Shown here piece after piece: positions 1 through 64,000 of a DNA stretch of 64,000 nt. The notes under the pieces were generated by a model. The model did not search any database and was not told the DNA's origin. It saw only the letters and a program-made list of their open reading frames with translations. This DNA comes from Sphingomonadales bacterium (GTDB lineage Bacteria; Pseudomonadota; Alphaproteobacteria; Sphingomonadales; Sphingomonadaceae), in NCBI GenBank assembly GCA_014763545.1, contig JACXVD010000004.1, positions 1 through 64,000 on the forward strand, read 5' to 3'. Position 1 is the first letter of the stretch. Each line of letters opens with the position of its first letter. Position numbers and translations under genes: made by a program.

Positions 1-2
1 TC

Positions 3-110
3 GAAGGGCTGCTGCGGATCGCCAGCTTCATGGCGCTGGGTTTCAGCCTGATCGGGATCGGCTGGTTCTATTCCCGGCAGCTCGCAGGCACCAAGCCGCA
101 GCCCGAATGA
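3..110 (+). CDS. C-terminal end of a DUF2339-type membrane protein (partial)
   Basis: The reading frame enters from the left edge and ends at TGA 108-110, leaving 35 residues. The tail is one hydrophobic segment (residues LLRIASFMALGFSLIGIGWF) followed by YSRQL and a short polar end. Multi-pass DUF2339 proteins usually end in a very similar helix plus a short basic tail, so this is the likely family. The assignment rests on the tail only. The gene converges on rplA. Confidence 0.5.
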   Translation, partial: EGLLRIASFMALGFSLIGIGWFYSRQLAGTKPQPE

Positions 111-126
111 CAGCAGCCAGAATGAA

Positions 127-158
127 AAAGGGCCGGAGGATTGCTCCCCCGGCCCTTT
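127..158 (-). terminator. Rho-independent terminator for rplK-rplA
   Basis: A perfect 10-bp stem (127-136 with 149-158) has a 12-nt loop. Read on the minus strand it is followed by five T residues. It lies 107 bp beyond the rplA stop and between convergent genes, so it may also act on the plus-strand gene, but there is no T-tract on that side. Confidence 0.8.
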
Positions 159-203
159 GCAAATCCTGGCAGTTCGGTGGAAGCGGAGAGCCTGTCTCCT
201 CCT

Positions 204-263
204 CCGCTGCGCTGCTTGAGCGCGGAGTCTTTATCCGCGCTACCGCTGCGCTACTTGAGCGCG
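204..263. repeat. Two copies of a short GC-rich repeat overlapping the rplA stop region
   Basis: Two near-identical 21-nt units, CCGCTGCGCTGCTTGAGCGC(G) at 204-224 and the same with CTACTTGAG at 243-263, lie 39 nt apart. The second copy ends just before the rplA stop codon. The core CGCTGCTTGAG is shared, in reverse complement, with the tandem repeat inside putA at 48683-48742. This suggests one dispersed short-repeat family. Confidence 0.6.
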
Positions 264-264
264 A

Positions 265-957
265 TTAGGCGCCTTCCACCTCGGCGAGGTCGACCTTGAG
301 GCCGGGGCCCATCGAGCTGGTCAGGGTAACCTTGCGGACATACTTGCCCTTGGCGCCCGACGGCTTGGCCTTGACCACGGCGTCGGTCAGCGCCTTGAAG
401 TTGGCGATCAGCGCATCGTCCGAGAACGACAGCTTGCCCAGGCCCGAGTGGATGATGCCCTGCTTTTCGACGCGGAATTCGACCTGGCCGGCCTTCGCAT
501 CCTTCACCGCCTGTTCGACGTTCGGGGTAACGGTGCCCAGCTTCGGGTTCGGCATCAGGCCCTTGGGGCCCAGCACCTTGCCGAGACGGCCGACGACGCC
601 CATCATGTCCGGCGTGGCGATCACGCGGTCATAGTTGAGGTTGCCGTTCTGCATGTCTTCCATCAGGTCTTCGGCACCGACCTTGTCGGCACCGGCGGCC
701 AGCGCCTTCTCGGCATTGTCGCCACGCGCGAAAACCGCGACCTTGACGTCCTTGCCGGTGCCCGAGGGCAGCGAAACCATGCCGCGGACCATCTGGTCGG
801 CGTGGCGCGGATCGACGCCGAGGTTCATCGCGACTTCGACGGTTTCGTCGAACTTGCTCTTGTGGTCGCGCAGCGTGGCGAGAGCTTCGCCCACACTGTA
901 GAGCTTTTCGCCGTCGAGCTGGGCGAGCACCTTCTGCTTCTTGGTCTGCTTGGCCAT
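265..957 (-). CDS. rplA: 50S ribosomal protein L1
   Basis: This 230-residue protein has the full length expected of bacterial L1. The signature [16 protein letters not shown] sits at residues 130-145, and the N-terminal MAKQTKKQK is typical. L1 binds 23S rRNA at the L1 stalk and in many bacteria represses its own rplK-rplA mRNA. The ATG at 957 was chosen over upstream in-frame codons because it lies 4 nt after rplK and starts the conserved sequence. It is cotranscribed with rplK. The usual downstream neighbours rplJ-rplL-rpoBC are absent; a terminator and a convergent gene follow instead. Confidence 0.97.
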
Positions 958-961
958 CGGA

Positions 962-1393
962 TCAGCCCTCCACCACTTCGAGGCCCATCGCGCGCGCGGA
1001 GCCTTCGATGATCTTCGTTGCGGCCTCGATGTCGTTGGCATTGAGGTCGGCCATCTTCACCTGGGCAATTTCGGCCAGCTTCGAACGTTCGATCTTGCCC
1101 GCGGAAACCTTGCCCGGCTCCTTCGAACCCGACTTCAGATTCGCGGCCTTCTTGATCAGGAAGGTAGCCGGCGGGGTCTTGGTGACGAAGGTGAAGCTCT
1201 TGTCGGCGAAGACGGTGATGATCGTGGGGATCGGCATGCCCTTTTCCAGGCTGTCGGTCGCCGCGTTGAACGCCTTGCAGAATTCCATGATGTTCACGCC
1301 GCGCTGGCCCAGTGCCGGGCCGATCGGGGGCGAGGGATTGGCGGTGCCGGCAGGCACCTGCAGCTTGATATAGCCGTCGATTTTCTTGGCCAC
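962..1393 (-). CDS. rplK: 50S ribosomal protein L11
   Basis: The protein has 143 residues, the normal L11 length. The PPIGPALGQ motif at residues 22-30 and the C-terminal rRNA-binding domain are clear. L11 forms the GTPase-associated centre with 23S rRNA and is needed for RelA activation. The start is GTG (1391-1393), preceded by a strong AAAGGAGG Shine-Dalgarno sequence 7 nt upstream, which settles the start. rplK heads a two-gene operon with rplA. nusG, its usual upstream neighbour, lies 1.8 kb away beyond an oppositely oriented gene pair, so rplK must have its own promoter in 1394-1678. Confidence 0.97.
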
Positions 1394-1678
1394 GATTGGC
1401 CTCCTTTCTCACTTTCGCACGGGTTCTTTCGACCCCGCGCTCATGGTAAGCGGTCAAGCGGACACCAGCGGCATCCTCCCGCACGGAATCGCCACCCGGG
1501 GGCAGCGAAGGCGCGCACATAGCGGTTTGGCGCGTGAATGCAAGGATTCTCGGCCTTGCGCGACGTCGCCCGATCAAGGCCGGCGAATCCACGAAACCGC
1601 CGATTGGGGCCGCTTTGCGCTTTCCTTAAACTTTCCTGGTCATTAGGCTTGCCAGCCAGAGTGTGGGGGTGACAGTCT

Positions 1679-2341
1679 ATGATCCATATCGCCGTCAGGG
1701 TGCGCGAGCTTGTGTCGAGCAATGTCGATGCGATGCTCGACAAGGCCGATAATCCGGAAAAGATGCTGCGTCACCTGCGTGCACAGGTGGAAGAAAGCCT
1801 GATTTCGCTGACCGGTGATGTATCCCGGGCCCGGCGTCGGCACGAACGGCTCGCTGCCGAGGCTGCGCGCGTCGCCACGCAGGCGGAGGAATGGACCGCG
1901 AAGGCGAAAACCGCAGTGGAACACAAGCGCGAGGATCTGGCACGCGCCGCCTTGCTGGCGCGCGAGAACGACCGCGATCGCGCCGCCCAGCTGGCGGACG
2001 AAGCGGCCGCCGCCAAGGCCGAGGCTGACGAGGTCGAACAAGCTGTGGCCCTGCTCGAAAGGAAGCGCGAGGAAGTGCTCCAGCGGCTTGCCAGCCTGCC
2101 CCGTGCAGCGGGTGCGGGTGGTGCATCGGCAATGGCCGACAGCAAGGCCGAACGCCATATCGACCGCATCGACGAGCTCGAACGGCGGATCGCCTTGGGC
2201 ATGGACGGCGCGCCAGCGCCCGATCCCGCCGCGGTCGAGGCCGAGATCGCCGCACTCCAGCGCGAAGCGCAGATCGACGCGGAGCTTGCCGGGATGAAGA
2301 CCCCGAAGGCCAGCAAACCGTCGCGCGCGAAGGCGAAGTAG
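1679..2341 (+). CDS. pspA: PspA/IM30-family membrane-stress protein
   Basis: The 220-residue protein is almost entirely charged, alanine-rich heptad sequence, as in the coiled-coil hairpin of PspA/Vipp1. The N-terminus MIHIAVRVRELVSSNVDAML matches the family start, where an amphipathic helix binds membranes. PspA proteins are ESCRT-III relatives that coat and stabilise stressed inner membranes. There is no PspF, PspB or PspC beside it. Instead it pairs with a CPBP protease 61 bp downstream, and the two sit between rplK and nusG. The C-terminal AKPSRAKAK tail is basic and low complexity. Confidence 0.85.
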   Translation: MIHIAVRVRELVSSNVDAMLDKADNPEKMLRHLRAQVEESLISLTGDVSRARRRHERLAAEAARVATQAEEWTAKAKTAVEHKREDLARAALLARENDRDRAAQLADEAAAAKAEADEVEQAVALLERKREEVLQRLASLPRAAGAGGASAMADSKAERHIDRIDELERRIALGMDGAPAPDPAAVEAEIAALQREAQIDAELAGMKTPKASKPSRAKAK

Positions 2342-2402
2342 CGTATTTCGCGCCATTCCCGCCGCCCATTCCCACTGATGGCGAAAGACGAAGGAATTTC
2401 CG

Positions 2403-3125
2403 ATGAATGGTGAGGTTCGACCGCTCGGCTGGGGGCGGTTCCTGTTGCAGTTCGTCACCGTCCTGTTCGTCTACATCTTCGCTTCGGTCCCGCCGGTCCT
2501 GATCTTCGGGATGGATTCCTCGCTCGGGCTGGCGCTGTCGACCGTCACCAGCATGATCGCCGGGCTGTTCGTCGCATGGCTGTGGCTGCGCAGCGACCGG
2601 GCAGTGGCTGCGGCATGGGATTTCTCCGCCCCCGCCAGCTGGTCGCGCACGCTGGGCGTGGCGGCGATGGCCGCGATTGCGGTGCTGGTCTGGTTCCAGC
2701 TCGGAGCCTGGCTGACCAGTGCTGTCGGCCTGCCCAAGATGGAAGCCGAAGCAGTCCTCAAGCATGTCACCAGCAGCCCGCTCGACCTGGCGTTGTGGGT
2801 GATTGCGGTGGGCTGGTTCGCCGCCGGGCTAGGCGAAGAAATGCTGTGGCGCGGGTTCCTGCTCGACCGCTTTTCGCGCCTTGCCGGCCTGCGCAACCGC
2901 GTCTGGCTGCCGATCATCCTGCAGGCCGCCGTATTCGGCCTGCCGCATGCCTATGAAGGCGGGGCGAGCGGGATCATCGTGACCGGTACCATCGGCCTGT
3001 TCTTCGGCTGGCTGCGACTGCAGCAGCGCGGGAACCTGTGGGCGCTGGTCATCGCCCATGCCGCCGTGGACACGATTTCGATGGTCGCGGCCTATGTGAC
3101 GAAGGTTTACGGGCTGGGGGGCTGA
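2403..3125 (+). CDS. CPBP-family intramembrane metalloprotease
   Basis: The 240-residue protein has about seven hydrophobic segments. The CPBP/Abi signature is present: E145 and E146 with R150 in GLGEEMLWRGF, H182 in FGLPHAYEG, and H219 and D223 in IAHAAVDT. These residues form the glutamate/histidine active site of Rce1-like proteases. The substrate cannot be read from sequence. The tandem arrangement with pspA suggests a role in envelope stress or membrane-protein turnover (inference). A convergent terminator follows at 3150-3182. Confidence 0.85.
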   Translation: MNGEVRPLGWGRFLLQFVTVLFVYIFASVPPVLIFGMDSSLGLALSTVTSMIAGLFVAWLWLRSDRAVAAAWDFSAPASWSRTLGVAAMAAIAVLVWFQLGAWLTSAVGLPKMEAEAVLKHVTSSPLDLALWVIAVGWFAAGLGEEMLWRGFLLDRFSRLAGLRNRVWLPIILQAAVFGLPHAYEGGASGIIVTGTIGLFFGWLRLQQRGNLWALVIAHAAVDTISMVAAYVTKVYGLGG

Positions 3126-3149
3126 TCCTGCCCACCCGACCGAAACGAA

Positions 3150-3182
3150 AGGGGCGCCCCGTCGATTGAACGGAGCGCCCCT
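3150..3182 (-). terminator. Rho-independent terminator after nusG
   Basis: A 13-bp stem with a single G-U type mismatch and a 7-nt loop is followed on the minus strand by CCCCTTTCGTTT. It lies 35 bp past the nusG stop and in the convergent gap with the CPBP gene, so it probably serves both. Confidence 0.75.
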
Positions 3183-3217
3183 GTTCGATCTGTTCGCCGC
3201 CGCCGAAGCGGCGCGAT

Positions 3218-3754
3218 TTACTTGACCAGTTCGACCTGTTCGAAATCGAGTTCGACCGGCGTCGCGCGGCCGAAGATCGAGACCGAAACCTTGACCTTCT
3301 GCTTGTCGAAATCGAGCTCTTCCACCACGCCATTGAAGCTGGCGAAGGGCCCGTCGAGCACCTTGACCTGGTCGCCGATCTCGTAATCGACGTTGACGTG
3401 CTGCTTGGGTGCAGCCTTGGCTTCTTCGACCCCGCCGAAATAGCGCGCGGCTTCCTTGTCGGAAATCGGCTGCGGCTTGTTGCCCGAGCCGAGGAAGCCG
3501 GTGACCTTCGGCGTGTTCTTGACGAGGTGATAGACATCGTCGGTCAGCGTCAGCTTGGCCAGCACATAGCCGGGCATGAACTTGCGTTCGACCTGAACCT
3601 TCTTGCCGCGCTTGACCTCGGTCACCGTCTCGGTCGGCACTTCCACCGCTTCGACCGCTTCCGACAGGCCGAGCCGTTCGGCTTCGGCGATGATCGAATC
3701 GCGCACCTTGTTCTCGAAACCCGAATAGGCGTGGATGATGTACCAGCGAGCCAT
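3218..3754 (-). CDS. nusG: Transcription termination/antitermination protein NusG
   Basis: The 178-residue protein begins MARWYIIHAYSGFENKV, the classic NGN-domain start, and carries the MPGYVLAKL stretch. A C-terminal KOW domain follows (GDQVKVLDGPFASFNGVVEE, about residues 126-145). NusG binds RNA polymerase and links it to Rho and to the ribosome (S10). It lies 46 bp after secE on the same strand. Transcription ends at the 3150-3182 hairpin rather than running into rplK, unlike the common secE-nusG-rplK-rplA arrangement. Confidence 0.97.
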   Translation of the reverse strand: MARWYIIHAYSGFENKVRDSIIAEAERLGLSEAVEAVEVPTETVTEVKRGKKVQVERKFMPGYVLAKLTLTDDVYHLVKNTPKVTGFLGSGNKPQPISDKEAARYFGGVEEAKAAPKQHVNVDYEIGDQVKVLDGPFASFNGVVEELDFDKQKVKVSVSIFGRATPVELDFEQVELVK

Positions 3755-3800
3755 CTTGCTATGTGTCCTGTAGGTGTGGGCCGGGCGAGGCGTGCGGCGC

Positions 3801-3995
3801 TCAGGCGAGCGTCAGCAGCCAGCGCACCGCGGCGCCGAAAAGCGTGTCGATACCGAGGAAGAAAACCGACAGGATGAGCATCATGATCGCGACGAAAATC
3901 GCGGTGGTGAAGGTTTCCTGCCGCGTCGGCCACACGACCTTGCGGGCTTCAGCCTGGACCTGGCGCATAAATTCGCCGGGGGATGTCTTGGCCAT
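3801..3995 (-). CDS. secE: Preprotein translocase subunit SecE
   Basis: This 64-residue single-span protein has the short alphaproteobacterial form. The amphipathic stretch QAEARKVVWPTRQET at residues 12-26 is the SecE signature, and one transmembrane helix (about 30-55) follows. SecE clamps the two halves of SecY. The start at 3995 begins the conserved MAKTSPGEF and has purine-rich sequence upstream; a longer in-frame start would add unrelated residues. It is followed by nusG. Confidence 0.95.
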   Translation of the reverse strand: MAKTSPGEFMRQVQAEARKVVWPTRQETFTTAIFVAIMMLILSVFFLGIDTLFGAAVRWLLTLA

Positions 3996-4280
3996 TTCTC
4001 GTTCTTCCCTCTCGCGGCCGACCCGATGGCAGGCCGCGTGCAATTGCTTCGCCTTCCGCGACGGACAGCATGTAAGCCTCGGGGCCGCCCCGGTTCAAGG
4101 TCCGGGAGGGGCTTTTCATGCTCCGATGTCGGAAGACGCCGCCCATTTAGGCGGCACGCACGGCAAAAGCAAGCCGCTCGGGCAGGCAGGGGAAGAGGGG
4201 CGTCGACACGGGCGCGACCGGCGATTGCGGCGCATCACGCCCGCGCTAACGGCCGGCCGCGCCCTGCGGCCCGCGCCCCC

Positions 4281-4430
4281 TCAGCGCAGGCCGAAAATGC
4301 GTTCGAGCAGGCTCGGCTTGGCCAGCGGCTGGATCGGTCCGTAAGCTGCCAGCCGCTGCGACGCGTCGCGATGGGCGCGCGGCAGGGTCCAGCTATCGGG
4401 CTTGCTGCTGCGGTAGGTCAGGCTCGTCAT
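4281..4430 (-). CDS. 49-residue hypothetical protein between tRNA-Trp and secE
   Basis: ATG at 4430 to TGA at 4281 encodes 49 residues beginning MTSLTYRSSKPDSW and ending LLERIFGLR. A near-perfect AAGGAG sits 8 nt upstream of the ATG, which makes translation likely. The protein is basic and soluble, with no signal peptide or membrane segment, and has an amphipathic C-terminal LLERIFGLR. I do not recognise a family. It lies on the same strand as tRNA-Trp and secE and may be cotranscribed with either. The next gene downstream (secE) begins 285 bp further on. Confidence 0.6.
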   Translation of the reverse strand: MTSLTYRSSKPDSWTLPRAHRDASQRLAAYGPIQPLAKPSLLERIFGLR

Positions 4431-4612
4431 GGGTCATCTCCTTCGTCGGAAACCACTCCGTCCGTCGATGAAAATGCACGACTTGCCTTATCGGTTCCTG
4501 AATCTCGCGGTAGGGAAGCGTTCAGCTTTGCGCGATGCGAGCCGCAACGCGCGCGCAGGCGCTGCCCGAATTAACGGACAAGCGGCTGAAAAGTTTCGCG
4601 AATCGGGAAAAG

Positions 4613-4688
4613 TGGCAGGGGTGACAGGATTCGAACCCGTGGCCCTCGGTTTTGGAGACCGATGCTCTACCAGCTGAGCTACACCCCT
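4613..4688 (-). tRNA. tRNA-Trp (anticodon CCA)
   Basis: The minus strand folds as a complete cloverleaf. The acceptor AGGGGTG (4688-4682) pairs with CACCCCT, there is a D arm with AGCTCAGCTGGTAGAGC, the anticodon loop is CTCCAAA, and the T arm holds GGTTCGAATCC. The 3' CCA is encoded (4615-4613). tRNA-Trp upstream of secE-nusG is a common arrangement in this group. Confidence 0.97.
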
Positions 4689-4775
4689 GCAGCGAAGGGG
4701 GCCTCTAGTCGCACTTGCGGCGCGAGGCAAGGCGTATCCTATCGCGTGGTAGCTCCAATCTGCTAGGAACGCGGC

Positions 4776-5567
4776 GTGCACGCGCCTGCCCTCCCCCCGA
4801 TCCCCAGCGAATTGCTGCTGCTTGCCTATCGCAACGGCATCTTCCCGATGGCCGACAGCCGCGACGATCCGGAAGTGTTCTGGGTCGAGCCGAAGGAACG
4901 CGCCATCATCCCGCTGGACGGGTTCCACATGTCGCGCAGCCTGCGCAAGGCGGTTGCGCGCGATCGCTTCACCGTCACCTGCAACACAGCCTTCGACGCG
5001 GTGATGGACGCCTGCGCCGCACCGCGCCCCGGCCATCCGGAAAGCTGGATCAGCCGCCGCATCGTCGCCAGCTACCGCGCGCTCCACGCCATCGGCCATG
5101 CCCATTCGATCGAATGCTGGCAGGACGGCGAACTCGTCGGCGGATTATACGGCGTATCGTTCGACAAGGTGTTCTGCGGCGAAAGCATGTTCAGCCGGGC
5201 GGACAATGCCAGTAAGGTCGCGCTTGCCTGGCTGGTCGCGCTGCTGCGCCACGCGGGCTACGAATTGCTCGACTGCCAGTTCATGACCGAACATCTCGCC
5301 AGCCTGGGCGCAGTGCCGCTGGAACAGGCAGATTATTGCGCGCTGGTCGCGCAGGCGCGCGGCGAACCGCGTTGCAGCCTGGGCGAAGCCTATTCGGCGT
5401 TCGCGGGCGCCGCTGCGGCGGAGGGCGACGCGCTCGGCGTCGGCGCGGGAGACGCGGTAGCGGTCGCTGCGCGCGAGGGTGCAGCGGTGGAACTCGCACC
5501 GGAAGAGGGCACGGGTGCCTCCTGCCCGGGGAAGCTCATCGCGCAATCCTTGACCCACACGTCATAG
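4776..5567 (+). CDS. aat: Leucyl/phenylalanyl-tRNA-protein transferase
   Basis: The protein has 263 residues. The family core is plain: GIFPMAD near residue 20, VFWVEPKERAIIPLDGFHMSRSL, GGLYGVSFDKVFCGESMFSR, and LLDCQFMTEHLASLGA near residue 165-180. Aat adds Leu or Phe to proteins with basic N-termini, marking them for ClpS/ClpAP degradation. Conserved sequence stops near residue 200. The last ~60 residues (AGAAAAEGDALGVG and on) are alanine/glycine-rich and overlap the convergent DUF2155 gene by 178 bp. The ATG at 4776 is the first plausible start. Confidence 0.93.
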   Translation: MHAPALPPIPSELLLLAYRNGIFPMADSRDDPEVFWVEPKERAIIPLDGFHMSRSLRKAVARDRFTVTCNTAFDAVMDACAAPRPGHPESWISRRIVASYRALHAIGHAHSIECWQDGELVGGLYGVSFDKVFCGESMFSRADNASKVALAWLVALLRHAGYELLDCQFMTEHLASLGAVPLEQADYCALVAQARGEPRCSLGEAYSAFAGAAAAEGDALGVGAGDAVAVAAREGAAVELAPEEGTGASCPGKLIAQSLTHTS

Positions 5568-6034
5568 ACCGGGTGTTCGACCACATTGAGCGACGGCGCG
5601 TTCTTGAACAGCCAGCCTGAGAAAATCTTGTCCCACTTGCCTTCCTCGCCCTTGCCCTTGCGCTGGACGAGGACCTGGACGAAGGTGCCGGTTTCGGCGG
5701 GCATTTCCCATGGCGCGGTGCGTTCGCAAGCATCGAGGCGGATGATGATATCGCCCAGCCGACGCGATTCGCCCGGCTTCAGCTTGATGTCCTGCGACAG
5801 ATTGTTGCGCTTGTTGAGCAGCCCCAACGTCGCTTCGCGCTCGGCCATCGGCGTGCCGACCTGATCCCCCGGCTGGGCGGTGCGCGCCGGGGCGGCTTTC
5901 AGATCGTCGGGAATCCGGGTTTCTTCAGGCTTGGGTGCAGGCGGTTTGCCCGACGAACAGCCGCCGAGCGCACTCGCCACGGCCAGCGCGGCGACAAGGG
6001 ACATGACCGGCGACAGGGCGCGCGCCCGCATCAT
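5390..6034 (-). CDS. DUF2155 lipoprotein
   Basis: The 214-residue protein begins MMRARALSPVM and has a lipoprotein signal ending ALGG|C near residue 26. The DUF2155 core follows: LLNKRNNLSQDIKLKPGE, then a conserved Cys in RLDACERT, and IFSGWLFKNAPSLNVVEHPVYDVWVKDC. The function of the family is unknown. In alphaproteobacteria it is common beside the NDUFA12-like gene, as here, and it starts 1 nt after that gene's stop. The C-terminal ~55 residues are Ala/Ser/Pro-rich and overlap aat. A much longer upstream frame exists, but ATG 6034 gives the signal peptide. Confidence 0.85.
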   Translation of the reverse strand: MMRARALSPVMSLVAALAVASALGGCSSGKPPAPKPEETRIPDDLKAAPARTAQPGDQVGTPMAEREATLGLLNKRNNLSQDIKLKPGESRRLGDIIIRLDACERTAPWEMPAETGTFVQVLVQRKGKGEEGKWDKIFSGWLFKNAPSLNVVEHPVYDVWVKDCAMSFPGQEAPVPSSGASSTAAPSRAATATASPAPTPSASPSAAAAPANAE

Positions 6035-6035
6035 C

Positions 6036-6434
6036 TCAGGCGTCCGGGTTCCACGCTTCGTAATCGCCGGTTGCGCGGGCACGCTGGCCGCCGCGTTCCA
6101 GCGCACCTGCCGGGCGATAGGCCTGCGCCGTGCCGGTCGCGTTGGGCGTATAATCCGCTTCCCAGATGCGCGCGGGCGGCAGATTACTTTCCGGCACATC
6201 GTCGAACGCGCCGTGCAGCCAGCCATGCCATTCGGCAGGCACGCGGCTGGCATCGTTCGCGCCGTCGTAGATCACCCAACGCCGTTCCTGCCCGAGCGAA
6301 TTCTTCTTCTTCGCACGGAAATAGCGGTTGCCCTGCGCGTCGCTGCCGACCTGTTCGCCGGTCATCCAGCTGTTGAGCAGCGTGCCGATGGTGGCGCCGT
6401 CCCACCAGGTGAAGATCTTGCCGAGGAAGTTCAT
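6036..6434 (-). CDS. NADH:ubiquinone oxidoreductase NDUFA12-like subunit
   Basis: The 132-residue protein starts MNFLGKIFTWWDGATIGT and carries the B17.2/NDUFA12 signatures GNRYFRAKK and RRWVIYDGANDASRVPAEWH with HGWLHGAFDD. This accessory subunit of complex I is shared by mitochondria and alphaproteobacteria and sits on the peripheral arm. The start at 6434 begins the conserved sequence. It runs directly into the DUF2155 gene (TGAGATG junction), the usual alphaproteobacterial pairing. Confidence 0.93.
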   Translation of the reverse strand: MNFLGKIFTWWDGATIGTLLNSWMTGEQVGSDAQGNRYFRAKKKNSLGQERRWVIYDGANDASRVPAEWHGWLHGAFDDVPESNLPPARIWEADYTPNATGTAQAYRPAGALERGGQRARATGDYEAWNPDA

Positions 6435-6507
6435 GGCCAGCGCGGTTAGCCGATTCGGCGGCGCGGGGAAAGCGCGAAGCGCGGCTTTTGCCCTGCACCG
6501 GGCAAGC

Positions 6508-7041
6508 TTATCGCCCGGCCCATGGCGCTCCGGCGAAATCGACGCGGTCGCCATGCCCGATCCCCAGCTCCGCCGCCCGCCCTCCGGGTATCTCGAGCAC
6601 GGCAGCGGCATAATCCACCGCGCTGACGTGAGTCATCGAATTGGGCACGGCCTGCGCCGCGATATTGAGGATGCGGCCATCGGTGCCGATGAAGATGATG
6701 TCGAGCGGCAGCGGCGTATCCTTCATCCAGAAGCTGGCGAGATCGGCTGGCCTGCGCGGGAAGATCATCCCCTCGTCCCCGCCGAGCGCAGTGCGGAACA
6801 TCAGCCCCCTTGCCTGTTCGTCCGCGCTGGCCGCCACTTCGACCGTGAATTCGTATTCCCCATGGGGCGTGGAAACCGTCAGCGGGATCACCGGCAGACC
6901 CGACACGGGATGAACAGCGTTTTGGTGCCGGGCGAGATCCTGCGCGACCGGCGCGGGATCGCCCGCAGCGTTCGGCGAGCACGCACCCACCGCCAGCAGC
7001 ATGCCGATCGTCATGGACCGGAACAGCGACCCCGCGAGCAT
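6508..7041 (-). CDS. DUF192 exported protein
   Basis: The 177-residue protein has an N-terminal signal with a lipobox-like VGAC near residue 20. The DUF192 core shows ADEQARGLMFRTAL, GMIFPRRPADLASFWMKDTPLPLDIIFI and a C-terminal LEIPGGRAAELGIGHGDRV. DUF192 proteins are small periplasmic or secreted proteins of uncertain function. The start at 7041 overlaps the recX stop by one base (TGATG), which supports this start and translational coupling. Confidence 0.88.
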   Translation of the reverse strand: MLAGSLFRSMTIGMLLAVGACSPNAAGDPAPVAQDLARHQNAVHPVSGLPVIPLTVSTPHGEYEFTVEVAASADEQARGLMFRTALGGDEGMIFPRRPADLASFWMKDTPLPLDIIFIGTDGRILNIAAQAVPNSMTHVSAVDYAAAVLEIPGGRAAELGIGHGDRVDFAGAPWAGR

Positions 7042-7616
7042 CACAATTCTTCCGCCTCCGCTTCGGCCTCGGCCAGCCATTGTTCCGCCTCCGCCTCGCT
7101 TGCCGCATCGATCAGGGCGGCAGCGTGGCCCATGACATGGCCCGCGCGGAGCATCGCGGCGATCTGCTTTTCCCGCCGGGCGCGGTCCGGCACTTCGCCG
7201 CCAAACGGCCCGAAGCGGCGGCGGCGCGCGAGAGACAGCGCGGCACGGCGTGCTTCGACCTCGCCCGGTCGCAATTCCTCGCGCAGCTCCGGTTCGATCC
7301 CGTCGGCGCCCAGCGCCTGCTCCACCCGGCGCGCGCCATAGCCCCGGCGCAGCAGCCCGCCCGCCTTGGCCCGGGCATAGGCAGCATCGTCGACATAGCC
7401 GAGATCGGCATAGCGTTCGACCAGCGCGGTCACCGGTGGTTCAGCTTCCCCGGCCCATCCGCGATCCCGAAGCTTGCGCGAAAGGTAGGCGGAGAGCTTC
7501 GCCCGGCTGGTTGCAAAGCGAGCAACATAAGCTAGGGCAAGTTCTTCCAGCCGCACCGAATCAAGCGGCTTTGCTGAGCTTCCCTTGCGGGGACTGGCGC
7601 GATCGGACCGGGACAT
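7041..7616 (-). CDS. recX: Regulatory protein RecX
   Basis: The 191-residue protein carries the RecX repeat pattern: LALAYVARFATSRAKLSAYLSRKL, then VTALVERYADLGYVDDAAYARA and a third block RRYGAR-like (RRGYGARRVEQAL). RecX caps RecA filaments and inhibits recombinase and coprotease activity. The start at 7616 (MSRSDRASPRKG) was preferred to a 48-codon extension that is unlike RecX. recA is not adjacent. The C-terminus is unusually rich in Glu/Ala (EAEAEQWLAEAEAEAEEL). Confidence 0.85.
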   Translation of the reverse strand: MSRSDRASPRKGSSAKPLDSVRLEELALAYVARFATSRAKLSAYLSRKLRDRGWAGEAEPPVTALVERYADLGYVDDAAYARAKAGGLLRRGYGARRVEQALGADGIEPELREELRPGEVEARRAALSLARRRRFGPFGGEVPDRARREKQIAAMLRAGHVMGHAAALIDAASEAEAEQWLAEAEAEAEEL

Positions 7617-7696
7617 CGGCCATATTCGTGCCACACTCCTTGGGAAATGGAAAAGTCTTAACCGCGCGGCCGGGGGATGGGCGCGCTTGGGGACTG

Positions 7697-7720
7697 AAAA
7701 AGGCACCGGAATCCGGTGCC
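7697..7720 (-). terminator. Intrinsic-terminator-like hairpin in the recX/FAAL divergent gap
   Basis: GGCACCGG (7702-7709) and CCGGTGCC (7713-7720) form a perfect 8-bp stem around a 3-nt loop. Read on the minus strand this is followed by five T residues. No minus-strand gene ends here: it lies between the divergent recX and acyl-AMP ligase starts. It may stop antisense transcripts, or be an operator or leader hairpin for the ligase, whose ATG is 25 bp away. Confidence 0.5.
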
Positions 7721-7744
7721 AAGGATGGGTTTCGCAACGCTGCC

Positions 7745-9499
7745 ATGACCGAGCAAGCACTCCGGCCGACGCCGAACGATTGCCCGCTGCCGCGCCGCAG
7801 GTCCGACTTCGCGACTTTTACCGAAGCCGTCGACTATGCCGCGCAGAGCGCGAAGGGCATGAATTTCCACGACATGCGTGGGACGCTGGAACGCGTCCTG
7901 ACCTATGTCGAACTGCGCGAGAATGCGCTGAAGGTCGCGCGACAGATGGTCGCTGCGGGTATCGGCCAGGGCAACCGCGTGGCGCTGATCGCAGAAACCG
8001 GGGCGGAATTCGCCGCGCTGTTCTGCGGCGCCGTCTATGCCGGCGCATGGCCGGTGCCGTTGCCGCTGCCGACCAGTTTCGGCGGCAAGGAAAGCTATAT
8101 CGACCAGCTCGCGGTGCAGCTGCTGAGCTCCGATCCCACCATCCTGCTCTATCCGGCCGAGATCGCCGAGATGGCGGGTGCCGCTGCCGCACGGCAGGGC
8201 TGCGAAGGGCAGGCGTGGGAAGATTTCGCGCTGCGCCCCGACCCGGAATGCGACCTGCCCGAAGTCCAGCCGGACGATATTTGCTATCTCCAATATTCCT
8301 CCGGCTCGACCCGTTTCCCCACCGGGGTGGCGGTCACGCACCGGGCGCTGCTCGACAATCTGGCCGGCCATGCGATTTCGATGGATATCGGCACCAACGA
8401 CCGGGTGGCCAGCTGGCTGCCGTGGTATCACGACATGGGGCTGGTCGGCTGTTTCCTGTCGCTGATCTCGAACCAGGTTTCGGTCGATTATCTCAAGACC
8501 GAACATTTCGCCCGCCGCCCGCTGGCGTGGCTCGACCTCATCAGCCGCAACGAGGGCACGACCCTCTCCTATTCGCCGACCTTCGGCTACGACATTTGCG
8601 CGCGGCGCATCTCCAGCCAGTCCAACGTCGCCGAACGGTTCGACCTGTCGCGCTGGCGCACGGCGGGCAATGGCGCGGATATGATCCGCCCCGACGTGAT
8701 GCAGAATTTCGTCAACGCATTCGCGCCCGCTGGGTTCAAGGCCAATGCCTTCACCCCCAGCTACGGCCTTGCCGAGGCGACGCTGGCCGTCACGGTGATG
8801 CCGCCGGGCGAAGGCATCCGCGTCGAACTGATCGAGGAAGAGACGTTGTCGGGCACCCCGCGCGACCTGTCGCGCCCCGCCCGCTATCGCGCGATCGTCA
8901 ATTGCGGCAAGCCGATCCCCGGCATGGAGGTCGAAATCCGCGGCGAAAACGGACAGACCAAGGCCGATCACCAGATCGGCAAGGTGTGGTGCCGCGGCAC
9001 CAGCGTGATGCATTCCTACTTCCGCAATCCCGAAGCGACCGAGGAATGCCTGGTCGCCAAGGAAAACGGGGATGTCTGGCTGGACACCGGCGACATGGGC
9101 TACATGCACGAGGGCTACCTCTACATCGTCGGCCGCGCCAAGGACATGATCATCATCAACGGCAAGAACCACTGGCCGCAGGATATCGAATGGGCGGTGG
9201 AGCAATTGCCCGGCTTCAACCACGGCGACATCGCCGCCTTCGCGCTGGAAACCGAAGATGGCGAGGAAGTGCCCGCCGTGCTGGTCCATTGCCGCGTTTC
9301 CGACCCGGAAGAACGCGTGAAGCTGCATGACGAGATCCGCGACAAGGTGCGGTCGGTCACCGGCATGAACTGCGTGGTCGAACTGGTCCCCCCGCGCACA
9401 TTGCCGCGCACCAGCAGCGGCAAGCTGAGCCGCGCCAAGGCGAAGAAGCAGTATCTGTCGGGCGAGATCGAACCGATCAAGCTGGCGGTAGCGGCCTGA
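7745..9499 (+). CDS. Fatty acyl-AMP ligase
   Basis: The 584-residue member of the ANL superfamily shows the motifs in order: A3 QYSSGSTRFPTGV (184-195), A5 PSYGLAEATLAV, A7 WLDTGDMGYM, A8 VGRAKDMIIINGKNHWPQDIE and A10 SGKLSR with the catalytic Lys. The insertion-type sequence and GKNHWPQDIE favour the FAAL group, which makes acyl-adenylates for transfer to an acyl carrier protein rather than to CoA. In A3 the usual Lys is replaced by Thr. It stands alone, with no ACP or polyketide synthase in the window. The start at 7745 gives the conserved N-terminus; a much longer upstream frame is not supported. Confidence 0.85.
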   Translation: MTEQALRPTPNDCPLPRRRSDFATFTEAVDYAAQSAKGMNFHDMRGTLERVLTYVELRENALKVARQMVAAGIGQGNRVALIAETGAEFAALFCGAVYAGAWPVPLPLPTSFGGKESYIDQLAVQLLSSDPTILLYPAEIAEMAGAAAARQGCEGQAWEDFALRPDPECDLPEVQPDDICYLQYSSGSTRFPTGVAVTHRALLDNLAGHAISMDIGTNDRVASWLPWYHDMGLVGCFLSLISNQVSVDYLKTEHFARRPLAWLDLISRNEGTTLSYSPTFGYDICARRISSQSNVAERFDLSRWRTAGNGADMIRPDVMQNFVNAFAPAGFKANAFTPSYGLAEATLAVTVMPPGEGIRVELIEEETLSGTPRDLSRPARYRAIVNCGKPIPGMEVEIRGENGQTKADHQIGKVWCRGTSVMHSYFRNPEATEECLVAKENGDVWLDTGDMGYMHEGYLYIVGRAKDMIIINGKNHWPQDIEWAVEQLPGFNHGDIAAFALETEDGEEVPAVLVHCRVSDPEERVKLHDEIRDKVRSVTGMNCVVELVPPRTLPRTSSGKLSRAKAKKQYLSGEIEPIKLAVAA

Positions 9500-9512
9500 T
9501 CCGGCTGTCCTG

Positions 9513-10361
9513 CTAGGGCGCGACAACCCAGCGCCCGTCGCGAAAACGGTAGATGTTGGGGCTGACGCAGCGCGGCTGCGCCTTGCAATCATCCTCTACC
9601 GTGCGGCGGAACCGCTCCAGCTGCTGGCCGGGCGGCATGACGCCCACGAATACGAAGCGGTCGGACACCACGGTCAGGAACATGTCGGGGCCAGCGTCTC
9701 GCGCGACCTTGTCCCAGCCAGCCGTGTTGTCGAGCAGGCTGGCGAGATATTCGAAGTCCTCGAACGCGACGGGCTGTTCGCGCAGCCCGGCGCCATCGGG
9801 CAGCGCAGGCAGGATGGCCGCCATCTGCTTGCGGGCCAGCGCCCACGCCGCCTCCTCGTCGAGGCCCAATTCTGCCAGCCGCTCGGGCTGGGCCAGCGCG
9901 ATCGTCTTCGGATTGTCGAAGGCAAGAATGGCGAGCAGGTCATCGCCGATCTGGCGATGCGGCGGCAGCTTCCCCTTGTCGGGAAAGGTTTGCGCGATGT
10001 AGTCCCAATATTGCCGGTCGCGCACGATCACGCGCAGGGAATTTGCGCTCGATTCCGGCGGCTTTTCCGCAAGATGATCGACGAATTCGGCCTTCACTGC
10101 GGCGCAATCCTTCGCCGGATTGTTCAGGCAGAAGCCGTAAATCCGGTGAAGGTTGATTTGCGCATCTTCCCAGCCCTGCCAGTTGGACAGGCGGATGGTG
10201 AGCGGATCGTCCGGGTCCAGGGCAAGCGTGGCCCCCGGCATGGCAGCCTCCATCTGCGGAAGCATCGCTTCGGAAAATTCGCGCTCGGTCGGCTGCGCCT
10301 GGCAGGAACTGGCGAGCCCCAGCCCGGCAATTGCGAGCGCAATCCTGGCAAGGAGCCTCAT
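9513..10361 (-). CDS. Secreted protein, possibly DUF1444-related
   Basis: The 282-residue protein has a signal peptide ending near LASSCQAQ. Its order of features (FSEAMLPQMEAAMPGATL, then an Asn/Tyr-rich helix, RVIVRDRQYWDYI, and DLLAILAFDNPKTIALAQPE) recalls DUF1444 proteins, but I cannot confirm it. The C-terminus has two cysteines (DDCKAQPRC) that could form a disulfide. It overlaps the upstream DUF389 gene by 4 bp (ATGA), so the two are translationally coupled. Confidence 0.6.
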   Translation of the reverse strand: MRLLARIALAIAGLGLASSCQAQPTEREFSEAMLPQMEAAMPGATLALDPDDPLTIRLSNWQGWEDAQINLHRIYGFCLNNPAKDCAAVKAEFVDHLAEKPPESSANSLRVIVRDRQYWDYIAQTFPDKGKLPPHRQIGDDLLAILAFDNPKTIALAQPERLAELGLDEEAAWALARKQMAAILPALPDGAGLREQPVAFEDFEYLASLLDNTAGWDKVARDAGPDMFLTVVSDRFVFVGVMPPGQQLERFRRTVEDDCKAQPRCVSPNIYRFRDGRWVVAP

Positions 10362-11863
10362 TCCAGAGCCCCCCATTGCAACCGCACCGTTCCATCGCCG
10401 CCGCTGGTCACGCCAGCCTTCGCACCGGCCGCGCCCAGCAATTCGCTCGCTCGTCCCGCCTCGTCCGCCGGGCCGCTGACGAGGATCGGCGCATCGAGCC
10501 GCTTGGCTGCCCATGCTGCCAGCTCGATCGCCGCCTGCCCCTCGTCGCTCGGCTCACCATCCTTGAACGCGATCGACGGCAGCGCCCTCGCAGGGGGGAT
10601 CAGCTCGATCTTCCATTCCGGCTCGGTCGCCGCGATCCGCTTTTCCAGCGTCGCGTAAGTCGCAAGGCTGGCACCCGGCAAATCTTCCGCACGCACCACC
10701 GCGTGGCGGCGCTGGCGATCAACGATCACATCGTCTTCGTTCACCCCGGCGACCAGCGCCAGCCGCTCGGCCAGTTGCTGGGCGCGTTCGATTCCGGCCT
10801 GTTCTTCCTGCGCCCGGGCAGCAGCCAGCTGCGCTTCCTCGGCGGCCTTCGAACTGGTGCCGACCTGATACTGGGTGAGCGAATAATTGACCTCGCGTCC
10901 CAGCACCCGCTGGAGGCCCTGCGACCCTGACACTTCGGCGCGCGGATTGATTTCCGGGGTGAGCACGGTGGCGGTGATCGCAATCGGTTCGGCATCCCAA
11001 TTGATGTCGAGCTGCGAAAGCCGCGCCCGAGCGTCGAACGGGTCCATCACTTCGCCGCGAATGGTGCGTTGTGCACCGGCTTCCCACGCGATCTGGCGCA
11101 GCGTCAGGCCGAGCGGGACCGCCAGCGCCACGAAGGCAGCCAGCGTTACCGCGAATTGCAGCGCCGTCTGCCGTTCCGACAGCGTGGTGCGGAAACCATA
11201 GAGCTTGGCCATCAGGAACGCCGTGCCGGCAATCGTCACGAGGTTGGTGACGAACAGCATCAGCGCGCCCGAAAACACCGTCCAGTTCCATGTCGCGAGG
11301 CCGAACCCGACCACCGCCAGCGGCGGCATCAGGGCGGTGGCGATGGCGACGCCGACGATGGTCCCTTCGCGCCCGCGGATCACGGCATAGGCCCCGGCGA
11401 CCGCCGAAAACAGCGCAATGCCCAGATCGAGCAGATTGGGCCGGGTGCGCGCCGCGACCTCGCTGGTGACCGTCTGCAAGGGTGAAAAGAACACGATGAC
11501 TGCGCTGAACAGCACCGCGAACAGCGCCCCCAGCGCCAGCGTCTTGAGCGACTTCTTCGTCCAGTTGAAATCGCCGATCGCGAGGCCGAAGCCCAGCCCC
11601 ATGATCGGGTCCATCAGCGGCGAAAGCAGCATCGCGCCGATCACCACCGCCGGCGAGCTTTGCAGCAGGCCGAGCACCGCGATCCCCGCCGACATGGAAA
11701 TCATCAGCAGATAGCGCGCATTGAGCCGCGCTTCCTGCCGTCGCCGGTCGATCACTTCCTGCTGCTCGACCGTCGCCACCACGGTATCGCGCCACCAGCG
11801 CCGCACCCCGATGGTAAAGCGGGTGAATTCGTGTTCGATATTGGGTTTGCCGCTTTCAGCCAC
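10358..11863 (-). CDS. DUF389 membrane protein
   Basis: The protein has 501 residues from a GTG at 11863. A DUF389 core begins LNARYLLMISMSAGIAVLGLL and includes SSPAVVIGAMLLSPLMDPIMGLG, then GREGTIVGVAIATALMPPLAVVGF, with six to seven membrane spans up to about residue 290. A soluble C-terminal domain contains a helical stretch (SKAAEEAQLAAARAQEEQ). The molecular function of the family is unsettled. ATG 11926 would extend it by 21 codons; GTG 11863 has a GAGGA about 12 nt upstream and was preferred. Confidence 0.82.
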   Translation of the reverse strand: MAESGKPNIEHEFTRFTIGVRRWWRDTVVATVEQQEVIDRRRQEARLNARYLLMISMSAGIAVLGLLQSSPAVVIGAMLLSPLMDPIMGLGFGLAIGDFNWTKKSLKTLALGALFAVLFSAVIVFFSPLQTVTSEVAARTRPNLLDLGIALFSAVAGAYAVIRGREGTIVGVAIATALMPPLAVVGFGLATWNWTVFSGALMLFVTNLVTIAGTAFLMAKLYGFRTTLSERQTALQFAVTLAAFVALAVPLGLTLRQIAWEAGAQRTIRGEVMDPFDARARLSQLDINWDAEPIAITATVLTPEINPRAEVSGSQGLQRVLGREVNYSLTQYQVGTSSKAAEEAQLAAARAQEEQAGIERAQQLAERLALVAGVNEDDVIVDRQRRHAVVRAEDLPGASLATYATLEKRIAATEPEWKIELIPPARALPSIAFKDGEPSDEGQAAIELAAWAAKRLDAPILVSGPADEAGRASELLGAAGAKAGVTSGGDGTVRLQWGALE

Positions 11864-12041
11864 GCAGTCGTCCAGTCCTCGCGAATTTTCCGTTGGATAG
11901 CAGCGCGGCCGCCGCGACAAAAGCATGCCGGTTGCGCTTGGCTTGGCGCCCGCATTGGTCCAGCATGGAGAAATCTTGAAAGTCGTGTCTTACGACCTTA
12001 ATACAGTAGATGAAGTTACAGCCCAGGAGCCGGCGCCAGCC

Positions 12042-13250
12042 ATGACGACGAACGAGACGAAGACCGCAACCGATATCGGGCTCGAACTCACCCCGCCCGA
12101 CCCCGTGCCGCATGTCGCCGCGGAGAAGGCGGCCGGCCTCGTACCGGTGAGCGAGGAGAAGAAGAGCAAGCTGGAAGAGAAGGTCGATGATTTCGTCGCC
12201 GATCTCGTTTCGCAGGACGCCAATTCTCCCGAATTCGGCAAGAAGGTGGATCAGATCACCAATATGGGCCGCAAGGAAATCCTCGCGGCCGCCGGGCAAT
12301 CGAACCGCTTCCTCGACCGCCCGCTCCGCGCGATGGACAAGGACGAGGGCGTCGGCGCCAATCTGGCCGAGCTGCGCCGGGTGGTGGAAGACCTCGACCC
12401 CGGTAAGCGCGGCAAATTGTCGACGTCGCGCAAGTTCCTGGGGGTCATCCCCTTCGGCAACAAGCTGACCAATTATTTCCGCAGCTACCAGAGCGCGCAG
12501 ACGCACATCCAGTCGATCCTGCTCAACCTTGCCAGCGGCAAGGACGAGCTGCTGATGGACAACGCCGCGATCGACGTGGAGCGCCAGAAGCTGTGGGATG
12601 CCATGGGCAATCTCGAACAGATGATCCACATCTCGAAGACGCTGGACGAGAAGCTGGAGGACAAGGCGGCCGAACTCGACGCGACCGATCCGGCCAAGGC
12701 CAAGGCGGTGCGCGAGACGGCGCTGTTCTATGTCCGCCAGCGCACGCAGGATCTGCTCACCCAGATGGCGGTCAGCGTGCAGGGCTATCTCGCGCTCGAC
12801 CTCGTCAAGAAGAACAATGTCGAACTGGTGAAAGGCGTCGACCGCGCCAGCACCACCACCGTCGGCGCGCTGCGCACCGCAGTGACCGTGGCCGAGGCGA
12901 TGACCAACCAGCGGCTGGTGCTCAGCCAGATCACCGCGCTCAACGAAACCACGGCGGGGATCATCGATTCCACCAGCACCATGCTGCGCGAACAAACCGG
13001 CAAGATCCACCAGCAGGCCGCCGCCAGCACGATCCCGCTGGAAACGCTGCAGCGCGCCTTCCAGAACATCTACGACACGATGGACGAGGTCGACACCTTC
13101 AAGCTCAAGGCGCTCGATTCGATGAAGCAGACGGTCGACACGCTGAGCAAGGAAGTCGAGAAGTCCAAGGGCTACATCGCCCGTGCCGAAGGACAGGCGC
13201 AGGCCGCCGCATCGGTGCAGGAATCCAAACTGCTGAGCCTGGAGGGCTGA
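12042..13250 (+). CDS. Toxic anion resistance (TelA/KlaA-family) protein
   Basis: The 402-residue soluble protein is largely helical. It matches TelA in LTNYFRSYQSAQTHIQSILLNL, KDELLMDNAAIDVERQKLW and the Thr-rich VDRASTTTVGALRTAVTVAEA stretch. TelA was named from tellurite resistance on plasmids, but chromosomal copies more often accompany xpaC-like membrane genes, as in Bacillus xpaC-yaaN; that is the context here. The start at 12042 (MTTNETK) was preferred to a 39-codon extension. Confidence 0.85.
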   Translation: MTTNETKTATDIGLELTPPDPVPHVAAEKAAGLVPVSEEKKSKLEEKVDDFVADLVSQDANSPEFGKKVDQITNMGRKEILAAAGQSNRFLDRPLRAMDKDEGVGANLAELRRVVEDLDPGKRGKLSTSRKFLGVIPFGNKLTNYFRSYQSAQTHIQSILLNLASGKDELLMDNAAIDVERQKLWDAMGNLEQMIHISKTLDEKLEDKAAELDATDPAKAKAVRETALFYVRQRTQDLLTQMAVSVQGYLALDLVKKNNVELVKGVDRASTTTVGALRTAVTVAEAMTNQRLVLSQITALNETTAGIIDSTSTMLREQTGKIHQQAAASTIPLETLQRAFQNIYDTMDEVDTFKLKALDSMKQTVDTLSKEVEKSKGYIARAEGQAQAAASVQESKLLSLEG

Positions 13251-13260
13251 GGCACCCACG

Positions 13261-14043
13261 ATGGCCGACAGCACCCACACTTCCGACCAGATCCTGCGGG
13301 CCGCGGGCACAAGCCTGCAGGTGCAGCGTGCCGGCGGCACCCATCGCCCGGCAAAGTCGATCGGGCAGGGTTCCGCGCGGATGAAGGCGGGCCACTTCCG
13401 CAAGAAACTCGGCCGCGTGCTGCTGGCGGTGGCCGGAATCTGGATCGCTGCGACGCTGGCCGGGCTGGTGATCGGCGGGATCGGCTTTGCCGGGGTGATG
13501 CTCACGCTGATCGCCACCGCCGCCGCCTTCCTCGTCTTCACCCGCTACCCCCGGATGAAACTGCCCACTCGTGCGGATCTGAACGCCAGCCTGAACAAAG
13601 GCGACGTGCGGCAGTTGGTCGGGCGCACCGAGCTGTGGCTCGAATCCCAGCGTCCTGCCCTGCCGCCACCGGCAGCGAAGATCGTGGACGATATGGGCGT
13701 GCAGCTCGACGCGCTCGGCTTGCAGCTCGAACATGTCGACCAGTCCCATCCTGCCGCGCAGGAAGTGCGCAAGCTGGTGGGCGAAGTGCTGCCTGAAATG
13801 GTCGATTCCTACCGCCGCATCCCCGCTCACCTGCGCAAGGAAGAGCGCGGCGGGCGCACGCCGGACCAGCAGCTGGAAGATAGCCTGGGCAAGATCAGCC
13901 GCGAGATCGACAGCGTGACCCGCCAGCTGGCCGAAGGTTCGCTCGACGATCTGGCGATCCGCACCCGCTATCTCGATTATCGTTACGGCGAGGCGCTGGA
14001 GGGACCCGATCCGGCCCCGGCCCTGCCCGGAAAGGCCGACTGA
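13261..14043 (+). CDS. XpaC-like membrane protein
   Basis: The 260-residue protein has two adjacent hydrophobic helices (about 50-95) and then a helical soluble domain with a QLDALGLQLEHVDQ heptad pattern. Position directly after telA (10-bp gap) and the overall layout match the XpaC (5-bromo-4-chloroindolyl phosphate hydrolysis) family. That enzymatic name is historical and the real role is unknown. Its stop overlaps the next start by one base (TGATG). The three genes 12042-14339 read as one operon. Confidence 0.65.
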   Translation: MADSTHTSDQILRAAGTSLQVQRAGGTHRPAKSIGQGSARMKAGHFRKKLGRVLLAVAGIWIAATLAGLVIGGIGFAGVMLTLIATAAAFLVFTRYPRMKLPTRADLNASLNKGDVRQLVGRTELWLESQRPALPPPAAKIVDDMGVQLDALGLQLEHVDQSHPAAQEVRKLVGEVLPEMVDSYRRIPAHLRKEERGGRTPDQQLEDSLGKISREIDSVTRQLAEGSLDDLAIRTRYLDYRYGEALEGPDPAPALPGKAD

Positions 14044-14339
14044 TGCGCGTTGCCATCCCCCATGCCATCGACCGCGACGAAGCGAAGCGCCGGTTCGAGG
14101 AACGCATTCACGAAGTGGTCGACCACATTCCCGGCGGCAATGCGACGATCGCGACGAGCTGGCCGGATACTTATCTGATGGACATGGTCCTGCACGTGCT
14201 GGGGCAGGAGATCCACGGCCATCTCGATATCCAGCCAGCCGAGGTGATCATCGTGTTCGACCTGCCGCCGGGCCTCGGCTTCGTCGAACGCATGGTGTCG
14301 GGCATGATCCGCGACAAGGGCACGAAGCTGCTCGCCTGA
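14043..14339 (+). CDS. Polyhydroxyalkanoic-acid-system family protein
   Basis: This 98-residue protein begins MRVAIPHAIDRDEAKRRFEE and matches the PHA_gran_rgn family pattern: an N-terminal amphipathic helix, a beta-rich middle (GNATIATSWPDT, MVLHVLGQEIHGHLDI) and GFVERMVSGMIRDKGTKLL at the end. Members are found near PHA genes, but none is present here. It is translationally coupled to the XpaC-like gene by a 1-bp stop/start overlap. Confidence 0.8.
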   Translation: MRVAIPHAIDRDEAKRRFEERIHEVVDHIPGGNATIATSWPDTYLMDMVLHVLGQEIHGHLDIQPAEVIIVFDLPPGLGFVERMVSGMIRDKGTKLLA

Positions 14340-14363
14340 TCGCGGCGGCAGCGCCCCTGCCCG

Positions 14364-14804
14364 TTACAGCGTGCGTTCGCGCTCGAGAAATTCTTCCGGC
14401 ACACGCAGATGCGCCGAAGCCATGCGGGTTTCGAGCAGGAACAACCACAGCGCGACCATCATCAACGCGATCGCGACGATGAAGCCGATCGCCGCAACGC
14501 GCTGCATATCGGCATGCAGGAAGCCGTCGAGAAACAGCGCGGTGACCGTGCAGCCGATCGAAAGCGCGCTCAGCACCATCAACAGCACCGCACGGCCGAT
14601 CGTGGCGATGCGCCGGTCGAGCAGGCGGATCTCGCGCACCACTTCGTCATGCTCGCTACCCTCGGTGTGGTTGTAGCGTTCCTGCAGGACGCGCGAGCGA
14701 TCGACGATCCGGCCCAGCCGGGTCGACAGCAGGTTCATGATATTGCCGATCGCCACCAGCACGAAGACCGGGGCGAGTGCGAGCTGGATAGTCTGGGCGA
14801 TCAT
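14364..14804 (-). CDS. DUF2721 membrane protein
   Basis: The 146-residue protein has three hydrophobic helices. Family features are LAPVFVLVAIGNIMNLLSTRLGRIVDRSR at the N-terminus and RLLDRRIATIGRAVLLMVLSAL in the middle. The function is unknown. It converges on the PHA-system gene and diverges from the phytochrome operon. Confidence 0.85.
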   Translation of the reverse strand: MIAQTIQLALAPVFVLVAIGNIMNLLSTRLGRIVDRSRVLQERYNHTEGSEHDEVVREIRLLDRRIATIGRAVLLMVLSALSIGCTVTALFLDGFLHADMQRVAAIGFIVAIALMMVALWLFLLETRMASAHLRVPEEFLERERTL

Positions 14805-14860
14805 GTTTTCGACCTTTGGCGAATCATCGCGCGGTTACTAAAGAAATTTTTGCTTGAACC

Positions 14861-14885
14861 GGAACGGTTTGCTTGCATCATCGTT
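14861..14885 (+). promoter_or_regulatory. Candidate EcfG-type (general stress) promoter of bphO-bphP
   Basis: GGAAC (14861-14865), 16 nt, then CGTT (14882-14885) matches the alphaproteobacterial EcfG consensus GGAAC-N16/17-CGTT. Transcription would begin near 14893, about 68 nt before the proposed bphO start. In the other intergenic gaps I found no second match by eye. Confidence 0.55.
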
Positions 14886-14960
14886 GGTTCGCTTGGCGGG
14901 CAATCCAGTCTGCCCGGGGGGTATCACGGCCGGTATCCGGCATTCCATAAGGATCTCGCA

Positions 14961-15539
14961 ATTAATCTTCGCAACGGCCTCAGGCAGGAGACCAGGGCGC
15001 TGCACGACCGGCTCGATCGTGAGCTCGGCGCGCCCGACTTCAACGAGGCAGATTCTTATCGGAGGTTTCTCGAGATCCAGCTCGCTGCGCGTGCGCCGCT
15101 CGAGCGATGGGCGCGCGCGGCATTGCCTGACACGCTGCGCCCGCCCGAATTGTGCGCGCTGTTGCAAGCCGACCTTGCCGACCTCGCGACCGGGCCGGAT
15201 GGCCCCAGCCCGACTGCATCGCAGGCGGTCGAGCGCGAACAGATAATTGCATTCACGCTTCCCGAAGGCGCCGATCCACGCGGGGCAGCATGGGCCATCG
15301 GCGGGTCCGCCATGGGCGGGCGCATGATGCTCCACAGCCTGCGCGGCAGCGGGCGCGACGACCTGCCCAGCCGCTTTCTTGCCAGCGAGGATGCGCTTGC
15401 TTTCTGGCACGCGCTTAAGCCGAGGCTGGAAATCGAATGCACCGCAGGTGAATTGCGCTCCGCTGTCGCCGCAGCGCGCGCCGTATTCCTCCATTTTCTC
15501 CACGCCGCCAGCCGGACTGTGCCGGAACCAGCCGAATGA
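14961..15539 (+). CDS. bphO: Biliverdin-producing heme oxygenase
   Basis: The protein has 192 residues if translation begins at ATT 14961. The N-terminus NLRNGLRQETRALHDRLD matches bacterial heme oxygenases, with H15 as proximal heme ligand, and AIGGSAMGGRMMLHSLRG supplies the glycine-rich distal helix. It opens heme to biliverdin, the chromophore of the downstream phytochrome. No ATG, GTG or TTG lies in frame close to the conserved start. The nearest is TTG 14850, upstream of the candidate promoter and without a Shine-Dalgarno sequence. AAGGAT 8 nt before ATT supports ATT. Its stop overlaps the bphP ATG by 4 bp. Confidence 0.8.
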   Translation: MNLRNGLRQETRALHDRLDRELGAPDFNEADSYRRFLEIQLAARAPLERWARAALPDTLRPPELCALLQADLADLATGPDGPSPTASQAVEREQIIAFTLPEGADPRGAAWAIGGSAMGGRMMLHSLRGSGRDDLPSRFLASEDALAFWHALKPRLEIECTAGELRSAVAAARAVFLHFLHAASRTVPEPAE

Positions 15540-18082
15540 ACGATGCCGATATGCAGGTCGACCTGACCAATTGCGACCGCGAACCGATCCACCTGCTCGG
15601 TTCGATCCAGCCCTTCGGCGCGCTGGTCGCGGTCAATGCCGATTGGGCGGTGGCCTATCACTCGGCCAATTTCGACGCGATGCTTGGGGCTGGCACCGAA
15701 CTGACAGTGGGCACGCCCACCCAGGATGTGTTCACCCGCCGCGCCATCGAGACGCTGCGTCGCCACCTGCCGGAACAAGGGCAGGTGGGGCGCATCTTCG
15801 GGCTGCAGCTTACCAGCGACGGCGCGCTGTTCGACGTCGCCTTGCACCTCATCGGTGGCCTGACCGTGATCGAGTTCGAACCGCATCGGGCGGAAGAGTT
15901 CGACAGCCATGTCGCGACCCTGGGCCCGGTGATGCAGGAACTGGAACTGCAGGACGATATCCTGCAGCTCAGCGAAACCGCGGCGCGCCAGCTGAAGCAG
16001 ATCCTCGGCTTCGACCGGGTAATGGTCTACAAGTTCCACCCGGACGAAAGCGGAGAGGTCATCGCCGAGGCGCGCGAGGACGAGCTCGAAGCATTTCTGG
16101 GCTTGCGCTATCCCAGCACCGACATTCCCCGACAGGCGCGCCAGCTCTACCTGCGCAATCGCTTTCGCATCATCAGCGACGTCCATGCCGAGCCGGTCCC
16201 GCTGATACCGCAGCGCTCGCTCGATGGTCGACCGCTCGACCTCAGCATGTCGACGCTGCGCTCGGTCTCGCCGATCCACATCGAATATCTCAAGAATATG
16301 GGCGTCGGTGCATCGCTGTCGATCTCGATCGTGATCCGCGGTCGGCTCTGGGGATTGTTCGCGTGCCATCATTACAGCCCGCGGACGCTCGCCTTCTCGA
16401 TGCGCACGATGGCCGAACTCTTCTCGCAGATGTATTCGTTGCTGTTGGCGCGATTCATCAGCGAAGAGGAAAATGCGCTCGCCGAACAGGGCCAGCGGAT
16501 CCACGACCTGCTGATGACCCGGCTCGCCAACGACACCACGCTGGGCGACGATATCCGCACGATTTCGAGCGCAATCGCCACAATCATCCCGCATGACGGG
16601 ATCAGCAGCTATGTCGACGGAAACTACACCGCGACCGGCGTCAGCCCTACGCGCGACCAGTTTGCGGCGCTGGTGCCGTCGCTCAACAGCGGCGTGACCA
16701 GCCGCATCTACAGTTTCCCGTCGCTGGGCGAAGCGTTCCCCGTGGCCAGCGATTGGGACAATGGCGCGGCGGGCGCGATGATCATCCCCGTTTCGCGCCG
16801 CCCGCGGGACTTCCTCGTCCTCTGGCGCAAGGAACTGCAACGGGTGGTGACCTGGGCAGGCAACCCGGAAAAGCCGATCGAATATGGCCCTAACGGCGCG
16901 CGGCTCACCCCGCGCAAGAGCTTTGCCGCATGGCGGGAATCGGTCACCGGGCGCTGCATCGACTGGACTGCGGGCGAGCAACGCATCGCCGAAAGCCTGC
17001 GCGTCACCTTGCTCGAGGTCGTGCTCAAGCTGACCGACGAGGCCGTGCTCGAACGCGAGCGATCGCAGCAGCAGCAGGCGCTGCTGATTGCCGAACTCAA
17101 CCACCGCGTCCGCAATATCCTCAATCTCATTCGCAGCCTGATCTCGCAGACCAGCCGGGATGTGCAGGACGTGCCGGCATTCTCGAAGATCATCGGGGGC
17201 AGGATCAGCGCATTGGCGACGGCGCATGACCATATCACCCGCGAGAACTGGTCGCCCGCCTCGCTCAGCGAACTGATTTCCAGCGAAGCGAAAGCCTATC
17301 TGACCGGGAAGGAAAACCGGGTTCGCATTACCGGCCAAGACGTGTTGATCGCACCCGAAGCCTATACGGTGCTGGCATTGGTGATCCACGAGATGATGAC
17401 CAATTCGGCGAAATATGGCTCGCTGTGCGATCGCAGCGGTACGCTCGACATCGCGCTCGAGCCGCGCGCCGACGGTGACCTCGCGCTGCATTGGCGCGAA
17501 AGCGGCGGCCCGCCGGTCAAGCCGCCGACCCGGCGTGGCTTCGGCTCGACCATTATCGAGCGCTCGATCCCGCATGAACTCAAGGGTGAAGCGCGCATCG
17601 ACTACAAGCTCGGCGGGGTCGAGGCGCGGTTCCTCGTGCCGGCGCGCTATATCTCGGCGCACAGCGCCCGAGCCGACAGTGCAGCACCGACGGAGGAAAG
17701 CACCGAGGGTTCGAAGGCGGGGCTTGGCCGGCTGCCCGCCCGTGCGCTGGTCGTCGAAGACAGCATGATGATCGCCCTCGACACGGAAGACACGCTGCGC
17801 GAGCTGGGCGTTGCAACCGTTTCGATCGCCAGCAGCGTCGAGAGCGCACTGGCGCTGTTGGACAGCGAAGAGCCCGAGCTGGTGTTGCTTGACTATAATC
17901 TCGGCACGGAATCGAGCGACAAGGTGGCCGAGCGCCTGCGCGAGCGCGGTATCCCGTTCATTTTCGCGACCGGCTATGGCGATATGACCGGCGGCAATGG
18001 GGAGGCCGCCGTGCTCAAGAAACCTTACGATCGCGATCAGCTTGTGCGGGCGATCGGCATCGCCTGCCAGATCGAAGAGTAG
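15536..18082 (+). CDS. bphP: Bacteriophytochrome HWE histidine kinase with receiver domain
   Basis: The 848-residue protein has domains in order. PAS (about 20-115) carries Cys13 in TNCDREPIHL for biliverdin attachment. GAF (about 140-310) has PSTDIPRQAR (D196-I-P) and His248 in SPIHIEYL. PHY (about 320-500) has the tongue motif PRKSF (459-463). The HWE kinase has phospho-acceptor His523 in ELNHRVRN, the N-box HEMMTNSAKYG (618-628) and the diagnostic W653-R-E655. A C-terminal receiver (736-845) has Asp786 in LLDYNLG. It senses red/far-red light. HWE kinases often feed the PhyR-EcfG stress cascade, which fits the promoter seen upstream. All catalytic residues are intact. Confidence 0.95.
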   Translation: MNDADMQVDLTNCDREPIHLLGSIQPFGALVAVNADWAVAYHSANFDAMLGAGTELTVGTPTQDVFTRRAIETLRRHLPEQGQVGRIFGLQLTSDGALFDVALHLIGGLTVIEFEPHRAEEFDSHVATLGPVMQELELQDDILQLSETAARQLKQILGFDRVMVYKFHPDESGEVIAEAREDELEAFLGLRYPSTDIPRQARQLYLRNRFRIISDVHAEPVPLIPQRSLDGRPLDLSMSTLRSVSPIHIEYLKNMGVGASLSISIVIRGRLWGLFACHHYSPRTLAFSMRTMAELFSQMYSLLLARFISEEENALAEQGQRIHDLLMTRLANDTTLGDDIRTISSAIATIIPHDGISSYVDGNYTATGVSPTRDQFAALVPSLNSGVTSRIYSFPSLGEAFPVASDWDNGAAGAMIIPVSRRPRDFLVLWRKELQRVVTWAGNPEKPIEYGPNGARLTPRKSFAAWRESVTGRCIDWTAGEQRIAESLRVTLLEVVLKLTDEAVLERERSQQQQALLIAELNHRVRNILNLIRSLISQTSRDVQDVPAFSKIIGGRISALATAHDHITRENWSPASLSELISSEAKAYLTGKENRVRITGQDVLIAPEAYTVLALVIHEMMTNSAKYGSLCDRSGTLDIALEPRADGDLALHWRESGGPPVKPPTRRGFGSTIIERSIPHELKGEARIDYKLGGVEARFLVPARYISAHSARADSAAPTEESTEGSKAGLGRLPARALVVEDSMMIALDTEDTLRELGVATVSIASSVESALALLDSEEPELVLLDYNLGTESSDKVAERLRERGIPFIFATGYGDMTGGNGEAAVLKKPYDRDQLVRAIGIACQIEE

Positions 18083-18118
18083 CGGCGTCGGCGCGGCTGG
18101 TTTTCGCCCGGCTGGTTC

Positions 18119-18931
18119 TCAGCAGCTCGCGATCAGGCAGGTGCCGCCATCCGCAAAGGCCAGTTGATCGAGCGATAGGGCGAGCGCGCATTCGCCCGGT
18201 GCAATCCGCTCACCAGACAGCAGTATTTCACCGTCGAGCGGCAGGGCGAGCACGGCACCTGTGTGGCGGTCGGCCAGACTTGCGGCGGGCGATCCGACCA
18301 CGCGGTCGAGCCGGAATTTCGGCCCATCGACCAGCACCACGGATTCGCCCGGCGCAACCCGACGCTGGCCGGAGCGGTCGTAGGGCGCCCCGTGCGCAAC
18401 TGTCAGGCTCTCGTCCAGATGCAATTCGCGAGGGCGACCGTAATCGAAGAAGCGATAGGTGACATCGCTGTTCTGCTGCACTTCGACCAGTGCCAGCCCG
18501 GGGCCGATGGCATGGACCGTGCCGGCGGGAATATAGAAGAAATCGCCCGCCGCGACATCGTGCCATTCGAGCATCTGTTCGATCGACCCGTCGAGCGCGC
18601 CCGTGCGCATCTGGTCGGGGGTTACCTCTTCGCGGAAGCCGATGGCGAGCTGGGCGCCGGGTTCGGCATCGAGCACCAACCAGCATTCTTCCTTGCCCCG
18701 ATGGCCTGCCGGGGCAAGCGCATCGCTGGGGTGGACCTGCACCGACAGCTTTTCGCTGGTGAAGAGGTATTTCACCAGCAGCGCGTCCAGTTCCGGCGGC
18801 GGTTCGAACCAGATCTCGCCGATGCGTTGCCCTTCTGGTGCCGCAAAAGGAGCGGGCAGGCGGGTGCAGCCCCAGACTTTCTCGACCATCCGGGTTTCGA
18901 GCTTGCGGCCTGCGGGCAAAGTTGCACTCAC
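18119..18931 (-). CDS. manA: Mannose-6-phosphate isomerase, class I (cupin)
   Basis: The 270-residue protein starts near RMVEKVWGCTRLP and carries the type I PMI zinc-site sequence LSVQVHPSDALAP (Gln and His), GKEECWLVLDAEPGA (Glu) and IPAGTVHAIGPG (His). It interconverts fructose-6-phosphate and mannose-6-phosphate. It is shorter than the E. coli enzyme, as is usual for this bacterial subgroup. The first four bases overlap the end of the upstream manC gene (ATGA), so the pair supplies GDP-mannose. A phosphomannomutase is not in the window. Confidence 0.88.
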   Translation of the reverse strand: MSATLPAGRKLETRMVEKVWGCTRLPAPFAAPEGQRIGEIWFEPPPELDALLVKYLFTSEKLSVQVHPSDALAPAGHRGKEECWLVLDAEPGAQLAIGFREEVTPDQMRTGALDGSIEQMLEWHDVAAGDFFYIPAGTVHAIGPGLALVEVQQNSDVTYRFFDYGRPRELHLDESLTVAHGAPYDRSGQRRVAPGESVVLVDGPKFRLDRVVGSPAASLADRHTGAVLALPLDGEILLSGERIAPGECALALSLDQLAFADGGTCLIASC

Positions 18932-19956
18932 TGGTTTGCCGCCCCGTGCAGCTTGCCCACTTTCTGCGCTCCAGCGGCCGTGGTGACGAGGATGTTATCC
19001 CCGTCGACCACAACCACCACGTCTTCCAGCCCGATCACGGAAACATGCGGGCCGTCGCTATCGACCATGACCTTGCGGCAGTCGACCAGCTCGGCGGGTC
19101 CGGACACGCAATTGCCCGCGTCGTCGCACGGGCGCGCATCGCGCAGGGCTTCCCAATTGCCGATGTCCGACCAACCCATGTCGACCGGGACCACAGCAGC
19201 ACGGCTGGTATTTTCCATCACCGCGTAGTCCACCGAATCGCCCTCGAGCGCCCCGAAGGCCTCGGCGGCGGGATGGAAGCGGGTGGCATCTTCGCTCCCG
19301 CCTGCAACCGCGCGTTCTGTGGCCTGCGCCATCGCCGGCCGGTGTCGCGCCAGCTCGGCCAGGAACGCGCCCGCGCGAAAGGCGAAAATTCCACCGTTCC
19401 AGAAATAGCCGCCTTCGGCCAGGAAGCCCTTCGCGCGCGCGAGATCCGGCTTTTCCACGAAGCGGGCGATACGGAAGCCGCCGGGGATGGCATCGCCACG
19501 CTTGATGTAGCCGAAGCCGGTTTCGGGCGATTTCGGCTCGATCCCGAACGAGACCATCCAGTCGTCCGCCGCCAGCGCTGCAGCCGCTTCGGCCGCGGCG
19601 ACAAAGGCGGTCACATCGGCGATGTGATGGTCGCTGGGGCATACGAGCATGATTGCATCGGCTGGCAGGCGATGCGCCGCCAGCGCGATCGCCGGGGCGG
19701 TGTTCTTGCCCTGCGGTTCGACAATCACCTGCATTCCCGCGCATCCCTGCGCTTCGACATGGTCGAGATGCTTTGCGCCGGTCACGACCACCGGCGCGGC
19801 AAAGCGCGCCTGGTCGGCGCAGCGGTCCAACGTCGCTTCGAACAGTGTGCGGCTGCCGACCAGCGGCAGGAAGGGCTTGGGCTTCGCCACGCGGCTGCGC
19901 GGCCACAAACGTGTGCCACTGCCGCCGCAAAGGATAACCGGATGAATTGTCGTCAT
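18928..19956 (-). CDS. manC: Mannose-1-phosphate guanylyltransferase
   Basis: The 342-residue nucleotidyltransferase begins MTTIHPVILCGGSGTRLWPRSR, the GDP-mannose pyrophosphorylase motif, with KPKPFLPL and later FVEKPDLARAKGFL. It makes GDP-mannose from GTP and mannose-1-phosphate for polysaccharide or glycolipid synthesis. It is the single-domain form: the isomerase activity fused to it in some bacteria is encoded by the overlapping downstream gene. The start ATG is followed at once by conserved sequence. Confidence 0.93.
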   Translation of the reverse strand: MTTIHPVILCGGSGTRLWPRSRVAKPKPFLPLVGSRTLFEATLDRCADQARFAAPVVVTGAKHLDHVEAQGCAGMQVIVEPQGKNTAPAIALAAHRLPADAIMLVCPSDHHIADVTAFVAAAEAAAALAADDWMVSFGIEPKSPETGFGYIKRGDAIPGGFRIARFVEKPDLARAKGFLAEGGYFWNGGIFAFRAGAFLAELARHRPAMAQATERAVAGGSEDATRFHPAAEAFGALEGDSVDYAVMENTSRAAVVPVDMGWSDIGNWEALRDARPCDDAGNCVSGPAELVDCRKVMVDSDGPHVSVIGLEDVVVVVDGDNILVTTAAGAQKVGKLHGAANQ

Positions 19957-20069
19957 TGCTCTGCCGTATTGCCCTCGCCGCCTACGCGGTTGGCATTAGT
20001 GTTTCGCGATTGCAACGAGGTTACGCAAGGCCGAACATGCTGCAATGCAGCAAGATTATCGCCCGACGG

Positions 20070-20819
20070 TCAATTTCCGGCGTCGAACCAGCGCTGCTGC
20101 CAGCCATAGGTTGACGCGACAGGATTGCCGTTCGCATCCATTGCCGGCTTGAAGCGGAAGCGCTCGACCGCCAGCTGGCACACGATCCGGTCCGCCTCCG
20201 CATCGCCGCTGGGCTTGGTCACCCGGCAATTGGATGCCCGCCCGTCGGTGCCCACCGTCATGTAAACCACCACCTGATTGCCGAAACGTGCCTGGCGCCC
20301 GCCCGCAGGCACGGGAAAATCACGCGCCGAATTGATGTCGCCCGCGATCTTGACCGGCTTGGTCACCGGGACACCGCCCTGCCCGCCGCCGCCATTGCCC
20401 GACCCGGTGCCATTGCCGCTGCCCGAAGCGCCGGTCCCCTCACCGCTCGCCTTCGCGCCGGAGCTGTCCGCCGCGCCGGTGGAGGAGGCACGGGGCACCG
20501 GCTTGTCCTGCTTCAGCTTGATCTTCGGCTTTTCGGCGGTGACGGGTTTGGGCACTGCCTGCTTGCCCTGTTCGCCTGCCGCGCCTTCGTCCGGCTGCGG
20601 CTCGTTCTCCTTGGGTGGGTCGGGCGGCGCGGTGATGGTCACAGTGAAGGTCGACAGCACCTCGCGTTCGACCGAGGCGGTGAAGCCCGGCGCGAACGCC
20701 TTGGCGATACCGTAGAGCATCACGACATGGAACAGCACGATCAGCGCGAGCGTACCGGGTTTCACCCGCCGCCGCGTACTGCTAAATTTGGTCTCGCCCG
20801 TATCGTCCATTGCCATCAT
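20070..20819 (-). CDS. tonB: TonB-family energy transducer
   Basis: The 249-residue protein has one N-terminal membrane anchor (about 22-45, with a His in ALIVLFHVVML). A proline/lysine-rich and then Gly/Ser-rich spacer (about 65-150) follows, and a C-terminal TonB domain with VYMTVGTDGRASNCRVTKPSG and VERFRFKPAMD. It couples the proton motive force to outer-membrane receptors. It lies 127 bp after the TonB-dependent receptor on the same strand, but behind that gene's terminator, so it probably has its own promoter. exbB/exbD are not nearby. Three Met codons (1, 2, 4) compete as the start. Confidence 0.88.
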   Translation of the reverse strand: MMAMDDTGETKFSSTRRRVKPGTLALIVLFHVVMLYGIAKAFAPGFTASVEREVLSTFTVTITAPPDPPKENEPQPDEGAAGEQGKQAVPKPVTAEKPKIKLKQDKPVPRASSTGAADSSGAKASGEGTGASGSGNGTGSGNGGGGQGGVPVTKPVKIAGDINSARDFPVPAGGRQARFGNQVVVYMTVGTDGRASNCRVTKPSGDAEADRIVCQLAVERFRFKPAMDANGNPVASTYGWQQRWFDAGN

Positions 20820-20874
20820 CCTATCGCCGGACGCACGAGAGCCAAGCCTGTTCCGGCGCTGTGCAGGCCGGACA

Positions 20875-20907
20875 AAGAAAAACGGCGGAGCCCGAAGGCC
20901 CCGCCGT
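20875..20907 (-). terminator. Rho-independent terminator of the TonB-dependent receptor gene
   Basis: An 11-bp stem with one mismatch (20882-20892 with 20897-20907) closes on a TTCG tetraloop. On the minus strand it is followed by TTTTTC. It starts 40 bp after the receptor stop codon. Confidence 0.9.
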
Positions 20908-20946
20908 CCCTGTTTCCCAACGGGCCGAAGCCCGAAACGGTGAAAC

Positions 20947-23592
20947 TTAGTAGCCGATGATCAGCGACAGGCTCGCCGCGCGCGGCGCACCGATCTGAAC
21001 GAAGGGCGTATTGTAACGATCCGGCGAACCACCGAAGCCGCCGACGTAAAGTTCGTCGAACAGGTTCGAAACGTTCAGCTGAACCGCCACGTCGCCACCG
21101 GTCGGGAATTCGGCGATCTTGTAACGGATGTCGAGGTCGACCAGCGTGTAGCCGGGCGCCGACGCACCATACGACTGGAAGTAGGTGCTGCCGTCGAGGT
21201 TGAGCAGCGGCAGGTTCTCGTCGTTCACGTAACGCTTGCCGGTGTACTTGACCTGGGCACCGAAGTCGAAGTCACCGAACGACAGCTGGCCACGAGCGCC
21301 GAAGCTGTAAGTCGGCGCGCCGCTTTCGCGCTTGCCGGCGGTCAGGATCGAGTATTCGTTCCCCGCACCGATGGTGGCGCAACCATACTGGTTACGGGTC
21401 ACCTGGGTGCTGGTGCACTTGCCCCCGATCAGGTTGTCCTTGATGTCCGATTCATTGATCGAGCCGAACACATAGAGCAGCACATTGTTGTTCGGGCGCC
21501 AGGACAGCGAAGCATCGACACCGTATTTGTCGACCCGGCCGAGGTTACGGTAAACCGAAGCTTCGAGGATCGGATCGTAGGCCGAGGCCAGGCGGTTGTC
21601 GTAGCGGGTGAACCAGCCAGCGATCTGACCCTGGAACTGGCCCGAGCGGAAACGAACGCCGAGGTCGAAGCTGTCGGTGGTTTCCGGAGCCGGCTGAGCC
21701 GAGGCAGCGTTGCCGAAGTACAGCGAGTTGTACAGCGGGTCGGTGCCGGGGACCGAAAGGCCCTTCGCGTAGTTGAAGAACACCGAAGGTGCGCCGAGAT
21801 CGATGGTGAAACCGACGTTCGGCAGCAGCTTGTTGTACTTGTAGGTGCGCGAAACCGGATCAACCGCATTCGGGTTGGCGGTGTTATAGGCCGCTGCGCC
21901 GGCAGTGTTGGTGCCGAAGCAGTCGACGAAACCGCTCGCCGAAGTGGTGAAGCAGTACTGATTCAGTTCACGGGTGAACCACGGAGCACGCAGGCCGAGC
22001 ACCGCAGTGACCGGACCGAACTTGCCACGATATTCGCCCGAAACCTGATCGAGGATCGCGAAAGACTGGCGATCGCGCTTCTGCAGGATGTTGCCGCCCG
22101 CATCGACGAGACCGGCATTGACCGGGAACACGTCGTAGGGTTCGCCATTCGGCTGCAGCAGACCAACCTGGCCGGTCTGGCGGTGGTTGGCATAGTCATG
22201 CGTGTAGCTGATGCGGATCGACTGGTCGGGGGTGATCTCGTACGAAAGGTTCGCGATCACACCGTAGCGATTGGTGCGGGTCTGGCTGGGGGCCATCACG
22301 GTGACCTGGTCGAGCGTGTCACCGTCGCTATTGAGGTCGACGCCAAAGTACGGACGGCCACCGAGGTAACCGGTCTGGCAACTCACCGTGGCGCTGTCGA
22401 TGGCGGTGCGGCAATCCGCGCGGCCACCTGCCGAAATCACGTCGTAAGCGTATTCGTAGCCGGTGGTCGTGCCACCGCCGTTCGCCTTCACATACTGGTA
22501 GCTCGGGTCAACCGTCAGGACGAGGCCGTCCATCAGGGTGAAGCGCGAGGAACCACGGATGTTGCCGGTGTTCGACGGGTTGTAGCGACGGTCGAATTCG
22601 GTGCCGCACGAATTGGTCGTGTCGGCAACGCCACCCTGCGGTGCGTCGGTGGTGCAGGGATAGTTGATGTCGTAGAACCGCTCTTCACCGGTCAGCGGGA
22701 AACGGTTGCTCGAACCCGAACCCGCGACGCGCGGCGTGGTGCTGCTCGGCGTCAGGGTCAGATCGTCGCGCAGCGGCACCGAACCGAAGAAGTTGTTGCG
22801 GTTTTCGTTGTAGTGGCCGGCCACCGAGATGAAATCGCCATTGGTGCCGATTTCCTGGTAGATGCGACCGTTGTACTGCTGCTTCTCGTTCACACCGTAG
22901 TTGTTGAACGGGTTGTTGTAGCGCACGTAGCTGGCCGAGAACCACGCCTTGGTGCCCATGCCGGTGAAGTCACCGGTGTCGACCATCGCGAAACCACGCA
23001 TGTACATGCGGCTGCGTTCGCCGCTGCCATCGGCGAGCACGTCGCCCACGGTCAGGGTCGAGGTGAGCGCAAAGTGATCAGCCGGAACGCGCGTACGGAT
23101 GTTGATCGTGCCGCCAACGGCCGAAGCGGTCGGGCTGTCGACGTCGGTAACGCCGAGATTCACGTTCACCGACTGCAGCGTTTCGGGATCCTGCTGCTGG
23201 TTGGTGTAGAGCGCATAGTTGCCCGAGTCGTTCAGCGGAATACCGTCGACGGTCTGCGAGATGCGGTCCGAGCTGAAGCCGCGGATGGTGAACGAGCCGC
23301 CCGAGGAGCCCCACGGGTCGTTGTTCTGGAAGCTGACGCCGGGAACGAGGTTCACGATATCGTTGACCGTCTGGCCCGGACGCTGGCGACGGATCAGCTC
23401 TTCGTCGAGCACCTGCTTGGCCTTCGGCGAATCGGGAACTTCGACGCCGCCGACGCTCGAGACGCGCGAGCCGGAAACGATGATGACGCTTTCGTCATTG
23501 TCGAAGTCGATCGAACCGGTCGACTGGGCGTGGGCGGCAGCCGGGATCGCGATCGCGATCAGGGCGCTGCTGCGGAGAAGCATTTTCTTCAT
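20947..23592 (-). CDS. TonB-dependent outer-membrane receptor
   Basis: The 881-residue protein has a signal peptide cut after AHA|Q near residue 22. A plug domain follows (DEELIRRQRPGQTVNDIVNLVPGV; SFTIRGFSSDRISQTVDGIPLND) and then a 22-strand-type barrel ending in the aromatic LSLIIGY. Plug wording and length are typical of sphingomonad receptors; the ligand cannot be read from sequence. Cysteine pairs in the extracellular loops (YPCTTD...SCGTEF; DCRTA...SCQTG; YCFTT...DCFGT; GKCTS...GCATI) suggest disulfide-stabilised loops. It has its own promoter and terminator. A 2-oxoglutarate oxygenase gene lies upstream on the same strand. Confidence 0.92.
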   Translation of the reverse strand: MKKMLLRSSALIAIAIPAAAHAQSTGSIDFDNDESVIIVSGSRVSSVGGVEVPDSPKAKQVLDEELIRRQRPGQTVNDIVNLVPGVSFQNNDPWGSSGGSFTIRGFSSDRISQTVDGIPLNDSGNYALYTNQQQDPETLQSVNVNLGVTDVDSPTASAVGGTINIRTRVPADHFALTSTLTVGDVLADGSGERSRMYMRGFAMVDTGDFTGMGTKAWFSASYVRYNNPFNNYGVNEKQQYNGRIYQEIGTNGDFISVAGHYNENRNNFFGSVPLRDDLTLTPSSTTPRVAGSGSSNRFPLTGEERFYDINYPCTTDAPQGGVADTTNSCGTEFDRRYNPSNTGNIRGSSRFTLMDGLVLTVDPSYQYVKANGGGTTTGYEYAYDVISAGGRADCRTAIDSATVSCQTGYLGGRPYFGVDLNSDGDTLDQVTVMAPSQTRTNRYGVIANLSYEITPDQSIRISYTHDYANHRQTGQVGLLQPNGEPYDVFPVNAGLVDAGGNILQKRDRQSFAILDQVSGEYRGKFGPVTAVLGLRAPWFTRELNQYCFTTSASGFVDCFGTNTAGAAAYNTANPNAVDPVSRTYKYNKLLPNVGFTIDLGAPSVFFNYAKGLSVPGTDPLYNSLYFGNAASAQPAPETTDSFDLGVRFRSGQFQGQIAGWFTRYDNRLASAYDPILEASVYRNLGRVDKYGVDASLSWRPNNNVLLYVFGSINESDIKDNLIGGKCTSTQVTRNQYGCATIGAGNEYSILTAGKRESGAPTYSFGARGQLSFGDFDFGAQVKYTGKRYVNDENLPLLNLDGSTYFQSYGASAPGYTLVDLDIRYKIAEFPTGGDVAVQLNVSNLFDELYVGGFGGSPDRYNTPFVQIGAPRAASLSLIIGY

Positions 23593-23678
23593 TGGGAGAG
23601 GTCTCCTGACGGGAGTTTTGCAACGAGATCAGGCGCGCCCCGGAATACCCTCATGGCCCCCCGGAAGCACTGGCCGCA

Positions 23679-23692
23679 GCCCCGTTAGGGGC
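23679..23692 (-). promoter_or_regulatory. Small hairpin in the receptor 5' leader
   Basis: GCCCC (23679-23683) pairs with GGGGC (23688-23692) around a 4-nt loop, about 90 nt upstream of the receptor ATG and just downstream of the candidate promoter. It would be near the 5' end of the transcript. Function unknown. Confidence 0.35.
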
Positions 23693-23709
23693 GATGCACG
23701 ACGCAAAGA

Positions 23710-23737
23710 AGTATCTTTTGTTACCGCGAAATGACAA
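23710..23737 (-). promoter_or_regulatory. Candidate sigma-70 promoter of the TonB-dependent receptor
   Basis: On the minus strand TTGTCA (23737-23732), a 16-nt spacer and GATACT (23715-23710) lie about 120 bp upstream of the receptor start. A GAGACC-type AGGAGA Shine-Dalgarno sequence precedes the ATG. The AT-richness of this short stretch stands out from its surroundings. Confidence 0.45.
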
Positions 23738-23874
23738 TTCGGACGGAAAAAATGCTGCGCTGCATCACAGCCCCGAAAGTCACGCATTTCCGGGGGTTTG
23801 CAGCTGTTGCCGCAATGCCACAGTGGATAAGATTCTACTCTGGAGCGCCCCGGCAGAGCGCATGGGGCAGGCGT

Positions 23875-24804
23875 TCAGGCAAGATTTATCTCGCGCAGGC
23901 GCTGCATCAGGAAATCGTGACTCGAAATCGGCGCCGGATGGTCGTGCGGATTCGCGGGGTCGATGCAGCCCTCCAGCGTCTCGATCACGAAATCGGGCCG
24001 GAAGTGGAGGAAGAAGGGCATCGAATAGCGCGCGCGCGTCTTGGCCGCGCCCACCGGGTTGACCACGCGGTGGTTGGTCGAGCGCAGCTTCGAATTGGTC
24101 AGCCGGTCGAGCATGTCGCCGATATTCACCGCCAGCGCGCCCGCAGGCGGCTTGACCGGCACCCAGTCGCCCTGCCGATTGCGCAGCTCCAGACCCGCTT
24201 CCTCGGCGCCCAGCAGCAGGGTGATGGTGTTGATATCGCCATGCTCCGCCGCACGCACCGCGCCCTCGGGCGCGTCGTCTGGCAGCGGCGGGTAATGCAG
24301 CAGGCGCATCACCGAATTGCCGTCGCGCACCGTGTCGACGAACCAGTCCTGGTCGATGCCGAGGTGGATGGCGATGGCGCGCAGCACCTTGTCGCCGGCC
24401 TTGTCGAATTCGCCGAACAGCGTTTCGAAGGTTTCGCGGAAGCCGTCGAGCTCGGTCGGCCAGATATTGTCCGGCATGTAGTCCGCGAATTCATGGCCTT
24501 CGGGCAGGGTCCGGCCGATATGCCAGAATTCCTTGAGGTCGAAGATTTCCGCATCCTTCGCCCGCTCCACGCCGAACGGGGTATAGCCGCGCGCACCGCC
24601 CGAACCGGCGATGTGATAGCTGCGCTTCACCTCTTCGGGCAGGGCGAAGAAAGCGCGGCTCAGCTCTTCGGCGCGGGCGATCAGGTCCTGCGGAATCCCA
24701 TGGTCGCGGATCACCGCAAACCCGAATTCGGAGAAGCTGCGGCCGAGTTCGTCGGCGATGTTCTCCAGCGGCTGGGCCAGCGAGACGGATGCGATTTCAG
24801 ACAT
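23875..24804 (-). CDS. Isopenicillin-N-synthase-like 2-oxoglutarate/Fe(II) oxygenase
   Basis: The 309-residue protein has the iron triad H188-x-D190 (AAEHGDINTITLL) and H245 (STNHRV), with R259-x-S261 binding the 2-oxoglutarate carboxylate. The N-terminal DIOX_N part shows GFAVIRDHGIP. It will catalyse an oxygen-dependent hydroxylation or ring reaction on an unknown substrate. The start at 24804 begins conserved sequence. It follows the nucleoside transporter by 40 bp on the same strand and precedes the TonB receptor by 282 bp, so a link to an imported nucleobase-like or iron-bound substrate is possible but unproved. Confidence 0.85.
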   Translation of the reverse strand: MSEIASVSLAQPLENIADELGRSFSEFGFAVIRDHGIPQDLIARAEELSRAFFALPEEVKRSYHIAGSGGARGYTPFGVERAKDAEIFDLKEFWHIGRTLPEGHEFADYMPDNIWPTELDGFRETFETLFGEFDKAGDKVLRAIAIHLGIDQDWFVDTVRDGNSVMRLLHYPPLPDDAPEGAVRAAEHGDINTITLLLGAEEAGLELRNRQGDWVPVKPPAGALAVNIGDMLDRLTNSKLRSTNHRVVNPVGAAKTRARYSMPFFLHFRPDFVIETLEGCIDPANPHDHPAPISSHDFLMQRLREINLA

Positions 24805-24844
24805 TGGCTTACTCGTTGATGGTGCTGCGCGAGGCAGGCGGAAT

Positions 24845-26164
24845 TCAATAGGGCAGGAACAGCCCGGCAAGCGCCGCGCTCATCAGATTAGACAGGCTGC
24901 CCGCGGCCAGCGCGCGCAATCCCAGCTTGGCGATCACCGGCCTCTGGTTCGGAGCAAGCCCGCCGGTCACCGCCATCTGGATGGCGATCGACGAGAAATT
25001 GGCGAAGCCGCACAGCGCGAAGGTCACGATCGCGCGGCTGCGGTCGGACAACACATCCGGCCCCATCTGGCCGAGGTCGATGAAGGCGACGAATTCGTTG
25101 AGCACGATCTTGGTGCCGAACATGCCGCCCGCGACGCCCGCTTCGTGCCAGGGGACGCCGATCAAATACATGACCGGCGAGAACAGCCAGCCGAGCAGCA
25201 TCTGGAACGACAGGTCGGGATAGCCGGCAAGTCCGCCGATCCAGCCGAGCAAACCGTTCGCCAGCGCCACCAGCGCCACGAAGGCGAGCACCATCGCGCC
25301 GACCGCGACGGCCAGCTTGATGCCCGTCTGCGCGCCCTGTGCGGCGGCCTCGATGATATTGGCGGGCTTCGTCCCTTCCTCGAAGGTTTCGGCGACTTCA
25401 ACTTCATGCGGCTTGCCGCCTTCGACCAGCGCGCCCGGCCCTTCGGCGCTGATGCGCGCCTGCGGCAGCTTGAGCTCGCCCTCGGCCTCGGGCGTGGTTT
25501 CGTCCTCGTCGGGCATGATGATCTTGGCCATCAGGATGCCGCCCGGTGCGGACATAAAGGCGGCGGCCAGCAGGAAGGGCAGGTAATCCTTGCCCAGCAA
25601 CCCGGCATAGGCGGCCAGGATCGTGCCCGCGACACCCGCCATGCCCACCGTCATCAACGTGAACAGCCGCGCCGGACTGAGCGCGGCGAGATAGGGGCGC
25701 ACCACCAGCGGGCTTTCCGATTGGCCGACAAAGATGTTCGCCGCCGCGCCGAGCGATTCGACCTTGCTGATCCCGGTCACCCAGCCGATCGCCCCGCCGA
25801 CCCAGCGAACCACCCGCTGCATGATGCCGAGGTAATAGAGAATCGAAACCAGCGCGGCGAAGAACACGATCACCGGCAAAGCGCCGAGGGCGAAAGTGTT
25901 CGCCAGCGGGTTGGTCTCGCTCGGCCCGAACAGGAATTCGGTGCCCTTGTTGGCATAGGACAGCAGCGCCGCCACCCCGTCCGACATGCCGCGGATCGCC
26001 GCGCGCCCGGCAGGCACCCGCAGCACCAGCAGTGCGATCAGCGCCTGCAGCGCGAAAGCCGCGCCGACCACCCGCAGGCGGATGCGCTTTTTCCCGGTGG
26101 AGAGCAGGAAGGCGATGCCGAGGATCGCAAGGATGCCGAGAAGGTTTATCAGGATGGGCGGCAT
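24845..26164 (-). CDS. nupC: Concentrative nucleoside transporter (NupC/CNT family)
   Basis: The 439-residue membrane protein carries CNT motifs GQSESPLVVRPYL, SAPGGILMAKI, GTKIVLNEFVAF and ALCGFANFSSIAIQ. These form the nucleoside and cation sites in CNT structures. A charged loop of about 60 residues (PDEDETTPEAEGE and following) splits the middle helices; CNT proteins from related bacteria also have it. It imports nucleosides with Na+ or H+. The start at 26164 (MPPILINLLG) avoids a long non-conserved extension. It is transcribed divergently from the queuosine-precursor transporter. Confidence 0.9.
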   Translation of the reverse strand: MPPILINLLGILAILGIAFLLSTGKKRIRLRVVGAAFALQALIALLVLRVPAGRAAIRGMSDGVAALLSYANKGTEFLFGPSETNPLANTFALGALPVIVFFAALVSILYYLGIMQRVVRWVGGAIGWVTGISKVESLGAAANIFVGQSESPLVVRPYLAALSPARLFTLMTVGMAGVAGTILAAYAGLLGKDYLPFLLAAAFMSAPGGILMAKIIMPDEDETTPEAEGELKLPQARISAEGPGALVEGGKPHEVEVAETFEEGTKPANIIEAAAQGAQTGIKLAVAVGAMVLAFVALVALANGLLGWIGGLAGYPDLSFQMLLGWLFSPVMYLIGVPWHEAGVAGGMFGTKIVLNEFVAFIDLGQMGPDVLSDRSRAIVTFALCGFANFSSIAIQMAVTGGLAPNQRPVIAKLGLRALAAGSLSNLMSAALAGLFLPY

Positions 26165-26283
26165 GGTTTCTTTCGTAACCGTATTCGAACCCGCGCTTTG
26201 AACGCTTGCGCCACGCCGGTCAAACGCGATTGCGCGGGCCGCACCATCTTTCCTTTTTGTCACAAAGCCAATAGGCGATACAG

Positions 26284-26949
26284 ATGAACGAGACGCCCAC
26301 CGCGACTGGCAGCGATTCCGCGCCCGCAGCCGCCCTCCCCATCCCCCGCCCGCTGTTCCTCATCGCGCTGCTCTATGGCGGGATGACCTGTATCGCGGGG
26401 GTGCTGGGTTCCAAGCAGGTCGGCATAGGCCCGCTCGCGGTCGAGGCGGGGATCTTTCCCTTCCTGCTGCTGGTGATCCTGTCGAGCTCGGTGGCCGAGC
26501 TTTACGGGCGCGACGTTGCCAACAAGCTGGTGCGGTTCGGCTTCGTCCCGCTGACCACCGCGATCCTGCTGACCTGGCTGGTGATCGAACTGCCGACCGA
26601 CCCGGGAATGTACGAACCGGCGAAGGAAGCCTTCCCCATCATCCTCGGCCAGAGCTGGCGGCTGATGATCGCAGGGATCATTGCCTATGGCGTGTCGATG
26701 AGCCTCAACGTCTACATCTTCTCGCGGCTCAAGTTCGGCGGCGAGAAGATGGTCGCGGTACGCGGCGCGATCGCTTCGATGATGAGCCAGGTGGTGGACA
26801 CGCTGATCTTCATCACCGTCGCCTTTTACGGCGTGCGCCCGATCACCGAGCTGATCATGGGGCAGGCGCTGGCCAAGGTGGTGTTGTCGATCGTACTGGT
26901 TCCGCCGCTGATCGCCCTGGCGGTGCGCTTGGCGCGCAAGCTGGGCTGA
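26284..26949 (+). CDS. Queuosine precursor transporter (YhhQ family)
   Basis: The 221-residue protein has about six membrane helices. Family features are SSVAELYGRDVANKLVRFGF in the first loop, the YGVSMSLNVYIFSRLK stretch and GAIASMMSQVVDTLIFI. YhhQ/QPTR proteins import 7-cyano- or 7-aminomethyl-7-deazaguanine for tRNA queuosine. The N-terminal 20 residues are Ala/Pro-rich and not conserved. It diverges from nupC. Confidence 0.88.
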   Translation: MNETPTATGSDSAPAAALPIPRPLFLIALLYGGMTCIAGVLGSKQVGIGPLAVEAGIFPFLLLVILSSSVAELYGRDVANKLVRFGFVPLTTAILLTWLVIELPTDPGMYEPAKEAFPIILGQSWRLMIAGIIAYGVSMSLNVYIFSRLKFGGEKMVAVRGAIASMMSQVVDTLIFITVAFYGVRPITELIMGQALAKVVLSIVLVPPLIALAVRLARKLG

Positions 26950-26967
26950 CGACTGCCAAGATGGCTA

Positions 26968-26998
26968 AGGGGCGAGGCGCCATCGCGTCCCGCCCCCT
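26968..26998. terminator. Hairpin between the convergent transporter and fadJ genes
   Basis: AGGGGCG (26968-26974) pairs with CGCCCCT (26992-26998) with further interrupted pairing inside. There is no convincing T-tract on either strand. Its position between convergent stops is the main support. Confidence 0.4.
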
Positions 26999-27021
26999 GC
27001 CTTCATCCCATCCGAGAGTGC

Positions 27022-29217
27022 TTACGCCGCCTTGGCGTAGAGCTTGCCCGCGTCCTTCGCCAGGTCGCGGAACATGTTCGGCACGGCGAAACGATGGCCA
27101 TGCTGCTGCGCCAGGCGATCTGCCACCGCGACGAATTCGTCTGCCCCGATGGTGTCGATATGCGCCAGCGGGCCGCCCATGTAGGGCGGGAAGCCCCAGC
27201 CGAAGATCGCGCCGAGGTCGGCGCTCTGCGGATCGTGCACCACCCCGTCGGCATAGCAGCGCGCGGCAGGCACCAGCTGGGCGTAGAGCAGGCGTTCCTT
27301 TACCGCATCGGCGCTCGGCTGCGGGTCGGCGGGGGCATAATGGTCGGCAAATCCTTCCCACAGGCCCAGCCGCTCGCCGCTTTCGGCGTAATTGTAGAAA
27401 CCCTTGCCGAAGCGGCGGCCCGAGCGGCCCAGCTGGTCGACCATCAGTTCATAGAACGGCTCCAGCCCGCTGGGGACATAGGCATCGCCCATTTCCTGCT
27501 TGGTCGACTTGAGGATGTCCGAACCCAGCTTCAGCGTGGTTTCGTCCATCAGCGCCAGCGGGCCGATGGGCATGCCCATGTTCTTGGCGACGTTCTCGAT
27601 CAGCGCCGGGCTGATCCCTTCCATCACCATGTGGACCGCCTCGCCGAGATAGGGCGGCACCACCTGGTTGGTGTAGAAACCGCGCACGTCCTTCACCACG
27701 ATCGGCGTCTTGCGGATGCGCTTGTTGTAATCGAAGGCCGCGGCCAGCGCGACATCGCCGGTGCCGGCATGCGGGATGATCTCGAGCAGCGGCATGCGTT
27801 CCACCGGCGAGAAGAAATGCATCCCGATGAACTGGTCCGGGCGGCTGGAGAATTTCGCCAGATTGCCGATCGGGATGGTCGAGGTGTTGGAGGCCAGCAC
27901 CACTTCGGGGCGCATGGCCGCTTCGGCCTGTTCGATCACCGCTTTCTTGACGTCGGGCAGTTCGAACACCGCCTCGATCACCAGGTCGCAGGCGGCAAGC
28001 TCGGCATAATCGGTGACCGGCTTGATCTTGGCCATGAAGGCTTCGGCCGCTTCCTTGGTCATCTTGCCCTTGGCGACGTTCTTTTCGACGATCTTGCGCG
28101 AATAGGCGACAGCCTTCTCGGCTTCCTCGGCCGAGCGGTCGAGCACGATCACGTCCATCCCGCCCTTCACGCTGACATGGGTGATGCCCGAACCCATCAG
28201 CCCGGCGCCGAGCACGCCGACCGTCTTGATGTCGAGCGCGGGCACGTCCTTGGGCCGCGCCGCACCCTTGTCGAGCGCCTGCTTGTTGACGAACAGCGAA
28301 CGGATCATGTTCTTCGCCACCGGCCCGGCGAGCAGGGTGAGGAAATATTTGACCTCGATGTCGAGCGCCTTGTCGAAGGGGACGATGCCGCCTTCGTAGA
28401 GGCACGACATGATCGCCTTGATCGCGGGATAGTTACCCTTCGACTGCGACAGCGCCATCGCATTGCCGCCGATGAAGAACTGCACCGCCGCCGGGTTCAT
28501 CGCGCCGGCACCACCGGGGAATTTGAAGCCCTTCTGGTCCCACGGTGCGAGCACCTTGGGGTTGGCCTTGACCCATGCCTTGGCCGCTTCGATTGCCTTG
28601 CCCGGCTCGACCAGTTCATGGACGAGGTTCTGCGCCTTGGCCTGCTGCGGTTTCACCGGCTGGCCCTGCGTGATCATCATCGCGGCGGCCTGCAGCCCCA
28701 TCAGGCGCGGCAGGCGCTGGGTGCCGCCGGCACCGGGCAGCAGGCCGATCTGGACTTCGGGCACGCCGAGCTGGATCTTTGGATTGTCGGCCACCACGCG
28801 ATAATGGCAGGCGAGCGCGAGTTCGAGCCCGCCGCCCAGCGCCAGCCCCTCGATCGCGGCGGCGACCGGCTTGGCCATTGCGCCTTCCTTGGCGATCGCC
28901 TTGGCCGAATGGCCGCCGGTTTCCAGCTTGCGCAGCACGCGGCTGAGCCGGCCGGTCGCTTCATAGGCTTCGGCCGAGATTTCCGACGGGCGGCTCTGCA
29001 GCATGCGGATGTCGGCCCCGGCGAGGAAGCCGCTGGCCTTGCCCGAGGCGATGACCGCGCCGTTCATCGCATCGTTACTGGTGAAATCGTCCACGAAAGC
29101 CTCGAAATCGGCGATCAGCGCCTCGTTCCAGACATTCATGCTTTCGCCCGGCAGGTCGATGGTGACGAGGGCGATGCCGTCGGCGTCGGTCGCGACGGTC
29201 AGGGTGGTGTAGCTCAT
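27022..29217 (-). CDS. fadJ: Fatty acid oxidation multifunctional enzyme (enoyl-CoA hydratase / 3-hydroxyacyl-CoA dehydrogenase)
   Basis: The 731-residue fusion has an N-terminal crotonase domain (1-190: AGADIRML, LALGGGLELALAC, catalytic Glu in GVPEVQIGLLPGAGGTQRL). An NAD-binding domain follows (VGVLGAGLMGSGITH near residue 330), then a dehydrogenase active site (HFFSPVERMPLLEII) and a C-terminal dimer domain. It hydrates and oxidises acyl-CoA beta-oxidation intermediates. The thiolase gene lies 36 bp upstream on the same strand, giving the order thiolase, then multifunctional enzyme. FadJ is a better label than FadB because of domain sequence and length. Confidence 0.93.
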   Translation of the reverse strand: MSYTTLTVATDADGIALVTIDLPGESMNVWNEALIADFEAFVDDFTSNDAMNGAVIASGKASGFLAGADIRMLQSRPSEISAEAYEATGRLSRVLRKLETGGHSAKAIAKEGAMAKPVAAAIEGLALGGGLELALACHYRVVADNPKIQLGVPEVQIGLLPGAGGTQRLPRLMGLQAAAMMITQGQPVKPQQAKAQNLVHELVEPGKAIEAAKAWVKANPKVLAPWDQKGFKFPGGAGAMNPAAVQFFIGGNAMALSQSKGNYPAIKAIMSCLYEGGIVPFDKALDIEVKYFLTLLAGPVAKNMIRSLFVNKQALDKGAARPKDVPALDIKTVGVLGAGLMGSGITHVSVKGGMDVIVLDRSAEEAEKAVAYSRKIVEKNVAKGKMTKEAAEAFMAKIKPVTDYAELAACDLVIEAVFELPDVKKAVIEQAEAAMRPEVVLASNTSTIPIGNLAKFSSRPDQFIGMHFFSPVERMPLLEIIPHAGTGDVALAAAFDYNKRIRKTPIVVKDVRGFYTNQVVPPYLGEAVHMVMEGISPALIENVAKNMGMPIGPLALMDETTLKLGSDILKSTKQEMGDAYVPSGLEPFYELMVDQLGRSGRRFGKGFYNYAESGERLGLWEGFADHYAPADPQPSADAVKERLLYAQLVPAARCYADGVVHDPQSADLGAIFGWGFPPYMGGPLAHIDTIGADEFVAVADRLAQQHGHRFAVPNMFRDLAKDAGKLYAKAA

Positions 29218-29253
29218 GGCTTGATCCTCAAATCCGGTCGTTTTGGCCGCGCG

Positions 29254-30462
29254 TCAGACGCGTTCGATGATGGTGGCGGTGCCCATGCCCGCGCCAATGC
29301 ACAGCGTGGCGAGCGCGGTGCCCTTGCCGCTGCGTTCGAGCTCGTCGAGCACGGTGCCCAGGATCATCGCCCCGGTCGCGCCGAGCGGGTGACCCATGGC
29401 AATCGCGCCGCCGTTCACGTTGATCTTGCCATGGTCGATGTCGAGCGCCTGCATGAAGCGCAGCACCACGGCAGCAAAGGCTTCGTTGAGTTCGTAGAGG
29501 TCGATGTCGTCGACCTCCATCCCGGCCTTGGCCAGCGCCTTCTTCGCCACGAATTCGGGGCCGGTCAGCATGATGGTCGGTTCCGAACCGATCGAGGACA
29601 TCATCCGGATCCGCGCGCGCGGCGTCAGCCCCGCCTTTTCGCCCGCTTCCTTCGTGCCGATCAGCACCGCGGCAGAGCCGTCGACGATGCCCGAGCTGTT
29701 ACCCGCATGGTGGACGTGGTTGATCTTCTCGACTTCGGGATAGCGCAGCTGCGCGACCGCATCGAAGCCCGGCATCGCCCCGATCCCGGCGAAGGCCGGC
29801 TTGAGCGCGGCGAGCGATTGCATGTCGGTTTCGGGACGGATCGTCTCGTCCTTGTCGAGCAGGGTCAGGCCCAGCCGGTCCTTCACCTTCATCACCGAAC
29901 GATCGAAGCGGCCTTCGGCCCAGGCGGCCGAGGCGCGCTTGTGGCTTTCGACCGCATAGGCATCCACATCGTCGCGGCTGAAGCCGTATTTGGTCGCGAT
30001 CAGGTCGGCACCGATCCCCTGCGGGGCGAAGTAATTGTGGAACGCGCTCTGCGGGTCGGTCGGCCAGGCGCCGCCGTCGCTGCCCATCGGCACGCGGCTC
30101 ATGCTCTCGATGCCGCCGCCGATGGCAAGGTCGACTTCGCCCGAGATCACCTTGGCCGCGGCGATGTTGCAGGCTTCCAGCCCCGAACCGCAGAAACGGT
30201 TCACCTGGATGGCGGAGGTGGTTTCGGCATAGCCTGCACCCAGCACGGCGGTGCGCGGGATTACTGCGCCCTGTTCCCCCACCGGCGAGACGCAGCCGAA
30301 GGCGATGTCTTCCACCAGCGCGGTGTCGAGATTGTTGCGCTCACGCAATTCGGACAGCACCTGGACCGACAGTTCGAGCGGGGTGACCTCGTGCAGCGCG
30401 CCATCGGCGCGGCCCTTGCCGCGGGGGGTGCGCACGTGGTCGAAAATATAGGCTTCTCGCAT
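29254..30462 (-). CDS. fadA: Acetyl-CoA C-acyltransferase (thiolase)
   Basis: The 402-residue thiolase has the nucleophile Cys in [13 protein letters not shown] (near residue 90), [15 protein letters not shown] with the catalytic His, and the second Cys in [10 protein letters not shown] at the end. It cleaves 3-ketoacyl-CoA in beta-oxidation. It begins [17 protein letters not shown], which matches the long-chain thiolase group, and heads the operon with fadJ. Confidence 0.93.
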
Positions 30463-30507
30463 GGCTTTCCTCTCGCCGGACGCCCGGCTGGTTTACGTTA
30501 GCGTGAA

Positions 30508-30521
30508 CCTGCTCAAACAGG
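30508..30521. promoter_or_regulatory. Short inverted repeat upstream of the thiolase gene
   Basis: CCTG-ctcaaa-CAGG lies 46 bp upstream of the fadA start, next to a second short dyad (TTACGTTAGCGTGA, 30493-30506). One or both may be an operator for fatty-acid control; no regulator gene is adjacent. Weak evidence. Confidence 0.25.
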
Positions 30522-30629
30522 ATCGGGGCCGCAAATGCAAACCCCTTTTCGCGAAGGCCCCATGCCGTAGCGGCAAATTGTGTCAGGCGTGAGATGATTT
30601 CCGCGAACGGAAAGCAGGATCGGCACGAA

Positions 30630-31502
30630 TCAGCCGGAAATCGCCGCTTCGAAGGCCAGTAATCGTTCGGCCTGCGCCAGGTGCAGGCGCTCGACCATCT
30701 TTCCGTTGACGTTAATTGCCCCCAGCCCATCGGAAGACGGATCGGCAAAGGCGGCGACGATCGCGCGCGCCTGTTCCAGCTCATCCGCACCGGGCGCGAA
30801 CACGCGGTTGGCGATCTCCACCTGCGCGGGGTGGATCAGGCTCTTGCCCTCGAAGCCGAGCACCCGGCCCTGCACGCATTCCGCCTCCAGCCCGGCGGGA
30901 TCGGAGAAATCGTTGTACACCCCGTCGATCGCCGCCAGCCCATGCGCCCGCGCGGCCATCACGCACAGGCTCAGCGCGGTCTGGAAGGCGGCCCGGTCCG
31001 GCGTCGGCCGGGCGAGCATGTCCTTGGCCATGTCGTTGGTGCCGATGACGAAGCCGGCCAGCCGGGTGCCTGCCGCATGGGCGGCAATGGCGGCAATGTT
31101 GAGCACGGCAAGCGGGGTCTCGATCATCACCCACAGGCCCATGGAGAGCGGTGCCCTGGCAGCGGCCAGCGCTTGGTCGAGCCGGGCAATATCGTCGCCA
31201 GTGCCGATCTTGGGCACCAGGATACCGTCGGCCCCGCTAGTGGCCAGCGCCGCGATGTCGGCTTCGCCCCAGGGCGTGTCGAGCGCATTGATCCGCACCA
31301 GCACTTCACGCGCGCCATAGCCTCCCGCGGCAACCGCCGCGCAGGCAGCAGCGCGCGCCTGTTCCTTCGCATCGGGCGCAACCGCATCTTCGAGGTCGAA
31401 GATCACCATGTCGGCAGGAAGCGCCTTCGCCTTTTCCAGCGCGCGCGGATTGCTGGCAGGCATGAACAGGCAGGAACGGCGCGGACGGAAGGGATTGGTC
31501 AT
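30630..31502 (-). CDS. CitE-like CoA ester lyase (HpcH/HpaI family)
   Basis: The 290-residue beta-barrel enzyme shows RRSCLFMPASNPRALEKA, DLEDAVAPDAKEQAR (metal ligands), an Arg in LVRINALDT and MIETPLAVLNI with a metal-binding Glu. Lone CitE-like enzymes cleave malyl-, citramalyl- or 3-methylmalyl-CoA, or hydrolyse malyl-CoA. The substrate is not decidable here. The ATG at 31502 and a GTG three codons earlier are both possible and neither has a clear Shine-Dalgarno sequence. It lies 167 bp downstream of the thiolase start on the same strand and belongs to the acyl-CoA theme of the region. Confidence 0.85.
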   Translation of the reverse strand: MTNPFRPRRSCLFMPASNPRALEKAKALPADMVIFDLEDAVAPDAKEQARAAACAAVAAGGYGAREVLVRINALDTPWGEADIAALATSGADGILVPKIGTGDDIARLDQALAAARAPLSMGLWVMIETPLAVLNIAAIAAHAAGTRLAGFVIGTNDMAKDMLARPTPDRAAFQTALSLCVMAARAHGLAAIDGVYNDFSDPAGLEAECVQGRVLGFEGKSLIHPAQVEIANRVFAPGADELEQARAIVAAFADPSSDGLGAINVNGKMVERLHLAQAERLLAFEAAISG

Positions 31503-31582
31503 GGGTGGCACGATAGCTTTTGCTGTCTGGCCGGAATAGTCGATAATGCCCGCGCAGGCGGCCTGCGGGGGCCAATCCCGCT

Positions 31583-31876
31583 CTATTTATCAGGCAGTTC
31601 GCGCGCTAACGTAATTGCCCTGCGGATTGAATAGAAAAGGAGAATAATAGATATCGCCAGACAAAACATATCAATCGTTATCAAATAGAATCTACTGACA
31701 TCTATATTGATGGGAATCGGATGAAATATACGACTCAGAACGATTGAAGCCAAAAATAAAGTGGAGATGGCGCGCGCGAGTTTCCGCCACCCAGTCCAGC
31801 GCTCTGGACGGGAAAGTGATAAACTAGTCAAAATTGCGGCTGCGATCAGTCCAATCTGATTTGAAATATCGGCCAT
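31583..31876 (-). CDS. Small AT-rich membrane protein, unknown
   Basis: The 97-residue protein begins MADISNQIGLIAAAIL and has three hydrophobic helices (about 7-20, 37-52, 64-83), ending in a basic tail. Its DNA is clearly richer in A+T than every neighbour and uses codons such as ATA, AAT and AGA that are rare around it. That points to recent acquisition or to an orphan gene. I recognise no family. It stands alone between citE and aceA. Confidence 0.5.
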   Translation of the reverse strand: MADISNQIGLIAAAILTSLSLSRPERWTGWRKLARAISTLFLASIVLSRIFHPIPINIDVSRFYLITIDMFCLAISIILLFYSIRRAITLARELPDK

Positions 31877-31930
31877 GGCGAAAAGCTATCGAATCGCATG
31901 GCAGACTCAAGCAGTATCATGCCGTCATTG

Positions 31931-31965
31931 AAAAAAGCCGGCCCGCGCATTGCTGCGCGAGCCGG
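31931..31965 (-). terminator. Rho-independent terminator of aceA
   Basis: A 12-bp stem with one mismatch (31938-31949 with 31954-31965) has a 4-nt loop and is followed on the minus strand by TTTTTT. It lies 94 bp after the isocitrate lyase stop. Confidence 0.88.
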
Positions 31966-32058
31966 TGTGTCCTCCCCAGGACAAGTCGGTGCGGCGGGTG
32001 GTGCCGCTAAGTGGGGATTCGTGGCCGTCGGGCCACGAACTGGTTCCCAGCGCAGCCG

Positions 32059-33654
32059 TCAGGCCGCGAACTGGTTCATCGTGTTGTCCTTGCCGGCAGC
32101 CTTGAGGGCCGCTTCGCCGGCGAAGTATTCCTTGTGATCGTCGCCGATGTCCGACCCGGCCATGTTCTGGTGCTTCACGCAGGCGATACCCTGGCGGATT
32201 TCCTGGCGCTGGACCGGCTTGACGTAGCCGAGCATGCCCGCCTCGCCGAAATATTCCTTGGCGAGGTTGTCGGTGCTCAGCGCAGCCGTGTGATAGGTCG
32301 GCAGGGTGATCAGGTGGTGGAAGATGCCCGCCTCGCGCGCCGCGTCCTTCTGGAAGGTGCGGATGCGCTCGTCGGCTTCGGCGGCGAGATCGGTCGCGTC
32401 GTAGTCCACGCTCATCAGCTTGGCCCGGTCGTAGGCCGACACGTCCTTGCCCTCGGCCTGCCAGGCATCGAACACCTGCTGGCGGAAATTGAGCGTCCAG
32501 TTGAAGCTGGGCGAGTTGTTATAGACCAGCTTGGCGTTGGGGATCACTTCGCGGATGCGGCTGACCATCCCGCCGATCTGGCCGATATGCGGCTTCTCGG
32601 TCTCGATCCACAACAGGTCCGCGCCGTTCTGGAGCGAGGTGATGCAGTCGAGCACGCAGCGATCCTCGCCGGTCCCGCTGCGGAACTGGAAGAGGTTCGA
32701 CGGCAGGCGCTTGGGCGCCATCAGCTTGCCATCGCGGCTGATGAAGACCTGGCCGTTGGTGATGCTGGCCGGATCGACTTCGTCGCAATCGAGGAAGGCA
32801 TTGTACTGGTCGCCCAGGTCGCCCGGTTCCTTGCTGAAGGCGATCTGCTTGGTCAGGCCGGCGCCGAGGCTGTCGGTCCGGGCGACGATCACGCCATCGT
32901 CCACGCCGAGTTCGAGGAAGGCGTAACGGACCGCGCGGATCTTCGCGAGGAAGTCCTCATGCGGGACGGTGACCTTGCCGTCCTGGTGGCCGCACTGCTT
33001 TTCGTCCGACACCTGGTTTTCGATCTGGATGCAGCAGGCACCCGCCTCGATCATCTTCTTGGCGAGGAGGTAGGTCGCCTCGGCATTGCCGAAACCGGCG
33101 TCGATATCCGCGATGATCGGCACGACATGGGTTTCGAAACTGTCGATCGCGTTTTCGAGCCGCTTGGCCTCGACATCGTCGCCCGCGTCACGGGCAGCGT
33201 CGAGCGCGCGGAACATGCCGCCCAGCTCGCGCGCATCGGCCTGGCGCAGGAAGGTGTAGAGTTCCTCGATCAGCGCGGGCACGCTGGTCTTCTCGTGCAT
33301 CGACTGGTCGGGCAGCGGGCCGAATTCGCTGCGCAGCGCGGCGACCATCCAGCCCGAGAGGTAGAGGTAACGGCGCTTGGTATTGCCGAAGTGCTTTTTG
33401 ATGGAGATCATCTTCTGCTGGCCGATGAAACCGTGCCAGCAACCCAGCGACTGGGTGTAGTTGGCGGGATCGGCGTCATAAGCGGCCATATCCTCGCGCA
33501 TGATCTTGGCGGTGTAGCGCGCGATGTCGAGCCCGTTCTGGAAACGGTTCTGCAGCCGCATGCGCGCGGCGCTGGCGGCGTCGATCCCGGCCCACGGCGC
33601 GCCATTGGCGGCGATGGTCTTTTCGAGTTCGGCGATTTCCGACTGGTAGGTCAT
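32059..33654 (-). CDS. aceA: Isocitrate lyase (large, 531-residue form)
   Basis: The protein has 531 residues, the longer form known from Pseudomonas aeruginosa rather than the ~430-residue E. coli type. The catalytic loop is DEKQCGHQDGK (K-Q-C-G-H in place of K-K-C-G-H), and the metal site ADIDAGFGNAEATY precedes it. It splits isocitrate to succinate and glyoxylate, saving carbon when acetyl-CoA is the food. Malate synthase is not in the window. It is divergent from a RamB/ScfR-type regulator and has a strong terminator. ATG 33654 was chosen since the 27-codon upstream extension is not conserved. Confidence 0.95.
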   Translation of the reverse strand: MTYQSEIAELEKTIAANGAPWAGIDAASAARMRLQNRFQNGLDIARYTAKIMREDMAAYDADPANYTQSLGCWHGFIGQQKMISIKKHFGNTKRRYLYLSGWMVAALRSEFGPLPDQSMHEKTSVPALIEELYTFLRQADARELGGMFRALDAARDAGDDVEAKRLENAIDSFETHVVPIIADIDAGFGNAEATYLLAKKMIEAGACCIQIENQVSDEKQCGHQDGKVTVPHEDFLAKIRAVRYAFLELGVDDGVIVARTDSLGAGLTKQIAFSKEPGDLGDQYNAFLDCDEVDPASITNGQVFISRDGKLMAPKRLPSNLFQFRSGTGEDRCVLDCITSLQNGADLLWIETEKPHIGQIGGMVSRIREVIPNAKLVYNNSPSFNWTLNFRQQVFDAWQAEGKDVSAYDRAKLMSVDYDATDLAAEADERIRTFQKDAAREAGIFHHLITLPTYHTAALSTDNLAKEYFGEAGMLGYVKPVQRQEIRQGIACVKHQNMAGSDIGDDHKEYFAGEAALKAAGKDNTMNQFAA

Positions 33655-33741
33655 GGTGATTCGTCCTGCTGGGGTGGTTTGAACGCGGCCCCTTTCGCAG
33701 CTGCGAGACGCGCCGTGAACGCGCCGCAGTGTCATATTGTC

Positions 33742-33753
33742 GAACTTTACAAA
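33742..33753. promoter_or_regulatory. Candidate RamB-type operator in the aceA/regulator gap
   Basis: GAACTTTACAAA differs by one base from the actinobacterial RamB motif (A/G)AACTTTGCAAA as I remember it. Nearby are a tandem TGTAAGGATGTAAGG (33761-33775) and a direct repeat GAGTCTAG (33779-33786 and 33792-33799), 13 bp apart. All lie between aceA and its divergent regulator. Confidence 0.4.
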
Positions 33754-33829
33754 AATATGATGTAAGGATGTAAGGATAGAGTCTAGGAACCGAGTCTAGC
33801 GATTGGCTCCAAGCTGCTGGGAACCCGAG

Positions 33830-35233
33830 ATGGCACGCAATTCGATCTACATGGGCCCTCGGCTCAAACGCATGCGGCGCGACCTGGGATTGACCCAGGC
33901 CGACATGGCGGCCGATCTGGAAGTCTCGCCCTCATACGTCGCGCTGATGGAGCGCAACCAGCGCCCGGTTACCGCCGAGCTGTTGCTGCGGCTCGCCAAG
34001 ACCTATCGCATCGACATTGCCGACCTGGCCGAAGGCGATGCCGACGAAACCGCCACGCGGCTGCAGGCGGCGCTGAAGGATCCGATCTTCGCCGATATCG
34101 ACCTGCCCGCGCTGGACATTGCCGATATCGCCACCTCCTACCCCGGAATGGCCGAGGCACTGCTGCGGCTGCATGTCGCCTTCACCGAGGAACAGCTCGC
34201 CCGCGCCGCCCAGCGCGAGAACATGGCGAAAGGCGAAGCGGCCGGAACTGCGACCGACCCGGTGGCGGAGGCGCGCAACTTCCTCGCCGCGCGGCGCAAT
34301 TGCTTCCCCGCGCTGGACGACCATGCCGGTGCAGTGGGCGAGGAAGCGCCGACGCTGGGTGCGATTATCGACCGGCTGAAGACCCGCCATGGGCAGGCGG
34401 TGCAATTCGTCGATCCCGAAATCATGCTCGGCGCGCAGCGCTGGCACGATGCCCATCGCGAGCGGATTTTCGTCTCGCACCTGCTCGACCACGCCAGCCG
34501 CAAGTTCCAGCTCGTGCTCCAGCTCGGCCAGCTCGAGGCGCGAAGGCAGGTGGAAGAGGCGCTGGCCGAAGGGCGCTTCGAAACCGATAACGGCCGGATC
34601 CTCTCGCGCCGGGCGCTGGTCAATTACTGGGCGGGGGCGATGCTGATGCCCTATCGCCCCTTCGCCCGCGCCGCGCGCCGCACCCGCCACGATATCGAGG
34701 CGCTGAGCCGCGAATTCTCCGCCAGCTTCGAACAGGTGGCGCATCGGCTGGTGACGCTGCAAAAGCCGGGCGAGGAAGGCGTGCCCTTCTTCTTCATCCG
34801 CATCGACCGGGCGGGCAATGTGTCCAAGCGGCTCGACGCGGCGGGCTTCCCCTTCGCGCGGCACGGGGGGCGCTGTCCGCTGTGGAACGTGCACCATTGC
34901 TTCTCTTCGCCGGGCAGCATCGTGACCCAGCGGCTCGAACTGCCCGATGGCCAGCGGTTCGTCTCGATCGCGCGCACGGTGAGTGCTGGCGGCGGAAGCT
35001 ATGACGCGCCCCGCGCGATGCGCGCCGTGGCGCTCGCCTGCGCAGAGGATCACGCCGGGCAGCTCACCTATTTCGATGCGCTGGAAAACACGCCTCCGGC
35101 GGAAATCGGCGTTGCCTGCCACATGTGCCACCGCCCGCGCTGCATCGCCCGCTCCGCCCCGCCGACCGGCCGCGAGATCCGGCCCGACACCTATCGCGAT
35201 CCGGGAACGCCGTTTGCCTTTGCCGGGGACTAA
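33830..35233 (+). CDS. Short-chain fatty acid/acetate-type regulator (XRE + M78/ScfR family, RamB-like)
   Basis: The 467-residue protein has an N-terminal HTH (RLKRMRRDLGLTQADMAADLEVSPSYVALMERNQRPV is the two-helix region, residues 9-45). An IrrE/M78-like middle part follows in which the zinc-protease HExxH is degenerate (FVSHLLDHASRKFQLVLQL). The C-terminal ScfR domain has cysteines in GGRCPLWNVHHCF and CHMCHRPRC. Relatives such as RamB control glyoxylate-cycle and propionate genes in response to CoA metabolites. Its position, divergent from aceA, fits that role. Its stop overlaps the convergent mmsB stop by 4 bp. Confidence 0.85.
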   Translation: MARNSIYMGPRLKRMRRDLGLTQADMAADLEVSPSYVALMERNQRPVTAELLLRLAKTYRIDIADLAEGDADETATRLQAALKDPIFADIDLPALDIADIATSYPGMAEALLRLHVAFTEEQLARAAQRENMAKGEAAGTATDPVAEARNFLAARRNCFPALDDHAGAVGEEAPTLGAIIDRLKTRHGQAVQFVDPEIMLGAQRWHDAHRERIFVSHLLDHASRKFQLVLQLGQLEARRQVEEALAEGRFETDNGRILSRRALVNYWAGAMLMPYRPFARAARRTRHDIEALSREFSASFEQVAHRLVTLQKPGEEGVPFFFIRIDRAGNVSKRLDAAGFPFARHGGRCPLWNVHHCFSSPGSIVTQRLELPDGQRFVSIARTVSAGGGSYDAPRAMRAVALACAEDHAGQLTYFDALENTPPAEIGVACHMCHRPRCIARSAPPTGREIRPDTYRDPGTPFAFAGD

Positions 35234-36099
35234 AGCTCGGTGATGATGGCCGAGAAATCCTTCGTCGCATTGCCCGCGGCGTCGAACGCTTCGTAGATTT
35301 CCTTCGCCCGGCGGCCCATCCGCGTGTCGACGCCCGCGGTCGCCGCCGCTTCCATCGCCAGCTTCAAATCCTTGAGCATCAAAGCCGTGGCGAACCCCCC
35401 CTGGTAGCCATTGTCGGCAGGCGTCGCCGGACCGACACCGGGGACCGGGCAATAGGACGTCATCGACCAGCACTGACCCGACGAAACGCTGGAAATATCG
35501 TAGAAGGTTTGCGGATCGAGGCCCAGCTTCTGCGCCATCGCAAAAGCCTCACAGGTGCCGATCATATGGATGCCCAGCAGCATGTTGTTGCAGATCTTGG
35601 CTGCCTGCCCCGCACCCGCGCCGCCGGCATGGATCACGGCCTTGCCCATGTCCTTCAGTACCTCTTCTGCCCGTTTGAACGCCTGCTCGGTGCCGCCGAC
35701 CATGAAGGTCAGCGTGCCGGCATTGGCCGCCGCGATCCCGCCCGACACCGGCGCATCGACCATGTCATAGCCCGCTGCACTCGCCACTTCACCGACCTTG
35801 CGTGCGGTCGCAACGTCGATCGTCGAACAGTCGATCAGCACCGTGCCCGCCGGCGCATGGCCGATCACGTCGCTGGTGAAGACCCGCTCCACGATCCCGC
35901 CATTGGGCAGCATGGACACGACCGCATCGACATCCTGCACCGTTTCCTGCGCATTGGCGAAGGTCCGGCAGCCGTGCTCCTTCGCTTGCGCGAGCGCGAC
36001 TTCGCTGAGGTCGAAAGCGCGCACTTCATGCCCCGCCTTCACGAGGTTCGCGGCCATCCCGCCGCCCATATTGCCGAGGCCGATGAAGGCGATTTTCAT
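35230..36099 (-). CDS. mmsB: 3-hydroxyisobutyrate dehydrogenase
   Basis: The 289-residue beta-hydroxyacid dehydrogenase has the NAD motif GLGNMGGGMAANL at the start, the family signature PVSGGIAAANAGTLTFMVGG near residue 118 and the catalytic Lys in GAGQAAKICNNMLLG. It oxidises 3-hydroxyisobutyrate to methylmalonate semialdehyde in valine breakdown. It is the last gene of the operon that starts with mmsA. Confidence 0.93.
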   Translation of the reverse strand: MKIAFIGLGNMGGGMAANLVKAGHEVRAFDLSEVALAQAKEHGCRTFANAQETVQDVDAVVSMLPNGGIVERVFTSDVIGHAPAGTVLIDCSTIDVATARKVGEVASAAGYDMVDAPVSGGIAAANAGTLTFMVGGTEQAFKRAEEVLKDMGKAVIHAGGAGAGQAAKICNNMLLGIHMIGTCEAFAMAQKLGLDPQTFYDISSVSSGQCWSMTSYCPVPGVGPATPADNGYQGGFATALMLKDLKLAMEAAATAGVDTRMGRRAKEIYEAFDAAGNATKDFSAIITEL

Positions 36100-36124
36100 A
36101 TGTATTTCCTCTCCATGGCGGCTG

Positions 36125-36907
36125 TTACCGCCCCTTCCACTGGCCTTCGCGCTTTTCGATGAAGGCCGCCATGCCCTCGGCCTTGTCCTCGCTCGCGGTG
36201 AGGATCTGGAACAGGCGCCGTTCGTGCAGCAGGCCCTGGTCGAGGCTCATTTCGAAGGCGGCGTTGACCATTTCCTTGTTCACCATCGCGGCCATCGGCG
36301 GCATGGCGGCGATGGTGGCGGCAGTCTTCATCGCCTCGGTCATCAGCTCGTCATGCGGCACCACGCGGGCGACGAGGCCGCTGCGCTCCGCCTCTTCGGC
36401 GCCCATCATCCGGCCGGTGAGGCACATTTCCATCGCCTTGGCCTTGCCGACCGCGCGGGTCAGCCGCTGGCTGCCGCCCATGCCCGGCGCAACGCCGAGC
36501 TTGATTTCGGGCTGGCCGAATTTGGCCTTGTCCGACGCGATGATGAAATCGGCCATCATCGCCAGTTCGCAACCGCCGCCCAGCGCGAAGCCGTTGACCG
36601 CCGCTATCCACGGTTTGCGGGTGCTCTTCACCACATGGCTGGTCCATTTGACGAAGAAGTCCTGCAGGAAGAAATCGGCAGCGGGCTTGTCGGCCATTTC
36701 CTTGATGTCGGCGCCTGCGGCAAAGGCCTTGTCGCCGCTGCCCGTCAGTACCGCACAGCGCTGGCTGCCATCCGCCTCGTAAGCGGCGAAGGCGGCGATC
36801 AGATCCTCCAGCACCTGCGAATTGAGCGCGTTCAACGCCTGCGGGCGGTTGAGCGTAATCAGCGTGACCGCCCCTTGCGTATCGACGGTGATCGTTTCGT
36901 AGCTCAT
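36125..36907 (-). CDS. Enoyl-CoA hydratase
   Basis: The 260-residue crotonase has [12 protein letters not shown] (oxyanion hole), [18 protein letters not shown], and the catalytic Glu pair in [22 protein letters not shown]. It hydrates methacrylyl-CoA, and probably crotonyl-CoA, in this pathway. It begins [14 protein letters not shown] and overlaps the upstream hydrolase gene by 4 bp. Confidence 0.93.
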
Positions 36908-37947
36908 AGCGGGGTCCATTCCTCGTTTTCGGGTAGCGGCGCGAAGATTGCGTCGAGCAGTTCCTCGCTCACCTCTTCGGGCGTTGGCGGGTTCCATTGG
37001 GGATCGCCCGTCTTGTCGACGATCACCGCGCGCACGCCCTCGGCGAAATCGGGGCGGGTCAGCACGCGACTGGCGATGCGATACTCCATCGCCATATTGT
37101 CGGCAAAATCATCCAACTGCGCGCTTTGCGCCAGCTGGCGCAGCGCAACCTTGCAGGTCTGCGGCGATTTGGTCCGCAGCGTCGCGAGTTCCTTGGCCGC
37201 CCATTCGCTGTCGTCCGCCTCCAGACTGGCGAGAATGTCCTCGTAGCGGTCGCTGGCGAAATGCCGGGCGATGGCCATGGCGTTGCCTTCGATCCTGGCC
37301 GGGGGCGGCGTAACCGCGAGTGCGCAGAGCACCCCGCCCGGTTCATGCCCCTGCGCGATCCGCGCCTTGGCCTCGGCCAGTGCGTCATGCGGCAAGTAAT
37401 GCGTCGCAAGGCCCGCCCACAGGCATTCCGCCCCGTCGAGTCGTGCACCGGTGAGCGCAAGGAACTGCCCCAAGCGTCCGGGCAACCGCGAAAGATACCA
37501 GCCCCCGCCGACATCGGGGAACAGGCCGATCCCGGTTTCGGGCATGGCAAAGCGGGTATTCTCGGTCGCTACGCGATAACGCGCGGGCTGGCTGATGCCC
37601 ACACCGCCGCCCATGGTGATCCCATCCATGAAGGCGACGATCGGCTTGGGCCAGGTGAACATCTGGTGGTTGAGCCGGTATTCGTCGTAGAAGAACGCCC
37701 GGCCAGAGGCTCCGCCATCGCCCAGCGCGGAATTGCGCAACAGGTTGATGTCGCCCCCGGCGCAGAAGCCGCGCCCCTCTGCATGGTCCAGCATCACCGC
37801 CTGCACGGTGTCGTCAGCGGCCCATTGGGACAGCGCCGCGCTCATCGCATGACACATGTCGAGCGTCAGCGAATGCAGCGCCTGGGGCCGGTTGAGCGAG
37901 ATGTGCCCCGCTACGCCATGGGTGTGGATGTGAACTTCGTTTGTCAT
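36904..37947 (-). CDS. 3-hydroxyisobutyryl-CoA hydrolase
   Basis: The 347-residue crotonase-fold protein is the long form typical of HIBYL-CoA hydrolases: [59 protein letters not shown], and a C-terminal stretch SDEFAEGVRA-like ([15 protein letters not shown]) that marks the family. It releases 3-hydroxyisobutyrate from its CoA ester. The start at 37947 follows a 4-bp overlap with the membrane-protein gene upstream. Confidence 0.92.
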
Positions 37948-38393
37948 GCAGCCTTGCCTTGGCGGGTTATCGACATGCTCCATGAGGAGCGCTTGGGCGG
38001 GAAGATGCGCCATGCAACCATCCAATATGTCATTGCGCCAGAGACCGCAGACACGACCATTGACGCGCTCGTACGGAAATCAATGCCGCGATATGGCACT
38101 CCGGTGAAGAGGAACGCCAAGAGAAGGCCAAGCACCATTCCGGCAACTGCGAACCAAGGCCAATTGCCTACCTTTCGATACTCAGTGAACGCAATGACGG
38201 GCACAGAAACTGGCAAAGCGTATGTCGCGGCCATCAGGACCAAAACTCCGGACATAAAAACTGTTTCGCGCAAACGCCACGGACCGGCCAAACCCTCAGC
38301 AATCCATCCCACCACAAAGATTGGAACAATCGCGGCGATGCTGGCGCAAAGATAGGCCAGCAGTACGACCAGCGCCCTCATCGCGTATATCAT
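37944..38393 (-). CDS. Membrane protein of unknown function inside the valine operon
   Basis: The 149-residue protein has four predicted helices (about 8-30, 46-68, 78-98, 108-128). It overlaps the acyl-CoA dehydrogenase stop and the hydrolase start by 4 bp each, so it is translated as part of the operon. Its DNA is less GC-rich than both neighbours and its codon use differs. I recognise no family. It is either a recent insertion that kept the coupling, or a local accessory such as an exporter or assembly factor. Confidence 0.65.
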   Translation of the reverse strand: MIYAMRALVVLLAYLCASIAAIVPIFVVGWIAEGLAGPWRLRETVFMSGVLVLMAATYALPVSVPVIAFTEYRKVGNWPWFAVAGMVLGLLLAFLFTGVPYRGIDFRTSASMVVSAVSGAMTYWMVAWRIFPPKRSSWSMSITRQGKAA

Positions 38394-39535
38394 TGGCGCA
38401 GCAAATCCCTTCCGACGATCATCCGCATCACCTGGTTGGTCCCTTCGAGGATCGAATGCACCCGCAGGTCGCGCCAGAAGCGTTCGATCGGGTAATCTTT
38501 CAGGTAGCCATAGCCACCGAACAGCTGCAGCGCGTTGTTGACGACATTCGATCCGCTGTCGGTCGCCAGCCGCTTGGCCATGGCGGAGAAGCGACTCTTG
38601 TCGGGCGCACCGGACGTCACCTTGCAGGCGGCGAGATAGAGCAGCGCGCGGGCCGCTTCCAACTCGGTGGCCATGTCGGCGAGCATGAACTGGGTGTTCT
38701 GGAAATCTGCCAGCGGCTGGCCGAACTGCTGGCGTTCCTTGGTGTATTTGACCGCTTCATCCAGGCACCGCTGGGCCCCGCCGAGCGAGCAGGCCCCGAT
38801 ATTGAGCCGCCCGCCATCGAGCCCGGCCATGGCGAAGCTGAAGCCCTCGCCTTCGGCGCCGACGCGATTTTCGACCGGCACCTTCGCATCTTCGAAGATC
38901 AGCTGCGCGGTGGGCGAGGCATTCCAGCCGAGCTTCTTCTCCGGGGCGCCGAAGGATACACCGGGCGTATCCTTGTCGACCACGAGGCAGGTGATCCCCT
39001 TGGCCTTGTGCTCACCCGTGCGGGCCATCACGACATAGACGTCATTCACCCCGCTGCCCGAGATGAACTGCTTGGTGCCGTTGAGCACGTAATGGTCGCC
39101 GTCCAGCCTGGCGCTGGTCTTGAGCGCGGCAGCATCGGAGCCGCTGCCCGGTTCGGTCAGCGCATAGCTGGCGATCTTTTCCATCGTCACGAGCCCGGGC
39201 AGGTACCGTGCCTTGAGATCGGCACTGCCGTAGCGGTCGATCATCCACGCGGCCATGTTGTGGATCGAGATATAGGCGCTGGTCGCCGGGCAGCCATAGG
39301 CCATGGCTTCCATGATCAGCGCGGCTTCCAGCCGACCAAGGCCGATCCCGCCCGATTCCTCCGCCACATAGATCGCGCCGAAGCCCAACTCACCCGCCGC
39401 CTTCCAGACGTCGACCGGGTAATGGCTCTTCTCGTCCCATTCGGCGGCGAAGGGGGTGATGTTGTCGGCAGTGAACCGCTGCGCCATCTCCTGGATCGCG
39501 CGCTGGTCGTCGGTAAGGTCGAACTGGTTGGTCAT
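38390..39535 (-). CDS. Acyl-CoA dehydrogenase (isobutyryl-CoA type)
   Basis: The 381-residue flavoprotein has SYALTEPGSGSDAAALKT (FAD/substrate loop), GGYGYLKDYPIERFWRDLRV and the catalytic Glu in ILEGTNQVMRMIVGRDLL. Operon position between methylmalonate-semialdehyde dehydrogenase and 3-hydroxyisobutyryl-CoA hydrolase makes isobutyryl-CoA the likely substrate. The start at 39535 begins MTNQFDLTDDQRAIQ. Confidence 0.92.
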   Translation of the reverse strand: MTNQFDLTDDQRAIQEMAQRFTADNITPFAAEWDEKSHYPVDVWKAAGELGFGAIYVAEESGGIGLGRLEAALIMEAMAYGCPATSAYISIHNMAAWMIDRYGSADLKARYLPGLVTMEKIASYALTEPGSGSDAAALKTSARLDGDHYVLNGTKQFISGSGVNDVYVVMARTGEHKAKGITCLVVDKDTPGVSFGAPEKKLGWNASPTAQLIFEDAKVPVENRVGAEGEGFSFAMAGLDGGRLNIGACSLGGAQRCLDEAVKYTKERQQFGQPLADFQNTQFMLADMATELEAARALLYLAACKVTSGAPDKSRFSAMAKRLATDSGSNVVNNALQLFGGYGYLKDYPIERFWRDLRVHSILEGTNQVMRMIVGRDLLRQ

Positions 39536-39563
39536 TGATGCTCCGGAAAGCGAGAAGGCGCCG

Positions 39564-39881
39564 TCAGCCGCAGCTGATGCGGGTGATCGAATAATTGTCG
39601 TCATAGCTGACGGTCAGCCGGTCGGGGCGATAGTCCATCGTCACGGCCGTGCGCGGCGGCACCCAGCGCAGGGTGCGCGCACCGGTGATTTCGAGCAGCT
39701 TGGCGCCGGATTCCGCACTGGCCTTGTGGCCGATATGCGCCTGCGCGGGGCTGTCGTCGCACTGTCCTTCGGGCATGCGGCGTTCGAGCGGCGCTTCGCT
39801 GGCCTCGCCGGTGTAAGGCGTAGCGCAGCCGGCCAGCGCAAGCGGCGCGAGCGTGACGACGAAAAATATGCGGCGATCCAT
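39564..39881 (-). CDS. I78-family peptidase inhibitor lipoprotein
   Basis: The 105-residue protein has a lipoprotein signal (LAPLALAG|C). The I78 pattern follows: Cys, IGHKASAESGAKLLEITGARTLRWVPP, TMDYRPDRLTV and a C-terminal ISCG that would close a disulfide. Members inhibit serine proteases of the subtilisin or elastase type. It is placed between the acyl-CoA dehydrogenase gene and another lipoprotein gene in the valine operon, 28 bp from the former. The metabolic relevance is unclear. Confidence 0.82.
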   Translation of the reverse strand: MDRRIFFVVTLAPLALAGCATPYTGEASEAPLERRMPEGQCDDSPAQAHIGHKASAESGAKLLEITGARTLRWVPPRTAVTMDYRPDRLTVSYDDNYSITRISCG

Positions 39882-39889
39882 GATGCCTC

Positions 39890-40372
39890 CTATTTGCAGC
39901 GCTTGCGGGGGTATTCGTCGGGGACTTTGGGCTTGAGCCCGTCGCTGACCTCCAGCCGCTCGCCATCCTGTGACAGCGAAAGCCGGGTGACCTGCGTCCA
40001 GGTTTCGCCCTCGCCGCTCATGACGAGGTCGACGAGCACGTCGTCCCCCTCACTACCGGTGCCCGCAACCTGCCCGGTCGATTCGTAAAAGCCGATTTCG
40101 CGCGGCCGGATATCCATCCGCATGTCGGATGCCGGATCGCAGCTGCCCTTCACATAGTCCCACACCCCAAGAAAGCGCGCGGGGATCATGCCATCCTGCT
40201 CATGCCCGGGGGGCGCGGGTACAGGTGCGGGCGAAGTGGCTGCTACGGGCGCGGGTGCCTGCGGTGCGGCTGCCGAACCGTCTTTCGCCGCATCGCCCTG
40301 CGCCCCGCCCACCTGCTGCCCGCAAGCTGCGAGCAGGAGCGGGGCCGCCAGCATGATTATGCACCGAGCCAT
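39890..40372 (-). CDS. Lipoprotein, unknown
   Basis: The 160-residue protein has a lipoprotein signal (LLLAAC) and a Pro/Ala-rich linker (QAPAPVAATSPAPVPAPPG). A small beta-rich domain follows (RFLGVWDYVKGSC; DIRPREIGFYES; WTQVTRLSLSQDGERLEV). The start is ATG 40372; a GTG two codons upstream (40378) overlaps the mmsA stop by 4 bp and would give a coupled start. I recognise no family. It lies 8 bp ahead of the I78 inhibitor gene. Confidence 0.65.
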   Translation of the reverse strand: MARCIIMLAAPLLLAACGQQVGGAQGDAAKDGSAAAPQAPAPVAATSPAPVPAPPGHEQDGMIPARFLGVWDYVKGSCDPASDMRMDIRPREIGFYESTGQVAGTGSEGDDVLVDLVMSGEGETWTQVTRLSLSQDGERLEVSDGLKPKVPDEYPRKRCK

Positions 40373-40374
40373 GT

Positions 40375-41871
40375 TCACCCCATCGTCGGGATAACGAAGG
40401 CGTTGCTACCATCGCCGCCGCCGTCGGGCCAGCGCTGGGTAACCTTCTTGCCCTTGGTCCAGAACCGCAGGCCTTCCATCCCGTACTGGTCGATGTCGCC
40501 GAAGCCCGACCGCTTCCAGCCACCGAAACTGTGGTAGCTGACCGGCACCGGGATCGGCACATTGATCCCGACCATCCCGACATTCACGCGGCTGGCAAAT
40601 TCGCGCGCGGCGTGGCCGTTGCGGGTGAAGATGGCGACGCCATTGCCGTATTGATGCTTGCTCGGCAGGCTCAGGGCTTCCTCGAAATCCCTGGCGCGCA
40701 CGATCTGCAGCACCGGGCCGAAGATCTCGTTGTGGTAGCTGTCCATCTCGGGCGTCACACGGTCGATCAGCGTCGGGCCGACGAAGAAGCCCTGTTCATG
40801 CCCCTGCAGGCTGAAGCCGCGCCCGTCGATGACGATTTCGGCGCCTTCCTTTTCCGCCGTATCGATCCATGCCTCGACCCGCGCCTTGTGCTCGGGAGTG
40901 ACCACCGGGCCATAATGCGCGTCCTTGTCGGTCGACACGCCGACCCGCAGCGCATGGATCGCCGGGATCAGCTTGGCTTTGAGCCGTTCGGCCGTATCTT
41001 CGCCCACCGGCACCACCACCGGCAGCGCCATGCAGCGTTCGCCCGCCGAGCCGAAGGCCGCGCCCGCAAGGTCGTTCACCACCTGGTCGAGATCGGCATC
41101 GGGCATCACCACGCCGTGGTTCTTCGCCCCGCCGAACGCCTGCACCCGCTTCGAATTCTCGGCCCCGCGCGAATAGATGTAATGCGCGATGTCGGACGAA
41201 CCGACGAAGCTGATCGCCGGGATATCGGGATGGTCGAGGATCGCGTCGACCATTTCCTTGTCGCCGTGGACGACCTGCAGCAGCCCCTCGGGCGCGCCGG
41301 CTTCGAGGAAGAGCTCCGCCAGCCGCACCGGCACGCTCGGGTCGCGTTCGCTCGGCTTGAGGATGAAGGCGTTGCCCGCCGCGATCGCCATGCCGAACAT
41401 CCACATCGGGATCATCGCGGGGAAATTGAACGGGGTGATGCCCGCGCCGATGCCGAGCGGCTGGCGCATCGAGTACACGTCGATCCCCGGCCCGGCCCCC
41501 TGCGTATATTCGCCCTTGAGCGCCTGCGGGATGCCGCAGGCGAATTCGATCACCTCCAGCCCGCGCTGGATGTCGCCGTGCGCATCGTCGACCACCTTGC
41601 CGTGTTCGGAACTGAGCAGTTCGGCCAGTGCCTGCTTGTTGGCTTCGACCAGCCGCTTGAACTCGAACATCACCCGGGCGCGCCGCTGCGGGTTGGTGGT
41701 GGCCCATTCGGGCTGGATTTTCATTGCTGCATCGACTGCCTGCTGCAGCACATCGGCCCCGCCGAGCGCGACCTCGGCCTGCACTTCGCCGGTCGACGGG
41801 TTCCAGATCTTGTGGGTGCGGCCCGTAACCGGCGCGGCACCGCCGGCGAGGAAGTGGTTGATCTGGCGCAT
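40375..41871 (-). CDS. mmsA: Methylmalonate-semialdehyde dehydrogenase (CoA-acylating)
   Basis: The 498-residue aldehyde dehydrogenase begins MRQINHFLAGGAAPVTGRTHK, the MmsA-type start. It has the active-site Cys in GSAGERCMALPVV, ITPFNFPAMIPMWMFG and PLGIGAGI. It makes propionyl-CoA from methylmalonate semialdehyde without ATP. It is the first gene of the operon running to mmsB. Confidence 0.95.
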   Translation of the reverse strand: MRQINHFLAGGAAPVTGRTHKIWNPSTGEVQAEVALGGADVLQQAVDAAMKIQPEWATTNPQRRARVMFEFKRLVEANKQALAELLSSEHGKVVDDAHGDIQRGLEVIEFACGIPQALKGEYTQGAGPGIDVYSMRQPLGIGAGITPFNFPAMIPMWMFGMAIAAGNAFILKPSERDPSVPVRLAELFLEAGAPEGLLQVVHGDKEMVDAILDHPDIPAISFVGSSDIAHYIYSRGAENSKRVQAFGGAKNHGVVMPDADLDQVVNDLAGAAFGSAGERCMALPVVVPVGEDTAERLKAKLIPAIHALRVGVSTDKDAHYGPVVTPEHKARVEAWIDTAEKEGAEIVIDGRGFSLQGHEQGFFVGPTLIDRVTPEMDSYHNEIFGPVLQIVRARDFEEALSLPSKHQYGNGVAIFTRNGHAAREFASRVNVGMVGINVPIPVPVSYHSFGGWKRSGFGDIDQYGMEGLRFWTKGKKVTQRWPDGGGDGSNAFVIPTMG

Positions 41872-41989
41872 CGCTCTCTCGACTCCAAAGCTTGTTGTTG
41901 GCGGCGCAACTAAATGCGCGCAGCATTCGGTTCAAGCGCAGTGTCGCCGCAATGTGGCAGTGGTGGGGCGGGCAGGCGCTCGCCCGCGA

Positions 41990-42649
41990 CTAATCCTGCG
42001 CCCCACTCCGGGCGATGCCGCGCGTCAGCACGCTGCGGGCAATCGCGGCGATTTCATCGACCGGGCGATCGTCGGACCAGACGGCGAAGCGCAGGCCGAG
42101 GAAGACGTTCATTCCCATGATCGCCCAGGCATGCGCCTCATCCAGATCGCCGCGGAACTCGCCCGCCTGCGCGCCATGCGTCAGGCGTTCGAGGATGCGC
42201 TGCGCGGTGCTCTCGTAATGGCGCCGATAGCTTTGCGGATCGACGAATTCGGATTCGTCGATGATCCGGTAGATTTCCTTGTGATCGCGCACGAAGCCGA
42301 GGAAGGCCGTGAAGGCGGCCTCTTCCACCGCCAGCGCCGGATGGCTGCCTTCGCCCAGTTGGGCGACGCCCTGCGCGGCGTTTTGTTTCACCCGCACGCT
42401 CATGTCGCGCACCAGCGCCTGGAACAGCGCCTCTTTCGATTCGAAATAGGTGTAGAAACTGCCCAGCGCCGTCCCCGCGCGGCGGGTGATCCCGCTGATC
42501 GACGCGTCGTGGAAGCCCTTCTCGCCGAATTCCGCCGCCGCTGCATCGAGCAGCTTGCGCAAGGTGCGCCTTCCACGTTCGGTGCGCGGCTGCCGATCCG
42601 GCGCTTCGAACCCGGTCGAACCGGCGCTGGGGGAAGCAGGCGTGTCCAT
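41990..42649 (-). CDS. TetR-family transcriptional regulator
   Basis: The 219-residue protein has an N-terminal HTH (LLDAAAAEFGEKGFHDASISGITRRAGTALGSFYTYF, within residues 30-72). A ligand-binding domain follows with FVRDHKEIYRIIDESEFVDPQSYRRHY and LERLTHGAQAGEF. It is divergent from the TonB receptor-hydrolase-MFS operon. A palindrome overlaps that operon's promoter, so it is the likely repressor. Confidence 0.88.
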   Translation of the reverse strand: MDTPASPSAGSTGFEAPDRQPRTERGRRTLRKLLDAAAAEFGEKGFHDASISGITRRAGTALGSFYTYFESKEALFQALVRDMSVRVKQNAAQGVAQLGEGSHPALAVEEAAFTAFLGFVRDHKEIYRIIDESEFVDPQSYRRHYESTAQRILERLTHGAQAGEFRGDLDEAHAWAIMGMNVFLGLRFAVWSDDRPVDEIAAIARSVLTRGIARSGAQD

Positions 42650-42694
42650 TCTGTCACAGCTAGACGGGGAATGATGCGAAGGCAATCTTCCAAC

Positions 42695-42723
42695 TTGAAA
42701 GGTGGTTCATGTTTCAATATAGG
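42695..42723 (+). promoter_or_regulatory. Promoter of the receptor-hydrolase-MFS operon with overlapping palindrome
   Basis: TTGAAA (42695-42700), 17 nt, TATAGG (42718-42723) forms a good sigma-70 promoter 32 bp before the receptor ATG. The -35 TTGAAA is also the left arm of a perfect inverted repeat whose right arm TTTCAA (42712-42717) abuts the -10. A protein bound there would block RNA polymerase. The adjacent TetR gene is the obvious candidate. Confidence 0.6.
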
Positions 42724-42755
42724 CGGCAGCAGAACACCCTTCAGGGAGAGAGACA

Positions 42756-45116
42756 ATGAAGGCATTTGCACCGAAATTCGGGACTCTTTTGCTGTGCGGC
42801 GTCGGCGCGATCGCGTTGCTGCCCGCGCAGGCCATGGCGCAGGACGATACCGCGCCCACCAGCGCTTCGGCCGCTGACGAAGGCGAAGGCGGCATCGTCG
42901 TCACCGCCCGTCGCCGCGAAGAACGCCTGACCGACGTTCCGATCTCGGTCACCGCCTTCACCGGCGATTCGCTGGCCAAGGCCGGCGCGGTCGACATCAC
43001 CGACCTTGCCAACGTCACCCCCAACACCACGCTCGAACCGTCGCGCGGCACGAACTCGACCCTCACCGCCTTTATCCGCGGCGTCGGCCAGCAGGATCCG
43101 GTGTCGGGCTTCGAGCAGGGCGTCGGCATCTATCTCGACGACGTCTATCTCAACCGTCCGCAGGGCGCGGTGCTCGACATCTACGACGTCGAGCGGATCG
43201 AAGTTCTGCGCGGACCGCAGGGCACGCTCTATGGCCGCAACACCATCGGCGGCGCGGTGAAGTACGTTACCCGCATGCTGCCGCAGGAATTCTCGCTCAA
43301 GCTGCGTGGCACCTACGGCACCTACGACCAGGCCGATGGCGTGATCACCGCTTCGGCGCCGATCGGCGACATTGTCCGCGTCGGCGGCAGCGTCGCGCGC
43401 CTCAGCCGCGGCGGCTTCGGCACCAACCTCACCACGGGCGAGGAAAACTACAACAAGGATATCTGGGCCGCGCGCGGCACCTTCGAAATGGGCGGCTATG
43501 GCGAACCCGTGCTGATCCGCATTTCGGGCGACTACACGCTCGACAAGAGCAACGCCCGCGGCGGCCACCGCCTGATTCCGGGCCTGCAGAGCGGCACGCC
43601 GGTGCTGGCCGACGTGTTCGACACCCAAGGCGGCCTGGTCGATCCCAAGCAGCGGGTCGAAGCCTATGGCTTGGCCATGAACGTTACCGTCGACCTCAGC
43701 GATGCTGTCACGCTGCGTTCGATCAGCGCGTGGCGCAAGGACAAGAGCGCCAGCCCGATCGACTTCGACGCGCTGCCCGCTGTCGATCTCGACGTTCCGG
43801 CCTATTACAACAACGAACAGATCAGCCAGGAACTGCAGCTGCTTTACGAAGGCGGCCCGCTGCATGGCCTGATCGGTTTCTACTATCTCGACGCCAAGGC
43901 CGACACGCAGTTCGATGTGCGCCTGTACACGACCTTCAACGGCTTCACCGCTTTCACCGAAGCGAATGTCGACACCAAGACTTACGCGATCTTCGGCGAT
44001 TTCACCTATGACTTCACCGACCAGCTGAGCCTGTCGGTCGGCGGTCGCTACACCTGGGATACCCGCTATGCGCGGATCCTGCGCCAGAACTACCTGGGTG
44101 GCGGTTCGCCGGTCTTCGGCGGCGCCGGCATTCCCTTCGGCGCCCCGAGCACCGACTTCGACGGCAACCGCGAATTCAAGAAGTTCACCCCGCGTGCCAG
44201 CATCAGCTTCAAGCCGGAGCCGGGCCAGAACATCTACGCCTCCTATTCGCAGGGCTTCAAGGGCGGCGGCTTCGACCCGCGCGGCGTCGGCGTCAATGCG
44301 CCCGACTACAACAACAACGGCCTGAACGACGACAGCGATGTCGCCACCTTCCTCAGCTTCCGCCCCGAAAAGGTCGAGAGCTACGAAGTGGGCTACAAGG
44401 GCAGCTTCGCCGACGGGCGCGTCTATGTCGCGGTCGCGGGCTTCTATGCCGACTACACCGACGTGCAGATCCCCGGTTCGGTGGCCTGCAGCGTCGGCGG
44501 CATCCAGACCTTCTGCGGCATCGTGTCCAACGCGGGCAAGGCGCGCTTCAAGGGTGTCGAACTGGAAACCAGCATTCGCGTGGCGCAGGATTTCGCCACT
44601 GCGGGTGACCGCCTGACCTTCAACGGCGCCGCTGGCTACATCGACGCGAAGTACCGCGAATACATCACCAACATCGCCAGCACGCCGACCGACGTGGCGC
44701 AGTATCGCAAGGTGCAGAATACGCCCAAGTGGACCGCCAGCGGCACGCTCGCCTACACCACCCCGATGGGTGACGGCGATCTCAGCCTGTCGAGCACGCT
44801 GTCCTATCGCAGCAAGACCTACCAGTTCGAAGTGCCCAACCCCTATATCGACCAGGACGGTTACGCCCTGCTCGACGCCAGCATCGTCTACACCGCACCG
44901 GGTGGCCGCTGGAGCATCGGGGTTCACGGCAAGAACCTGACCGACAAGGAATACAAGACGTCGGGTTACACCTTCGTGGTCGCGGATGCCGCAACGGGCG
45001 CGATCCCGGTCGGCACCAACGGCTATCCGATCTCGGCGCTGGGCAAGGAAGGCACGCTGACCGCCTTCTACGGCAACCCGCGCCAGGTCTTCGTCACCGG
45101 CACGATCTCCTTCTGA
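42756..45116 (+). CDS. TonB-dependent outer-membrane receptor
   Basis: The 786-residue protein has a signal peptide ending AMA|Q near residue 28. A TonB-box-like IVVTARRREERLTDVPISVTA follows, then a plug with FIRGVGQQDPVSGFEQGVGIYLDDVYLNRP and RIEVLRGPQGTLYGRNTIGGAV. The barrel ends in the C-terminal TGTISF. This is the generic sphingomonad type associated with organic substrates rather than siderophores. It leads an operon with a hydrolase and an MFS carrier under TetR control. Confidence 0.92.
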   Translation: MKAFAPKFGTLLLCGVGAIALLPAQAMAQDDTAPTSASAADEGEGGIVVTARRREERLTDVPISVTAFTGDSLAKAGAVDITDLANVTPNTTLEPSRGTNSTLTAFIRGVGQQDPVSGFEQGVGIYLDDVYLNRPQGAVLDIYDVERIEVLRGPQGTLYGRNTIGGAVKYVTRMLPQEFSLKLRGTYGTYDQADGVITASAPIGDIVRVGGSVARLSRGGFGTNLTTGEENYNKDIWAARGTFEMGGYGEPVLIRISGDYTLDKSNARGGHRLIPGLQSGTPVLADVFDTQGGLVDPKQRVEAYGLAMNVTVDLSDAVTLRSISAWRKDKSASPIDFDALPAVDLDVPAYYNNEQISQELQLLYEGGPLHGLIGFYYLDAKADTQFDVRLYTTFNGFTAFTEANVDTKTYAIFGDFTYDFTDQLSLSVGGRYTWDTRYARILRQNYLGGGSPVFGGAGIPFGAPSTDFDGNREFKKFTPRASISFKPEPGQNIYASYSQGFKGGGFDPRGVGVNAPDYNNNGLNDDSDVATFLSFRPEKVESYEVGYKGSFADGRVYVAVAGFYADYTDVQIPGSVACSVGGIQTFCGIVSNAGKARFKGVELETSIRVAQDFATAGDRLTFNGAAGYIDAKYREYITNIASTPTDVAQYRKVQNTPKWTASGTLAYTTPMGDGDLSLSSTLSYRSKTYQFEVPNPYIDQDGYALLDASIVYTAPGGRWSIGVHGKNLTDKEYKTSGYTFVVADAATGAIPVGTNGYPISALGKEGTLTAFYGNPRQVFVTGTISF

Positions 45117-45125
45117 TCGCGCAGC

Positions 45126-45156
45126 CTGCCGGGTGCGGCTTCGGCCGCCCCGGCAG
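45126..45156 (+). other. Long TTCG-capped hairpin between receptor and hydrolase genes
   Basis: CTGCCGGG-T-GCGGC-TTCG-GCCGC-CCCGGCAG forms a 13-bp stem with one bulged T and a stable tetraloop (45126-45156). There is no T-tract after it. It lies 9 bp after the receptor stop and 18 bp before the hydrolase ATG. It may protect the receptor message or attenuate the downstream genes, and it could mask the hydrolase Shine-Dalgarno region, which overlaps its 3' side closely. Confidence 0.6.
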
Positions 45157-45174
45157 CGCAGGCGGAGCCAAGAC

Positions 45175-46035
45175 ATGACCGAATATCGCGACATCCGCTA
45201 TCGCAGCGGCGATGGCAGGCTGGAGCTTTACGCGCGGGATTATCCCGCCGATGGACCCACCCTGCTGCTGATGCACGGCCTGACCCGCAACAGCGCGGAT
45301 TTCGAAATGCTCGCCGCGCATCTGGCCGGGCGTTATCGCCTGGTGGTGCCCGACCAGCGCGGGCGCGGGCTGTCGCAATATGATCCCGATGGGACAAATT
45401 ATCGCCCCGACCTCTATGTCGAGGACATGTGGGCGCTGCTGGACAAGCTCGAAATCGACACCGTCACCGCCATCGGCACGTCGATGGGCGGGTTGATGGC
45501 GATGGTGATGGCGGCCACCAGGCCAGCGCGCATTCGCGCCATGGTGCTGAACGACATCGGGCCCGAAGTCATGCAGACAGGGCTTGACCGCATCCGCACT
45601 TATGTTGGAGGCGGTGCAGTCATGGAAAACTGGGAAGAGGCCGCCGCGCGCTGCGAGGCGATAAACGGGGATGCGATGATCGGCCTGGATGCATCCGGCT
45701 GGATGGGCTTTGCCCGCCGCACCTGTGAGGAAACACCGGAAGGCGGGGTCCGCTTCGCCTATGACCCGGCAATTTCGGAAAGCATGGCGGACGAACAGCC
45801 CGCGACCGTGCCGCCCGATCTGTGGCCGATGTGGGACATGCTGACCGACAAGCCCGTGCTGTCGATCCGCGGCGCCATCAGCGACCTGCTCTCGCCCGAG
45901 ACCGTGGCCCAGATGCGCGCACGGCATCGCGGGCCGTTCGATGCGGTGGAAATTGCGGGACGCGGCCATGCGCCCCTGCTCGATGAACCGGTCGCCATCG
46001 CGGCGATCGACACTTTCCTGGCCGATCATGGCTGA
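45175..46035 (+). CDS. Alpha/beta hydrolase
   Basis: The 286-residue enzyme has LLLMHGLTRNSADFE (oxyanion His-Gly), the nucleophile elbow GTSMGG near residue 103 and the catalytic His in GRGHAPLLDE, with an acidic residue expected in RGAISDLLS. The best fit is an esterase or lactone hydrolase. It starts after the TTCG hairpin and ends 8 bp inside the MFS gene, whose ATG overlaps it. The substrate is probably the compound brought in by the receptor (inference). Confidence 0.88.
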   Translation: MTEYRDIRYRSGDGRLELYARDYPADGPTLLLMHGLTRNSADFEMLAAHLAGRYRLVVPDQRGRGLSQYDPDGTNYRPDLYVEDMWALLDKLEIDTVTAIGTSMGGLMAMVMAATRPARIRAMVLNDIGPEVMQTGLDRIRTYVGGGAVMENWEEAAARCEAINGDAMIGLDASGWMGFARRTCEETPEGGVRFAYDPAISESMADEQPATVPPDLWPMWDMLTDKPVLSIRGAISDLLSPETVAQMRARHRGPFDAVEIAGRGHAPLLDEPVAIAAIDTFLADHG

Positions 46036-47311
46036 GCCCGCCGCGGGCGCGCAAACGCGCAAGACCCCGGCCCCGGGGCTGGTGCTGACCATGCTGCTGC
46101 TGGTCTACACCTTCAATTTCCTCGATCGGCAGATCCTCGGCATCCTCGCCCAGCCGATCAAGGCCGATCTCGGCCTGACCGATGCCGAATTCGGGGCGCT
46201 GGGCGGGCTCGCCTTCGCGATCCTCTATTCGGTGCTGGGTGTGCCATTGGCGCTGCTGGCGGACCGCACCCGGCGCAGCTGGGTCATCGCAGGCGCGCTG
46301 GCCTTCTGGAGCGGATTCACCGCGCTGTGCGGCGTCGCCACCAGTTTCTGGCAGATGTTCATCTTCCGCCTCGGCGTGGGCACTGGCGAGGCGGGCGGCG
46401 TCGCCCCGTCCTACGCGCTGATCGCCGACTATTTCCCGCCTGAAAAGCGGGCTCGCGCGCTGGCGATCTATTCGCTCGGCATTCCCGTCGGCCTGGCCGG
46501 CGGCACTTTGCTGGGCGCCTATATTGCCACGATGGTCAATTGGCGTGCTGCCTTCATCGCCATGGGCATTGCGGGCATGGTGCTGGCCCCGATCTTCCTG
46601 CTGGTGGTGAAGGACAAACCACGCCCCGAAGGCGCCACGCAGGCTGCCCGCGCGCCGCTGGGCGCGGTCTTCCCGCTACTGGCACGCAAGCCCAGTTTCT
46701 GGCTGATGGCGATTGCCTCGGGCTTCAGTTCCTTGTGCGGCTATGGCCTTGCGCTGTGGACCCCGGCGGTGCTGATGCGCAGCTTCGGCCTCGACCTGGT
46801 CACCACTGGCCAGTTTCTCGCCAGCCTGCTGGTGATCGGTGGCACGACCGGCATGTTCCTCGGTGGCTGGCTGGCCGACCGCCTGGGCCAGGTCGACCGG
46901 CGCTGGTACGCCCGGATCCCGGCAATCGCCTGGCTGATCACCGCACCGACCTTTGCCATCGCACTGATCGCGCCGATCCCGATGGCGATCATGTGGGTCA
47001 TCCTGCTGGTGCCCAATGCGCTGAATACGCTGTGGCTCGGCCCGGTGACCAATTCGGTGCAGCATCTCGTGCCCGCCCCGATGCGGGCCACGGCTTCGGG
47101 CAGCTTCCTGATGATCAACAATCTGATCGGGCTGGGCATCGGGCCGATGCTGATGGGCTTCCTGTCGGACCAGTTCACTGCGGCATACGGCACCGAAGCG
47201 TTGCGCTATGCCGCGACCGCCTGCCTCAGCTTCTATGTGATCGCGGGGCTGATGATGTTGCTGGCAGCGCGCAGCCTGCGGGCCGACTGGATCGAGGAAG
47301 GCGCGCACTGA
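46028..47311 (+). CDS. MFS transporter (spinster-like)
   Basis: The 427-residue protein has 12 predicted helices and the spinster-type sequence LLVYTFNFLDRQILGILAQPIKADLGLTDAEFG, with LADRTRRSW in loop 2-3 and GEAGGVAPSYALIADYFPP in helix 4-5. Such carriers sit in many sphingomonad catabolic operons. Its ATG lies 8 bp inside the hydrolase gene, so the two are coupled. Confidence 0.9.
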   Translation: MAEPAAGAQTRKTPAPGLVLTMLLLVYTFNFLDRQILGILAQPIKADLGLTDAEFGALGGLAFAILYSVLGVPLALLADRTRRSWVIAGALAFWSGFTALCGVATSFWQMFIFRLGVGTGEAGGVAPSYALIADYFPPEKRARALAIYSLGIPVGLAGGTLLGAYIATMVNWRAAFIAMGIAGMVLAPIFLLVVKDKPRPEGATQAARAPLGAVFPLLARKPSFWLMAIASGFSSLCGYGLALWTPAVLMRSFGLDLVTTGQFLASLLVIGGTTGMFLGGWLADRLGQVDRRWYARIPAIAWLITAPTFAIALIAPIPMAIMWVILLVPNALNTLWLGPVTNSVQHLVPAPMRATASGSFLMINNLIGLGIGPMLMGFLSDQFTAAYGTEALRYAATACLSFYVIAGLMMLLAARSLRADWIEEGAH

Positions 47312-47327
47312 AAGGGCGGCAGCGGGC

Positions 47328-47378
47328 GCACCCGGCAAGCACTTGATTGCATTTGAAACCGGGTGCAAGCGCCCGGTT
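47328..47378 (+). other. Two mutually exclusive hairpins in the putA leader
   Basis: GCACCCGG (47328-47335) can pair with CCGGGTGC (47359-47366). AACCGGG (47357-47363) can pair with CCCGGTT (47372-47378). Both use 47359-47363, so only one can form at a time. They lie 30-80 nt before the putA ATG and just after the MFS stop. This is attenuator-like geometry, without an obvious T-tract. Confidence 0.4.
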
Positions 47379-47407
47379 CCATCCGGCAACAACGCGAGTC
47401 GCCCCGC

Positions 47408-50400
47408 ATGTCTTCCCCCGCCCCGCGCGCCACGGCGCTCGACCGCAGCGCCATCCGCATCGCCTACCGGCAGGAAGAAGCCGCCTGCGTTGCCGAGCGG
47501 CTGCGGCAGGCGGCGCCCGCCTCGCAGGTACATGCCCCCGCCGCCCGGCTCGCCGCCACGCTGATCGAGGGTGCGCGCCACCAGAAGGCGAGCGGGCTCG
47601 ACGCATTCCTGCACGCCTATGGCCTCGCCACCGAAGAGGGCATCGCGCTGATGTGCCTGGCCGAGGCGCTGCTGCGCGTGCCCGACAGCGCCACCGCCGA
47701 CGCGCTGATCCGCGACAAGCTGGGCGAGATCGACTGGGGCGAGCACCTGGGAGAGAGCTCGTCCACCTTCGTCAACGCGGCGACTTTCTCGCTGATGCTC
47801 ACCGGCGAAGTGCTCGAACGCCCCGAGCAGCACCAGCGCGGCATGGGCGCAACCCTGCGCCGCGCAATCGGGCGGCTGGGCGAACCGGTGATCCGCAAGG
47901 CGGTGACGCAGGCGATGCGCATCCTGGGCGGGCAGTTCGTGTTCGGGCGGACGATCGACGAGGCGCTCGAACGCGCGGCGCCCGAACGCAAGCGCGGCCT
48001 GACCCATTCCTTCGACATGCTCGGCGAAGCGGCGATGACCTTTGCCGACGCGGAGAAATATCGCCAATCCTATGAAACCGCGCTCGACCGGCTGGCGCAG
48101 GAGGCATCGGGCGGCGTCGGCCCCTCCCCCGGCATTTCGGTGAAACTCTCCGCGCTCTATCCGCGTTACGATTTCCTCCATGCCGAAGCAGCGAAGGCGG
48201 CGCTGGTGCCGATGGTCAAGGCGCTGGCGATCAGGGCGCGCGACGCCGACATCCATTTCACCATCGACGCCGAAGAAGCCGAGCGGCTGGAATTGTCGCT
48301 CGACATCATTGAAGCGCTGGTCGCCGACAATGAATTGTTCGCCCGCGATGGCAGCGCCAATTGGGAGGGCTTCGGCCTTGCCATCCAGGCCTACCAGAAG
48401 CGCGCCGTGCCGCTGTGCGACTGGATCGCGCAGCTCGCGCGGCGGCATGGGCGGCGGCTGTTCGTGCGGCTGGTGAAGGGCGCCTATTGGGATACCGAGG
48501 TCAAGCTGAGCCAGGTCGGCGGGCACAGCGATTTTCCGGTGTTCACCCGCAAGGTGGCAACCGACGTGTCCTACCTCGCCTGCGCGGGGCGCCTGCTGGC
48601 CGCAAGCGATGCGATCTTCCCCGCCTTCGCCACGCACAACGCCTACACGATCGGGGCGATCAAGGCCCTCGCCGGCGAAGGGGCCTCGAGCAGCGAAGCG
48701 ATAGGCCGACCCGCCTCAAGCAGCGAAGCGATAGGCCGAAACCACTCCGCCAGGTTCGAATTCCAGCGGCTCCACGGCATGGGCGAGGATGTCTATGCCG
48801 CGCTTGCCGCAGAGGAGAAACGGCAGGGCCAGCCGCAGACAAGGGTGCGGATCTACGCCCCGGTTGGCGGGCACAAGGAACTGCTCGCCTATCTGGTGCG
48901 CCGCCTGCTGGAAAACGGCGCGAACTCCTCTTTCGTCAACCGCATGGCCGATGCCGAAGTGCCGGTGGCCGAACTGGTGACCGATCCGGTCGCCGAACTC
49001 GCGGCGACCGAGCCGCGGCGCAACCCGGCGATCCCGCTGCCGGCGGATATCTTCCCGGGCCGGCAGAACAGCGCGGGTGTCGACCTGGCCGATCCGCTGC
49101 TGCGCGGGCCGCTGATGGAGCGGCTGGCCCAGCTGGAAGGGGCGATGTGGAAGGTCGGCCCGACGCTGCGCTCGGGCGAGGACGGCGCATCCCATGCCGT
49201 GCGCAGCCCGCAGGACCGTGACGAGGTGGTCGGGATCGTGACCGAGGCGAGCGCCGCGGATGTCGAGCTGGCGATTACCCGTGCACAGGCAATCCAGCAA
49301 GGCTGGGACGCGCTGGGCGGCGAAAAGCGTGCGCTGCTGCTCGAAGAGGCGGCGCGGCTATTCGAGGACCATACCGATGAATTCCTGTCGCTGTGCCGCC
49401 GCGAAGGGGGCAAGACGCTGGTCGATGCGGTGCTGGAGCTGCGCGAAGCGGTCGATTTCCTGCGTTACTATGCGGCCGAAGCGCGGCGTCTGTGTACCGG
49501 GGTGGAACCGCTCCCCGGCCCGACCGGCGAGGAAAACTACATCCGCCTGCATGGGCGCGGCGTGTTTGTGACGATCAGCCCGTGGAATTTCCCGCTGGCG
49601 ATCTTCATCGGCCCGGCCGCTGCCGCGCTGGCGGCGGGCAACACCGTCCTAGCCAAGCCCGCCGAGCAGACCCCGCTGATCGCCTGGCTGGCGGTCAAGC
49701 TGTGCCACGAGGCGGGCATCCCCGAGGATGTGTTCCAGCTGATACCGGGCGATGGCAAGGTCGGCGCGATGCTGACCTCCGATCCGCGCATCGCGGGCGT
49801 CGCCTTCACCGGATCGACCGCTACCGCGCAAGCGATCAACCGCAGCCTCGCCATGCGCGACGGGCCGCTGGGCATCCTGATCGCCGAGACCGGCGGGCAG
49901 AACGCGATGATCGTCGATTCCTCCGCCTTGCCCGAACAGGTGACGCGCGATGTGGTCGGCTCTGCCTTCCAGAGCGCGGGGCAGCGCTGTTCCGCACTGC
50001 GCGTGCTCTACCTGCAGGAAGATGTCGCCGACACCATGCTGGAAATGATCCGCGGAGCCTTCGAGGCGCTGGAGGCCGGCGATCCGGCGCTGCTGCCGAC
50101 CGATGTCGGCCCGGTGATCGACCAGGAGGCGTGGTTCGACCTAGAAGGCCATGTCGCGATCATGCAGCAGGCCGGCGCACCGGTGGTGCGCTGTGGCGCC
50201 TCGTCCGACCGCAAGGGCTGGTTCGTCGCCCCGACGATCATCGAGATTCCGTCGATCGCCGTGTTGGAGAAAGAGAATTTCGGCCCGATCCTGCATGTCG
50301 CCCGCTTCAGGGCCGATGAACTGGAACAGGTGATCGAGGAGATCAATTCGACCGGCTTCGGCCTGACCATGGGCCTGCACAGCCGCATCGCCGCGACGCG

Positions 50401-50617
50401 CCGGCTGGTCGAAGCGAAGGCGCGGGTCGGCAATCTCTACGTCAACCGCAACCAGATCGGTGCGGTGGTCGGTAGCCAGCCGTTCGGCGGCGAAGGTCTG
50501 TCGGGCACCGGGCCCAAGGCGGGCGGGCCGCATTATCTGGCCCGCTTTGCGACCGAGCGGGTGGTCTGCGTCGACACGACTGCAGCAGGGGGCAACGCCA
50601 GCCTGCTGGCGAGCTGA
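47408..50617 (+). CDS. putA: Bifunctional proline dehydrogenase / glutamate-semialdehyde dehydrogenase PutA
   Basis: The 1069-residue protein lacks the N-terminal ribbon-helix-helix repressor domain of gamma PutA. The proline dehydrogenase barrel occupies about 40-480 (GISVKLSALYPRYDF, RLVKGAYWDTEVK, FQRLHGMGEDVY). The aldehyde dehydrogenase domain occupies about 530-1040 (SPWNFPLAIFIG; catalytic Cys near 861 in FQSAGQRCSALR; SGTGPKAGG). It oxidises proline to glutamate. Residues about 426-445 are an in-frame double repeat, ASSSEAIGRP/ASSSEAIGRN, inserted just before FEFQRLHGMGE, where other PutA proteins have a short loop. The start at 47408 gives MSSPAPRATA. Confidence 0.93.
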   Translation: MSSPAPRATALDRSAIRIAYRQEEAACVAERLRQAAPASQVHAPAARLAATLIEGARHQKASGLDAFLHAYGLATEEGIALMCLAEALLRVPDSATADALIRDKLGEIDWGEHLGESSSTFVNAATFSLMLTGEVLERPEQHQRGMGATLRRAIGRLGEPVIRKAVTQAMRILGGQFVFGRTIDEALERAAPERKRGLTHSFDMLGEAAMTFADAEKYRQSYETALDRLAQEASGGVGPSPGISVKLSALYPRYDFLHAEAAKAALVPMVKALAIRARDADIHFTIDAEEAERLELSLDIIEALVADNELFARDGSANWEGFGLAIQAYQKRAVPLCDWIAQLARRHGRRLFVRLVKGAYWDTEVKLSQVGGHSDFPVFTRKVATDVSYLACAGRLLAASDAIFPAFATHNAYTIGAIKALAGEGASSSEAIGRPASSSEAIGRNHSARFEFQRLHGMGEDVYAALAAEEKRQGQPQTRVRIYAPVGGHKELLAYLVRRLLENGANSSFVNRMADAEVPVAELVTDPVAELAATEPRRNPAIPLPADIFPGRQNSAGVDLADPLLRGPLMERLAQLEGAMWKVGPTLRSGEDGASHAVRSPQDRDEVVGIVTEASAADVELAITRAQAIQQGWDALGGEKRALLLEEAARLFEDHTDEFLSLCRREGGKTLVDAVLELREAVDFLRYYAAEARRLCTGVEPLPGPTGEENYIRLHGRGVFVTISPWNFPLAIFIGPAAAALAAGNTVLAKPAEQTPLIAWLAVKLCHEAGIPEDVFQLIPGDGKVGAMLTSDPRIAGVAFTGSTATAQAINRSLAMRDGPLGILIAETGGQNAMIVDSSALPEQVTRDVVGSAFQSAGQRCSALRVLYLQEDVADTMLEMIRGAFEALEAGDPALLPTDVGPVIDQEAWFDLEGHVAIMQQAGAPVVRCGASSDRKGWFVAPTIIEIPSIAVLEKENFGPILHVARFRADELEQVIEEINSTGFGLTMGLHSRIAATRRLVEAKARVGNLYVNRNQIGAVVGSQPFGGEGLSGTGPKAGGPHYLARFATERVVCVDTTAAGGNASLLAS
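48683..48742. repeat. Two tandem 30-bp repeats inside putA
   Basis: Copies at 48683-48712 and 48713-48742 differ at only a few bases. Both contain CAGCGAAGCGATAGGCCGA and a CTCRAGCAGCGAAGCG core. The 30-bp length keeps the reading frame and adds 20 residues. The core in reverse complement resembles the repeats beside the rplA stop (204-263). Confidence 0.8.
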
Positions 50618-50673
50618 GCATTCGGCCACTGGCCCCTTCGCAGCTGCGGCAATCTGCGTTAGAAGCGCGGCCC

Positions 50674-51207
50674 ATGCGCCGCCTTGTCACGCTTATCGCC
50701 GCCGTCTTCGCGCTCGCCTGGTCGCTGCCCGCGGCCGCGCAGGTGACGATCGCCTTCCACAGCTTCAACGGTTCGATGTTCGTCGGGCGCTATCCCCACG
50801 CCTTCATCGTGCTGGACGGTACGCTGGAATCGAACGGCAAGCGGGTGCGCGAAAACTACGGTTTTTCGGCCAAGACGACCGGCCCGGCGGTGCTGGCTGG
50901 CCCGGTCGATTCGATGATCCTGATCGAGGACGAGAAGTGGCTGACCAAGACCAACACCCACTTCACCATCCCGATCAGCGATGAAACCTATCACCGGATC
51001 ATCGCCGAAAAGAACCGCTGGGATGACAGCAAGGGCATGCAATACAACCTCGGCAGCCGCAATTGCATCCACTTCGTCGGCCGGATGGCGCAGATCGTGG
51101 GACTGCAGGTCGATTACCCGAAAAAGCTGCTGCGCAAGCCGCGCGCCTGGCTGAACCACATCGCGCTGCTCAATCCGAAACTGGATGCCAGACAGGTCCG
51201 CAGCTGA
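50674..51207 (+). CDS. Secreted protein with His...Cys arrangement, possibly NlpC/P60-like
   Basis: The 177-residue protein has a signal peptide cut near AAA|Q (residue 23). A His-Ala-Phe (RYPHAFIVLDG) precedes a Cys in SRNCIHFVGRMAQIVGL, the order seen in circularly permuted NlpC/P60-like (LRAT/YiiX/DUF4105) folds. That is an inference from motif order only. It stands alone after putA, in the same direction, 56 bp downstream. Confidence 0.6.
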   Translation: MRRLVTLIAAVFALAWSLPAAAQVTIAFHSFNGSMFVGRYPHAFIVLDGTLESNGKRVRENYGFSAKTTGPAVLAGPVDSMILIEDEKWLTKTNTHFTIPISDETYHRIIAEKNRWDDSKGMQYNLGSRNCIHFVGRMAQIVGLQVDYPKKLLRKPRAWLNHIALLNPKLDARQVRS

Positions 51208-51246
51208 ATTAATCCACTTTTGTGCAATCGGTGCTAAGCGCCGCGC

Positions 51247-52248
51247 ATGACCAGAACCACAATCGTTACCGGCGCCGCAGGATTCATCGGCGCGGCCCTG
51301 TCCGAAGCATTGATGGCGCGCGGCGACCGCGTGATCGGCATCGACAATTGCAACGACTATTACGCCGTCTCGCTGAAGGATGCGCGCCTGCGCCGCCTGG
51401 CGGACCGCCATGGCGACAGCTTTACCTTCCACCGGATCGACTTTGCCGACAATGACGCGCTGCTGGCGGCGCTGGACGGGGCAGAGTTCAGCCGCATCGT
51501 CCACCTCGGCGCGCAGGCCGGGGTGCGCTATTCGATCGAGAATCCGCATGCCTATGTCCAGTCGAACCTCGTCGGCCATGTAAACATGCTCGAGCTGGCC
51601 CGCCACCGGGGGGTGGAGCATATGGTCTATGCCAGCTCCAGCTCGGTCTATGGCGGGAACGACAAGGTGCCCTTCTCGGTCGAGGATCGCTGCGACCATC
51701 CCGTCTCGCTCTATGCGGCGACCAAGAAGGCGGACGAGCTGATGAGCGAAACCTACGCCCATCTGTTCCGCCTGCCGCTGACGGGGCTGCGCTTCTTCAC
51801 CGTCTATGGCCCGTGGGGCCGCCCGGACATGGCGCTGTGGAAGTTCACCGCCAATATCATGGCGGGCAAGCCGATCCCGGTGTTCAACCACGGCGATATG
51901 TATCGCGACTTCACCTATATCGACGACATCATTGCCGGGGTGATCGCATGTCTCGACCATCCGCCGGCAGATGATGGCGCGGTGAAGGCGGGCGGCAGCG
52001 TGAAGCCGCATGCGGTGTACAACATCGGCAACAACCAGTCCGAACCGCTGATGAAGCTCATCGGCGTGCTGGAGGATGCGCTGGGCCGCAAGGCCGAGAT
52101 GGAGATGCTGCCGATGCAGCCGGGCGACGTCTACAAGACCTATGCCGACATCGACGCGATGCGTCGCACCTTCGGATACGAGCCGACCACCACGATCGAG
52201 GTCGGCGTGCCGCAATTCGTCGAATGGTTTCGCGGCTATAATGGCTAG
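51247..52248 (+). CDS. NAD-dependent sugar-nucleotide epimerase (UDP-glucuronate 4-epimerase type)
   Basis: The 333-residue short-chain epimerase has GAAGFIGAAL (NAD), GAQAGVRYSIENPHAYVQSNLVG, the catalytic Tyr-x3-Lys in YAATKKADE near residue 158, and GRPDMALWKFT. These signatures match UDP-glucuronate/galacturonate 4-epimerases. It supplies a sugar for capsule or lipopolysaccharide. No other polysaccharide genes flank it; manC-manA are 32 kb away. Confidence 0.88.
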   Translation: MTRTTIVTGAAGFIGAALSEALMARGDRVIGIDNCNDYYAVSLKDARLRRLADRHGDSFTFHRIDFADNDALLAALDGAEFSRIVHLGAQAGVRYSIENPHAYVQSNLVGHVNMLELARHRGVEHMVYASSSSVYGGNDKVPFSVEDRCDHPVSLYAATKKADELMSETYAHLFRLPLTGLRFFTVYGPWGRPDMALWKFTANIMAGKPIPVFNHGDMYRDFTYIDDIIAGVIACLDHPPADDGAVKAGGSVKPHAVYNIGNNQSEPLMKLIGVLEDALGRKAEMEMLPMQPGDVYKTYADIDAMRRTFGYEPTTTIEVGVPQFVEWFRGYNG

Positions 52249-52252
52249 GCGA

Positions 52253-52279
52253 AGGGCCGGAAGCAGTGCCTCCGGCCCT
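52253..52279. terminator. Hairpin between the epimerase and OmpA-like genes
   Basis: AGGGCCGGA (52253-52261) pairs with TCCGGCCCT (52271-52279) around a 9-nt loop. There is no T-tract on either strand, but it sits between two convergent stop codons and probably terminates both. Confidence 0.5.
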
Positions 52280-52290
52280 CCTGCCCTGCA

Positions 52291-53172
52291 TTACATCCCG
52301 TCGACGCTCTTGCTGACGAGGATATTCACCGAAACGCGGCGGTTCTGCGCCTTGCCTGCGGCGGTCGAATTGTCCGCCAGCGGATCGGCTTCGGCCATGC
52401 CGGTCGGCGTCAGCATGCGCCAGGGCTTCCACCCGCAACGCTGCTGGAGGAAATTGACCACCTTGCCGGCGCGCTTTTCGCTCAGCACCTGGTTGTAATC
52501 CTCGCTGCCGACGGAATCGGTGTAACCCACCACCAGCAGCAGCGCATTGTCGGTCGCGTCGGCCTGCTGGGCCGCAGCGCACAGCTGCGATTCGGCCGAC
52601 GGCGAGAGGTTCCACTTGCCGGTGTCGAAATAGACGTTGGTCGTGCCCTTGATATTGTATTTGTCGATATCGCCCAGCCGGCCGCGCAGTGCCTCGGTCG
52701 CGGCGGTCTGTTCCTCGAAGCCCTGTGCCGTCCCGGTGCGGATCATGCTCGCGGTTTTGAGATCCTTGCTCTTCAGGTCGATCCGGCTGGCCACCAGCCC
52801 GCCGCCCCATTGCACGGTTTCGACCGTGACCGGCAGGCCATTGAGCAGCGAATCCGAACCCAGCTTGTCACGGTTGAGACCGAGGAAACCCCCGCTCGCC
52901 TTGATCTCGGTCGCTTCGCTGATGCCGATCACGGCATTGCTGCCGTCCACCGTGGTCACCTGCATCTTGTCGCCGCTGCGGCGCGAGATGAAGCCGGCGA
53001 CTTCGGGGCCTTCGGGCATGCCCGACAAATCGGCGGGAATAGTGCCGTTGACGGTGACCATCACATTGGCATCCTGCGGCGAAAGTTCCTGCGCAGACAG
53101 GCCACCGGTGGCGGGCATCGCCAGCGAAGCAAGCAGGAGACTGGCCCCTGCGCGATTTGAAATAATGCTCAT
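52291..53172 (-). CDS. OmpA-family outer-membrane protein
   Basis: The 293-residue protein has a signal peptide ending GLSA|Q (about residue 27). A beta-rich N-terminal part resembling DUF5666 follows (VNGTIPADLSGMPEGPEVAG; VSRIDLKSKDL), then a linker and a C-terminal OmpA domain (VYFDTGKWNLSPSAESQL; VVGYTDSVGSEDYNQVLSEKRA; NRRVSVNILV) that binds peptidoglycan. The start at 53172 has a strong AAGGAG 8 nt upstream. Two cysteines in the OmpA domain (QLCAAA, QRCGW) could be bonded. Confidence 0.85.
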   Translation of the reverse strand: MSIISNRAGASLLLASLAMPATGGLSAQELSPQDANVMVTVNGTIPADLSGMPEGPEVAGFISRRSGDKMQVTTVDGSNAVIGISEATEIKASGGFLGLNRDKLGSDSLLNGLPVTVETVQWGGGLVASRIDLKSKDLKTASMIRTGTAQGFEEQTAATEALRGRLGDIDKYNIKGTTNVYFDTGKWNLSPSAESQLCAAAQQADATDNALLLVVGYTDSVGSEDYNQVLSEKRAGKVVNFLQQRCGWKPWRMLTPTGMAEADPLADNSTAAGKAQNRRVSVNILVSKSVDGM

Positions 53173-53508
53173 AACCCTACTCCTTTGCACCGCACCGGTC
53201 CCGACATGACCTGCGGAGCGACCTCCGACAAGCCTGCCAGGGCGACCTGCGCGGCGCCCGAATTGCCCCCTTTTTCGTTGTAACCGTCATGTGCAGCGGT
53301 TCCGCACACGCGCATCCCGGTGTTGATCGCCGCCTTGCTGGCAGATGAACGCGCCCTTCTGGCGCCGTTTGCCGAGGGTGGCTCGGGCGCGTGCTGCGAC
53401 GAACCGAGCGCGGCGGGATTGGCGTGTCTGCCGCAGCATTGCGTCGCGCAGGGGGAAAAACCGCCGCGCTTGCTTGCCCCGGCTGCCACTCTCGGGAATC
53501 ACTGGCGC
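53173..53508. other. Divergent intergenic region ompA-like / dcd
   Basis: The 336-bp gap must hold the promoters of both flanking genes. I see no convincing RNA gene, hairpin or -10/-35 pair. A 106-codon open frame runs through it on the minus strand but has no Shine-Dalgarno sequence or recognisable protein. Confidence 0.4.
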
Positions 53509-54063
53509 ATGGCGATTCTTTCCGACAAGTGGATCCGTAGCAAGGCGCTCGAACAGGGCATGATCGAACCCTTCGTCGAGGGCCAGCGGCGCGACGGGGT
53601 GATTTCCTACGGCCTGTCGAGCTATGGCTATGACGCGCGCGTCGCGCCGGAATTCAAGATCTTCACCAATGTCGATTCCGCCGTGGTCGATCCCAAGGAT
53701 TTCGCCTCGAACAGTTTCGTCGACCGCGAAACCGATGTCTGCGTGATTCCGCCCAACAGCTTTGCCCTCGCCCGGACGGTCGAATATTTCCGCGTGCCGG
53801 AAGACGTGCTGGTGATCTGCCTTGGCAAGAGCACCTATGCGCGCTGCGGGATCATCGTGAACGTCACCCCGCTGGAGCCGGGCTGGGAAGGCCATGTTAC
53901 GCTGGAATTCTCCAACACCACCCCGCTGCCTGCCAAGATCTACGCCAATGAAGGCGCGTGCCAGTTCCTGTTCCTGCAGGGCAACGAACGCTGCGAAACC
54001 AGCTACAAGGACCGGGCGGGCAAATATATGGGCCAGCGCGGCGTGACCCTGCCCAAGCTCTGA
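53509..54063 (+). CDS. dcd: dCTP deaminase
   Basis: The 184-residue protein begins [13 protein letters not shown] and carries [52 protein letters not shown] and QRGVTLPKL at the end. It deaminates dCTP to dUTP for thymidylate synthesis. The length and motifs are the family norm. The start at 53509 follows from the conserved sequence; a longer frame starts at 53320 but is not conserved. Confidence 0.96.
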
Positions 54064-54167
54064 ACACCCCCGGGCCTTTGAAAACCCAAGGGCCAACGCA
54101 GGGCGCCGTAACGGCTTTGACTTGAAGCCGGGGCGCGCGCATCTCTCGCGAACCGAGGAGAGATGCG

Positions 54168-55340
54168 ATGACCGATAAACCCCGCCCGTTCGACATTGTC
54201 GTTTATGGCACCACCGGCTTCACCGGACGACTGGTCGCCGAATATCTCGCCGCGACCTATGGCAATGCGGGCCACCCGCGCTGGGCGATGGCCGGGCGTA
54301 GCGAAGCCAAGCTGGCCGAAGTGCGCGACGAAATCGACGCGCCCGAGAATACGCCGCTGATCGTTGCCAATGCCGACGACCCGGCAAGCCTGCAGGCGCT
54401 GGCGCAAAGTACGCAGGTGGTGATTTCGACCGTCGGCCCCTACCAGCTTTATGGCACCGGCCTGGTCGAAGCCTGCGTGGCAGCGGGCACCGCCTATGCC
54501 GATTTGTGCGGCGAACCGCTGTGGATGCGCGACATGATCGACGCGCATGAGGCTGCCGCACGGGCCAGCGGCGCGCGGATCTGCTTTTCCTGCGGGTTCG
54601 ATTCGATCCCCTTCGACCTCGGCGTCGCGTTCCTGCAGCGCGAAGCGATTGCGCGCCACGGCAAGCCTGCGCCGCGGGTGAAGGGCCGCGTGCGGGCGAT
54701 GCAGGGCGGCGCATCGGGCGGGACCATGGCCAGCCTTGGCGCGACGCTGAAGGCGGTGGCCAAGAAACCTTCGCTCGCGCTGCTGCTGCGCTCGAGCTTC
54801 GCCCTCACCCCCGGCTTCGACGGACCGTCACAGCCCTCGGGCCTGGTCCCCGAATATGACCGCGCCACCGGCACCTGGACCGCGCCGTTCGTGATGGCGC
54901 CGATCAACACCAAGAATGTCCATCGCACCAATTTCCTGCTCGACCATGCCTGGGGCAAGGATTTCACCTATGACGAGATGGTGATGACCACGCCGGGCGA
55001 AGCGGGCAAGGCGATGGCCGAAGCGCTCGCCAAGGCCAGCCCGCTGGGTGAGAGGAAGCTCAAGCCCGGCGAAGGGCCGAGCCGCGAAGAACGCGAGGCC
55101 GGGTTCTATGACATCCTGTTCATCGGCGAATATCCCGACGGCACCACGATCCGCGCGAGCGTCAAGGGCGATCGCGATCCGGGATATGGTTCGACCAGCA
55201 AGATGATCGCCGAAACCGCGATGGCCCTGCTGGACGCAAGGCACGAGGGCGGCATCTGGACGCCGGGCGCGCTGCTGGGCGAGGCGTTGCAGCAGCGCCT
55301 GGAACAGCACGCCGGGCTGAGCTTCGCGCTCGAACCCTGA
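54168..55340 (+). CDS. Saccharopine-dehydrogenase-like / trans-acting enoyl reductase family protein
   Basis: The 390-residue protein starts with a Rossmann motif VVYGTTGFTGRLVAEYLA and has ISTVGPYQLYGTGLVEACV and ADLCGEPLWMRDMID. Mycobacterial relatives reduce enoyl intermediates in lipid synthesis and eukaryotic ones are saccharopine-dehydrogenase-like; the substrate here is unknown. It lies 104 bp after dcd. The long C-terminal domain (residues 150-390) is typical. Confidence 0.85.
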   Translation: MTDKPRPFDIVVYGTTGFTGRLVAEYLAATYGNAGHPRWAMAGRSEAKLAEVRDEIDAPENTPLIVANADDPASLQALAQSTQVVISTVGPYQLYGTGLVEACVAAGTAYADLCGEPLWMRDMIDAHEAAARASGARICFSCGFDSIPFDLGVAFLQREAIARHGKPAPRVKGRVRAMQGGASGGTMASLGATLKAVAKKPSLALLLRSSFALTPGFDGPSQPSGLVPEYDRATGTWTAPFVMAPINTKNVHRTNFLLDHAWGKDFTYDEMVMTTPGEAGKAMAEALAKASPLGERKLKPGEGPSREEREAGFYDILFIGEYPDGTTIRASVKGDRDPGYGSTSKMIAETAMALLDARHEGGIWTPGALLGEALQQRLEQHAGLSFALEP

Positions 55341-55360
55341 CGCGCTGCCCAGCGCTACAA

Positions 55361-57523
55361 TCAGAAGCTCAGCTGCGCGCTCACCCGCAGGTCGCGGCCG
55401 GACAGCGGCGCATAATCCTTGAGGTAGGACGCGTGCCGTCGGGCATCGACGTTGAAGATGTTGTTGGCCGAGAGCACGAAGCTGACCGGCGAGCCATGGC
55501 CCCAGGGGCGAATGGTCGCTTCGGCATTGACCAGCGTGAAGCCGGCAGTCGGCGTTTCGAAGGCCGCAACCCGATCCTGCTTCGAAGTCCATTCGACTTC
55601 ACCCCGCAGGTCGAGCGTGGGGCTCTTGTAGCTCAGCCCGCCCAGCAGGCGCAGCGGCGGAATGCGCGGCACCGCGCCGATGCCGACGATCGTGGCGTGG
55701 GTGTAGTCGCCCAGCCCGTCCACCGCGACGACGCCCGATCCCGCTTCGAACAAGTCGAGCGAACCCTGCACTTCGAAGCCATAGAACCGCGCATCGGCCT
55801 GCGCCGACTGATAGACCGGCAGGCCGTCTTCGATGTCGCCCGTCTGCGCGTCGTAGATGAAGTCGGAAAACCACGTGTGATAGGCCGACGCTTCGAACGT
55901 GTAGCCCGGCCCCGAGCCATGCGTGACCAGCTCGATGCTCTTCGCCTTCTCGGTGGTGAAGTTCGGATTGCCGATTTCGAACGCCTCGGTCCCTGCGTGC
56001 GGGCCGTTGGCGAACAACTCCTCCGCTGCCGGGGCACGTTCGGTGCGCGACAGGTTCAGGCCGATGTTCCAGCGCGAATCGAAGCGATACAGCCCGCCGA
56101 GCGAGCCGGACAGCGTGCTGAAGCTGCGGCTGCCGTTGAAGAACTGCGCCTGGTCGGGCAGCGGCAAGGCATCGACGGAGGTGTGTTCGTACCGCGCCCC
56201 GGCTTCGAATTTGAACGGGCCGACGTCGGCCTGCTGCACCGTGAACAGGCCCACCTGCGCAGTGCTGTTCTTGGGCAGGAATGCCTCGTCGCCGACCACG
56301 TTGAAATCGCGCACGAAGAACTGTCCGCCGAACGCGCCGGACCATGCGCCGCGCTTCGCCTGGGTCAGCTCCAGCCGCCCTTCCTGCCCCTTGGTGTAGA
56401 AAGCGGTGCCGATGCCGCCATCGGGCTCCAGCTCGAAGTGGCGATAATTGGCATAGCCATAGCGGAAAGCGATCTTGTCGAGGAAGCCGCCCTGCGGATC
56501 CACTTCCGCCCGCGCATCGATGCGGTTCTGCACCAGGCTGAGCCGGGGGGCTTCCTGATCCTGGTCCGGCTGGGTGGCATAGCGGATCGGCACGCCATAA
56601 AGGCTGTCGTAATGGCTGTAGGACAGGCCGAGGCTGCCGTTGTCGGTGATATAGCCAACGCCCGCGCCGACGGTCCACGTCTTGCTGGCGGTGTTGGGCA
56701 GCGTGCCCTTGATCGCCGCGTTCTCCGCGAATTGCGGATCGCTCGTCTGGTCGAAGCTGTCGAGCGCCTCCTGGCGCAGCGCCGGGGTCAGCGCATAGCC
56801 GCCGATCTTGAGATCGTCGGTCTTGAGGTAGCTGCCATCGGCGTGAACCACCCATTTGTCCGTCAGCGGCACGTCGATCGCGGCCGAGGCGGAGCGTTCC
56901 TGCGCCGCCGAGCCATAGCCGAAGATCGCCGCGACATGCACCGGTTCGTCGGGCACGTTGACCGGGATGCGGCGGTCGATGACGTTCACGACGCCGCCGA
57001 TGGCGGACGAACCGTAGAGCAGCGACTGCGGGCCGCGCAGCACTTCGATGCGTTCGGCCAGCAGCGGATTGACCACGGCAGCATGGTCGACCGAAGTGTT
57101 CGACACGTCGATCGAACCAATCCCGTCGGTCAGCAGCTTGACCCGTTCGCCCTGCAGCCCGCGCAGCACGGGGCGCGAGGCGCTCGGGCCGAAGGAGGTC
57201 GCCGAAACACCCGGCACATGGTCCAGCGTCTCGCCGATCGACGGGCGCACGGCCTGCGCCAGCTCGGTGCTGGCCAGCACGCCCACGCCCGAAAGCGCAT
57301 CCTGCCGCGCCGTCGGCAGGATGCCGGTGACGACGATCTGGCTGTCGGGACCGGCCTGGCGGTCATGGTAGTCGTCGCTGCCGGGCGTATCGGCGGGACT
57401 GGCAGACGCATCGGTATCTTCGCCCTGCGGGGAAGTTTGCGCCTGCGCCGGAACGGCAAGCACGAGTGCGGCGGTGGCGAAAAGGGCGACCCGGAGCGAT
57501 GCCGTCGATTTATGATATGTCAT
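55361..57523 (-). CDS. znuD: ZnuD-like TonB-dependent receptor (zinc uptake)
   Basis: The 720-residue protein has a signal peptide (VPAQA|QT). A plug with ASRPVLRGLQGERVKLLTDGIGSIDVSNTSVDHA, LLAERIEVLRGPQSLLYGSSAIGGVVNV and a barrel with ERAPAAEELFANGPHAGTEAFEIGNPNFTTEKA follow, wording very close to neisserial ZnuD. His-rich loops (DDYHDRQ) could hold metal. It most likely brings in zinc or a zinc chelate. The start ATG lies inside an imperfect TGTTAT...ATATCA palindrome. The gene converges on the saccharopine-dehydrogenase-like gene. Confidence 0.85.
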   Translation of the reverse strand: MTYHKSTASLRVALFATAALVLAVPAQAQTSPQGEDTDASASPADTPGSDDYHDRQAGPDSQIVVTGILPTARQDALSGVGVLASTELAQAVRPSIGETLDHVPGVSATSFGPSASRPVLRGLQGERVKLLTDGIGSIDVSNTSVDHAAVVNPLLAERIEVLRGPQSLLYGSSAIGGVVNVIDRRIPVNVPDEPVHVAAIFGYGSAAQERSASAAIDVPLTDKWVVHADGSYLKTDDLKIGGYALTPALRQEALDSFDQTSDPQFAENAAIKGTLPNTASKTWTVGAGVGYITDNGSLGLSYSHYDSLYGVPIRYATQPDQDQEAPRLSLVQNRIDARAEVDPQGGFLDKIAFRYGYANYRHFELEPDGGIGTAFYTKGQEGRLELTQAKRGAWSGAFGGQFFVRDFNVVGDEAFLPKNSTAQVGLFTVQQADVGPFKFEAGARYEHTSVDALPLPDQAQFFNGSRSFSTLSGSLGGLYRFDSRWNIGLNLSRTERAPAAEELFANGPHAGTEAFEIGNPNFTTEKAKSIELVTHGSGPGYTFEASAYHTWFSDFIYDAQTGDIEDGLPVYQSAQADARFYGFEVQGSLDLFEAGSGVVAVDGLGDYTHATIVGIGAVPRIPPLRLLGGLSYKSPTLDLRGEVEWTSKQDRVAAFETPTAGFTLVNAEATIRPWGHGSPVSFVLSANNIFNVDARRHASYLKDYAPLSGRDLRVSAQLSF

Positions 57524-57527
57524 AACA
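57513..57527 (-). promoter_or_regulatory. Zur-box-like palindrome over the znuD start codon
   Basis: TGTTAT-gac-ATATCA on the minus strand differs at one position from a perfect dyad, and overlaps the ATG (57521-57523). Zur operators commonly read TGTTATA-N-TATAACA. The position would let Zur block initiation. The match is imperfect. Confidence 0.35.
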
Positions 57528-57689
57528 TTGGGCAGCTAATGATCCGCCTTGGCCCACGCAAGCGAAAATTCCGCAAGTGCGAAGAATTTTGCGCCGCGCG
57601 CGACGAGCCGAGTGTTTCGGAGAGCCGAGTGGAGCGCATCCGTTCCCGGGGGGGTGTACGAAGGCAGGCCGAATCCGGTCAGTGCAAAG

Positions 57690-58109
57690 TCACGTTAGCC
57701 GATCCGGCACTTCGCGAAGCAGCGTAGCAAGCTCGCGCCGCGAGGAAAGGCCGGTGGCCCGCAGGACATGCGACAGGTGATTGCGCACCGTCAGGTGCGA
57801 AATGCCGAGTTCGCGGCCGATATCCTTGTTCGAAAGCCCGCGGGCTACCGCCAAGGCAATCTCCCACTGCCGCTCGGTCACAAGGTTGCGCAATGGGCCG
57901 GCCTGCCGGCTATCGCACAGCCCCATGCCGATGAGGTCAGTCTCGCTCATCATCGGGTCCAGTTCGATACAGCTGCACGCCAGTTCCCTGATTTGGGCAA
58001 TCGCGTCCGCATCGTCGGCCATCACCACGAACAGGCGCGACTTCCGTGCGGCCCGCCCCCTGTTCGAGCAGGCCGCGACCTTGGCCACCGGCTTGGCAAA
58101 GTGCTGCAT
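57690..58109 (-). CDS. LuxR-family transcriptional regulator
   Basis: The 139-residue protein ends in a GerE/LuxR HTH (TERQWEIALAVARGLSNKDIGRELGISHLTVRNHLSHVLRATGLSSRREL), beginning near residue 77. The N-terminal 70 residues (MQHFAKPVAKV, then a DDADAIAQIRELACSC part) are too short for a receiver or autoinducer domain. It follows the DUF4386 gene by 7 nt, so the two form an operon. Confidence 0.8.
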   Translation of the reverse strand: MQHFAKPVAKVAACSNRGRAARKSRLFVVMADDADAIAQIRELACSCIELDPMMSETDLIGMGLCDSRQAGPLRNLVTERQWEIALAVARGLSNKDIGRELGISHLTVRNHLSHVLRATGLSSRRELATLLREVPDRLT

Positions 58110-58116
58110 CGCGCCG

Positions 58117-58800
58117 CTACGCCTCACCCTTGCCAACGCCAGCGCGCATGCCGAACACCATCAGCCACAGCGCCAGGGCCAGTTCGCCCAGCAAGGTCGG
58201 CAGGGTGAAATAGTCCGGCAGCTGCACCGCCCATTGCGGCGCGCCGAGCCAGGCGAGGCTGTTGACGAGGTTGCACGCCCCCGCCGCAGCAACCAGCAGG
58301 GCGACGATCGCGGGCATCAGGCGGCCGGACCAGATCAGCCAGCCCAGCAGCAGACAATAGACCCCGAAGAAGACGAGGCTGATCTTGTAGCCATCCCCAT
58401 GGAGCCGGATCAGCAGATAGACGGTTTCGGCGAGCGAGGGGGAAGCCAGCGCCGGGTCGCTGAGCCGCAGGATCATCGCCAGGACGATGGTCGCGCACGC
58501 CAGCACCGCAATCCCGATCAGGCTGAAGGCGGCGGCGATCGCGGACAGCCCCGGGGAGGCGCGGCGAAACAGCCGGAACAGGAGCACGGTCACCACCACA
58601 TAGCAGGCCAGCATCGCCAGATCGGCCAGCAGGCCGAGCCGGAAGGTGGTTTCGGCCTGGAATACGGCGCCTGCGGTGGCGGCAGCATCGCCGCGCACGA
58701 ACAGCGCCCCGCGCGCGATGACTTCGGCATAGACCCCGAAGGCGATCGTCGCGAGATAGGTCAGCCCGGCAAGCCGCGCCTCGCCAGAACGCCGCTTCAC
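58117..58800 (-). CDS. DUF4386 membrane protein
   Basis: The 227-residue protein has six membrane segments and family motifs RLAGLTYLATIAFGVYAEV, SPSLAETVYLLIRLHGDGYKISLVFFGVYCLLLGWLI and ALWLMVFG. The function is unknown. The start at GTG 58800 has GGAAG about 10 nt upstream and begins VKRRSGEARLAG; earlier starts add 69 unlike residues. It pairs with a LuxR-type regulator. Confidence 0.78.
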   Translation of the reverse strand: MKRRSGEARLAGLTYLATIAFGVYAEVIARGALFVRGDAAATAGAVFQAETTFRLGLLADLAMLACYVVVTVLLFRLFRRASPGLSAIAAAFSLIGIAVLACATIVLAMILRLSDPALASPSLAETVYLLIRLHGDGYKISLVFFGVYCLLLGWLIWSGRLMPAIVALLVAAAGACNLVNSLAWLGAPQWAVQLPDYFTLPTLLGELALALWLMVFGMRAGVGKGEA

Positions 58801-59027
58801 CGCAATATACTTCCGGCACCGGACAGGCCGAGGATCGGGAGGGGGAAATTTTCGAGCGTAACCATCGAATGATGCCTCATGTCGCGAGCGCTGCCGGGCT
58901 GCGGTTTCCGGCAGTCGGTTGATCGGTTGATCTGATGCGGTGATCGATGGCAGTCTTGACAGGCGCGGTCCGGTCGATTTGGAAATCGGCGATAGTTTTT
59001 TCGGCATGTTTGCGAGGCAAATTCGTC

Positions 59028-60014
59028 ATGGGGTCGATTGTGCAGCTCGGCGCGAGCCCGGGGGATTCCGGCCCGGCCAAGGGCGATCCGGTCGCGCTCT
59101 ATGGCGCGGCCTTCGTCTGTGCCTCGCTCGCATTCTGTCTCAACTCGCTGCTTGCCTCGCGCCTGGGTGCGGTCGGCAGTCTGCTGGCGGTAATCGGAAA
59201 CGCGACCTGCGGCTGGTCATGGCTGGCGACGCGTGCGCTGTTCCGGCGCGAGGAAGGGCGCCATGCCCTGTGGCCGCTCGGCGCCGTCCTGCTGGTCATG
59301 GCCGCATCTGCCGCCGGTTCCTTCGTGTCGATGGACGACATGCCGCGGCGGATGCTCGACAATCTGGCGAGCCTGGGCAGTTCGGCGATGCTGCTGCTCG
59401 CGGTGGCCGAACCGCTGCTCGACCTGAAGGCGCAGACCGATCCGGCAGAACGGCAATTCCGCATCATCTATGCTGCGGCCTATCTGGCGATCCTGGGTAT
59501 CGGAGTGCTGGCGGTCGATGGCGCGCCGCCTGAATCGATCGCGGCGCGGTTGAGCCTGCCGGTCAAGGTGGCCTGCGTCTTCATCGCCATCGGCGGATAC
59601 GGCCTGGCGCTGAGCCACCGCAAGCAGCATCCGCTGCAAGCGCGCGCCAACAAACCGTCGCGCAAACCGGCCGCCGCCGATTTCGCGCTGGGTGAGCAAG
59701 TCACCCGGCTCCTGTGCGAAAACCAGCTCTACACCGAAGCGGACTTGCGCGTGGCCGATCTGGCGAAGCTGACCGGAGAACCCGAATACAAGGTCACCCA
59801 GTGCATCACCGGGGCACTCGGCTTTGCCAATTTCAACCAGATGGTGAACAGCTATCGCATCGCCGAGGCCAAGCGGCGACTGCGCGATCCGGACCATGCG
59901 CACCTGCCGATCCTGACGATTGCGCTGGACTGCGGCTTTGGTTCGATCGGGCCGTTCAACCGGGCGTTCAAGGCCGATACCGGCATGACGCCCCAGATCT
60001 ATCGCCGACAGTAA
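59028..60014 (+). CDS. AraC-family regulator with an N-terminal membrane domain
   Basis: The 328-residue protein has about six hydrophobic helices in residues 20-215. A linker (NKPSRKPAAADFALGEQ) and a C-terminal AraC HTH follow (about 245-328: LRVADLAKLTGEPEYKVTQCI; LPILTIALDCGFGSIGPFNRAFKADTGMTPQIYRR). Such proteins are read as membrane-bound sensors that bind DNA directly. It is the only regulator with a clear DNA-binding domain beside the cluster of exported proteins that follows. The start at 59028 has GAGG about 10 nt upstream. Confidence 0.82.
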   Translation: MGSIVQLGASPGDSGPAKGDPVALYGAAFVCASLAFCLNSLLASRLGAVGSLLAVIGNATCGWSWLATRALFRREEGRHALWPLGAVLLVMAASAAGSFVSMDDMPRRMLDNLASLGSSAMLLLAVAEPLLDLKAQTDPAERQFRIIYAAAYLAILGIGVLAVDGAPPESIAARLSLPVKVACVFIAIGGYGLALSHRKQHPLQARANKPSRKPAAADFALGEQVTRLLCENQLYTEADLRVADLAKLTGEPEYKVTQCITGALGFANFNQMVNSYRIAEAKRRLRDPDHAHLPILTIALDCGFGSIGPFNRAFKADTGMTPQIYRRQ

Positions 60015-60043
60015 TCCTGCGGCTAGAGCAATGGCGGATCGGC

Positions 60044-60550
60044 CTAGATAGCGGGCAGCGTCGAGACCGAAACCGATTCCGCACGGCCATGCCGGAACCA
60101 GACATAGACCGTGTAGGACTTGTTCCTGCCGCACCCGACATCGTCGGACTGCAAATATCCCGCATCGGCATCTTCGGAATCGGTCCAGTAACGGGTGGTC
60201 AGCTTGGTGCTGCGCCAGATCTTGCGCGCGGCGCTTTCCTGCGCCTCGCCGCGAACGATGCCGAAGGGGCCAGGGCTGCGCGCACCGGCGCGCAGTTTCA
60301 CCACCTTGTCGATCACCACGCCATTTTCGATCAGATAGTCGATCTGCCGCCCCTGGCTGGTTATCGAGAAGCGGCATTCACCCTTGAGCGGGTTGCGGGC
60401 GCTGCACTCTCCGGGCCGGTAATTGCGCGGCATCGCTTTCAGCGTCGAACAGATCGCCAGCCCGCCGAAATCGCTGGCGGGCGCAGCCATCGCCGGCCCC
60501 GCAAACAGCGAGATGATGATTCCGGCCGTCACGGCCCGCACAGGCTTCAT
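60044..60550 (-). CDS. Exported protein, unknown
   Basis: The 168-residue protein has a signal peptide (MKPVRAVTAGIIISLFAGPAMA) and five cysteines in the mature part (LAICST, GECSARN, GECRFS, VGCGRN). A YTVYVWFRHGRAESVSVST strand ends it. I recognise no family. About 94 bp upstream of the ATG lies a GTACTGGTAC palindrome, with a -10-like TAATCC (60610-60605) 33 nt downstream of it. Confidence 0.65.
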   Translation of the reverse strand: MKPVRAVTAGIIISLFAGPAMAAPASDFGGLAICSTLKAMPRNYRPGECSARNPLKGECRFSITSQGRQIDYLIENGVVIDKVVKLRAGARSPGPFGIVRGEAQESAARKIWRSTKLTTRYWTDSEDADAGYLQSDDVGCGRNKSYTVYVWFRHGRAESVSVSTLPAI

Positions 60551-60643
60551 TGTTCAAACTCCGATCCGGGCGCGCCGATGACAATGCCCGCGTTCTTGCC
60601 CCGGGGATTAGGGCAAGGGCACCGGGAAAACACATCCGCCGGG

Positions 60644-60653
60644 GTACTGGTAC
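60644..60653. promoter_or_regulatory. GTACTGGTAC palindrome upstream of the 60044-60550 gene
   Basis: This imperfect 10-bp dyad lies 33 nt upstream of TAATCC (60610-60605) on the minus strand. That would place it near -50 relative to a start site around 60597, a class-I activator position. The gene start is 94 bp further. Confidence 0.5.
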
Positions 60654-60719
60654 GCCTGCGCGCAACGATCCGCCATCTTGCCGCGACATGCGACGTCACC
60701 GGCGCAGGGGAGGCGCGGT

Positions 60720-60729
60720 GTACCGGTAT
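60720..60729. promoter_or_regulatory. Second GTACCGGTAT palindrome in the same gap
   Basis: This 10-bp near-palindrome lies 76 bp from the first. No -10-like hexamer sits at the 33-nt spacing. It could be an accessory site for the 60044-60550 gene. Confidence 0.4.
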
Positions 60730-60907
60730 CGCGCGCCTGTCGCGCAGTGTGCGGCGAAGGTGTTAGCCCTTGGCCGACCAGCCGGGAACGATATGCCTTC
60801 GGGTCGCGAAGGAGGCACGGCGTGGAGGGCGGCACGATGCAGTGCCTCCCCACGCCTGCCATGCTCCGATGATACCAGCTTGCGCGGGATCACCGCGCGG
60901 ACAGCCC

Positions 60908-61360
60908 CTATTGCTTGGCGTCAGACGCCGCAGGCATGGGTTCGTAGCTTTCGCTGGTAAAGCCGCTCGACTGCTGGGCGATCAATCTCCGGCCACGGCA
61001 TTCATAGGTGTGCGCTTCCCACGTCGCGCGATATTCGATTTGCCCGAGGTCCGGGCGCGGCCAGCCGTTCACATACCAGATGCGGGCTGCATATCGCGCA
61101 CGGCCACGGCCGAGATCTTCGACGCCTGCGCTGATCGGTTCGATACTGACGGTTTGCCGACTGCCATCTTCCGCCAGCGTTTCAGGCTTGGCCATCTGCG
61201 CGTCCTCGGCCGCCCGATCGCGCAGATAGGCCGCGCAGGCGCTGGCGCTCGCCATCTCTTCCTCGCGCGGCGGCATCGACACGGTCCCGCTTGCACTCGC
61301 CAGCGACGGAGACAGCAGGAGCGCGGCACAGAGGGGTGGGAACAGCCAATTCACGCGCAC
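60908..61360 (-). CDS. Exported protein, unknown
   Basis: The 150-residue protein has a signal peptide (LCAALLLSPSLASA). A mature domain with SACAAYLRDRAAEDAQ, RYAARIWYVNGWPRPDLGQIEYRATWEAHTYECRG and SYEPMPA follows. The two cysteines may pair. The start is GTG 61360, or the in-frame GTG 61354, which has GGGAG 9 nt upstream. I recognise no family. A perfect GTACCGGTAC palindrome lies 65 bp upstream. Confidence 0.6.
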   Translation of the reverse strand: MRVNWLFPPLCAALLLSPSLASASGTVSMPPREEEMASASACAAYLRDRAAEDAQMAKPETLAEDGSRQTVSIEPISAGVEDLGRGRARYAARIWYVNGWPRPDLGQIEYRATWEAHTYECRGRRLIAQQSSGFTSESYEPMPAASDAKQ

Positions 61361-61422
61361 GGACTCCCAGCATTTTCGTCATGGCATGCTAGCCCCCGCA
61401 CCGCGCCATGTCGCACCGGCTG

Positions 61423-61436
61423 GCGTACCGGTACGC
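61423..61436. promoter_or_regulatory. GCGTACCGGTACGC perfect palindrome upstream of the 60908-61360 gene
   Basis: A 14-bp perfect dyad; its GTACCGGTAC core (61425-61434) lies 33 nt upstream of a -10-like TAGCAT (61391-61386). The geometry equals that at 60644 and is within one base of that at 63255. It also lies downstream of the kinase gene stop by chance of layout, but orientation points to the exported-protein gene. Confidence 0.6.
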
Positions 61437-61488
61437 TTGGCGGTGAAGGGTCGGGGGCGGTGCAGGTCGGTGGGGCTGGAACGGCCGG

Positions 61489-62616
61489 TCAGGCGACCCG
61501 CCAGGGCAGTTCCAGCGACACGCGGAACCGGCCATCGGCAACCGGCCCCGACTGGATCAGGCAATCCTCGCCGAAGCGTGCATGCAAGCGGTCACCGACA
61601 TTGCGCAGGCCAACCCCGACCCCCGCCGGTCGCGCCACCGGCACGTCGGCGCCGGGCGTGTCGTTCTCGATCGCGATGCACAGGCGGTCGCCCCGGCGGA
61701 AACCCTTCAGGCTGATGCCGACCGTGCCGCGCGTGGTCCCCACGCCGTGCTTGATCGCGTTTTCGATCAGCGGCTGGAGGATCAGGCTCGGCACCAGCAC
61801 CTGTGCCGCATCCTCTTCGATGTCGATGGTGAAGTTCATCCGGTCCGAAAACCGCTCGCGCTCGATGCCGAGATATTCCTCCTGCAGGGCGATCTCTTCG
61901 GCGAACGGCACATCGTTGAACGGATCGAGCGCCAGCGTCGTGCGCAGGAAGGTCGAAAGCGACAACACCATGCGCTCCGCCTGCGTAGCCGCGCCCTCCT
62001 CGATCAATCCGGCGATCGAATTGAGCGTGTTGAACAGGAAATGCGGATTGATCTGGTATCGTAGCGCGCGCATCTGCGCCCCCAGCGCCTCTTCACGGAT
62101 CGCCGCCAGTCGCTGCTTGCGGCCGTTGAGTTCGAAGGCGAACAGCAGCATCACGAACAGGCACGACCAGCCGAACAGGAACCCCCAGGAAATGGCGACC
62201 AGCCCGCCGAAATTGTCGAGCGAGTTGGGGGCCGGCGGTGGAGTGCCGAGCAGGTGGGGATAGAATTTGTGCGCGCCTGCCCAAACCGCCGCCGCCGCGA
62301 GCGACAGGACGAAGGAGGCAATGATCAATATCGGGAGGGATTCTTCCGATGTCCGCACCTTCGTCGATCGTTCGTGGATCAGATAGAGCGCATACGAGAT
62401 GATCGCCGACAGGAGGATGATCGAGACGAATTGAACCAGCCGCAAGACGATGAAGTTGACCGAGATTTCATCGACCGAGGACAGAAAGCCGAAAACGATG
62501 ATGACCAGGGTGAACAGGTAGAACGCACCGAACCTCAGCGTCGCAACCTTGATGCCCTTGAGATTGGTCGGACCGTTCCTGAATTCCTGCTCAAGAACCA
62601 TGTCGTCGATTGTCAT
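61489..62616 (-). CDS. LytS/His_kinase-family sensor kinase
   Basis: The 375-residue protein has four membrane helices (about 28-50, 57-80, 95-115, 140-165). A His_kinase region follows (LRYQINPHFLFNTLNSIAGLI, His in the NPHFLFN box near residue 193) and an ATPase domain (LQPLIENAIKHGVG, GVGVGLRNVGDRL). Such kinases normally phosphorylate a LytTR regulator, but none is adjacent. Downstream is an unrelated exported protein. It follows the DUF4189 gene by 43 bp on the same strand. Confidence 0.85.
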   Translation of the reverse strand: MTIDDMVLEQEFRNGPTNLKGIKVATLRFGAFYLFTLVIIVFGFLSSVDEISVNFIVLRLVQFVSIILLSAIISYALYLIHERSTKVRTSEESLPILIIASFVLSLAAAAVWAGAHKFYPHLLGTPPPAPNSLDNFGGLVAISWGFLFGWSCLFVMLLFAFELNGRKQRLAAIREEALGAQMRALRYQINPHFLFNTLNSIAGLIEEGAATQAERMVLSLSTFLRTTLALDPFNDVPFAEEIALQEEYLGIERERFSDRMNFTIDIEEDAAQVLVPSLILQPLIENAIKHGVGTTRGTVGISLKGFRRGDRLCIAIENDTPGADVPVARPAGVGVGLRNVGDRLHARFGEDCLIQSGPVADGRFRVSLELPWRVA

Positions 62617-62659
62617 GCATGCCTCCCCCCTGAAGGCGCGCCACCTGCAAGGTACTGTG

Positions 62660-63172
62660 TCAGCGTACTCGCTCGGGGTAACTGCATCCAGAATAATAGA
62701 TTTTGCAATCCGCCGCCCGCTCCGAACAATTTGCGAGGGCTAGCTGCTCGGCCTGCCCAATCTCCGGTGCGGACACCGTGTTGCTTCCCTTCTGCCCCCA
62801 CGCCAGCGCGATGCACTGGTCATAATAGGATTGCCGGATCGTGCAGCTCGCCCCACCGGCATCGCGGCTGCATTGCGCCAGGGCTTCCGCGATTGCCTGG
62901 CGCTCGGTCGGCCAGTTGAACGAATAGCCGAAGGCACCGTTGGTGGTGGCCACCGCCCCCCAGCGGGTTTCCCATTGCGGCGGAGGTTGCCCGGCTCCAT
63001 CGTCGCCGTCACCGCCCATCGGCGCGCAGCCCTGCCAGCCTGCATTGCCGCCACCGATGGGGAAATAACCGTCAGGGCACCCCCCTTCGGCCCGCGTCGG
63101 CCCGGCATGGAACAGCGCCATGGCGGCCAGCACGGCGACAGTCGCTGCGGCCCAGGCAAGGCGTTGTTTCAT
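62660..63172 (-). CDS. DUF4189 exported protein
   Basis: The 170-residue protein has a signal peptide ending GPTRA|EGG. An N-terminal Gly/Cys-rich segment (GGCPDGYFPIGGGNAGWQGC) and a C-terminal DUF4189 domain follow: WGAVATTNGAFGYSF, ALAQCSRDAGGASC, CIALAWGQ, ALANCSERAADCKIYYSGCSYP. The domain's function is unknown. Paired cysteines suggest disulfides in the periplasm. The start ATG 63172 has GAGGT about 8 nt upstream. A GTACCGGTAC palindrome lies 83 bp upstream. Confidence 0.85.
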   Translation of the reverse strand: MKQRLAWAAATVAVLAAMALFHAGPTRAEGGCPDGYFPIGGGNAGWQGCAPMGGDGDDGAGQPPPQWETRWGAVATTNGAFGYSFNWPTERQAIAEALAQCSRDAGGASCTIRQSYYDQCIALAWGQKGSNTVSAPEIGQAEQLALANCSERAADCKIYYSGCSYPERVR

Positions 63173-63254
63173 CGGGGGCTACCTCGCGAAATCGGATCGG
63201 TTGCGGAATCCCGCATTCTGGCGTGCCGCGCGCAGCCGGTACAGGGCGGTCTGA

Positions 63255-63264
63255 GTACCGGTAC
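63255..63264. promoter_or_regulatory. GTACCGGTAC palindrome upstream of the DUF4189 gene
   Basis: A perfect 10-bp dyad in the gap 63173-63317, 34 nt upstream of a -10-like CAGAAT (63220-63215) on the minus strand. A further half-site TGTACCGG (63245-63238, minus strand) lies 9 bp toward the gene. Confidence 0.55.
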
Positions 63265-63317
63265 CTCGCAGGCCGAGCCGGTCCTGACCGTGGGAACCCT
63301 TGGCAATCGCCGCGGCG

Positions 63318-64000
63318 CTATCTGCGCCAGCGGATATCTTCCTCCAGTCGCCAGCAATTGCCGACCGGCCGGAACAACAACTGCCCGTCGGCATCGGGGT
63401 GTTCGCCGGGCGCAAGCGGCCTGCCATCCGCGCCGATGATATTGCCGAGATCGTCACCCCCGCTCGATTGGCCATCGTAATGCACCCGCGCCCACTCGAC
63501 CGAGAAATCGTCGGATTGGCTCTGGTTGAACTGGAGGTCGAGATATTCCTCTTCGTCGCCCGCCTTCAGGGGCTTGGCGGGCTTGTAGTAGTAATCGACC
63601 TGGGTGACCGGGAAATCGGTGTAGTCGGCGATGGGCACCTGCCGCGCCGCGATCTCCTTGCCCCCGGGGCCGAGCAGGCTGACCGCGATTGTCGGGGCGC
63701 TGTATTGACGCAGCACCACCGGCGAGATGGCCATGGCCGTGAACAATTCGTTGAAATCGCGATTGTCGCATGCCCGCTTCGCCATTTCGAGCGCGTTGCG
63801 ATCATATTCGGTCAGCGCCTGCGCCGCGCGCGCGGCGGGCGTGCCAAGGGGGGCGGGCGTGGTGGCCGCCAGTTCGACCGGGGCAATCGATTGCGGCAAG
63901 GCCTGGCGAGCATCGGCGCCGGTCGCTCCGTCGCAGGCGGCCAGCGGCGCGACAACCATGGCACAAACGGCAAATGCATGCGTGGCAGACCTGGGCGGCA
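63318..64000 (-). CDS. Lipoprotein, unknown (5' end probably beyond the window)
   Basis: The ATG at 63959 would give 213 residues, but the frame stays open to the window edge. The upstream residues (PPRSATHAFAVCA) complete a lipoprotein signal whose lipobox is PLAA|C. The real start is probably past 64000. The mature part has KRACDNRDFNELFTAMAISPVVLRQYS, YYYKPAKPLKAGDEEEYLDLQF and a Cys in GNCWRLEEDIRW. I recognise no family. It precedes the DUF4189 gene by 145 bp, the gap that holds the palindrome at 63255. Confidence 0.6.
   Translation of the reverse strand, partial: PPRSATHAFAVCAMVVAPLAACDGATGADARQALPQSIAPVELAATTPAPLGTPAARAAQALTEYDRNALEMAKRACDNRDFNELFTAMAISPVVLRQYSAPTIAVSLLGPGGKEIAARQVPIADYTDFPVTQVDYYYKPAKPLKAGDEEEYLDLQFNQSQSDDFSVEWARVHYDGQSSGGDDLGNIIGADGRPLAPGEHPDADGQLLFRPVGNCWRLEEDIRWRR

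Follow-up and report, generated by a model that had tools for sequence, protein, structure and literature searches.

The palindrome GTACYGGTAY, found upstream of a group of small exported-protein genes, is probably the operator of a dimeric activator with a GerE-type DNA-binding domain, centred near -51 of the promoters that it would serve. In this genome the activator is likely to be a small LuxR protein whose amount would be set by a neighbouring LytTR pair, and we hold this reading as a whole to be fairly probable. The computational analysis establishes the site, its spacing, the promoter elements, the relatives of the island that carries it and, in part of the genomes, the co-occurrence.

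Occurrence of the palindrome and promoter geometry

The window, that is, the whole 64,000-nucleotide stretch analysed (C102:1-64000 of a 3.07 Mb draft genome), contains GTACYGGTAY at exactly four positions, 60644, 60720, 61425 and 63255, and nowhere else in the 64 kb, as an earlier note on this DNA had reported. Chance expectation is 0.03, and the largest count in 100 dinucleotide shuffles was 1. All four copies are intergenic when checked against the gene list. The minus-strand -10-like hexamers which the note had described are exact (TAATCC and TAGCAT at 33 nt from 60644 and 61425, CAGAAT at 34 nt from 63255), and the distances to the start codons, 93, 64 and 82 nt respectively, agree with the note. 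The copy at 60720 does carry the motif, but its outer C is broken (GTACCGGTAT) and there is no -10 towards its gene, which makes it doubtful.

Genome-wide scans were pattern searches, and these placed GTACYGGTAY at 12 places, five of them within 3.4 kb at the window end. The remaining seven are a tandem pair on C10, upstream of one exported-protein gene, one copy on C6, in the 3' end of glmS and shortly before an exported-protein gene, and four that lie singly within genes. Random scatter of the palindrome elsewhere in the genome was not seen, and copies with a single mismatch lie nearly all in genes, without a -10. The composite pattern GTACYRGTNC-N33/34-TA has seven matches in the 3.07 Mb: four in this cluster (two from the single site 64068), one each at C10 and C6, and one inside a gene. 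Site 64068 (contig numbering) is the fifth perfect copy, 68 nt past the window end, and had not been seen by the author of the earlier note. Its -10s, TAGAAT at 34 nt and, in the divergent direction, TAGTTT at 33 nt, make it an out-of-sample confirmation of the spacing.

GTACYGGTAY is one form of a wider operator, GNACYRGTNC, with CG, CA/TG or TA at the centre; in promoters aligned on TA, RY flanks lengthen the dyad to RYGNACYRGTNCRY. The observed and expected numbers of GTACCGGTAC with at most one mismatch were 8 and 0.6 in the Novosphingobium island L043, 7 and 1.4 in L046, 4 and 1.1 in L048 and 3 and 0.45 in L044, with only 1 against 0.85 expected in Methylosinus L047. The Methylocystis loci appeared motif-free at first, the exact motif being missing, but this was dropped once the motif, relaxed to GTACCGGTNC, was found there.

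The spacing recurs well beyond the window. Among 27 nonredundant sites, part of which the motif itself had led to, TA stands at +33/+34 in 18 of 54 flanks, compared with a mean of 2.3 for any two neighbouring offsets and a maximum of 13 for neighbouring offsets in 1000 shuffle runs. At independent loci, picked by protein homology (63318 family, regulators) and not by motif, the figure is 17 of 38 flanks with 1.5 expected (p 1.5e-14). As a negative control, 15 palindromes in relatives, all inside ORFs, gave TA at 33/34 in none of 30 flanks. TA at 33/34 accompanies 39 of 79 sites with a YR centre versus 4 of 52 with other centres, and 38 of 74 with G..C as outer bases versus 2 of 20 with others. 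About half, 38 of 82, of the occurrences of GNACYRGTNC have no -10 at 33/34, and a similar number is expected by chance from rough base composition; good-looking sites without a clear -10 are L043:4510, 8098, 8122 and 11763 and contig 67208.

Forty-four promoters were aligned after selection by TA, which leaves just the counts for the -35 and the flanks independent of it: TTG stands exactly 23 nt upstream of TA in nine of them (a 17-bp spacer), and T.G does so in 13, with 3.0 expected (p 4e-6). Judged by these elements (a -10, a -35, a spacer of ~17 bp and a site upstream of the -35), the promoters are ordinary sigma-70-type ones, and since TTG lies 23 nt upstream of TA the dyad is centred near -51.

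At six or more sites, both flanks carry a -10 at 33 or 34 nt (64068 and its orthologue L043:6778, L046:18132 with its M. iwaonis counterpart, L047:16564, L142:6944 and L115:7503), and most of these stand between divergent genes. A symmetric dimer would explain such an arrangement simply. Palindromes are common operators, and activation at these sites is itself a prediction from sequence, so the dyad might instead be a repressor site or a nucleoid or DNA-structure element. We regard that as improbable: a repressor site should overlap the promoter and differ in position from one gene to the next, whereas here, at dozens of promoters, a gap of 10-11 nt separates the site from the -35 and one of 33-34 nt separates it from the -10; these -35 and -10 elements are weak. 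The recurrence of the spacing in homology-chosen loci supports the earlier proposal of one activator-like site with equal promoter geometry.

The accessory island and its exported proteins

The sites belong to an accessory island which runs past the window and adjoins an integrase gene; no tRNA gene was found in the island stretch searched. Its features are collected in Table 1.

Table 1. Predicted operators, promoter elements and genes of the cluster and the adjoining part of the contig
Feature	Position	Strand	Evidence or relative
Predicted operator of gene 60044-60550, gene strand GTACCAGTAC	60644..60653	-	motif search
-10 TAATCC, 33 nt from operator 60644	60605..60610	-	
Doubtful second copy, gene strand ATACCGGTAC; outer base broken, no -10 at 33/34 towards gene	60720..60729	-	
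Small exported protein, no Pfam family	60044..60550	-	orthologue L043:14595-15101, 68% over 150 aa (Novosphingobium island)
Predicted operator of gene 60908-61360, GTACCGGTAC	61425..61434	-	motif search
-10 TAGCAT, 33 nt from operator 61425	61386..61391	-	
Small exported protein, no Pfam family	60908..61360	-	orthologue L043:13020-13463, 58%
Predicted operator of gene 62660-63172, possibly also of downstream kinase, GTACCGGTAC	63255..63264	-	
-10 CAGAAT, 34 nt from operator 63255	63215..63220	-	
Exported DUF4189 protein	62660..63172	-	PF13827, 1e-16
Orphan membrane histidine kinase	61489..62616	-	PF06580 + HATPase_c
Exported protein, lipobox-like LAAC, predicted NTF2-like fold	63318..63959	-	operator contig 64068-64077, past window end
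GerE-domain protein (small LuxR)	contig 67257-67682	-	PF00196, 3.9e-16
His_kinase	contig 67937-69058	divergent from small luxR	
LytTR response regulator	contig 69055-69828	divergent from small luxR	
Phage-type integrase	contig 70049-71701		
Second small GerE protein	57690-58136		
DUF4386 membrane protein	58117-59007		
AraC-type membrane protein	58947-60014		

Islands of the same kind lie on plasmids of Methylocystis parvus, Methylosinus sp. C49 and, more distantly, M. iwaonis. Where the stretch is long enough, their common parts are luxR, a kinase with LytTR and numerous small exported proteins; several of the islands have DUF4189. The orphan kinase has relatives at 79% in Novosphingobium (L043), at 75% in a Methylocystaceae genome (L044) and on plasmids; those at 79% and 74-75% were seen only in related islands and plasmids, and over its last 235 residues it is 69% identical to the second kinase of the island. 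Islands of this kind are rare: a search of 397 other genomes of the order did not detect protein 60044-60550, and it was absent from the plasmids searched. A search for the regulon through that protein was unproductive, and one through the 63318 family was productive.

In the Novosphingobium island the site is kept upstream of the orthologous genes, so that gene 60908 corresponds to site L043:12939, gene 62660 to L043:8098/8122 and gene 63318 to L043:6778; L043:12939 has its -10 at 34 nt. Its conservation at these genes speaks for the note's proposal. A regulon of unrelated small exported proteins is likewise supported, but the description of it as local fails: related sites precede related genes on plasmids, in other genera and at unlinked chromosomal places. 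As to the envelope response that the note had proposed, the proteins are indeed predicted to be exported, but the response itself was a guess.

The structure model of the 63318 family predicts an NTF2-like fold, with ~90 residues at pLDDT >=90; its best Foldseek matches have E values of 1e-5 to 1e-3 and low TM-scores. Outside the island, the candidate members are the C10 gene with its two tandem operators, the C6 gene downstream of glmS and a gene on C24, which may belong to the regulon, although as single cases they may also be due to chance. The C10 operators, at C10:37199 and 37215 (L014:7200 and 7216), are perfect and 16 bp apart, and the distal one has TATCAC at 34 nt; the exported-protein gene contains an RLACYD motif and adjoins a TonB-dependent receptor gene.

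Several further observations concern the relatives. On pMpar-2 of Methylocystis parvus (L046:15445-17363), copies of the 63318, DUF4189 and orphan-kinase genes lie in pieces beside an IS110 transposase gene. Genomes G160 and G362 (L115, L116, L140) have larger chromosomal clusters of exported proteins (DUF4189-like, LprI-like, 63318-like) together with a NarL-type regulator and a kinase, and most operators of G362 have TA at the centre (GNACTAGTNC). A copy of the site also lies just past the 3' end of luxR, at L013:12208 (contig 67208), L046:23504, L048:10509, L064:8246, L066:6380 and L062:193; in L063-L066 the copy beyond that end has a -10 towards luxR, as for an antisense or very small transcript.

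Candidate regulators of the sites

The earlier note had pointed to the membrane AraC-type protein or to LytTR regulators as possible binders. The AraC-type gene does adjoin the cluster, yet its control of the sites is very improbable. Its 66% orthologue in G136 lies in a locus with DUF4386 and a second GerE protein, where the only copy, GNACCGGTNC, has no -10 at 33/34. The Novosphingobium and Methylocystis islands have the sites, yet no orthologue turned up in the stretches of them that were compared; in those stretches the regulator gene does not travel with the sites.

Two other genes, the island small luxR and lytTR, are both present in every island with enough sequence. In one reading, the adjacent kinase or the orphan one phosphorylates the LytTR regulator, which then binds the palindrome and activates the genes. 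It is encoded in five of five islands, its kinases are the nearest signalling genes, and ACCGGT resembles some LytTR half-sites, such as that of AlgR, CCGTTCGTC (PMC4064291). LytTR proteins, however, are described as binding direct repeats of 8-9 bp some 20 bp apart (PMC6193735, PMC11347149), an arrangement unlike one dyad flanked left and right by equal promoters. In front of the exported-protein genes the operator is a lone dyad, with no repeat consistently kept at +20 to +22; a second LytTR half-site at +21/22 was considered and discarded, being present only at 63255 and not at the other sites or orthologous promoters.

Repeats of LytTR type have another location: in five of five islands, the divergent intergenic region that separates luxR from the kinase or lytTR gene holds GCCRTTC direct repeats 20-21 bp apart. 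Elsewhere LytTR-like repeats occur singly in a few places (L138, L140, L116, L047, L048). In addition, G160 and G362 keep sites with the same spacing but lack the island LytTR subfamily (best 35-42%; other compared genomes carry LytTR paralogues at about 33-42%), while in about 17 kb of the Phyllobacterium and Ensifer loci with a 56-58% LytTR no GNACYRGTNC site is accompanied by a -10 at 33/34. Binding of the palindrome by the LytTR regulator is consequently unlikely.

G160 and G362 carry a NarL-type response regulator, full length in alignment (L115, L116), with a related kinase (42-46%). G343, with a 63318-family gene, has neither regulator and no site. G153 has sites, but at the thresholds used the search for the three regulator subfamilies returned no member there. 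A GerE-domain protein fits best as the binder, an assignment resting on the two site-bearing genomes without that LytTR and on the symmetry of the site.

The small LuxR encoded at 67257-67682 has a GerE domain, and its PDB matches are NarL, GerE and DegU, the best being the NarL-DNA complex 1je8 at 38% identity (Foldseek). Ahead of this domain, by alignment and model, it retains only beta1-alpha1-beta2 of a receiver; there is no Response_reg match and the phospho-acceptor Asp is absent, and hence the usual control by phosphorylation is not expected. It also has no Pfam autoinducer-binding domain such as LuxR quorum-sensing receptors have. The helix segment SHFTVRNH is common to all island LuxR proteins, while the rest diverges.

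The genome encodes other GerE proteins, for example that at 57690-58136. This gene forms a module with DUF4386 and AraC (57690-60014) which is also present in G136 (L114), without sites having a -10. Its similar helix, SHLTVRNH, and the sites of G153 leave some room for another GerE regulator of this kind at the sites in this genome. That this is so seems to us unlikely: the 57690 type belongs to the module just described, which G136 has without such sites, and every site-rich island has the 67257 type.

The mechanism that we propose is then as follows. A dimeric activator with a GerE (NarL/FixJ-type) domain would bind the palindrome, whose end lies 33-34 nt from the -10 of a sigma-70-type promoter, and its dyad symmetry would allow two divergent promoters to be switched on at once. 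The small LuxR, with its GerE domain behind the first third of a receiver without the phosphorylatable aspartate, is the likely activator here. Its amount would be set by the divergent kinase-LytTR pair, through the LytTR-type repeats between the genes; LytTR would set the expression of luxR and the kinase, and LuxR would act on the exported-protein promoters. In G160 and G362 the same kind of site would be served by a NarL-type response regulator of full length, paired with its own kinase. As targets we predict the small exported proteins that this accessory island, found again on plasmids, encodes.

Comparison with known systems

No description of a DUF4189 regulon or of this operator was found in the papers searched. 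The operator and its regulon are real and, as far as those papers show, previously undescribed, though of a known general kind, with a predicted GerE-domain activator. They provide a precise operator and promoter architecture for exported proteins so far called 'hypothetical' or DUF (DUF4189 and others) in two orders of Alphaproteobacteria, and searches with the operator can bring up further members and help tie them to one signal. We also see here a case of a two-component output domain freed from phosphorylation, apparently under a second two-component system. More tentatively, the island may be a horizontally moving cassette whose NarL-type regulator, having lost its phosphorylatable receiver, turned into a dose-controlled, LytTR-governed activator; the cassette would carry an exported-protein regulon between alphaproteobacterial orders and capture chromosomal genes of its hosts (C10, C6, C24) through new 10-14 bp operators.

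Response regulators of the NarL/FixJ (GerE) family bind short inverted-repeat operators upstream of sigma-70 promoters. The island protein shares the GerE helix-turn-helix domain of NarL, VraR and LiaR (Pfam 4e-16), but lacks most of the receiver, including the phospho-acceptor, and unlike their operators the island operator RYGNACYRGTNCRY has no spacer between its half-sites. The same DNA-binding domain is found in EL222, the GerE light regulator of Erythrobacter litoralis, whose operator consists of short, GNCY-like 5-bp motifs (RGNCYWWRGNCY, PMC10521638). EL222 has a LOV sensor domain where the island protein has a truncated receiver, and its motifs are separated by WW whereas the island half-sites abut.

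With the LytTR systems AlgR, CoxC and HdrR, the islands share the His_kinase/LytTR pair and direct repeats near 20-21 bp; the spacing for CoxC is 18-21 bp (PMC11347149), and the GCCRTTC repeats are similar to the AlgR motif CCGTTCGTC (PMC4064291). In the islands, however, the repeats precede luxR and the kinase (or lytTR) rather than the exported-protein genes. What is unusual is the arrangement on mobile islands, in which a receiver-truncated putative activator apparently stands under a LytTR system.
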